This document shows positions 1-32,141 of a stretch of 32,141 nucleotides of DNA, in pieces; within the stretch, counting starts at the first letter, position 1; each line of letters opens with the position of its first letter. The translations under genes and the position numbers were made by a program. The notes under the pieces were generated by a model, which was not told the DNA's origin, searched no databases, and saw only the letters and a program-made list of their open reading frames with translations. Origin of the DNA: Chloroflexota bacterium (GTDB taxonomy: Bacteria; Chloroflexota; Anaerolineae; DUEN01); NCBI GenBank assembly GCA_013152435.1, contig JAADGJ010000025.1:1-32141 (forward strand), given 5' to 3'.

Positions 1-16
1 GAGATAAGGACAAACG

Positions 17-121
17 ATGGCACAAGATCGATTGATCGTTCGCGGGGCACGAGAACATAACCTGAAGAACATCGACGTGGAGATCCCCCGCATCTCATCG
101 CGATTCACTCATACGAGGTGA
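17..121 (+). pseudogene. uvrA: Truncated 5' end of uvrA (excinuclease ABC subunit A)
   Basis: The ATG at 17 follows a good Shine-Dalgarno (TAAGGA, 5-10). The first 25 codons read MAQDRLIVRGAREHNLKN followed by IDVEIPR, which is the hallmark UvrA N-terminus that in full-length proteins leads into the Walker A of the first ABC domain (DKLVVxTGLSGSGKSS). Here homology stops after codon 25 (about base 91). Nine unrelated codons follow and then a TGA at 119-121, so no Walker A, zinc finger or signature motif is present. A full UvrA is about 940 residues. This is either a gene broken by rearrangement or insertion at about base 92, a residual duplication, or an assembly junction. The identification rests on the very characteristic RGAREHNLKN motif; the cause of the break is not visible. 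Confidence 0.8.
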
Positions 122-570
122 GGGAATGATCGCATGGCCGTGCCGGTTGTGGTTCGCCGGAAAGGGCGTAATCGATGTTGACACCTGATCGTAAATCTGG
201 TACATTACGTTCGGCTTTTTCGAAAGGCGGTTTTGCATAGCGGAACATCGACATAGAAGAACCGGGGTCTCCCCGGTCACTTCCTCCGCATGAGAGCGCT
301 TCTCATGTGTCGCCCTCAGCGAAGATGCTGAGGGGCCTCGCCACCGACGTCGAGATGTGGGTTGTTCCTACCCGGTTCTCGTTCCTTCCATTGCTCCCAT
401 TCGCTGGGCGAGGGTGTACCCCACGCGATCCGGTGAGCAGTGTTTGATATCCTCTCTGGCGTGACAGGTCGTTACAGTTCTTTGGGAATAGGCAGATCCA
501 CGTTGTTTCGCGTGTTGGCGCGTCCCGACCCGGTGAGCGCGCGGAAAAGATGTAGTGGAGGGCGTCCCAT
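122..570 (+). other. Gene-free leader with three consecutive hairpins
   Basis: No convincing gene is seen between the uvrA remnant and the IclR gene. Three perfect inverted repeats follow each other within 75 bp: ACCGGGG/CCCCGGT (261-267 with 271-277, 3-nt loop), CATGAGA/TCTCATG (289-295 with 301-307, 5-nt loop) and CCCTCAGC/GCTGAGGG (313-320 with 327-334, 6-nt loop). They lie downstream of the promoter at 178-206 and would be transcribed. A 41-codon open frame at 325-450 lacks a ribosome binding site and is not supported. This could be a structured mRNA leader or a small RNA; I do not recognise a known riboswitch class. Confidence 0.4.
178..206 (+). promoter_or_regulatory. Sigma-70 promoter with overlapping dyad operator
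   Basis: TTGACA (178-183) and TACATT (201-206) are separated by exactly 17 bp; the -35 is perfect and the -10 matches 4 of 6. A dyad CGTAA (190-194) N10 TTACG (205-209) overlaps the -10, as an operator would. It points at the IclR gene, but that start codon is about 360 bp downstream, implying a long leader. IclR proteins commonly autoregulate, so this dyad is a reasonable but unproven binding site. Confidence 0.6.
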
Positions 571-1362
571 ATGACCATGGCGCAGCGGGACTACACCATT
601 CAGGCTCTGCATCATGCCCTGGTGGTTTTGGATACGTTTCTGGAGGCCGACAGGCCGACTCAAGGCATCAGCGAGATCAGTGAAAAGTTGGGGTTGAATA
701 AGAGCCGGGTGTTCCGGATCCTCAACACACTGGAGCAGCACGGCTTTGTGGAACGGGATCCGGAGACCAAACGGTATCGGCTGGGAGTGCGGTTGATCAC
801 GTTTGGGGAGGCCGTGCGACGCCATTTGGACGTGGTGCAGGCGGCCGATCCCATCCTGGACGAGTTGGCCGAGCGGACCGGCGAGACGATCTATCTGGGC
901 GTGGCGGATGGCCATGAGGCCGTCTGTGTCGCCCAACGGGAGAGCCGGTACGGTGTCCGGCTGTATGCCGAGATCGGGCGCCGCGTTCCACTCCACGTGG
1001 GCGGGGTGCCCAAGGTGCTGTTGGCCCACATGCCGCCGGAGAAGCGCTCCCGGGTGTTGCATAACGGCCCGCTGCCGCGCATCACCGAGCATACGATCAC
1101 GGATCCCGATCGGCTGGAGAAGATCCTGGAAGGCATCCGCCAGCGAGGGTATGCGGTGGAGGCGGATGACCTGGATCTGGGCGCCCACTCCGTCGCCGCC
1201 CCCGTGCGTGACTACGCTGGGCGCGTCGTCGCCGCCGTGAGCATCGCCGGCCCCAGCCAGCGCTTCACCCCGGACCGGATTCAGGAGTTCATTCAGCTCA
1301 TTTGTCACGCTGCCGATCGTATTTCCGCCCGCCTGGGATATCTTCCAAGCCAGAAGTCGTGA
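571..1362 (+). CDS. IclR family transcriptional regulator
   Basis: 263 residues, the usual IclR length (about 250-270). Residues about 10-70 form the N-terminal winged helix (ISEISEKLGLNKSRVFRILN is the recognition region). Residues about 85-255 form the GAF-like IclR effector domain, ending in the typical AVSIAGPSQRFTP and FIQLICHAADRISARLGY stretches. GGAGG at 557-561 sits 9 nt before the ATG at 571; a second ATG at 577 is possible. The M28-type gene starts only 14 bp after the stop, so the regulator is the first gene of the peptide-uptake operon. IclR proteins are dimeric repressors or activators of local catabolic genes; the ligand here is unknown, a peptide or breakdown product being the natural guess. 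It is preceded by an unusually long leader. Confidence 0.93.
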   Translation: MTMAQRDYTIQALHHALVVLDTFLEADRPTQGISEISEKLGLNKSRVFRILNTLEQHGFVERDPETKRYRLGVRLITFGEAVRRHLDVVQAADPILDELAERTGETIYLGVADGHEAVCVAQRESRYGVRLYAEIGRRVPLHVGGVPKVLLAHMPPEKRSRVLHNGPLPRITEHTITDPDRLEKILEGIRQRGYAVEADDLDLGAHSVAAPVRDYAGRVVAAVSIAGPSQRFTPDRIQEFIQLICHAADRISARLGYLPSQKS

Positions 1363-1376
1363 TAGGAGGAACTCGC

Positions 1377-3149
1377 ATGAAGCGTATTTACGAGGCCTTG
1401 GATCGTTCCGCGGAAGCCGCCATGCTGGCTGACCTCTCCATTGACGCGCCGTGGGCGTTGATCGAGCGCTTCTCCACATTGGTGCGGGAGTCAGGGAGTG
1501 AGGATGAGCGCATCGCGGCCCAATACATCAGCGATCAGTTATCCCGTTGGGGGGTGCCCCATACCGTTTACGAGCCGGAATTGTACCTGAGCGTGCCGCG
1601 TTCCGCCAGCGTAGAAGCCCAGGGGAGGACGTTGCGGGCGAAGTCTCCTGCCTTTGCCGCCTCGACCGGCGACGCCGGGCTGACCGGACAGGTGGTCTAC
1701 GTCCCGGCCCAGATGGCGACCGGGGTCGGTGATCTCTTCGATAAGACGGCCGAGGAGACGGTGGACGTGGCGGGCAAGATCGTGCTCACCCATGGGTACG
1801 CCATGCCCGGCTCCGTGCGCGATCTGGAACTCCGGGGGGCCATCGGCCAGATCTATATCAACCCGGGCGAGGACATCCACTGGGGCATCTGCACGACCAT
1901 CTGGGGCACGCCGGACCTGGACAACATCGAGCGCAAGCCCAAGACGCCGGTGGTGGCGGTGAACAACCCGGATGGGCTCTGGCTGCGTGACCTGGCCCAG
2001 CAGGGGGATCTGACGGTGACCCTCCGCACGGAGTTGTGGGAGGGATGGGCCGAATGCCCGCTCGTGGTGGCGGAGATCCAGGGCACCGATGAGCCCGAGC
2101 GCTTCATCCTGGTGCACGGACACCTCGACTCGTGGGCCGTGGGCATCGGGGACAACGCCGTTGGCGACGCGGCGATGCTGGAGCTGGCCCGGCTGTTCTG
2201 GCGGCATCGGGACAAGCTCCGCCGCTCGGTTCGCATCGCCTGGTGGCCGGGACACTCCACAGGGCGCTATGCGGGTTCCACCTGGTACGCGGACACCTTC
2301 GGGCTGGATCTGGCGGAGAACTGCATCGCCCAGATCAACATCGACAGCCCGGGCTGCCGATGGGCTACCGAGTATTACGATATCTCATGGATGAAGGAGA
2401 CCGAGGCGTTCTGTCAGCAGGCGATCAAGGACGCGACGGGGAAGGAGGCCAGTGGCGGTCGACCCCACCAGGCCGGGGATTATTCCTTCAACAACATCGG
2501 CATCTCCTCCTTCTTCATGCTCCTGTCCACCATGCCCAAGGAGCTGATCGAGGAGAAGGGCTACTACCCTGTGGGCGGCTGTGGTGGCAACATCGCCTGG
2601 CACACGGAGCACGACACCCTGGAGATCGCCGATCGGGATAACCTGTTGCGGGACCTCAAGGTGTATGTGACGGCGTTGACCCGGGTGGTCAACGCGCCCA
2701 TATATCCGTTCGACTTTATCCAGCTGGCCGATGAGTTCGTGGACACGCTGACGCGGTACCAGGAAGCGGGCCAGGGGAAGTTCGATCTGACGCCGGCCCT
2801 GGAGGAGGCGAAGGGGCTGCGGGCTGATCTGGAGCGCTTCTACCAGGCGGCCGAGGCGGCCGTGGACGCGGGCGATGGGCGGACGAGGGTCATCAACGAC
2901 ACCATCCTGGCCCTGGCGCGCGTGTTGGTGCCCATCAATTACACCCGGCACGGGCGATTCCGCACAGAGCCGGCGCTCAGCATTCCGCCGCTGCCCGACC
3001 TGGCGCCCATTCAGCGCCTGGGGACGCTGCCGCCGGATAGCGACGAAGCGAAGTTCACGTGTACCCATCTGTTGCGCGGCCGCAATCGGGTGATCTGGGC
3101 GCTGCGTGAGGCCCGCCGGCTGGTGGCCGACGCGCTGGAAGAGAGCTAA
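1377..3149 (+). CDS. M28-like (aminopeptidase fold) protein with altered active site
   Basis: 590 residues from the ATG at 1377, chosen because AGGAGGA (1364-1370) lies 6 nt upstream; the frame stays open further 5' but overlaps iclR. Residues about 100-215 resemble a PA insert, and 240-460 the M28 zinc peptidase fold. The first metal motif HLDSWAVGIGDNA (H249, D259) is kept, a later acid is D323, and a C-terminal His lies in the segment IAWHTEHDT. Where M28 enzymes have a catalytic/metal Glu-Glu pair (typically EExGLxGS), this protein reads GHSTGRYAGSTW (292-303), so the glutamates are absent. No signal peptide is seen, so it is likely cytoplasmic. It may belong to a divergent M28 subgroup with a different catalytic set, or have lost peptidase activity. 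About 140 C-terminal residues are helical and without a recognised domain. Confidence 0.85.
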   Translation: MKRIYEALDRSAEAAMLADLSIDAPWALIERFSTLVRESGSEDERIAAQYISDQLSRWGVPHTVYEPELYLSVPRSASVEAQGRTLRAKSPAFAASTGDAGLTGQVVYVPAQMATGVGDLFDKTAEETVDVAGKIVLTHGYAMPGSVRDLELRGAIGQIYINPGEDIHWGICTTIWGTPDLDNIERKPKTPVVAVNNPDGLWLRDLAQQGDLTVTLRTELWEGWAECPLVVAEIQGTDEPERFILVHGHLDSWAVGIGDNAVGDAAMLELARLFWRHRDKLRRSVRIAWWPGHSTGRYAGSTWYADTFGLDLAENCIAQINIDSPGCRWATEYYDISWMKETEAFCQQAIKDATGKEASGGRPHQAGDYSFNNIGISSFFMLLSTMPKELIEEKGYYPVGGCGGNIAWHTEHDTLEIADRDNLLRDLKVYVTALTRVVNAPIYPFDFIQLADEFVDTLTRYQEAGQGKFDLTPALEEAKGLRADLERFYQAAEAAVDAGDGRTRVINDTILALARVLVPINYTRHGRFRTEPALSIPPLPDLAPIQRLGTLPPDSDEAKFTCTHLLRGRNRVIWALREARRLVADALEES

Positions 3150-3150
3150 G

Positions 3151-3185
3151 CCCAACCCGCAACCCGCAACACGCAACACGCAACA
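3151..3185. repeat. Heptanucleotide tandem repeat (CGCAACA-type, 5 units)
   Basis: The spacer directly after the M28-type stop codon consists of five 7-bp units: CCCAACC, CGCAACC, CGCAACA, CGCAACA, CGCAACA. Period 7 in an intergenic spacer recalls the short tandemly repeated repetitive (STRR) sequences described in cyanobacteria. A second heptamer run with a different unit lies in the same operon at 6517-6544. Confidence 0.85.
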
Positions 3186-3214
3186 CGATTGCGTATCCGT
3201 CCGGAGGAACCATC

Positions 3215-4612
3215 ATGTCCGTCTTAGAGCGCATCCATCAGCACATCGACGAGCACTTCGACGAGCACCTGGAGCGCGTGCGGCGCCTGGTGCGGCAGCC
3301 GTCCATCAGCGCCGATGGCACGGGGATGGCGGAGACGGCGGCCCTGGTCGCTGATCTCATTCGGGAGGCCGGCGGCCAGGCGGAGATCGTGCCCACGCCG
3401 GGGTATCCGGTGGTCTTCGGCGAGATCAACGTCGGCGCGCCCAAGACCTTGCTCGTCTACGGCATGTACGATGTGCAACCCGTGGTGGGGGAGACCTGGG
3501 ACGTCTCAGATCCCTTCGGCGGCGAGGTGATCGACCTGCCGAACCTGGGCCCCTGTCTGGTCAATCGGGGTGTGTACAACAGCAAGGGGCCGCTGGCCAA
3601 CTTCTTCAACGCGCTGGAGAGCTTCCGGGCGGTGGGGGAGCCCTATCCGGTCAACCTCAAGTTCATGGTCGAAGGCGAGGAGGAGCTGGGAAGCCGCCAC
3701 CTGCCCGGCTTCGTCGAGGAGTACAAGGATCGGCTGCAGGCCGACTTCGCGTTCTTCCCCTTCTATGCCCAGGACCCGAACGGCAAGGTGATCATGTACC
3801 TGGGCGTGAAGGGCATCCTCTTCATGGAGCTGGTCGCCCGGGGCGGCGACTGGGGTGGCCCGACGACGCGAGGGATCCACGGCTCCAACGCGGTGTGGTT
3901 CCACAGCCCCACCTGGGTGCTGCTCCACGCGCTGACCAGCATGATCACGCCGGACCAGAAGCACATCCTCATTGATGGCTTCTACGATGACATCGTCCCG
4001 CCCAGCGCCGAGGACGAGGAACTTCTGGAGCGGCTGATCGAGACCTTTACGCCGGAGACGCAGCTGCAGGAGAACGACGTCCGGCGCTTCAAGTACGATC
4101 TGACGGGCGTTGACCTGTTGCGCAAGTACCTCTACCAGCCGACCCTGAACATCGACGGCATCATCTCCGGCCATACGGCCGAGGGCACCAAGACGCTCTT
4201 GCCCCACGAGGCGCGGGCCAAGATCGATATCCGCATGGTGCCCAATATGCGGCCGGAGCGTATGCTCCAGCTGGTGAAGGACCATCTGGCCCGCCACGGA
4301 TACGCGGACAAGATCGAGGTCGTGGCCAATGACGCCTATCCGCCGGCCAAGACCCGGCTGCGGGGCAACCCCGCGGCGGAGGCGCTGGTGAAGACCTACC
4401 GTGATCTGGGGTTCGAGCCGGAGATCTGGCCGCATCTGGGAGGCTCGGCGCCGTTCTACCTGTTCACCGAGGTCCTGAACATCCCCACCGCCATGGGCGG
4501 GCTGGGGCATGGTGGACGGGCCCATAGCCCCAACGAGTATGCCACGTTGGAAGGCATGCGGCTGTGTGAGAAATCCATCGCAGCATTCCTGGTCAATCTG
4601 ACCTCCGCGTAA
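3215..4612 (+). CDS. M20 family metallopeptidase-like protein with three substituted metal ligands
   Basis: 465 residues, normal for dipeptidase-like M20 proteins. GGAGG at about 3202-3206 supports the ATG at 3215. The fold signatures are clear: YGMYDVQPVVGETWDVSDPF, VEGEEELGS with catalytic E155 and metal E156, and HSPNEY (H437). Compared with the canonical paralogue at 10310 (YGHYDVQP, GAVDDKG, AGFDGN), the first zinc His is Met84, the bridging Asp is Asn122 (VYNSKG) and the later Asp is lost (FAFFPFYAQDPNG). Only the Glu and the C-terminal His of the usual five-ligand set remain, so hydrolysis with the standard two-zinc centre is doubtful. It sits between the M28-like gene and the dppBC permeases, 2 bp from dppB, so a role in binding, modifying or sensing imported peptides is plausible. 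Confidence 0.88.
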   Translation: MSVLERIHQHIDEHFDEHLERVRRLVRQPSISADGTGMAETAALVADLIREAGGQAEIVPTPGYPVVFGEINVGAPKTLLVYGMYDVQPVVGETWDVSDPFGGEVIDLPNLGPCLVNRGVYNSKGPLANFFNALESFRAVGEPYPVNLKFMVEGEEELGSRHLPGFVEEYKDRLQADFAFFPFYAQDPNGKVIMYLGVKGILFMELVARGGDWGGPTTRGIHGSNAVWFHSPTWVLLHALTSMITPDQKHILIDGFYDDIVPPSAEDEELLERLIETFTPETQLQENDVRRFKYDLTGVDLLRKYLYQPTLNIDGIISGHTAEGTKTLLPHEARAKIDIRMVPNMRPERMLQLVKDHLARHGYADKIEVVANDAYPPAKTRLRGNPAAEALVKTYRDLGFEPEIWPHLGGSAPFYLFTEVLNIPTAMGGLGHGGRAHSPNEYATLEGMRLCEKSIAAFLVNLTSA

Positions 4613-4614
4613 CC

Positions 4615-5571
4615 ATGGCCAAGTACATCCTGCAGCGGTTGCTGGTGTCCATTCCGGTGCTCTTCGGGGTCACGGTGATCGCCTATTTCATCATGACGTT
4701 GGCCCCGGGCGACGCGGTGGACATGTTGGTCAACCCCGGGTTGAGCGCCGAGGATATCGCGCTGAAGAAGAAGGCGTTAGGGCTCGATCAGCCGGCCCCG
4801 GTGCAGTACATCAAGTGGCTGAAGGAGGTGGCCCATGGAAACCTGGGATACTCCTTCACCAATCGCCAGCCCGTCACCCGCCGCATCGGGGAGCGGATCA
4901 AGCCGACGCTGACGCTGGCCTTCTCCGCCCTCTTCCTGTCCTACCTGATCGCCATCCCGATCGGGGTGCTTTCGGCTGTGCGGCAGTACTCGCTCCTGGA
5001 CTACGCGGCCACGATCTTTTCCTTCCTGGGCGTCTCCATACCCTCGTTCTTCTTCGGTCTGTTGATGATCTACATCTTCGCGCTCAAGCTGGATCTGCTG
5101 CCCACGGGGGGGACGCAGACCATCGGCGCTCCGCCGACGTGGGGCGACCGTCTGGCGCATCTGGTGCTGCCGATGATCGTCCTCAGCCTCCAGAATACAG
5201 GGGTGGTCATGCGCTATACCCGGTCCAGCATGTTGGACGTGATCCATCAGGATTACGTGCGCACGGCGCGGGCCAAGGGGCTGCACGGGCGCGTGGTGAT
5301 CTTCCGTCACGCGCTGCGCAACGCCCTGATCCCGGTGATCACCCTGGCGGGCCTGCAGTTCCCCTTCCTGCTGGGCGGGGCCATCATCACCGAGCAGATC
5401 TTCAACTGGCCGGGGATGGGGCGGCTGGCGGTGGAGGCCATCAACCAGCGCGACTATCCCACGATCATGGGACTGAACCTGCTGGCTGCGGTGATGGTCA
5501 TCATCGGCAACCTGCTGGCGGATGTGTTCTACGGCATCGTGGATCCGCGGATCCGGTACGCGAGGGATTAA
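4615..5571 (+). CDS. dppB: Peptide ABC transporter permease, DppB/OppB type
   Basis: 318 residues, typical DppB length. The N-terminus (MAKYILQRLLVSIPVLFGVT) and LxPGD motif, followed by a 60-residue periplasmic-type loop and five further membrane segments, are standard. The cytoplasmic EAA loop that contacts the ATPase is present as DYVRTARAKGLHGRVVIFRH. The C-terminus ends VDPRIRYARD. It forms the membrane channel with DppC. It starts 2 bp after the M20-type stop and has no strong Shine-Dalgarno, suggesting translational coupling. The two ATPases (DppD, DppF) that would energise it are not in this window. Dipeptide, oligopeptide and nickel permeases cannot be separated by sequence alone. 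Confidence 0.95.
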   Translation: MAKYILQRLLVSIPVLFGVTVIAYFIMTLAPGDAVDMLVNPGLSAEDIALKKKALGLDQPAPVQYIKWLKEVAHGNLGYSFTNRQPVTRRIGERIKPTLTLAFSALFLSYLIAIPIGVLSAVRQYSLLDYAATIFSFLGVSIPSFFFGLLMIYIFALKLDLLPTGGTQTIGAPPTWGDRLAHLVLPMIVLSLQNTGVVMRYTRSSMLDVIHQDYVRTARAKGLHGRVVIFRHALRNALIPVITLAGLQFPFLLGGAIITEQIFNWPGMGRLAVEAINQRDYPTIMGLNLLAAVMVIIGNLLADVFYGIVDPRIRYARD

Positions 5572-5574
5572 GCC

Positions 5575-6507
5575 ATGACCATCGGTGAGACGCACACGGA
5601 ACAGGGTGAACATCCTGATCCGGCGGAGGCGTTGACGGCTGCAGGGCTTCGCCATGAGCAGATCTCCATGACCCGGCTGATCTGGCGACGATTCCGGCAG
5701 CACCGTCTGGCGGTCATATCCAGCGTCGTGTTCCTGATCGTCGTGTTGACCGCCGTGTTCGCCGACGTGATCGCCCCGTACGATCCCTACTACATCGATC
5801 CCACCGTGTTCGATCAGGCGCCGACGCCCGCGCATCCCCTGGGCACCGATCGGGTGGGCCGGGACGTGCTGAGCCGGCTCATCTACGGCGGCCGGGTATC
5901 CCTGTCCGTGGGTGTGGTGGCGGTCAGCATCTACATGGTGATCGGCACGATGCTGGGGGCGCTGGCGGGCTACTACGGGGGATGGGTGGATGGCGTGATC
6001 TCACGCCTGGTGGATATCGTCCTCTCCTTCCCCACGCTGATGTTGATCCTGGTGTTGGTCAGCCTGCTGGGGCCCGGCCTGCGCAACATCATGCTGGTGT
6101 TGGGGCTGTTGGGATGGCCCCAGGTGGCCCGTATCGTGCGCGGGGAGTTCCTGCGGCTTCGCGTCCAGGACTTCATCCTGGCGGCCGAGGTGGTGGGGGC
6201 CACCAACCGGCGCATCATCGTGCGCCATATCCTGCCCAACGCCATGGGCCCCATGCTGGTGGCCGCGACCTTTGGGGTGGCCAACGCCATCCTGTCCGAG
6301 TCAGCTTTAAGCTTCCTGGGCTTGGGCGTGCAGCCGCCGACGGCCAGTTGGGGACAGATGCTGAACGAGGCGCAGTCGCTGACGATCCTGGAATCCAAGC
6401 CGTGGTTGTGGGTGCCGCCCGGCATGATGATCCTGATCTCCGTGTTGAGCATCAACTTTATCGGCGACAGCCTACGCGACGCGCTGGATCCGCAGCTGCG
6501 CCGTTGA
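5575..6507 (+). CDS. dppC: Peptide ABC transporter permease, DppC/OppC type
   Basis: 310 residues. A cytoplasmic N-terminal stretch (about 25-50) with RRFRQHRLAVIS leads into the first membrane segment, followed by the DppC hallmarks HPLGTDRVGRDVLSRLIYG, the EAA loop (LAAEVVGATNRRIIVRHILPNA) and the terminal FIGDSLRDALDPQLRR. It pairs with DppB to make the translocation pore. The ATG lies 3 bp after the dppB stop. It is followed by a 53-bp spacer carrying heptamer repeats before the binding-protein gene. Confidence 0.95.
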   Translation: MTIGETHTEQGEHPDPAEALTAAGLRHEQISMTRLIWRRFRQHRLAVISSVVFLIVVLTAVFADVIAPYDPYYIDPTVFDQAPTPAHPLGTDRVGRDVLSRLIYGGRVSLSVGVVAVSIYMVIGTMLGALAGYYGGWVDGVISRLVDIVLSFPTLMLILVLVSLLGPGLRNIMLVLGLLGWPQVARIVRGEFLRLRVQDFILAAEVVGATNRRIIVRHILPNAMGPMLVAATFGVANAILSESALSFLGLGVQPPTASWGQMLNEAQSLTILESKPWLWVPPGMMILISVLSINFIGDSLRDALDPQLRR

Positions 6508-6516
6508 GGTCCATTT

Positions 6517-6544
6517 CTAATCTCTAATCACCAATCTCCAATCC
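6517..6544. repeat. Heptanucleotide tandem repeat (CYAATCN-type, 4 units)
   Basis: Four 7-bp units, CTAATCT, CTAATCA, CCAATCT and CCAATCC, fill the dppC to binding-protein spacer. The period is the same as in the 3151-3185 run but the unit differs. It ends just before the ribosome binding site GGAGG of the next gene. Confidence 0.85.
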
Positions 6545-6560
6545 AAGAGAGGAGGAAGAC

Positions 6561-8294
6561 ATGAGATCGCTGCGTTCCCTCAAGATCGTGTCCGGCATCA
6601 TGCTGCTGGCTATGTTGTTCCCGTTGTTGGCGGCATGTGCCCAGCCGGCCGCGGCACCGACGGCGATCCCGACGGCCACCCGACCGGCGACGTTGGTGGC
6701 GCCCCAACTGACCACGCCAGAGCCCACCGCCACGGCGGCTCCCGCGGAGGGCGAGGTCGTGGAGGGCGGCCACGTGACCATCGCCATGTGGAGCCCGCCT
6801 AACAATTTCAACGCCATCAATACCGACTCCAGCTACGGCTACTTCAACGTGAATATCATGTTCGAGACCCTGGTGCGCTTCAACGACGACATCAAGTTCA
6901 TCCCGCGCCTGGCCGATAGCTGGGAGATCAGCGAGGACAAGACCACATACACGTTCCACCTGAATCCCAACGCCAAATGGCACGATGGCACCCCGCTTAC
7001 GGCCGAGGATGTGGAGTTCACCATCTGGGCCATCACCCATCCCCAGATCGAGAGCAACCGGGGCAACAACATCTCCATGCTCAAGGGGCTGGAGGGGTCC
7101 AAGCGCCCGGAGGGCGTGGACACGGTGGAGGGCGTGAAGGTCATCGACGATCACACCATCCAGTTCATCACCAAGAACCCGGTGGATCCCCTGGCCTTCC
7201 TGGAGCTGGTGGGCACCGAGATCTGGATCATCCCCAAGCACATCCTGAAGGACATCCCGCCGGAGGAGTTCGACAAGGCCGACTTCTGGATGAACCCCAC
7301 GGTGGGGGCCGGGCCCTTCAAGTTCGTCCGCTACGAGACGGACCAGTTCGTCGAGTACGAGCGGAACGACGACTACTACCTGGGGCGTCCACACCTGGAT
7401 AAGCTCATCGTGAAGATCATCTCCCCGGCCACCATGGTCGCCCAGCTTGAGAAGGGGGAGGTGGACATCTCCGCCGGTGGCGGCATCGGCGACATCCCGC
7501 TGGATGACTGGGAGCGTGTGAAGAGCCTGCCCAACGTGGATGCCTACAGCTACCAGGACAACGGCTACCAGTACATGCTCATCAACCACGACGCCAGCCG
7601 GCCGTGGACCGACAAGCGTATCCGCCATGCGCTGGCGTACGGCATCAACCGCCAGCTCATCGTGGATAAGCTGCTGAAGGGCCAGGGCGTCGTCTGCCAG
7701 GGTCCCATCATCCCGGTCACCTACTACTACAATCCCGAGATCGAGGGGAAGTTCCCGTATGACCCGGACAAGGCTCGGGAGCTGCTCAAGGAGGCCGGAT
7801 GGGATCCCAACTACGAGGTCACGCTCATCGTGCCCATCGGCAACATCGTGCGTGAGCTCTCCGCCGATATCATCCAGGCCAACCTGACGGACATCGGCAT
7901 GAAGGTCAACGTCGAGAAGATGGACTTCCCCACGTTGATCTCGCGCTTCAAGAGCGGTGACTTCGACCTGGGTCTGGTGGGCTGGGGCGGCGTCCTGGAT
8001 CCGGACGTGCGCTCTCAGTATCAGACGGGTGCCACGTACAACTTCGGCCGGTTCAGCAGCCCGGTGATCGACGATCTGCTGGAGCGCGGCGCGAACACGG
8101 CCGACCCCGAGGAGCGCAAGAAGATCTACGACGAGTTCCAGCTCGCGTTCCTGGACGAGATGCCCATCGTCCCGCTGTACTGGCCGCTGCGCCTGGTGGC
8201 CATCAACAAGCGGGTGCACAACGCCCGCCACATCATCACCACCAACGGCCTGCTGCGCAACGTCCACGAATGGTGGGTGGAGGATGGCAAGTAA
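6561..8294 (+). CDS. Oligopeptide ABC transporter substrate-binding lipoprotein (SBP family 5)
   Basis: 577 residues. The signal sequence ends in the lipobox LLAAC (lipidated Cys26), followed by a Pro/Thr/Ala linker of about 40 residues (PTAIPTATRPATLV...) that spaces the domain from the membrane. The mature domain (about 70-570) has the family-5 features: LADSWEISEDKTTYTFHLNP, AKWHDGTPLTAEDVEFT, VGAGPFKF and RPWTDKRIRHALAYGINR. It binds extracellular oligopeptides or similar ligands and delivers them to DppBC. GGAGG lies 6 nt before the ATG. It is the last gene of the operon and is closed by the terminator at 8321-8355. The ligand cannot be read from the sequence. Confidence 0.95.
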   Translation: MRSLRSLKIVSGIMLLAMLFPLLAACAQPAAAPTAIPTATRPATLVAPQLTTPEPTATAAPAEGEVVEGGHVTIAMWSPPNNFNAINTDSSYGYFNVNIMFETLVRFNDDIKFIPRLADSWEISEDKTTYTFHLNPNAKWHDGTPLTAEDVEFTIWAITHPQIESNRGNNISMLKGLEGSKRPEGVDTVEGVKVIDDHTIQFITKNPVDPLAFLELVGTEIWIIPKHILKDIPPEEFDKADFWMNPTVGAGPFKFVRYETDQFVEYERNDDYYLGRPHLDKLIVKIISPATMVAQLEKGEVDISAGGGIGDIPLDDWERVKSLPNVDAYSYQDNGYQYMLINHDASRPWTDKRIRHALAYGINRQLIVDKLLKGQGVVCQGPIIPVTYYYNPEIEGKFPYDPDKARELLKEAGWDPNYEVTLIVPIGNIVRELSADIIQANLTDIGMKVNVEKMDFPTLISRFKSGDFDLGLVGWGGVLDPDVRSQYQTGATYNFGRFSSPVIDDLLERGANTADPEERKKIYDEFQLAFLDEMPIVPLYWPLRLVAINKRVHNARHIITTNGLLRNVHEWWVEDGK

Positions 8295-8320
8295 GGCGGT
8301 TGGGAAGTAGAGACGCAAGG

Positions 8321-8355
8321 AGGGGGCGGTGGATGCATTTCACCGCCCCCTTGTT
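8321..8355 (+). terminator. Rho-independent terminator of the peptide-uptake operon
   Basis: GGGGGCGGTG (8322-8331) pairs perfectly with CACCGCCCCC (8341-8350) around a 9-nt loop, followed by TTGTT. It lies 27 bp after the binding-protein stop codon. Confidence 0.85.
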
Positions 8356-8383
8356 ATGACTCAGGGCGAGTCGGCATTTCCTC

Positions 8384-8695
8384 AGAGCGTGTCTGAGAAA
8401 TGCCGTTATCCCCATGCTATGGGGAGGCCCGGATGGGCTCTGCCCATCCGGAGAAAGCCCTTCTTCTGCCTTCGACCCACCCGACCTCGGCCCGGGTCCT
8501 TCGGAAAAGGCGGAGAAAGGCAGGCGCAAGCCAGAAAAGTGGGTTTCTCGTGGAGGGGAGGTCCCCTCCACACCTCTCCCTGAGGAGCTGGTAACTGTGG
8601 GAGCCCCTCCGGGAAAAGTCCTTCTTCTGCCTTCGACCCACCCGGCCTCGGCCTGGATCCTTTGGAAAGGGCCGAGAAAGGCAGGCGCAGGTCAG
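8384..8695 (+). repeat. Structured dispersed repeat, copy A (one long copy plus partial tandem copy)
   Basis: The copy begins with AGAGCGTGTCTGAG (8384-8397), identical to the left end of copy B at 13553. It continues through the family's GC-rich hairpins, including a perfect 10-bp stem GTGGAGGGGA/TCCCCTCCAC (8550-8559 with 8562-8571), to GGAGCTGGTAACTG at about 8600. The right terminal repeat is missing. From about 8601 a second partial copy restarts at GAGCCCCTCCGGGAAAAG and runs to about 8695. The left end is itself palindromic: CTCAGA/TCTGAG nested in CGGCATTTC/GAAATGCCG (8372-8380 with 8397-8405). There is no credible ORF. The stretch 8356-8757 holds this repeat and no gene. Confidence 0.75.
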
Positions 8696-8757
8696 ATCTT
8701 ACGGGCCCTGGAGGGAAGAAGGCTCTCTTGCTCGGCGCTGGCCGCGCGTCTTCGATA

Positions 8758-9249
8758 TCACACCGGGGGTGGGGCACCCAGCGCGGCGGTGAACCCGCTG
8801 AGCAGCAGGACGGCGATTCCCAAGGCCATGTTGAGGAGCAGCAGGCTGGCGCTTAGCTTCTCCTGGGAAGGTGTGGCGGGCTCGTTGCGACGGCCGAGCA
8901 CCAGGCTCCGATACAGGGCCACGCCGATCATCGCCAGCACCAGGATATGCTTGATGGCCAGGGTAGCGGAGTAGGCGTTGCCGAAGGTCAGCAGGCCCTG
9001 GAACGCCGCGTTGCGTTTGGCCTGTAGGAGGCCGGTCACCAGCAGCCCCACAATGCTGATGTAGACCAATGTACTCAGGCGCCTCTGGATGGTGTCCGTC
9101 AGTTTCTTCAACTGGGGGCCCTTTCCCAGCGCCTCCCTGGCAGAGGGCAGGACGGTGATCCCCAGGGTGATCAGCCCGCCCACCCAAACGACGGTGAAGA
9201 GGTCATGCAGAAACGTGATGAGAGCGAATGCGATCTGTTTAGCAGCCAT
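8758..9249 (-). CDS. CopD-like four-helix membrane protein
   Basis: 163 residues with four predicted membrane helices (about 5-30, 58-78, 90-112 and 130-155). The first helix carries FLHDLFTVVWVGGLITLG, and helix 3 starts with IKHILVLAMIG; a His in helix 1 and the WVGG motif are typical of the CopD/copper-resistance D domain and related proteins. Members are thought to move copper or support cytochrome or haem-type redox chemistry in the membrane; the role here is not established. AAGGAGA lies upstream of the ATG at 9249. It is downstream of the DUF2202 lipoprotein on the same strand, separated by 153 bp containing a hairpin at 9328-9369. Confidence 0.65.
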   Translation of the reverse strand: MAAKQIAFALITFLHDLFTVVWVGGLITLGITVLPSAREALGKGPQLKKLTDTIQRRLSTLVYISIVGLLVTGLLQAKRNAAFQGLLTFGNAYSATLAIKHILVLAMIGVALYRSLVLGRRNEPATPSQEKLSASLLLLNMALGIAVLLLSGFTAALGAPPPV

Positions 9250-9327
9250 CGTGTTCTCCTTGAAAAGGGTGATTCGTCGTAAAGCCTTTGCCCAAATGGC
9301 GCTTCACCCGGGCGTGTAAACGGCCCA

Positions 9328-9369
9328 CGAGGCCGCCCTCACGGATCTCATCCGATGAGGGCGACCTCG
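9328..9369 (-). terminator. Long hairpin between the DUF2202 and CopD-like genes
   Basis: CGAGGCCGCCCTCA (9328-9341) pairs with TGAGGGCGACCTCG (9356-9369), 13 of 14 positions, with a 14-nt loop. It lies just downstream of the DUF2202 gene on the minus strand. No strong U-tract follows, so it may terminate weakly or protect the 3' end. Confidence 0.5.
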
Positions 9370-9402
9370 CCGTCAAGCTCCTCATTGAGCTGGACGTGCA
9401 TG

Positions 9403-10161
9403 TTACTTCTGGCCGTGTCCCCCGCGCTCCATGGGGGCGTTGACGATCTCGTTATAGGCATCCTGCGAGAGATACTGAGGCTGGTAGACCTTCCCGGTCT
9501 GGTTCTCCAGCGTTGAGGTGAAAGCTCGCAGGTGATTTCGGGAGCCCTTCATCAGGTTCTCGTAGACCAACTGGATGTCCGCCTTATCAGTCTGAGCGAG
9601 ACGCTCCTCCAGGTCGAGGATGTCGATCTCCTCGATGGCCGCCCCGACTTGCAGGGCGCTCTCGAGCGATTGGCTGCCCTCCTCGACCAGTTGGTCGTAG
9701 AGTGCCTGCAGCGTTGGGTTCGTGAACTCGCCGACGGCCTTGTCAGCGGACGGATCCGACAGGCTGTATCGGTCCAGCAGGGTCTTTACGGCGTCCATAT
9801 GGGCCTGCTCGCTCTTGGCGATGTTCTGGAAGATGGGAAGCTCCCACTTCTGGTAAAGGACCTGGTATACGTCCCGGGCCAGCTTCTCCTCTTCTCGCAT
9901 ATAGAGGAGGCCTTCGGCTTCGGCGTCGCTCAGCGTGCCCGCCGGGATCTGATCGAGGGCGTCGTTCAGGGCGGCCTGATCGAAGCTGGTGTTCCCCGCC
10001 TCATCGACCGTCACCGGTGCGATGGCGGTGGTGGGAGCAGCCGTCGGGGCCGCGGTGGGAGCTGCTGTCGGCGCCGTAGCCGGCAGCGCCGTGCATGCGG
10101 CCAATGCGACGATGGTAAGGAGAATCGCTCCGGTTAGGAGCTTGTTGATTCGGGTTGTCAT
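9403..10161 (-). CDS. DUF2202 ferritin-like lipoprotein
   Basis: 252 residues. The signal peptide ends in a lipobox at Cys23 (LTIVALAAC), followed by an Ala/Pro/Thr repeat linker (about 27-50). The remainder is a helical ferritin-like domain of the DUF2202 type with carboxylate/His motifs at REEEKLARDVY (about 89-99), SEQAHMDAV (E118, H121), EEIDILDLEERL and GSRNHLRAF. These positions are suited to a di-iron centre. The protein would be anchored outside the membrane. Its function is unknown; iron or oxidative-stress chemistry is an inference from the fold. AGGAGG precedes the ATG. Upstream, two direct repeats CTCATTGTA (10203-10211 and 10213-10221) may be a regulator site. Confidence 0.8.
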   Translation of the reverse strand: MTTRINKLLTGAILLTIVALAACTALPATAPTAAPTAAPTAAPTTAIAPVTVDEAGNTSFDQAALNDALDQIPAGTLSDAEAEGLLYMREEEKLARDVYQVLYQKWELPIFQNIAKSEQAHMDAVKTLLDRYSLSDPSADKAVGEFTNPTLQALYDQLVEEGSQSLESALQVGAAIEEIDILDLEERLAQTDKADIQLVYENLMKGSRNHLRAFTSTLENQTGKVYQPQYLSQDAYNEIVNAPMERGGHGQK

Positions 10162-10202
10162 AGGGCACCTCCTGAGTGCTTGTGTATCAACTTGATGGTC
10201 AA

Positions 10203-10221
10203 CTCATTGTATCTCATTGTA
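10203..10221. promoter_or_regulatory. Direct 9-bp repeat upstream of divergent genes
   Basis: CTCATTGTA occurs twice, separated by one T, in the 148-bp region between the divergent DUF2202 and M20 genes. On the minus strand each copy contains TACAAT, which resembles a -10 box for the DUF2202 gene, but no good -35 was found. Confidence 0.35.
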
Positions 10222-10309
10222 GCGGAGGATTGCGTAGGAGTTGTGGGTCATGTATGGAGATCTTGTGGAGATCCGGGGGCTCTCTTGAAACTGGATGAGG
10301 AGAGGGGCT

Positions 10310-11653
10310 ATGTCGGAATATGTTGGCTGGATCGACGCGCGACGTGAGGAACTGGTCGGCGATCTGCAGCGGCTGCTGCGCCAACCCAGCATCAGCGCCC
10401 AGGATCATGGCATCCGGGAGTGCGCGGCGCTGGTCGCCGAGATGTTGCAGTCGTGGGGGATCTCGACGCAGGTCCACGAGACGCCGCGGCATCCCGTCGT
10501 CACCGGCGAGCTGCGCGGCGAGGGGAACCGCACGCTCTTGATCTACGGGCATTACGATGTGCAGCCGCCGGAGCCGCTGGAGCTATGGGAGCACGACCCG
10601 TTTGGCGCGGAGATCGTGGATGGGCGGATATACGCCCGGGGTGCCGTGGACGACAAGGGGAACCTGCTAGCGGCGGTCGAGGCAGCGCGCGGGCTTCATG
10701 AGATGGGCCGGCTGCCGTGCAACATCAAATTCATCATCGAAGGGGAGGAGGAGATCTCCAGCCCGAACCTGTTGCCCTTCGTCCGGGCGCATCGGGATCT
10801 GCTCGCCGCCGATGCCCTGGCCGGGTTCGACGGCAACGTGACGCCCGGCGGCCGCCCCGAGGTGGTCCTGGGCATGAAGGGGATCTGCTACGTGGAGTTG
10901 GAGGCCGAGATCGGCCGGGATCAGCACTCGTCCAAGGCGCCGCTGGTGCCGAACCCCGCCTGGCGCCTGGTATGGGCGCTGAACAGCCTAAAAGGGCCGG
11001 ACGAGCGCGTTCGCGTCCCCGGGTTCTACGATGATGTGGTGCCGCCGACCCCCGAGGAGCTGGAGTTGTTAGAGCGCATGGAGTGGGACGAGGAGGCGTT
11101 GCGACAGGCCTGGGGGGTGCAACGGTTCCTGGGAGGGCGGACGGGGCAGGATGCCCGCGTGGCGCTGTTGTACGAGCCGACGTGCACGATTTGCGGCTTC
11201 CAGGCGGGGTACGCCGGGCCAGGCGCCAAGACGGTGCTGCCCGGAAAGGCCCGATGCAAGGTGGACTTCCGGCTGGTGCCGCGGCAGGATCCGGCGGATA
11301 TCTTCCGCAAGGTGCGGGCGCACCTGGACGCCCAGGGGTTCTCGGACGTGAAGATGACGCTCGTGGGCGCGCTGAAGGCATCCAAGACGCCTCTGGATGC
11401 GCCCGTGGCCCGCGCGCTAACCGAGGCGCTGTGGGAGACGTTCCAGGTGGAGCCCAACGTGCGCCCGCTGGTGGAGGGATCGGGGCCAGGGTACGTGTTC
11501 GAGGAGGCGCTGGGGATTCCGCAGGCCTACAGCGGCTTTGGGCCCACGGAGGACCGGCTGCATGCGCCCAACGAGTATATCACCGTGGAGGGCTACCTGA
11601 AGGGCATCGAGGCGTGCATGCGATTCTACGAGCGTTTCGGCTCGGCGGAGTAG
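10310..11653 (+). CDS. M20 family dipeptidase (canonical metal site)
   Basis: 447 residues from the ATG at 10310. The ATG at 10295 is rejected because it overlaps the purine-rich ribosome binding site AGGAG(AGGGG). Metal and catalytic residues are intact: YGHYDVQP (H81, D83), GAVDDKG (bridging D114), EGEEEIS (catalytic E146, metal E147), AGFDGN (D174) and the C-terminal HAPNEY. The insert (about 195-320) is the dimerisation or lid domain. It hydrolyses dipeptides or N-acyl amino acids in the cytoplasm with two zinc ions; the exact substrate is unknown. It is monocistronic, ended by a strong terminator, and is the functional-looking counterpart of the degenerate M20 protein at 3215. Confidence 0.93.
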   Translation: MSEYVGWIDARREELVGDLQRLLRQPSISAQDHGIRECAALVAEMLQSWGISTQVHETPRHPVVTGELRGEGNRTLLIYGHYDVQPPEPLELWEHDPFGAEIVDGRIYARGAVDDKGNLLAAVEAARGLHEMGRLPCNIKFIIEGEEEISSPNLLPFVRAHRDLLAADALAGFDGNVTPGGRPEVVLGMKGICYVELEAEIGRDQHSSKAPLVPNPAWRLVWALNSLKGPDERVRVPGFYDDVVPPTPEELELLERMEWDEEALRQAWGVQRFLGGRTGQDARVALLYEPTCTICGFQAGYAGPGAKTVLPGKARCKVDFRLVPRQDPADIFRKVRAHLDAQGFSDVKMTLVGALKASKTPLDAPVARALTEALWETFQVEPNVRPLVEGSGPGYVFEEALGIPQAYSGFGPTEDRLHAPNEYITVEGYLKGIEACMRFYERFGSAE

Positions 11654-11656
11654 AAA

Positions 11657-11694
11657 AAGAAGCCCGGGATCCCCAGGATCCCGGGCTTCTTGTT
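11657..11694. terminator. Bidirectional terminator, 16-bp perfect stem
   Basis: AAGAAGCCCGGGATCC (11657-11672) pairs perfectly with GGATCCCGGGCTTCTT (11676-11691) with a 3-nt loop. On the plus strand TTGTTT follows; on the minus strand the flank gives a run of five T. It serves the M20 gene and the convergent metalloprotease gene. Confidence 0.9.
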
Positions 11695-11787
11695 TGAGCA
11701 GCCCCCTGTTTTGTATGGGCATCTGCCGTCTTCTCGACGAGCCCCATCCGCTCGCATCGCGAAGTTTTGGATGACCCGATCTGCCGG

Positions 11788-13050
11788 CTAAGAGGTCTCT
11801 GGAAGCTTCCCCCCATTCCAGCCAGCGCAGGCCTCACGCGGTTCAACCGTCTTCGATGGATTCAGCAGGTCGAGGAGCAGATCTCGAGTGGACTTGTTGA
11901 AGGAGTCGTAGATGTCGCAACAGCGTTCGTAGAAGCGGACGAGCCCGTATTCCGCCTTGCCGACTTGCCATTCGGTGTCCCACCCCGCTCCGGGATGTTT
12001 CTCAAAGGCCCGCAGCACATCCCAGAAATCGAGATCTGGCGACCTTGGACATCCTGTCGGTATCATAGAGGCAATGCTGACCCTGGAACCGTTCTGATTA
12101 TCCGGGTACGTGTCGCTCGTGCCGAACAGGAACTTGTAGAAGCCGAACTTGCCCCGGGCGGTCAGGAGGTGTAGCCCGCTGGTGACGCCGAAGTCATTGC
12201 GCTCGATCATGTCGAGGTCGTACAGCCCCTTTTGGTGTAGGAATCTGCGGTTATAGGGCAGGCGCTTGTCCTGTCCCCAGATGTGGAAGAGCAACTCCTC
12301 CGCCGCGTACTGGGCGAACCCCTCGTGGAAGGCGATGTTCGGGTTCTCCTGGCGTCCATGGGTGTCCCAGTCGAAGCATATCGCGTCCAGCCAGTTCGCC
12401 GTGCCTTTGTTGTGGTCGTAGTTCCAGAGGTGCATCACCTCATGCAGCACGGTCTCAGCGCTCCACCATCGATCGTCCTGCCCCTTGTGGATGTAGGCCG
12501 TGCGGTCGATGCCATTCGCGTAGGGCACCCCGGAGATCACTTTCGCCGGATAGACGACGTTGATCTTCTTCTCGAAGGCGAAGTAGGGATCCTTGTCCAC
12601 CAGCGTATCGATCATCGTGCGGCATAGATACCAGGCGACGGCCTGTCGGCGATAGTCCTCCTCGCCGAGGTCACGGGCGCCGCCCGCCTTGAAGGTGCGC
12701 GTGCCGATGTCGATCGTTGGACCTTCCTTCTTGCTCGTGGACTTGTAGATGAGGTGCCAGTTTGATTCGAAGATATCAAGCTTAGCCCCTTTGATCTCCA
12801 GGTCGTCGGAGCGGAAGCGGACTCGCACACGGATGTATCGCTTCTGCTTGTTCTTATTCACACTCAAGGAGAAGCTCCCATCTGAACGGGTACGCACAGT
12901 ACCCCACTCATTCCATCCGATCGACGAGGAGATCGTAGAGCCCGAGACCTCCACTTCGATGCCCTTCAGATCGCGAATCTGCTTGCGACCCGTGGTTTCA
13001 TCCTCTTTAACCCGAATCCGTCCTTTGATAGTCCAAGTTTGCCTAGCCAT
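11788..13050 (-). CDS. Putative gluzincin metalloprotease with N-terminal beta-sandwich domain
   Basis: 420 residues, start supported by AAGGAGA 5-6 nt upstream. Residues about 5-115 are strand-rich (WTIKGRIRV, GIEVEVSG, GTVRTRSDGSFSLSV, RYIRVRVRFRS), like a transthyretin/CNA-B-type beta-sandwich. Residues 190-260 contain HEVMH (203-207) and, 36 residues on, FHEGFAQYAAEE (E243), which is the HExxH plus distal Glu arrangement of gluzincin (peptidase MA clan) enzymes. I do not recognise the exact family. No signal peptide or membrane segment is visible, so the site of action is unclear. It is Lys/Asp-rich relative to neighbouring proteins. It stands alone, convergent with the M20 gene, which fits an accessory, possibly acquired, gene. 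Catalysis is inferred from motifs only. Confidence 0.65.
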   Translation of the reverse strand: MARQTWTIKGRIRVKEDETTGRKQIRDLKGIEVEVSGSTISSSIGWNEWGTVRTRSDGSFSLSVNKNKQKRYIRVRVRFRSDDLEIKGAKLDIFESNWHLIYKSTSKKEGPTIDIGTRTFKAGGARDLGEEDYRRQAVAWYLCRTMIDTLVDKDPYFAFEKKINVVYPAKVISGVPYANGIDRTAYIHKGQDDRWWSAETVLHEVMHLWNYDHNKGTANWLDAICFDWDTHGRQENPNIAFHEGFAQYAAEELLFHIWGQDKRLPYNRRFLHQKGLYDLDMIERNDFGVTSGLHLLTARGKFGFYKFLFGTSDTYPDNQNGSRVSIASMIPTGCPRSPDLDFWDVLRAFEKHPGAGWDTEWQVGKAEYGLVRFYERCCDIYDSFNKSTRDLLLDLLNPSKTVEPREACAGWNGGKLPETS

Positions 13051-13552
13051 AGTCTTCTCCTTGGGCTAAGGGTCGGCGGCAGATGTCATCGCGTCCGCAC
13101 CAGGGGGAACGTCTCTTCGCTCTGGGGAGGGAAGATGCTCACCTGGAGGGCAAGCGGGAAGGGCGTTGTGGAAGGTGTTTGCTGGAGGATTTGTTTAGGC
13201 GGGCGTCGACTCAAGGCGCAGAGCCTGAGTCCCTAAAGCCGACCGGGAAGGTGCTCCGTCCGCGATCGTCCCAGGCAGAAGAGTGCTCAAATGCACTGCA
13301 ATGCAGCCGACATGGGGGAGGGCGGAAACCGCCTGGTCGAATGCATTATCAGTTTCCACAATTGCATGAAAATGCGATCGAAGACTGTAGCGAGCATTCC
13401 CATTTCCCGCCCTGTCCCTTGGGGAAAGGCGGGAGAGGGCTTCGCTCCCGGTTTCGGGCTCAGTGGCTTGAGCAGCCTTCAAGCGTACTCGGTTGCACAG
13501 CCCGAGGAGCGTCGTCCTTTGCTGTCTCAAAGGGAAGCTGGGGGCGTCTCTC
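13051..13552. other. Gene-free stretch upstream of the repeat B
   Basis: A plus-strand open frame here (13083-13565) has no family signature, no ribosome binding site and a composition like non-coding GC-rich DNA, so it is not annotated. A short dyad CCCGCC/GGCGGG lies at about 13408-13433. Nothing else was recognised. Confidence 0.5.
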
Positions 13553-13770
13553 AGAGCGTGTCTGAGGAATGCCATTGCTTTTGCTATGGGGAGCCCTCCG
13601 GAAAAAGCCCTTCTTCCGCCTTTGACCTGCCCGGCCTCGGCCTGGGCCCTTCGGGAAGGGCCGAGAAAGGCAGGTGCGGGCCGGAAAGGAGGGGTTTCCG
13701 TGGAGGAGACCTCCCCTCCACACCTCCCCCTGTGGAGCTGGTAGCTGAGGAAGCCCCTCAGACACGCTCT
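13553..13770 (+). repeat. Structured dispersed repeat, copy B (complete, with terminal inverted repeats)
   Basis: A 218-bp element bounded by perfect 15-bp terminal inverted repeats: AGAGCGTGTCTGAGG (13553-13567) and CCTCAGACACGCTCT (13756-13770). Inside are nested stems: CTCGGCC with GGCCGAG, GCCCTTC with GAAGGGC, and GTGGAGG with CCTCCAC. No protein is encoded and no target-site duplication is evident at the flanks. The size, inverted ends and dispersed copies resemble a MITE. The right end coincides with the stop codon of the neighbouring iron-sulphur gene. Confidence 0.8.
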
Positions 13771-14852
13771 TACAGGATGTCGGACAGGGAGATGCCGCGG
13801 TTTTGGGCTCGTCGAACCATCCACTCCTGGATGTTCGTCGGGAGCGGCGGGATCTCACTCTCGGGTCGACGTTCCAGATGAAGCGTGCCGGTAGGGCAGA
13901 CGAGGGTGCACTGGCCGCAGCCCACGCAGCGGGCGTAGTCCACGACACATATCCCCTCGGGGACGGAGAGCGCCCCGAACTGACAGCGCTCGACGCAGTC
14001 GCCGCATCCCGCGCATATTTCGTCGTCCACGACCGCGTGGAAGGCGGAGTGGGCGACGGCCGTGGGGATGCCGAACTCGGCCACGCCTCGCATGATCCCA
14101 CAACAGCAGGTGCAGCAGTTGCAGATGTAGAAGTGCCCCTCCCGATGGTTGGCGGTGGAGTGGATCAACCCCGCCTCCGCGGCCTCCTGCAGGATCCGTA
14201 ACGCCTCTTCCTTCGTGATGGGGCGGGGCATCTGGCTGTGATCGAAGGCGCCCTCGATCGGCGCGAAGACCAGGCAGTTTTCGGTGGGGCGGTCGCAGCC
14301 CTTGCCGATGAGCCGCTGCTGGACGCGGCAGATGCATTCGGCCACGCCCCATGATTTGGCCGCCTCCAACATCCGGGTGGCCTGCTCATAGGGAAAGATC
14401 TCCAGATCGAAGGAGATCGCCTCGCCGACCGGGATCACGCGGTGGAGGGGAGGATCGGCCTGGATGATGCTGCCGCCTCGGGTCTCCTGATAGTACTGCT
14501 CGAAGAGCTCGGCCAGCTCCTCATCCATGCGGGGCAGTTGCGTCTCGTAGAAGCCGATCACGAAGGGCATCAGCGCGAAGGAGAGATGGCCCTGGTCTTT
14601 TGTGGCACGGATCAGCTTTTTGCGAGCCATCCCTTTGAGCACACGGCGGGCTACATGGGGATCCACCCCCGCCCGGGCGGCGATGTCGGCGGCCGGCTCG
14701 TAGGTCAGGCGCATCACGGCCGCCAGGGCTGCTTCCTCCGGGGTGAAGATCTTGGCCAGCAGCCGGAGCTCTACGCCGCTCTCGGTGGGAGAGAAGCCGT
14801 TGGGAATGGTGTCCAATCTTTGAGCCAGCTTACGGTACACGTTCTCATCCAT
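13770..14852 (-). CDS. Winged-helix / multi-cluster 4Fe-4S ferredoxin-like protein
   Basis: 360 residues from the ATG at 14852, which follows AGGAG; the longer upstream frame has no support. Residues about 35-90 look like a winged-helix DNA-binding-like domain. Cysteine groups follow: C173-x-C175...C186...C193; a Cys-rich patch CNCCTCCCG (244-252); and two classic 4Fe-4S motifs, C280-x2-C283-x2-C286-x3-C290 and C309-x2-C312-x2-C315-x3-C319. The C-terminus is thus a dicluster ferredoxin. Together this suggests electron transfer tied to a sensing or substrate domain. The family is seen in anaerobes but I cannot name its reaction. It is downstream (82 bp) of another Fe-S gene. The stop codon TAA uses the last base of repeat B. 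Confidence 0.75.
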   Translation of the reverse strand: MDENVYRKLAQRLDTIPNGFSPTESGVELRLLAKIFTPEEAALAAVMRLTYEPAADIAARAGVDPHVARRVLKGMARKKLIRATKDQGHLSFALMPFVIGFYETQLPRMDEELAELFEQYYQETRGGSIIQADPPLHRVIPVGEAISFDLEIFPYEQATRMLEAAKSWGVAECICRVQQRLIGKGCDRPTENCLVFAPIEGAFDHSQMPRPITKEEALRILQEAAEAGLIHSTANHREGHFYICNCCTCCCGIMRGVAEFGIPTAVAHSAFHAVVDDEICAGCGDCVERCQFGALSVPEGICVVDYARCVGCGQCTLVCPTGTLHLERRPESEIPPLPTNIQEWMVRRAQNRGISLSDIL

Positions 14853-14934
14853 CACCGTTCCTCCTGATGCGGAGACTGTGGGAGAGATGCGGGTGTGGGA
14901 TGGAGAACGGCGTCGGGGCGCCTTCTCTCCCAAT

Positions 14935-15474
14935 TTATAGCGCCGGGCGTTTCGTGGCGAGGAGGGTTTCCAGGCGGGATCGCCGATCCTCGAGGCTCGT
15001 CTCCTCATGGAGCGGCGTGCAGCGCTCCAGTTGTGCCTGGCCCGCTGCCAGCCGGAGCGCGAAGCTGAAACAGGTCTCCTCGCCGCACGCCTTGCAGTTC
15101 GTCCGGGGAAGCCATTGGTAGATCTCCAACGGCTGCAGTCGTGGGTGTGTGCTCGTGTCCGGCTCCAGCTGATCTCGCTTCGCCCAGGTCCGGTTGACCA
15201 GGTCCACCAGGCCTTTCACCACCTGATCCGCCTCCTCCCGGCTCTCAACGTGGTCCACGGCGATCCGGTGGGGCCAGAATCCGATGTTGCGCCCCTCGTG
15301 GCGCCAGGACAGCGCAGGCCCTTCCGGCAGGTAGGTCGCCCTCGACAGGATGGCGTTGAGGTAAGGGAGGACCGGGCTGATATCCACGTCAAGGTGGGCT
15401 ATGACCTCATACTCGAAATGTTCCATACTGTGCGTGGAGATCCGGACCTCGAGCTCGTAGGATTCGATGAGCAT
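14935..15474 (-). CDS. Small protein with C-terminal four-Cys 4Fe-4S domain
   Basis: 179 residues from the ATG at 15474; a longer start at 15510 lacks a better ribosome binding site. The N-terminal 110 residues are strand/helix mixed without a recognised family. The C-terminus contains WLPRTNCKACGEETCFSFAL with C127, C130, C135 and C152 further on, matching the Fe-S (PF04060-like) domain of corrinoid/Fe-S protein large subunits and RnfB. It probably carries one 4Fe-4S cluster and passes electrons to, or shares a complex with, the ferredoxin-like protein encoded just downstream. No signal peptide or membrane segment is seen. Confidence 0.7.
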   Translation of the reverse strand: MLIESYELEVRISTHSMEHFEYEVIAHLDVDISPVLPYLNAILSRATYLPEGPALSWRHEGRNIGFWPHRIAVDHVESREEADQVVKGLVDLVNRTWAKRDQLEPDTSTHPRLQPLEIYQWLPRTNCKACGEETCFSFALRLAAGQAQLERCTPLHEETSLEDRRSRLETLLATKRPAL

Positions 15475-15499
15475 GGTTCCCTCGCTGGGGTTCTGTAAG

Positions 15500-15520
15500 G
15501 GGCGACCCACCGGGTCGCCC
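15500..15520. repeat. Short perfect palindrome, GGGCGACCC type
   Basis: GGGCGACCC (15500-15508) and GGGTCGCCC (15512-15520) form a 9-bp stem with a 3-nt loop, 25 bp upstream of the Fe-S gene start. This resembles the short GGGGCGACCC palindromes scattered in many bacterial intergenic regions. It could affect the leader of the Fe-S operon. Confidence 0.6.
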
Positions 15521-15589
15521 TATTCGCATCAACTGAACAGCATGGGCGAGGCCCCCGTCTGTCGCTTTTTCCTTCCACGGGCGGTCGCA

Positions 15590-15700
15590 CCTGAAAGGGG
15601 AGGTGCGGAGGGGAAGCCCCTCCGCAGGAAAACTCTTTTCCTCGCCTTTCACCTGCCTTTTTGGGGCTTTGGCCGGTGGCCTCCGGCCCCACGGGGCAGG
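15590..15700 (-). repeat. Structured dispersed repeat, diverged copy E
   Basis: Read on the minus strand, the block keeps the family order: CCTGCC, a GC hairpin, AAAGGCAGGTG, GGAAAAGAG, TTTTCC, then a perfect 9-bp stem and CACCTCCCC-like sequence. The stem here is GCGGAGGGG/CCCCTCCGC (15605-15613 with 15617-15625), while copies A, B and D have GTGGAGG-type arms with CCTCCAC. The T-A to C-G change is therefore matched on both sides. Terminal repeats are not visible. The rest of 15521-15950 holds further fragments such as GGAGGG/CCCTCC at about 15899-15918, and no gene. Confidence 0.55.
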
Positions 15701-15980
15701 TGAGGGGCTGATAATAGGATGCTTCAGAGGGGCGGTAGCCCCTCCGAGCCACCCCAGAGGTGCGGGGCCACGCTTCCGTGTGTTGGGGCATGGCCGTTTG
15801 CAGTATATCAGAGGGGCTGCATGGGGGCAAGGCGTTGAGGGCTCCGTTGGCTTAAGCGGGGCCGCTTGGAGGCAAGCTCTTGCATTCTCTGAGTGGCTTG
15901 GAGGGCGGTCCCTCCACACCTGTTTCGGGGATGCGGGGCGCGCTCTCATCCAAAAAGTGTAATATGATTAATTGGTGATA

Positions 15981-16009
15981 TTGACGAAGCGGGCATTCGC
16001 GAGTATGAT
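15981..16009 (+). promoter_or_regulatory. Sigma-70 promoter of the amidase gene
   Basis: TTGACG (15981-15986) and TATGAT (16004-16009) have a 17-bp spacer; each hexamer matches 5 of 6 consensus bases. Transcription would begin near 16016, about 20 nt before the GTG start codon. Confidence 0.8.
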
Positions 16010-16036
16010 GCAAGTAATCCTGGTAGGAGAACTCTC

Positions 16037-16723
16037 GTGCGCAAAGCGGCACTGCAGCGGTTGGAGCGGATCGCCTTGATCACCCTCCTGTTGGCTTTGG
16101 GGGGCAGCCTGCTGCTGGCCTGGGCGCGGAGCACCCGGCAGGAGCCCGTATCGCAGGCGGCTGGACCGGAGCTGGCCCTTCAGCCCATCCCCGGACTGGA
16201 GGGGCGTCGGGTGGGCCTGGTCGCCGGACATAGCGGATACGACTCGGGTGCCGTGTGCCCGGATGGCTTGCGAGAGGTGGATGTCAATTACGCCGTCGCT
16301 GTGCGGGTGGCCGAATATCTGCGGCAGATCGACGTGCAGGTGGACGTGCTGACGGAGTTCGATAAGCGGCTGGATGGTTATCGGGCGGATGCCTTCCTTT
16401 CCATCCACGCCGATTCCTGCATCGACGCCAGCGGGTTCAAGATCGCCCGGTCAGAGTCCAGCCCGATCCCCGAGGTCGAGGATCGCCTGGTGGAGTGCCT
16501 GTATCAGGCGTATAGCGTGACGACCGGGTTGCCGCGTCACGATGGTAGCATCACGCACGATATGACCAAATACCACGCCTTCCGGGTCATCAGCCCGGAG
16601 ACGCCCGCGGCCATCATCGAGATGGGCTTCCTGGGCGGGGATCGCCAGATGCTGGTGGGGGAGCGGGACCGGGTGGCTTACGGACTGGCGGAAGGGATCG
16701 TCTGCTTCCTGGCCGGCCTCTAG
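16037..16723 (+). CDS. N-acetylmuramoyl-L-alanine amidase (Amidase_3)
   Basis: 228 residues with a GTG start, TAGGAGA 6 nt upstream. An N-terminal signal anchor (about 11-30) precedes the zinc amidase domain. The zinc ligands fit H65 (VAGHSGYDSGA), E80 (LREVDVNY) and H124 (SIHADS), and the catalytic glutamate is E195 (AIIEMGFL). The enzyme cleaves the amide between N-acetylmuramic acid and the peptide stem, outside the membrane, in cell separation or turnover. There is no SH3 or LysM cell-wall binding domain. It has its own promoter (15981-16009). Its stop codon overlaps that of the convergent glycosyltransferase-like gene in the tetranucleotide CTAG. Confidence 0.9.
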   Translation: MRKAALQRLERIALITLLLALGGSLLLAWARSTRQEPVSQAAGPELALQPIPGLEGRRVGLVAGHSGYDSGAVCPDGLREVDVNYAVAVRVAEYLRQIDVQVDVLTEFDKRLDGYRADAFLSIHADSCIDASGFKIARSESSPIPEVEDRLVECLYQAYSVTTGLPRHDGSITHDMTKYHAFRVISPETPAAIIEMGFLGGDRQMLVGERDRVAYGLAEGIVCFLAGL

Positions 16724-18585
16724 TCCGGCGTCGCGAGCCTGGGCTCGCCCCGCATGATCCACATCATCCCCCAGCCCGCCCGATCCCCGACGTAGTTGTT
16801 GGCAGGCCCCGGCTGGGTGCCAAAGGTCAGCGTCACCGACCGTCCTCGCCAGCGCGAGAGGTCCACGGCTACGTCGTGCCATCGCTGATCCGGCGGCTCG
16901 TTGCTCACATGTTGCTGCAGGATGACCGCTGGGCCTGTCCCGTCATCGATGGTCAGGACGAAGGTCGCCCCGTCGCCTCCCCATCCCCATGTGATCGGGT
17001 CCATGGCCAGGCTGACCCACAGAAAGGTGGGGCGGTTGGGGAGTTGCACCTGGTAGCTCACCTGGGCGGGCGGGTGGATCACCAGCACCGGCCGGGTGTC
17101 CCCGTTCTGTGGCATGGTGAACTGGGTGACCGACACGTATTGACACAGGCTCGGGTCCTCCCCGGGCTTGGCTTCGCATAGAGGTTGCGGCGGCTGCTGG
17201 ACCTGTGCCTGGGGGAACCGGGCGATGAGATCGGCAACCTGGTAGATGGTCAGCAGATCTCGCTTGGCGGGATTGAGGTCCACCCGCTCGTGCGCGTGGT
17301 TCATCCAGACCCACGGCACGGTGAAGCACAGCGAGGCCGCGAGCAGCGCCGGGCCGGCTCGGCGAGCGATGGAGAGGGGGGCTGTGGCGATCATTTGGGC
17401 CACCCATACGGTCACCGGCACCGCAGCGATGGCGAACAGATCCCAGTCATCGGGCCGGGGCAGCTTGTTGGCGAAGGCCAGCGAGTAGGCGAGCACCCCA
17501 AGGGTCGCCGTCGCCAGGAGGAGATCCTCCCGCTTGTGCGGCCGCCACCCCGCCACCAGGAGCAGGATGAGGGCCGACGTCGCCGGGGCGACCAGGTAGA
17601 GGTTGTTCGCGACATCGGCGAGATGGCCGGGGGAGAGCATCTGGCCGACGGACAGCCAGAGCTGTTGGTCGTCCGCGTACCGGTTCACGCCGATCTGCAG
17701 CGGTGGCGCGCCGACGGCCCGGGCGAGGGCCAGCAGGGCCAGCAGGGGGATCGCCAGCCCGACGGCGAGCCAGAGGGCGCGTCGCAGGCTCGCCTGCCAG
17801 TCCGTTCCCTCCCAGGCCAGGACCGCCAGGGAGGGGATCAGGAAGACCGCCTGCGGGTGGAACGCGATGGCCAGCCCCAATATCCCGGAGGCCAGCGCTG
17901 GATGTGTCCGGCCTCGGATCGCTCGAAGGGCCAGCCATACGTACCCGAGCGCGGCCACGGTCACCAGCGTGTAGTTCTCCACGTGGCCGAACAGGAGCTG
18001 GATCGCCCCCGGCGATAGCAGCATCCCGAAGGCGAGCCCGCGGCGGGTGGCGTCGCTCGCCAGGTCGCCGGAGAGCCGCCAGGCGATCCAGATGTAGGCG
18101 ATGCCGGCCAGGCAGCTCAGCAAGGCGATGGCTCGCCAGGCGTCCCAACCGATGATGGCGTGGCTGATCTGATAGGTGGCGACCGCCAACAGGCGATCCA
18201 GAGGCTCCTTCCAGAAATATTCGCCGCGCCAGGTGGTGCGCCATCGCCCTTCCAGCAGCGCCAGGGTATACAGGGCGTCCCCCCACAGCGTGCGTTCCCG
18301 CAGCAGCCAGAGGAGAACGCCGCTTGCGGCCAGGAGGGCGCCCTTCACCGGGCGGGGTGCCTGCGTGAGCCGGGTTGTGCCCCATTGGATCGCGCTGCTC
18401 GCTCCATGGGCGAGGGGTGGGACCAGCGCCAGGAGCGGCAGCGCGATGAGGAGCAGGCGCACGGGCCATGGGAGGTCAGCGATCGTTCGCATGGCCCATA
18501 GCCCATCCCATGCGAGGGCCAGCAGGACCAGCGCGGCGAAGAGCAACGCGTTGAGCGACAGGGCGATCCAGATGCGTCGGGGCAT
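16720..18585 (-). CDS. Multi-pass membrane glycosyltransferase-like protein
   Basis: 621 residues from the ATG at 18585, preceded by AAGGAGG; a GTG at 18606 in a GTGA overlap with the upstream stop is the alternative start. About eleven membrane helices fill residues 1-440, with a soluble Trp/Glu segment after helix 3 (WKEPLDR) as in GT-C type glycosyltransferases of the PMT/ArnT class. The last about 180 residues are soluble, ending in a beta-rich module (RWHDVAVDLSRWRGRSVTLTFG) that resembles carbohydrate-binding domains and would face outside. It probably transfers a sugar from a lipid carrier to a cell-surface acceptor. The family assignment is by architecture, not by a diagnostic motif. 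It follows the spermidine-synthase-like gene directly. Confidence 0.65.
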   Translation of the reverse strand: MPRRIWIALSLNALLFAALVLLALAWDGLWAMRTIADLPWPVRLLLIALPLLALVPPLAHGASSAIQWGTTRLTQAPRPVKGALLAASGVLLWLLRERTLWGDALYTLALLEGRWRTTWRGEYFWKEPLDRLLAVATYQISHAIIGWDAWRAIALLSCLAGIAYIWIAWRLSGDLASDATRRGLAFGMLLSPGAIQLLFGHVENYTLVTVAALGYVWLALRAIRGRTHPALASGILGLAIAFHPQAVFLIPSLAVLAWEGTDWQASLRRALWLAVGLAIPLLALLALARAVGAPPLQIGVNRYADDQQLWLSVGQMLSPGHLADVANNLYLVAPATSALILLLVAGWRPHKREDLLLATATLGVLAYSLAFANKLPRPDDWDLFAIAAVPVTVWVAQMIATAPLSIARRAGPALLAASLCFTVPWVWMNHAHERVDLNPAKRDLLTIYQVADLIARFPQAQVQQPPQPLCEAKPGEDPSLCQYVSVTQFTMPQNGDTRPVLVIHPPAQVSYQVQLPNRPTFLWVSLAMDPITWGWGGDGATFVLTIDDGTGPAVILQQHVSNEPPDQRWHDVAVDLSRWRGRSVTLTFGTQPGPANNYVGDRAGWGMMWIMRGEPRLATPD

Positions 18586-18602
18586 GAGGTCGGGAGCCTC
18601 CT

Positions 18603-20174
18603 TCACTGGGTGTGGCCACCTGGGGTGAGCAGGTAGCGCAGGATGATGCTGTGCACGATCTGTTCGACCGGGGCTCGGTCGTCCGTGAAAATCGGCGTGT
18701 CCGGCGGCGGCTGCGCGACGCGAGCCCTCGGCAGCGCTCGTCGCATCATCTCCACCAGCATGGGGTGGGTCAGCCCGGCCGCGTTGGTCCGCAGGTTCGC
18801 CAGTTGGGTGGGGCGCACCGTCCCCACGACCAGGCTGTTCCCCAGCCCGTAGCCGGGGTCCGGCTCATCGATGATATAGACGGAGGGGAAGACCTGGCCG
18901 ACCGTCGCGGCCACCGCATCCACCAGCCGGTAATCGTCGTGCGTGCGCCCCACGTTGACGGCGAGCACGCCCTCCTCGGTGAGGCGCTCCCGCGCGAGCT
19001 GGAAGAACTCCACCGTGGTCAGATGGAACGGGATATAGGGCGGCCGGTAGGCGTCCACGACGATCACATCATACCGATGCGAGGTCGTTCGCAGGAACAC
19101 GCGGCCGTCCTGGGCGATGGCGTGCAAATTCGGCTCCGTCATGGCAAAATATCGCCGCCCAACCTCGATGATCGCCGGGTCCAGCTCAACGCCGTCGATG
19201 GGGATGGGGCCGAACGCCTGGGTGTACAGTCGGGCGATGGTGCCGCCGGCCAGGCCGATCAGGCACAGGCTGTCCACCTGCTCGGCGGTGTAGGGGGGCG
19301 GGTTGAAGAAGGGGACGACCAGGAAATAGTCCCATATCCCCTCGCTCAGGAAGGCGTTCGGATCGTATACGGAATGCAGTCCCTCCCCCTCGTTCAGGAG
19401 CAGCCAGGTCTCCGGTCCCTGGCGCACGACCTGGATGTAATTGTAGGGGGTCTCCGCTTCAAAGACCAGGCCGGGCGTGGGCTTGATGGGCATGGTCCAC
19501 ATCCACCAGGCCGCGATGAGCACGAGGGCCAGCAGGCCGGTGTGGAGGAGCAGCGCCTGGGCGCGTCGGGTGTGGGCCCACAGGCCGTACAGGGCGAGGG
19601 CCAGCAGTGTCGCCCCGATTGCGCTGAAGGTCAGTCGGGTGCCCATCTGGGGGATGAGCACCAGCGCGGGCAGGAAGGCGCCGATGATGCTGCCGGCTGT
19701 GGAAAGGGCGTAGATCCGCCCGGCCGCCCGGCCGCTGGCGTGTACGCTGGACGTCGTCAGCCGCACGGCGAAGGGAGGGACACACCCCAGGAGGATGACG
19801 GGGGCGGCGAAGAGGACCAGGATCCCCGCCAGGGAGCCGCCCAGGAGCGCCACGTTGAAGCCGACGCCGCTGAAGCCCCGGGCGGCTGCGGCGAGCACCG
19901 GGCGCGCGGCCAGCGGGATCACCCCGATCAGGAAGCCAGCCCAGCCGACGAGGCGACAGAGCACCGAGGGCGCCGGATAGCGATCGGCCAGGTGTCCCCC
20001 CAGCGTGTACCCGATGGCGAGGTAGAGCAGGATCAGCCCGATCAGGCTGGCCCACACGATGAGGGAGTTCCCAAACCACGGCTCCAGCAGGCGGGAGGCT
20101 GTTAGCTCGACGCTGAGGGTTGCCGCGCCGGCGGTGAAGACCAGGATATTCAGGTATCGACCGTGAATGCGCAC
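18603..20174 (-). CDS. Membrane-fused spermidine synthase-like protein
   Basis: 523 residues from the GTG at 20174, which has GGAGGAGG 8 nt upstream; an earlier frame start at 20270 lacks this. Residues about 5-220 contain seven or so membrane helices like the MFS/fused spermidine-synthase proteins (LEPWFGNSLIVWASLIGLIL, GRIYALSTAGSIIG). Residues about 230-500 are a Rossmann-fold aminopropyltransferase-like domain: YNYIQVV, DSLCLIGLAGGTIARLY, DGVELDPAIIEVGRRYF and YDVIVVDAYRPPYIPFHLTT. The SAM/decarboxy-SAM loop (GLAGG) and acidic residues are kept. The catalytic DxSD-like motif is replaced by DAYRPP, so the substrate may not be putrescine. It is coupled with the downstream membrane glycosyltransferase-like gene. 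Confidence 0.8.
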   Translation of the reverse strand: MRIHGRYLNILVFTAGAATLSVELTASRLLEPWFGNSLIVWASLIGLILLYLAIGYTLGGHLADRYPAPSVLCRLVGWAGFLIGVIPLAARPVLAAAARGFSGVGFNVALLGGSLAGILVLFAAPVILLGCVPPFAVRLTTSSVHASGRAAGRIYALSTAGSIIGAFLPALVLIPQMGTRLTFSAIGATLLALALYGLWAHTRRAQALLLHTGLLALVLIAAWWMWTMPIKPTPGLVFEAETPYNYIQVVRQGPETWLLLNEGEGLHSVYDPNAFLSEGIWDYFLVVPFFNPPPYTAEQVDSLCLIGLAGGTIARLYTQAFGPIPIDGVELDPAIIEVGRRYFAMTEPNLHAIAQDGRVFLRTTSHRYDVIVVDAYRPPYIPFHLTTVEFFQLARERLTEEGVLAVNVGRTHDDYRLVDAVAATVGQVFPSVYIIDEPDPGYGLGNSLVVGTVRPTQLANLRTNAAGLTHPMLVEMMRRALPRARVAQPPPDTPIFTDDRAPVEQIVHSIILRYLLTPGGHTQ

Positions 20175-20213
20175 GAAATCCGCCTCCTCCGTCGTGCCGC
20201 GAGGCACAGGGGG

Positions 20214-20242
20214 ATTATAGCCCCGGCGGGGGATGGCGGCAA
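20214..20242 (-). promoter_or_regulatory. Sigma-70 promoter of the spermidine-synthase-like gene
   Basis: On the minus strand TTGCCG (20242-20237) is followed after 17 bp by a perfect TATAAT (20219-20214). Transcription would start about 30 nt before the GTG at 20174. Confidence 0.75.
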
Positions 20243-20287
20243 AAGAGGTGCGGAGGGTGGGTCCTATCACATCGGGAGATGAGGCTT

Positions 20288-21340
20288 ATGCGTAGACGGG
20301 CGGCCTTTACGCTGTGGGTGGTGAGCCTGGCGCTGGTTCTGACGCTGGGGTTGCTGCTCGTCACCTGGGATGTGACGGCGGCGCAATCGGCCGATCCGAC
20401 GGTCGAGCGGATCGTGCAGCGGGTGACGGCGGATCGGCTCATGGCCCACCTGCGTCGGCTGACGGGGGTGGAGCCCGTCCTCATCGATGGCCGCGTGTAC
20501 ACGATCACGACCCGGTACACCGGCACGGAGGGCATGTTCAAAGCGGCCGCGTACCTGGCTGCCCAGTATCGAGCGCAGGGATGGGCGGTCCGGTATCACA
20601 CGTATACCTATGGGGGCAAGCCGTTGATCAACGTGGAGGCGACGTTGACGGGGACGGTGGATCCGGGGGGGATCTATATCCTCTCCAGCCACTTTGATGA
20701 CATGCCGAAACCGCCCGATCTGGCGCCGGGGGCGGACGATGACGGAAGCGGGACGGCGGCGACGTTGGTGGCCGCCGAGGTACTCAGCGACGTTGCGCCG
20801 GCCTACACCATTCGCCTGGTGAATTTCTCCGGCGAGGAGCAGGGGTTGCGGGGCAGCGCGGCCTACGCGGCCGATGCTCGCGCTCGCGGCGAGCGCATCC
20901 TGGGCGTCATTCAGCTGGACATGATCGGCTGGGAGGGGGATGACGAGCCTGCGTTGGATCTGCATGCCGGCTTTCGGCCGTCGGCCATCGCGCTGGCCGA
21001 GACCTTCAGCCAGACCATCGCCGCCTATCACCTGGACCTGGAGCCGGAGATCGTCCGGGCGGGGGCGGCCTCTGCCAGCGACCACAGCTCCTTTTGGAAC
21101 GAGGGTTACTCCGCCTCGATCCTGGCCATTGAGGACTACTATCCCCGGGAGCGTGACTTCAACCCGTACTATCACACTCCCCAGGACACGGTGGACGCGA
21201 TCGATCAGGCGTATTTCACGGATTTCGTCCGCGCGGCGGTGGGGACCATCGCCCGGCTGGCTCAGGTGCGGAGGCCTCCGCCGCCCGTCACGCTTCGCCT
21301 GTACCTGCCGGTGTTCAGCCGCTCTCCTGCCGGCCCGTGA
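20288..21340 (+). CDS. Secreted M28 family aminopeptidase
   Basis: 350 residues. The ATG at 20288 is preferred since GGGAG lies 9 nt upstream; an ATG at 20279 is 3 codons longer. A Sec signal (hydrophobic 8-27) ends near TAAQS. The M28 metal site is complete: SSHFDD (H135), GADDDGSG (D150), SGEEQGLRGS (E183/E184), QLDMIG (D211) and YYHTPQDTVD. This is a two-zinc exopeptidase working outside the membrane, probably releasing N-terminal amino acids or processing peptides. It is divergent from the membrane spermidine-synthase-like gene. Its last 26 bp overlap the convergent PIN-protein gene. Confidence 0.9.
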   Translation: MRRRAAFTLWVVSLALVLTLGLLLVTWDVTAAQSADPTVERIVQRVTADRLMAHLRRLTGVEPVLIDGRVYTITTRYTGTEGMFKAAAYLAAQYRAQGWAVRYHTYTYGGKPLINVEATLTGTVDPGGIYILSSHFDDMPKPPDLAPGADDDGSGTAATLVAAEVLSDVAPAYTIRLVNFSGEEQGLRGSAAYAADARARGERILGVIQLDMIGWEGDDEPALDLHAGFRPSAIALAETFSQTIAAYHLDLEPEIVRAGAASASDHSSFWNEGYSASILAIEDYYPRERDFNPYYHTPQDTVDAIDQAYFTDFVRAAVGTIARLAQVRRPPPPVTLRLYLPVFSRSPAGP

Positions 21341-22034
21341 CATATCGTTGGTGAAGGGCGAGCGGGTCCACGCGAACGATGTCGGGCAGTTCGTCATAGG
21401 AGGGATTTAGGGAGAGGATCGTGTTCAACCCGTTGTGCTGCATGACCGCCAGATGCACGCAGCCGCTGAAACGTATCCCCATCGTCTCGCTCATCCGGCA
21501 CAGCTCGGCGGCCAGCTGGAGGTCTTGGTCATCTACCGGGTAGATGATGGGAAGGATCTGCTGCAGTGCGGTGGTCATGTGATAGCCCTTGTCCGTCTCG
21601 CCGGCGTGGCGGAGGCCGTCGGCGAGCTCGCGCAGGACCTCGACGTCGATGGCCGCGCTCAGGCGCTTGTGGGCGATCTCGGTCATGATCCACGCACACG
21701 CGTCCCGAGCGGGGCTGTGTGGGATCGTCGCGTGGATGCACACGTCCGCATCCACAAAGGCGATCCCGGTGGGGAATGTAGTCTCGGCTTTCTCCGCCTG
21801 GGTGGAATTTGTCTCGGGCGCTTGCAAGGGATCTGGCACGTGGTCCAGGTCCAGCGAGAGGAGCTGTCGCAGGGCGGCCAGGCGGCGCACGCGTGCCACG
21901 TCTGTGCCATATGCCTGCACGATGGCGTCTCGAACGAGGTCGTCCACCTCGCGGCCGCTTTGGCTCGCCAAGCTGATCAAAAGTTCGTATAGATCGTCCG
22001 TAAGGGTGGTTTCCACTCGATGTGCGTAGATCAC
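21315..22034 (-). CDS. Ribbon-helix-helix / PIN-domain fusion protein
   Basis: 239 residues with GTG at 22034 (a GTG at 22037 is equally possible); GGGAGGGAG lies upstream. Residues about 4-43 (HRVETTLTDDLYELLISL and the segment GREVDDLVRDAIVQAY) look like a ribbon-helix-helix DNA-binding antitoxin domain. A charged linker follows, then a PIN-type nuclease domain (about 90-225): FVDADV (D95), EVLRE, and HLAVMQHNGLNTILSLN. The PIN motif RDALHVA is here SGCVHLA (G191) and the SxD motif is SLN (N210), so two acids are substituted. Normally RHH antitoxin and PIN toxin are separate genes; here they are one chain. Whether it still cuts RNA is doubtful. A self-controlled single-gene toxin-antitoxin relic or a DNA-binding regulator are the alternatives. 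Confidence 0.65.
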   Translation of the reverse strand: MIYAHRVETTLTDDLYELLISLASQSGREVDDLVRDAIVQAYGTDVARVRRLAALRQLLSLDLDHVPDPLQAPETNSTQAEKAETTFPTGIAFVDADVCIHATIPHSPARDACAWIMTEIAHKRLSAAIDVEVLRELADGLRHAGETDKGYHMTTALQQILPIIYPVDDQDLQLAAELCRMSETMGIRFSGCVHLAVMQHNGLNTILSLNPSYDELPDIVRVDPLALHQRYVTGRQESG

Positions 22035-22576
22035 CACAGCTCCCTCCCAGCATGTCCGTCTTGAAAGCGGTATGTGAACGCCCGAAATGAGGGCACGGCG
22101 CCGCGCTCCATGCGCGTCAACGGAACGGCGTAGCGGCTTCACCTGACGCCAATGCCTTACCGGAAACCGAGTTCTTCAGCATCTCTGAGAATGTGTCTGA
22201 AAAACACACCACGAAGACACCAAGAAGGGCATGAAAAGGAGTATATCGAGGCTGCTTCACCTCCCCCTGTGGAGCTGGTAGCTGAGGAAGACCCTCAGAC
22301 ACCTTACCGGTGAATTTCAGGCACGCTCTGAGGCCCGGCAACGGCTTGACGGCCATGGCGATTTGCCTGGTAAAACGAATTGCACCATCTTGTGCTGTTG
22401 TGTGGTCATCCTACACAAGAAAAGGTGTTTCGTCAATCTTACCGACGGGGGAGGTGAGCGCTTCGATGCCCCCGACGCGATACCGTCTTTTCTGTTTCGC
22501 CTCCGCCCCTTCTGGCCCGATCCAGGTGGACAGGACCGGGCGGAGCGGGGGGAGGGCTGAACCCGCGTACGTGTGG
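22035..22576. other. Gene-free region with repeat fragments
   Basis: No gene is supported between the RHH-PIN gene and the helicase. It contains the degenerate repeat copy C, a dyad TTGTGT/ACACAA (22398-22403 with 22413-22418), and the helicase promoter at its end. Confidence 0.5.
22150..22329 (+). repeat. Structured dispersed repeat, copy C (decayed)
   Basis: 22258-22302 is 44 of 45 bases identical to 13721-13765 of copy B. The right end then continues CTTACCGGTGAATTTCAG and GCACGCTCT (22321-22329), a longer terminus shared with copy D (minus). The left part keeps only CTGAGAATGTGTCTGAA-type sequence (about 22185-22201) and most of the GC-rich centre is lost. Confidence 0.65.
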
Positions 22577-22582
22577 TAGAAT
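22574..22582 (+). promoter_or_regulatory. Extended -10 promoter of the helicase gene
   Basis: TGGTAGAAT (22574-22582) is an extended -10 (TGnTAtAAT). No -35 match stands out. The usual 6-8 nt downstream places the start site at about 22589-22590, on the A of ATG 22590. Confidence 0.5.
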
Positions 22583-22589
22583 GGGGGCG

Positions 22590-24878
22590 ATGGATCTGCA
22601 ACAGTTTCTCAGGGAGATCACCCGAGCGCGAGAGTACCGCGGGCAGTTGGTGCATCTGCGGCGGATTCCCGCTCGAAAGGCCCGGTATGGGCAACTGTCC
22701 GCTCCTTTGCACCCGGATGTGCAGGAGCGGCTGAGTGCCCTCGGGATCACGCGCTTTTACGTGCATCAGTCCCAGGCGATCAACGCGATCCGGCAGGGAC
22801 GCCATGTGATCATCGCCACCTCGACCGCATCCGGCAAGACGATCTGTTTTAACGTCCCCGTGTTGGACGCGATCGCCGGGGACCGCCGCGTGCGGGCCCT
22901 GTACGTGTATCCCACCAAGGCGTTGGCGCAGGATCAGCTGCGCGTCCTGCGAGAGCTGACGGGGGGCACGCTCTCCTGGGTGCGAAGCGGCACCTACGAC
23001 GGGGACACTCCGCGGGCGGCGCGCACGCGGCTGCGCAAGCAGGCGCATATCCTCCTGACCAACCCGGACATGCTGCATCTGGGAATCCTGCCCAATCACG
23101 CGCTGTGGGCCCCCTTCTTTCGCAACCTGCGCTATGTCGTGCTCGACGAGGCCCATCACTATCGCGGCGTGTTTGGGTCTCAGGTCGCCTGCGTTCTGCG
23201 TCGGCTTCGGCGGATCTGCGAGCACTATGGGGCGTCCCCTCAGTTCATCGCATCCTCGGCCACCATCGCCAACCCGGCCGAGCACATCGCCCGGCTCACG
23301 GGCGTGGAGGCCCAAGTGATCGAGGATGACGGCTCGCCCCACGGCCCACGCCTCATCGCCCTGTGGAATCCGCCCTTTCTGGATCGGGCCCGCACCGCAC
23401 GTCGATCGCCCAATACGGAGGCGGCCTATTTGCTGGAAGCGTTGCTGCGGTTTGGGGTGCGCACCATCGTGTTCGCCCGGGCCCGCGTCGTCGCCGAGCT
23501 GATCTTGCGCTACGTTCGCCGCGCGCTGGAGCAGACGGCCCCCGATCTGGTATCCCGCGTGAAGGTCTATCGAGCCGGCTATCTTCCGGAGGAGCGGAGG
23601 CGTCTTGAGCGGGAGCTGTTCTCCGGGGAGATGCTGGGGGTGGTGGCCACCACGGCGCTGGAGCTGGGGATCGATATCGGGGGGCTGGATGCCGCGATCC
23701 TGGTGGGCTATCCGGGCACCATCGCCTCCTTCTGGCAGCAGATCGGGCGGGCGGGCCGGGGCGATGAGCCATCCCTGGGGATGTTGATCGGGCATGATAA
23801 CCCGCTGGACCAGTACTTCATGCGGCATCCCGACGACCTGCTCGGCCGTCCCCATGAGCGGGCCCTGATCGATCCCGACAACGTATATGTGTTGCAGCAG
23901 CATCTGCCGTGTGCGGCATATGAGGTCCCGCTGACCAATCGGGACGAGGAACTCTTCGGCCCGGGCTTCGTGGATGCGATGATCCGCCTGGAGGAACAGG
24001 GGGTCCTGATCTATCGAGATGAGCGATGGGTGTATGGTGGGTACCGATACCCCGCGGAGGGGGTAAGCCTGCGATCCATGGGGGATGGGCGATTCGCCAT
24101 CCTGAACGCGGCCGATGATTATCGCCTGCTGGAGGAGATCGAGGCCAGCACGGCGCCGCAGCGGGTGCATCCCGGCGCCATCTACCTGCATCAGGGCGAA
24201 TCGTATCGGGTGATCCATTACGATGGGGCGATGCGTCAGGCCATCGTCGAGCCCGTGACGGTCGATTATTACACCCAACCGCGAGAGTGGAATGACGTGC
24301 GGATCGTGCGCTCCCTGGCCCATCGTCCCATGGGGGCGACTACGGCGTTTCTGGGACAGGTGCGGGTGACCTCTCAGGTGATCGGGTATCGGCGGTTGCA
24401 GCACTTCTCCGAGGCGGTGTTGGGCGAGGAGCCGTTGGAGATGCCGCCTCAGGCGTTCGATACGGTGGCGCTGTGGTGGGATGTGCCGGAGGAGATCGCC
24501 TACATGGTGCGGAGGCGAGGCGGGGATTTCGCTGGGGGATTGCACGCGGTGGAGCACGCCGCCATCGGCATCCTGCCCCTGTTCGCCATGTGCGATCGAT
24601 GGGACATCGGCGGGGTGAGCACGCCGCGCCACCCGGACACCGATCGCGCGCAGATCTTCATCTATGATGCCTCCCCGGGGGGTGTCGGCATCGCGGAGGA
24701 GGGGTTCCGTCGTCTGTCGGACCTATGGCAGGCGACGCTGGAGGCGATTCGTGATTGTCCCTGCGAGGATGGGTGCCCTTCGTGCATCCAGAGCCCCAAA
24801 TGTGGTAGCAACAATCAGCCGTTGGACAAGGATGCGGCTGTCTGGATTCTGCGCTCCCTGTTGGAGGGATCAGGATAG
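22590..24878 (+). CDS. mrfA: MrfA/YprA-type DEAH-box repair helicase with DUF1998 zinc domain
   Basis: 762 residues from ATG 22590 (an ATG at 22581 overlaps the apparent -10). Superfamily 2 helicase motifs: motif I TASGKT (about 79-84), motif II DEAH (about 186-189), motif III ASSAT, motif V TTALELGIDIGGLD and motif VI QQIGRAGR. The C-terminal DUF1998 region ends in a Cys cluster CPCEDGCPSCIQSPKC (Cys 723, 725, 729, 732, 738), which binds metal in MrfA. In Bacillus MrfA is a 3'-5' helicase acting with the exonuclease MrfB in removal of mitomycin adducts. No MrfB gene is present nearby. It is followed 42 bp later by an alpha/beta hydrolase gene. Confidence 0.9.
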   Translation: MDLQQFLREITRAREYRGQLVHLRRIPARKARYGQLSAPLHPDVQERLSALGITRFYVHQSQAINAIRQGRHVIIATSTASGKTICFNVPVLDAIAGDRRVRALYVYPTKALAQDQLRVLRELTGGTLSWVRSGTYDGDTPRAARTRLRKQAHILLTNPDMLHLGILPNHALWAPFFRNLRYVVLDEAHHYRGVFGSQVACVLRRLRRICEHYGASPQFIASSATIANPAEHIARLTGVEAQVIEDDGSPHGPRLIALWNPPFLDRARTARRSPNTEAAYLLEALLRFGVRTIVFARARVVAELILRYVRRALEQTAPDLVSRVKVYRAGYLPEERRRLERELFSGEMLGVVATTALELGIDIGGLDAAILVGYPGTIASFWQQIGRAGRGDEPSLGMLIGHDNPLDQYFMRHPDDLLGRPHERALIDPDNVYVLQQHLPCAAYEVPLTNRDEELFGPGFVDAMIRLEEQGVLIYRDERWVYGGYRYPAEGVSLRSMGDGRFAILNAADDYRLLEEIEASTAPQRVHPGAIYLHQGESYRVIHYDGAMRQAIVEPVTVDYYTQPREWNDVRIVRSLAHRPMGATTAFLGQVRVTSQVIGYRRLQHFSEAVLGEEPLEMPPQAFDTVALWWDVPEEIAYMVRRRGGDFAGGLHAVEHAAIGILPLFAMCDRWDIGGVSTPRHPDTDRAQIFIYDASPGGVGIAEEGFRRLSDLWQATLEAIRDCPCEDGCPSCIQSPKCGSNNQPLDKDAAVWILRSLLEGSG

Positions 24879-24920
24879 CCATGAGATGAAATGTCTTTCT
24901 TTAGGACAAGGAGGTCGTAG

Positions 24921-25838
24921 ATGGCGAGATGGCCTGAGGGGGATGTCTGGGACCGGGTAGGTATCGGCGCTGCGGTTACGTTGGGCGGGCTCCTGGCGGG
25001 AGCCTGGTTTGCCAGCGGAAGGCTCGTTTGCCGCAGGAACCCGGATCCGCCTGTGGACCCCAGCGCGTATGGCCTGGAGGCCGAGGAGGTTCGCTTCCCC
25101 AGTCGGGATGGCCTGCTTCTGGGGGGATACTGGATCCCCGCGCGTCGCCGGAAGGGGACGGTGGTGCTCCTGCCCGGCCAGGGGGGGAGCCTGGATCCGG
25201 ATCTCATCTATGCCCCTGCGCTCGTGCATCGCGGCTATGACGTGTTGCTCTTCGACTTCCGGGGACACGGCCGCAGTCAGGGGGATTACGTCTCCTGGGG
25301 GTACTACGAGTATCTGGACCTCTTGGGGGCGCTGGACTTCCTCCAGCAGCGGGGGATTCATCAGGTTGGGGTGTGGGGATTCTCCATGGGGGCGGCCGTC
25401 GCCATTCGCTCCGCTGCGGACGCGGAGGCTATCGCTGCCATCGTCAGCGATGGCAGCTACGCGGATCTGCAGGGGGCGCTCTACGGGTGGGCCGCGGCGC
25501 GGGGCCTCCAGGGGAGGGCGATCGAGTGGTTCGCCCGGCTGATCCTGAAGATGGCCGGGTGGCGCCTGGGGTGCCAGCTGGAGAACGCCTCTCCCGTGCG
25601 CTGGGTGGGGCATGTGTCCCCGCGGCCGATCCTGTTCATCCAGGGGGAGCGGGATCCCTTCGTGCCGATGCGGGATTTCCTGCGGCTGTGGCACGCGGCA
25701 CAGGAGCCGAAGGAGCGATGGATCGTGCCCGGGGCCGGGCATCGGGAGGCGGATAAGCTGTACCCGGCCGCCTATCGCCAGCGCGTACTGGACTTCTTCG
25801 ATCGCCATCTAGCGGGGCGACGCGGCCGAAGGCGGTGA
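24921..25838 (+). CDS. Alpha/beta hydrolase with N-terminal membrane anchor
   Basis: 305 residues, AAGGAGG upstream of ATG 24921. Residues about 12-33 form a membrane segment. The hydrolase domain (about 55-298) shows GQGGSLDPD (oxyanion region), FDFRGHGRSQGD, the nucleophile elbow GFSMG (S155), the acid D245 (GERDPFVP) and H274 (GAGHREAD). This is a serine esterase/lipase-like or peptidase-like hydrolase of unknown substrate, facing either side of the membrane. It is just downstream of the MrfA-type helicase on the same strand. Confidence 0.85.
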   Translation: MARWPEGDVWDRVGIGAAVTLGGLLAGAWFASGRLVCRRNPDPPVDPSAYGLEAEEVRFPSRDGLLLGGYWIPARRRKGTVVLLPGQGGSLDPDLIYAPALVHRGYDVLLFDFRGHGRSQGDYVSWGYYEYLDLLGALDFLQQRGIHQVGVWGFSMGAAVAIRSAADAEAIAAIVSDGSYADLQGALYGWAAARGLQGRAIEWFARLILKMAGWRLGCQLENASPVRWVGHVSPRPILFIQGERDPFVPMRDFLRLWHAAQEPKERWIVPGAGHREADKLYPAAYRQRVLDFFDRHLAGRRGRRR

Positions 25839-25863
25839 TGGGGAACCTGGAGGGCTCCCTACG

Positions 25864-25883
25864 ACGTCTTACCGGTGAGACGT
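25864..25883. repeat. 20-bp palindrome with ACCGGT core
   Basis: ACGTCT (25864-25869) pairs with AGACGT (25878-25883); the loop contains TTACCGGTGA, so the whole 20 bp is palindromic apart from one T:G pair. The core CTTACCGGTGA also occurs in the extended ends of repeat copies C and D. Confidence 0.55.
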
Positions 25884-25902
25884 GCAAGACGGGAGGTATG
25901 TC

Positions 25903-26604
25903 ATGTTTCTGAGGAGCCTGGGTGGCATCGCGATCGTCCTGATCATTGGGACGTTGCTCGCGTCCTGTATCCCCGGCCTGCCATCCCTGGGAGGTGGCGG
26001 CGGGACATCCGGGACACTGGTGTACAGCGGCCCCACAGAGGTCCGTCTGACGCCCGGGGAGACGCTCTTACCGACGGATATCGTCTTCCTCGGGGCGGAG
26101 GGGAACCGTGGCCGTTTCATCATCGGCGATCTGAAGGCCACCCGCCAGATCGGGGACTCGCTGGATTGGGATGGGGAGCCGCTGCCGGGCGTCAACCTGC
26201 AGTTGCGCCTGCGGGTCCTCTGGTTTAAGGGCGGCAACGTGCAGTTGGGGGGAACGGTGCGCGTGGAGGTGAGCGACGTCCAGCCCTCGCCCGATGGGAT
26301 TGACCCGAACGCGGCCGTCACCTATGGTGTGCCGGTGAGCTATCGGGTCCCCGTGAACCAGCCGATCCCGGGCACGACCTGGAAATACGTGGGGCCCACG
26401 GATCGTGGCGCCGAGTTGAGCGGCATGGACGAGTACCCTTACCGCAAGCTGGCGGACTCCATCCTGTGGGAGGGGCGCCTCCGGCCGGATGTGGGATTGA
26501 CGCTGAACGTGCGAGTGGTGCGCTTCGACGAGCGGTCGCTTCGCGTCGCCGGGCTCGCGACCATCGCGCTGGCCGTCCCGGGAGCGGGCGCCGGGTCCCC
26601 ATAA
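25903..26604 (+). CDS. Lipoprotein with internally duplicated beta-domain
   Basis: 233 residues. Start at ATG 25903 (GGGAGG 6 nt upstream); an earlier GTG at 25882 is not preferred. Signal peptide with lipobox LLASC (Cys22), then a Gly-rich linker. Residues about 51-124 and 152-224 align with each other: the blocks IGDSLDWDGEPLPGVNLQLR and LADSILWEGRLRPDVGLTLN, followed by RVLWFKGGNVQLGGT and RVVRFDERSLRVAGL. Two tandem beta-rich repeats on the cell surface are thus likely. I do not recognise the family. It follows the hydrolase by 64 bp and may be co-transcribed. Confidence 0.75.
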   Translation: MFLRSLGGIAIVLIIGTLLASCIPGLPSLGGGGGTSGTLVYSGPTEVRLTPGETLLPTDIVFLGAEGNRGRFIIGDLKATRQIGDSLDWDGEPLPGVNLQLRLRVLWFKGGNVQLGGTVRVEVSDVQPSPDGIDPNAAVTYGVPVSYRVPVNQPIPGTTWKYVGPTDRGAELSGMDEYPYRKLADSILWEGRLRPDVGLTLNVRVVRFDERSLRVAGLATIALAVPGAGAGSP

Positions 26605-26639
26605 TGGGCAATGCCGGATGAGGGGGCTCCGCTCCCGTT

Positions 26640-27305
26640 TTATTCTTCGCCCGTGTCGGCCGCCAGCGCGGGCTGCGGGGTGGGCTCCCGCCGCAGATGT
26701 CGTCGGACGTACCACACCAGGCCGGCCAGGATGGCGATGGCGATGGGGATGTCGAACGGCCGCATGATGGCCCGCAGCTCCTCCCATTGGGAGCCGAAGA
26801 GGTACCCACCCCAGGCCAGGGCTCCGCACCAGATCCAGGAGCCGATGAACGTGTAAAGGGTGAAGGTGGTGAATCGCATCTTCACGATGCCGGCGGGGAA
26901 TGAGATAAAAGTGCGGACGATGGGCAACAGGCGGGAGAGGAATGCCGCCCAGTCCCCCCACCGGGCAAACCATCGGTCCGCCTGCTCCAGATCCCGTTCA
27001 TGGACGAGGATGTACTTCCCGTATCGCTCCAATAGCGGGCGTCCGCCCCATGCGCCCAACAGGTAGGAGAGCACCGAGCCGATGGTGCATCCCAACGCGC
27101 CGTAGAATCCGCCCTGCCAGAATGCCTGCCATGCCGTGCCGCCGCGGGCCTGAACCAGCATCCATCCGGCCAGCGGCATCGTGACCTCGCTGGGGATGGG
27201 GATGTTGGCGCTCTCCAGCGCCATGATGATCACCACGCCGGGCCAGCCGATGGCCTGCAGCACCTGGGTGAGGAACGCGACGATCTGATGTTCGATTGCC
27301 TCCAC
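26640..27305 (-). CDS. DedA family membrane protein
   Basis: 221 residues from the GTG at 27305, chosen because GGAGG lies 5 nt upstream; a TTG at 27323 is weaker. The family core is plain: ALESANIPIPSE (E31, E40), FLSRLLPIVRTFISFPAG, and several membrane helices. DedA proteins are undecaprenyl- or phosphatidyl-lipid flippase/exchange proteins involved in envelope lipid recycling. The gene is preceded by its own promoter and a leader with a terminator-like hairpin. It converges with the duplicated-domain lipoprotein gene, 35 bp away. Confidence 0.93.
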   Translation of the reverse strand: MEAIEHQIVAFLTQVLQAIGWPGVVIIMALESANIPIPSEVTMPLAGWMLVQARGGTAWQAFWQGGFYGALGCTIGSVLSYLLGAWGGRPLLERYGKYILVHERDLEQADRWFARWGDWAAFLSRLLPIVRTFISFPAGIVKMRFTTFTLYTFIGSWIWCGALAWGGYLFGSQWEELRAIMRPFDIPIAIAILAGLVWYVRRHLRREPTPQPALAADTGEE

Positions 27306-27320
27306 GTTGACCTCCGATAG

Positions 27321-27346
27321 CAAAAGAGCCCGTCATCGGCGGGCTC
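27321..27346 (-). terminator. Intrinsic terminator-like hairpin in the DedA leader
   Basis: On the minus strand GAGCCCG (27346-27340) pairs with CGGGCTC (27332-27326), followed by TTTTG. It lies downstream of the promoter at 27383-27411 and only about 20 nt before the DedA start, so it may attenuate dedA; it could also terminate the upstream transporter gene. Confidence 0.7.
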
Positions 27347-27382
27347 ACCTCTTATGGCATCTATAAGATGCAAAGCGGCGGC

Positions 27383-27411
27383 ATTATACCAGCGGCTTGA
27401 GGGCAGGGCAA
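27383..27411 (-). promoter_or_regulatory. Promoter of dedA (extended -10)
   Basis: On the minus strand TTGCCC (27411-27406), 17-bp spacer, and TATAAT (27388-27383) preceded by TGG. Transcription would begin near 27376. A dyad GCATCT/AGATGC (27357-27362 with 27366-27371) lies right at the 5' end of the message. Confidence 0.75.
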
Positions 27412-27457
27412 GTTTCCTCTTCATACGCCGCCGCCCTCCGATCTCCTTGTGTCCCTG

Positions 27458-28345
27458 TCAGCGCCCCCACACCCCGATGACCACCAGCCCGGCCGTGATC
27501 AGCAGCGTTGCCGTGATGCGGACTCGTCGTCCCTCCTCCTGATAGAGGATGAACGCCAGGATGACGCCGATGACGATGCTGAACTGGCGGAAGGCGACGA
27601 TGTAGCTGGCGCGCTCGCTGAGCTGATAGGCCCAGAGCACCAGCCAGTAGGCGCTGAAGTTGAAGAGGCCCCCGATCAGCGGGAGACGCCATCCGATGTC
27701 CGGTTGGGCGTCTGGTGGGGCGCTTGGCCCCCGGGCGAGGTGCAGGAAGAGGACGTAGAAGATGTACGTGAAGAGATAGAAGACGTATCCGTAGCGGGCG
27801 GCCGTGCCCGGCCCCTGCCTCACGACCTCCGACGCCATCTTGTCCAGCAGCGTGTATCCCACCGTGCTGAGCGCCGTCAGCAGGATCCACACGCTGGCCC
27901 GGTTCAGATATCGCCGCGGGGACAGATCTCGGAATGAGCGTTGGGGGGCGAGCAGGCAGCCCAGGGCGACCAGGGTCATCCCCGACCACCCCATGGCGGT
28001 CGGGTAGCGGCCGCGCAGCACGTCGCCCAGGCCAACCAGGAGCACCGGCAGCGCCCGGGCGACCGGGTAGACGACCGTGAAGTCGGAAGCCGCGTATCCC
28101 TTGGCCAGAAACAGGAAGTAGAGGCCGCAGAAGACGCCGGAGCCCAGCGCGTAGAGCCATGCGGCCGGGGGGAGCGAGCGGGCGTGCCACTCGCTGATGG
28201 CGGCGGGGATCAGGCCGATCGCGACGACGGCGAGCAGCAATCGATGGAAGAACAACGCCTCAGCCCGCTGTCGACGCGCGAGCAGGTTCCAACCTGCGTG
28301 CAGGAAGGTCGAGCTCAGAACGAGTGCGGCGGCGAAAGGGTTCAT
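27458..28345 (-). CDS. DMT (EamA-like) transporter
   Basis: 295 residues with ten predicted membrane helices and two EamA-type halves. The first half ends with PVARALPVLLVGLGDVLRGR; the second has AYQLSERASYIVAFRQFSIVIGVILAFILYQEE, typical for drug/metabolite transporters of the EamA type. It moves small metabolites or amino acids; the substrate is unknown. GAGGACG precedes the ATG. It is on the same strand as dedA but that gene has its own promoter and leader hairpin in between. Confidence 0.85.
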   Translation of the reverse strand: MNPFAAALVLSSTFLHAGWNLLARRQRAEALFFHRLLLAVVAIGLIPAAISEWHARSLPPAAWLYALGSGVFCGLYFLFLAKGYAASDFTVVYPVARALPVLLVGLGDVLRGRYPTAMGWSGMTLVALGCLLAPQRSFRDLSPRRYLNRASVWILLTALSTVGYTLLDKMASEVVRQGPGTAARYGYVFYLFTYIFYVLFLHLARGPSAPPDAQPDIGWRLPLIGGLFNFSAYWLVLWAYQLSERASYIVAFRQFSIVIGVILAFILYQEEGRRVRITATLLITAGLVVIGVWGR

Positions 28346-28412
28346 CGTCCTCGGGGAGGGCGCGCCCGCGGGCGGGTTGTGCTGCTGCCCATGGAAAGGG
28401 GTTCAGGCGGTT

Positions 28413-28433
28413 GGGGCCGGATCGCCCGGCCCC
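28413..28433. terminator. Possible terminator downstream of the AllA-like gene
   Basis: GGGGCCGG (28413-28420) pairs with CCGGCCCC (28426-28433), loop 5 nt. No U-tract follows on the minus strand, so efficiency is uncertain. The surrounding 28346-28484 has no gene. Confidence 0.4.
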
Positions 28434-28484
28434 ATAAGCATCGATTCGTGCGTTGGTGGAAACCCCGCCGGCCGGGAGCCACCG

Positions 28485-28985
28485 CTACAGCTCGATTTGG
28501 ATCCGCTCATCCCCTGTGAGCTCAAAGACCTCGCAGTCGTTGGCGTAGGTGCGCTCCGGCAGGACGATCAGCACGTTGGCCGGATCGTCGTTGAGGGTGA
28601 ACGGCGCGTGATGCCAGACCCCCGGCCGCAGCACGACCATCGTCCCGCGCGGCACGCGGAAGACCCGGATCTTATCCAGCGGGACGCCCGCGTCAGGCGG
28701 GGTCGCCGGCCCAACGTGGATCAGAACGTCGTTGTCCAGCGGCAGGATCCCCTCTCCCGTCGCCGTGTGATACTCCGAGACGTCGATCACCAGGTCCCGT
28801 GGCTCTACCCGACAGGTGGAGAAGGACACGGTCGGGGCGCCCCCCAGGTCTTGCTGGACCATGTCCCGGAAGAACTCGATCGGCGGGGCCCCAATCTTCT
28901 CCTGGTCTGGATCGATCAGGTTGGCGTAGAAGCCGAACGGCGAGAACGCTTCCAGGCTCAGCTCGGATACTTTGACGGTTCTCAT
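28485..28985 (-). CDS. Ureidoglycolate lyase (AllA)-like cupin protein
   Basis: 166 residues from ATG 28985, AAGGAGAGG upstream; the longer frame 5' of it is not supported. The cupin fold shows LEAFSPFGFYANLI, VLIHVGPATPPDAG, KIRVFRVPRGTMVVLRPGVWHHAPF and NVLIVLPERTYANDCEV. The AllA family (ureidoglycolate lyase) has the same PxGxWHH arrangement (H125/H126). Other sugar-acid or organic-acid enzymes share it, so allantoin degradation is not proven; no other allantoin genes are seen. It is downstream of the family-2 glycosidase but with its own promoter, so a role in sugar catabolism is possible. Confidence 0.75.
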   Translation of the reverse strand: MRTVKVSELSLEAFSPFGFYANLIDPDQEKIGAPPIEFFRDMVQQDLGGAPTVSFSTCRVEPRDLVIDVSEYHTATGEGILPLDNDVLIHVGPATPPDAGVPLDKIRVFRVPRGTMVVLRPGVWHHAPFTLNDDPANVLIVLPERTYANDCEVFELTGDERIQIEL

Positions 28986-29078
28986 GGGCCTCTCCTTGTG
29001 CCGTGTGATAAAGAAGTCCTCGAAGCTCCCGGACGTATCGGGGTCGTGAAACCCGGTATCGGCCATAGGCCATGATCG

Positions 29079-29103
29079 ATTATACCAGAAACCTGCCTCA
29101 GAA
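29079..29103 (-). promoter_or_regulatory. Extended -10 promoter of the AllA-like gene
   Basis: On the minus strand TGGTATAAT (29087-29079) is a perfect extended -10, with a weak TTGTTC-like -35 after 16 bp. Transcription would begin about 87 nt before the start codon. The same TGGTATAAT occurs at the dedA promoter. Confidence 0.65.
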
Positions 29104-29193
29104 CAACCTGTTTTGCCAGCTTCACCCTTTGAGGCGTGCCAGTCCCTGAACCCGTGGGGAACGGCAGGCAAGCGATCGTCATCCGTCCTCTTG

Positions 29194-31905
29194 CTAGGCG
29201 CCGCCCAGCCGCGCCACAAGCGCCCGCAGCAATGCCCCGGCAAGGGGATCGCTGCCGATATTCTCGGCAGTCAGGTGGAAGGTGGAGACCAGCACGGCTC
29301 CCCGTCCGTATCGCCGCCGGGCGATGAGCCCGACTGGCTTGTGGATCCACCCCACGAACAGCCCGGCATCCACATCCCCCTGGAAGTCCCACGGTGATAA
29401 CCCCGTGATGACGTGCTCCGGGATCACGCGGCTGAAGCTGAGATCCAGCAGCGGGCCTCCCGGCAGCGCGGCATACGGCCCCGTCCGGCGCAGCCAGGCG
29501 AAGGCGCTGGCCCAATCCCCCTCCCAGACCGTCCCTCGTCGCGGCGTGATCCACACGCGGGGCAGCGGCGCCGCCAAGGCCTCCGGCCCGTCCGCCAGGA
29601 GCAACAGCCGGCCGCCGTCCCGCACCCAGCCCCGTAGCTTCTCCCCGAGCTGACGGGCCACCGCGATCGCGTCGGGCCCCAGTTTCCCGGCCAGCGGCCA
29701 GCCCAGGTCCCGCAACGCCCTCGCCAGCCGGGCGTCGGGCGTCCAGAGCGTCACGCCGGAGATGGGCGCCCACGTTCCCTCCGGAAGGACGCTGAACGTC
29801 AGGTCGTTCTCCGCCACGACCCGGCCCGCGGCGTCCTCCCAGCGCAGCCGCAGCCGGGCCTGTTGTCCCACGTCCCCCTCGATGGTGGGCGCCGGGAGGG
29901 TGATGGGATCCAGTGGCACGACCTGGCCGCGCTCGACGTCTGGGACGGATACCTGGCCCTTCGCCATGGACTCATCCACCCACCAGCGCACCACGCCCGG
30001 GCCCGGGGTGGTCGCCCCATAGCGGGAGACCCACAGCCGGACCGCCACCGTCTCCCCCGGCCGGTACGCCCACCGATCCACCTCGGGGATGATCACATCA
30101 TCGGCGTTGATCCGCCGCAGCACCGGGTGAAACGCCTTGGGACGCCGATCCATATCCAGCAGGCCGTTGCACTCCCAGTGTACGTCCGTGAACTCGGTGA
30201 TGACGTACCCCTGGATGCTCCCCCGACGACGCATGGCCTCGATCTCGAACTTCAGCGCCTGATACTGGTGCCACTGGGTGGCCTCCACCAGCGCGCCATA
30301 ATCGCCGAAGACCCGGTCCAGGCTCCACCGCCGGAAGCGATCCTGGACGCCGTGGGGGTAGACGACGCCCTCGTTCCGCTCCTGCCCCGTCTCGAACCAC
30401 CACGGCTCGCCGTCCTGCGAGAGCAGATCGGCGTCGGGCAGGCCCCAATTGCCGAACTCGGACACCACCAACGGCTCCTGGCCGGTGCGCTCCGCGTCCC
30501 CGAAGGGGCTGTACGTGGAGGCCGGGCGGGCGGCGAAGGTCTCCACCCACTCGTCAAACTCCCGGTAGTGATCGGGGATCGCCCAATACACGTGGTAATC
30601 ATCCAGATCGCTCTTCACGTGGAAGTTGGGCGGACACGGGGAGTTGTCCACGATCAGCCGGTGAGGATCGAGCTGCTTGGCGTACGCGTACATCTCCTTG
30701 AGCCAGGCCCGGTGCGTCGCGTCGCCGGGCAGGTCGAGGCCCCATCCCTCGTTGGCGATGGACCAGGCGATGATGGACGGTCGGTTCCAGTCCCGCTCGA
30801 TCATCCCCTCCAGCGTGGCCTTCGCCCTCGCCTTGGCTCTCTCCGTGAGCAGCTCCCAGTTGGGGATCTCGCTCCAGACGAGGAGGCCGACGCGATCGGC
30901 CGCCCGATAGTAGCGGGGATCGCCTACCTTGATATGGATGCGGAGGCAGTTCAGCCCCAGCTCCTTGGCTTTGCGGAACTGATCCTCCAGGAAACCCTCG
31001 GAGGGCGGCGTGGCGATGGTGCCCGGGTAGTAGTCCTGGTCCAGCGCGCCGCGCAGGTAGATGGGCTGTCCGTTGAGGAGGATCCGCCCGTCCCTGGTCT
31101 CGACGGTGCGGAAGCCGAATGTGTCGCCCGTGGTATCGACGATCTCCCCCCGATGGATCAGGCGGGCTTCGGCCCGGTAGAGAGCGGGCGACTCAGGCGA
31201 CCACCAGGCGAAGTCGGGCACTTTCAGTGTCAGCGAGGCGGAGGTGTCGCCGGCCGGGAACTCATGCGTAGCCCGGGCCACCGTTTCGCCAGCGGGCCCC
31301 GTGATCTCGACCTCCACGGCCATCTGCGATTCGGCCGGGGCGCTCAGCCGAACGTCCACGGTGACCTGAGCCTGACCTGGATCGGGGGTGATGCGGATGG
31401 GATGCAGGTAGATGGGATACCGCCGCTCGAGCCAGACGGACTGCCAGATGCCTCCGATGGGGCCGTACCACGACTGCTTGCCGTGGGGGATCTCCGCCAT
31501 GGGAAAATCGGGATATTGCTCGTCGTCCGGGCCGGGGTCCACGACCCGGACGGTGATCTCGTTGCGCTGCCCGACCCGGAGATGGGCGCCGATCTCGAAC
31601 TCGAAGGGGAGGTAGCCGCCCTCGTGATCGCCGACGTACTGATCGTTCACCCAGACCTGGGCGTAGTAGTCCACCGCGCCGAAGTGGAGCACGGCGGCGC
31701 GGCCCAGCCAGTCGGCCGGCACGTGGAACGACTTGCGGTACCAGCCCACGCCGGTGGCCTCCCGCAGGTCGGGGAACTGGGCCTGCCAGGGCATGGGCAC
31801 GTAGGCCGTGCGCCACCGTTGGATCTGGCCTGCGGGCAGGTCGCCCGTTGGGTCGAGGTGAAAGCGCCAGGGGCCATCGAGGGGAAGATGGGTACGCGTG
31901 GTCAT
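29194..31905 (-). CDS. Glycoside hydrolase family 2 enzyme (beta-galactosidase/glucuronidase type) with C-terminal GATase-like domain
   Basis: 903 residues; AGGAGAG precedes the ATG at 31905. The N-terminal sugar-binding jelly roll (about 8-165) carries WYRKSFHVP and VWVNDQYVGDHEGGYLPFEFEI. An Ig-like domain spans about 170-270. The TIM barrel (about 275-590) has the acid/base SIANEGW (E386) and the nucleophile VVSEFGNWG (E483). The last about 210 residues (DARLARALRDLGW, GGRLLLLADGPEAL, RRYGRGAVLVSTFHL) look like a class I glutamine-amidotransferase or ThuA-like fold. There is no signal peptide, so it is cytoplasmic. It hydrolyses beta-linked sugars; which one cannot be told. The gene begins 16 bp from repeat copy D. 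Confidence 0.9.
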   Translation of the reverse strand: MTTRTHLPLDGPWRFHLDPTGDLPAGQIQRWRTAYVPMPWQAQFPDLREATGVGWYRKSFHVPADWLGRAAVLHFGAVDYYAQVWVNDQYVGDHEGGYLPFEFEIGAHLRVGQRNEITVRVVDPGPDDEQYPDFPMAEIPHGKQSWYGPIGGIWQSVWLERRYPIYLHPIRITPDPGQAQVTVDVRLSAPAESQMAVEVEITGPAGETVARATHEFPAGDTSASLTLKVPDFAWWSPESPALYRAEARLIHRGEIVDTTGDTFGFRTVETRDGRILLNGQPIYLRGALDQDYYPGTIATPPSEGFLEDQFRKAKELGLNCLRIHIKVGDPRYYRAADRVGLLVWSEIPNWELLTERAKARAKATLEGMIERDWNRPSIIAWSIANEGWGLDLPGDATHRAWLKEMYAYAKQLDPHRLIVDNSPCPPNFHVKSDLDDYHVYWAIPDHYREFDEWVETFAARPASTYSPFGDAERTGQEPLVVSEFGNWGLPDADLLSQDGEPWWFETGQERNEGVVYPHGVQDRFRRWSLDRVFGDYGALVEATQWHQYQALKFEIEAMRRRGSIQGYVITEFTDVHWECNGLLDMDRRPKAFHPVLRRINADDVIIPEVDRWAYRPGETVAVRLWVSRYGATTPGPGVVRWWVDESMAKGQVSVPDVERGQVVPLDPITLPAPTIEGDVGQQARLRLRWEDAAGRVVAENDLTFSVLPEGTWAPISGVTLWTPDARLARALRDLGWPLAGKLGPDAIAVARQLGEKLRGWVRDGGRLLLLADGPEALAAPLPRVWITPRRGTVWEGDWASAFAWLRRTGPYAALPGGPLLDLSFSRVIPEHVITGLSPWDFQGDVDAGLFVGWIHKPVGLIARRRYGRGAVLVSTFHLTAENIGSDPLAGALLRALVARLGGA

Positions 31906-31921
31906 GTGTTCTTCTCTCCTA

Positions 31922-32141
31922 AGTGCGTGTCTGAAGATTTACCGGCAAGATGTCTGAGGGGGCTCCCTCAACGACCAGCTCCACAGGGGGAGGTGTGGAG
32001 GGGGCCTCCCCTCCACGGAAATCCCACTTTTCCGGCCTGTACCTGCCTCTCTCGGCCCTTCCCGAAGGACCCAGGCCGAGGCCAGGCAGGTCGAGGGCAA
32101 AAGAAGGGCTTTTTCCGGAGAGGCGGAGCCCCTCCGGGCTT
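31922..32141 (-). repeat. Structured dispersed repeat, copy D (minus strand, cut by window end)
   Basis: On the minus strand the block is highly similar to copy B: GACCTGCC, GGCCTCGGCCTGGG, AAGGGCCGAG, GGCAGGT, GGAAAAG, TTTCCGTGGAGGGG, CCCCTCCACACCTCCCCC and TGTGGAGCTGGT. The right end is extended: after CCTCAGACA comes TCTTGCCGGTAAATCTTCAG and then ACACGCACTT, as in copy C. The left terminal repeat, if any, is outside the window. It sits directly upstream of the family-2 glycosidase, next to its ribosome binding site. No gene is in 31906-32141. Confidence 0.75.

Follow-up and report, generated by a model that had tools for sequence, protein, structure and literature searches.

A high-copy, apparently orphan IS5/IS1031-type MITE family in a Chloroflexota genome

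A repeat with inverted ends and no gene of its own can be read as a mobile element or as a conserved structure, and the first-pass annotation of the window (the whole 32,141-nucleotide stretch of Chloroflexota DNA that was analysed) offered both readings for the sequence at 13553-13770. The question raised by this locus is which of the two applies and, if the repeat is mobile, which enzyme moved it. The analysis described here makes it very probable that the repeat is an IS5-family, IS1031-type MITE that was moved in trans by an IS5-type transposase and is now apparently orphaned.

The 15-bp inverted ends described at 13553-13567 and 13756-13770 exist exactly as claimed, and the absence of an ORF between them is also borne out, only mechanical ORFs and no plausible gene being found inside the window element. 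The 15th, outermost A/T pair of these ends (13553 and 13770) is nevertheless flanking target. Flank analysis of the copies assigns position 13553 to the last base of a TCA triplet on the left (13551-13553, a TNA target), and the same analysis with a sister-species comparison assigns 13770 to the first base of a TTA triplet on the right (13770-13772, minus strand), which is the stop codon (TAA) of a 4Fe-4S protein gene (13770-15008, minus strand). The element proper is a 216-bp MITE copy at 13554-13769, in minus orientation relative to the family consensus (profile match of 216 bits). Its terminal inverted repeats, placed by inverted-end comparison and alignment among copies, are perfect over 14 bp (GAGCGTGTCTGAGG; left, 13554-13567, plus; right, 13756-13769, minus). 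The family consensus is 255 bp at full length and, as in a MITE, is short and contains no transposase gene; in an alignment of 63 copies, full-length members have the two ends GAGCGTGTCTGAAAA and GAGTGTGTCTGAGAA, and in the consensus the end motif recurs (GTGTCTGAGGG) ~25 bp inward of the left end. This alignment traces the perfect inverted repeat of the window copy to a 25-bp deletion, since the 25 bp between the two end motifs are missing from it and from a few others. The window copy additionally lacks a 24-bp inner hairpin, and the element is close to palindromic over its whole length.

Within the window, 4 occurrences of the end motif GAGCGTGTCTGAGGAA (≤3 mismatches) compare with 0.26 expected. 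Further copies had been listed at 8384, 22150 and 31922, and family sequence is present at all three places, but these copies are unequal. The first is a truncated copy (8385-8606) followed in tandem by a second partial copy (8602-8719), with only the outer end at 8385 kept (8385-8720 overall, minus strand; profile matches). The start at 22150 does not hold, as the actual element is a 140-bp chimera at 22189-22328 (minus strand; profile match and flanks), in which the left part comes from a different, same-ended MITE family, only the right ~72 bp come from the 255-bp family, and the TGA/TGA target duplication is perfect. The third copy (31923-32141, plus strand; profile match) is opposite in orientation to the window copy and is cut off by the contig end. 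A sequence distantly related to the hairpin core but lacking terminal repeats (15570-15759, plus strand; profile match), absent from the earlier list, belongs to a repeat family of its own that is also found in the sister species. This second family, seen at 15540-15800 of the window, has a core of ~70% identity and no GAGCGTGTCTGA ends, and is represented by at least 6 partial copies in sampled stretches of this genome (84-97%) and ~10 matches in the sister species and members of the taxonomic family.

Searches of the genome of the window (4.97 Mb, a draft of 149 contigs that is 95.8% complete) found many dispersed copies, as is expected of a MITE family. A genome search scored 42 matches (the window copy and 41 further ones) from 323 candidates. 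The 12-bp end motif GAGCGTGTCTGA occurs 127 times versus 0 for the reversed control, which, with the 63-copy alignment, documents the conserved terminal inverted repeats of a MITE. A 22-bp core gave 187 matches (≤3 mismatches), and the 31 matches of its reversed control are taken to be near-palindromic sequence of the element itself. A profile built from the copies made 165 non-overlapping matches in 123 genome stretches, which were chosen by end or core matches, so the proportions given below apply to that sample. With no fewer than ~187 core matches, the family is put at roughly 200 copies or more, and by an estimate from copy number and length it makes up roughly 1% of the genome. The first-pass annotation had named findings that would count against its proposal, namely a genome-wide search returning only these copies with no conserved inverted ends, or a location inside a known IS; what was found instead is many copies, conserved ends and a sequence outside any IS. 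Several contigs end inside element copies (L011, L034, L094, L105, L116 and the window itself, at 32141), and the repeat seems to break the assembly.

Among 60 genomes searched (this one and 59 relatives), a strong full-length match was found only in the other genome of the same genus, that of the sister species (83%), and a directed search of it recovered this 1 copy only. Copies in the genome of the window diverge from their consensus by a median of 7.7%. Their tree is star-like (terminal branches of 4.34, internal branches of 0.59), and identity between sampled copies reaches 96.7% at most; the burst is therefore old. The pattern fits one main burst in the lineage of the window's species, followed by decay.

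Target duplications, which had been proposed as a check, were found. Identical 3-bp TNA flanks border 46 of 81 sampled two-ended copies, nearly all identical triplets being TNA, whereas 2000 shuffles gave 12.7 identical flanks on average and never more than 24. Identity over 4 bp was seen in 1 copy and 4-bp repeats are not enriched, so the duplication has the fixed length that is expected of a MITE. C precedes the duplication in 62/81 copies and G follows it in 57/81, which makes CTNAG the preferred target. A perfect duplication is missing in the other 35 two-ended copies, which mutation or recombination can explain.

Individual loci add to this evidence. One copy (C76) is nested in a member of a different MITE family that has these ends too ('GGAACCACTAAGGCACTAAGACCCTAAGA...') and is flanked by TAA and CAA; three sister-species copies of that family have a single TAA or CAA at the nested-insertion point. 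Same-ended MITEs with the interior type 'GGAACCACCAAGGCACTAAGACCC...CTTAGTGTCTTAGTGGCTTCGTGGTG', the family that was the target into which the studied family inserted, were observed in the sister species (L195, L196) and in the genome of the window (L118, L174:1308-1720). At the window locus, sister-species homology (89%) stops at the element edge, and the 4Fe-4S protein gene of the sister species ends in CTTAG with the element absent; the orthologous spacer provides a base-precise empty site on one side of the window copy only. Gene order to the left of this copy differs between the two species, placing it at a synteny breakpoint, and its flanking triplets are mismatched (TCA versus TTA); recombination between copies would fit both features. 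Another copy (C12:121988) is absent in the sister species, where the spacer is too divergent for base-by-base alignment.

None of the 135 sampled elements lies inside a predicted gene, as defined by a purpose-written codon-usage caller that cannot run an ORF through an element, so a disrupted gene would appear truncated and not element-containing. Element edges pile up at gene ends, and a preference for stop codons was considered and rejected: once the TNA sites of the spacers concerned serve as the background, the pile-up vanishes (7 insertions fall exactly in stop codons, versus 4.96 expected). Orientation relative to tandem neighbour genes has no clear preference (44 versus 35).

This placement, together with the hairpin, bears on whether the repeat is a conserved structured RNA or regulatory element, in which selection would act on the hairpin (e.g. 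for stabilising mRNA or terminating transcripts) and the ends would be incidental. The window copy folds as RNA at -119.5 kcal/mol and is far more stable than shuffles (z of -5.5 as RNA and -4.7 as DNA), and every sampled copy is intergenic, both of which would suit such a function. However, the consensus fold over 63 copies has 38 pairs, any double change is seen in just 4 of them, variation is mostly one-sided and the covariation term is -1.08 kcal/mol, so the compensatory base-pair changes of a structured RNA family were not found in this alignment. Negligible covariation and one-sided variation indicate that the fold is a property of the palindrome and not evidence of selection on RNA. In addition, there is no Rfam match in the window, orientation has no clear preference, the distribution is nearly species-restricted, and the TNA duplications show insertion. 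On the Rfam and covariation results the RNA or regulatory candidate was rejected, and the conserved structured repeat that had been suggested is highly improbable.

A weaker form of this idea is that the element arose as a selfish MITE and that some copies were later co-opted, as hairpins that protect the 3' ends of transcripts or as recombination sites that reshape the genome. Some copies do sit exactly in stop codons, the window copy with its mismatched triplets lies at a synteny breakpoint, and chimeric and nested copies are present. Against this, the stop-codon insertions are close to the TNA-site expectation, covariation is absent and a single copy next to a breakpoint may be there by chance, so co-option of this kind appears improbable.

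Finding a transposase with matching ends had been another proposed check, and it succeeded in other taxa but not in the genome of the window. MITEs usually, though not by strict requirement, share their genome with an autonomous element that has matching ends; none was found in this incomplete assembly (149-contig draft, 95.8% complete). The genome has two DDE transposase loci with PF01609, one also with PF13340, and their ends differ from those of the MITE; the IS5-like L039 (ends GAGCCTGTTATGCACTTT) and L040 (ends CTCGACTTTGTAC) were both rejected as partners. With other ends on both of these transposases, the MITE looks orphaned. PF01609 loci of the relatives likewise yielded no partner IS with matching ends.

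A scan of genome contigs for CTNAGAGCGTGTCTGAAAA returned at least 117 stretches, and the listed matches span Verrucomicrobia, Acidobacteria, Gamma- and Deltaproteobacteria, Chloroflexota, Bacillota, Leptospiraceae, Methanosarcina and others. Among the matches listed, 76 occurrences had room for a partner end, and 48 distinct ones had it within 600 bp (0/76 in the control); 30 of the partnered ends have identical triplets, versus 8.7 expected and a maximum of 17. These exact ends bound unrelated MITEs of 70-500 bp in several phyla among the matches listed, with interiors that, by eye, differ from one another and from the studied family. They also bound IS5 elements. An element of 1476 bp in a Deltaproteobacteria MAG (L341:69-1544) has terminal inverted repeats identical to those of the MITE over 15 bp (GAGCGTGTCTGAAAA ends), a TCA/TCA duplication and a split transposase with PF13340 and PF01609 (NF033580). 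Near-identical ends, with 1-2 mismatches, are found on IS5 elements of Methanosarcina (L334; 884 bp, one 251-aa frame, NCBIfam IS5) and Robinsoniella (L335; 879 bp, flanks CTA/TAG). The L341 interval also holds extra sequence with a 131-aa frame. The genome of L341 has, in addition, a 156-bp MITE (L282) with the same ends and TAA/TAA flanks.

The match over 15 bp to autonomous IS5 elements could mean that the repeat is a simple internal-deletion derivative of one autonomous IS, which lost the coding part and kept IS sequence as its remaining interior. This is unlikely. The interior forms a hairpin with a core related to the end-less repeat family at 15570-15759 and contains no transposase-like frame. 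Unrelated interiors with the same ends are found both in the sister species and beyond it, a pattern consistent with the capture of foreign interiors. The non-autonomous mobile element of the first-pass annotation is, in contrast, backed by the target duplications, the nested insertion with its comparison sites, the inverted ends, the copy number, the near-absence from the sister species and the autonomous IS5 elements with matching ends in other taxa.

The IS1031 subgroup of IS5 is characterised by exclusive 3-bp TNA repeats (PMC12016507). The MITE shares with it the exclusive 3-bp TNA duplication and short inverted ends starting with GA; an IS5-type transposase (DUF4096 plus DDE_Tnp_1) between identical or, in L334 and L335, near-identical ends is found in other genomes only. 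The MITE differs in being ~255 bp long and encoding nothing, and the published end of ISLrh (GAACCTGTCTAGTATCT) differs from its end. We infer that an IS5 transposase with such ends moved the family and that the matching transposase was lost from, or is missing in, the genome of the window. A DUF4096 plus DDE_Tnp_1 transposase supplied in trans would bind the GAGCGTGTCTGA ends, cut out or copy the ~255-bp element and insert it at CTNAG sites, with TNA duplicated. Copies would persist only between genes, a burst would occur in the lineage of the window's species before activity ended, and copies would later diverge, lose internal parts, recombine with same-ended MITEs and become nested.

By description, the element resembles Chunjie of Geobacter uraniireducens (178-235 bp) and QMITE2 of Coxiella (~190 bp, with a predicted hairpin) in size, intergenic location, hairpin and truncated copies, but its copy number is higher; its G+C-rich interior also departs from prokaryotic MITEs, which are typically AT-rich (PMC10969869). 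It is likewise comparable, by description, to ERIC, an intergenic palindromic repeat with up to 711 copies in Photorhabdus (PMC10969869), in being a high-copy palindrome between genes, and unlike ERIC it has identified ends, a TNA duplication and IS5 relatives. The end sequence had no match in literature searched without most subscription journals and ISfinder, so the family may be catalogued elsewhere. The evidence supports well an element of an ordinary kind that forms a new MITE family of IS5/IS1031 type, high in copy number and apparently orphan. This family accounts for the repeat as well as for several breaks in the assembly and some chimeric loci. It offers a clear test case for orphan MITEs, as a one-copy sister species brackets its burst and other taxa, though not the genome of the window, reveal which type of transposase matches.

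The part most worth following is the sharing of exact ends by unrelated MITEs across phyla, since the same 15-bp ends on such elements make mobilisation across lineages testable. We tentatively propose, as a possibility somewhat short of even, that unrelated interiors in several phyla repeatedly adopted the IS1031-type GAGCGTGTCTGAAAA ends and the CTNAG target, and that one shared pool of otherwise unrelated MITEs can thereby be served by IS5 transposases that move between lineages. Several MITEs of 160 bp and shorter with the same ends were also observed in Lachnospiraceae (L224, L247, L255, L265, L288). Their flanks, such as TTA/TAG or TTA/TGG, are like the CTA/TAG around the IS5 element L335, and from these sequences they possibly have a 2-bp TA duplication.
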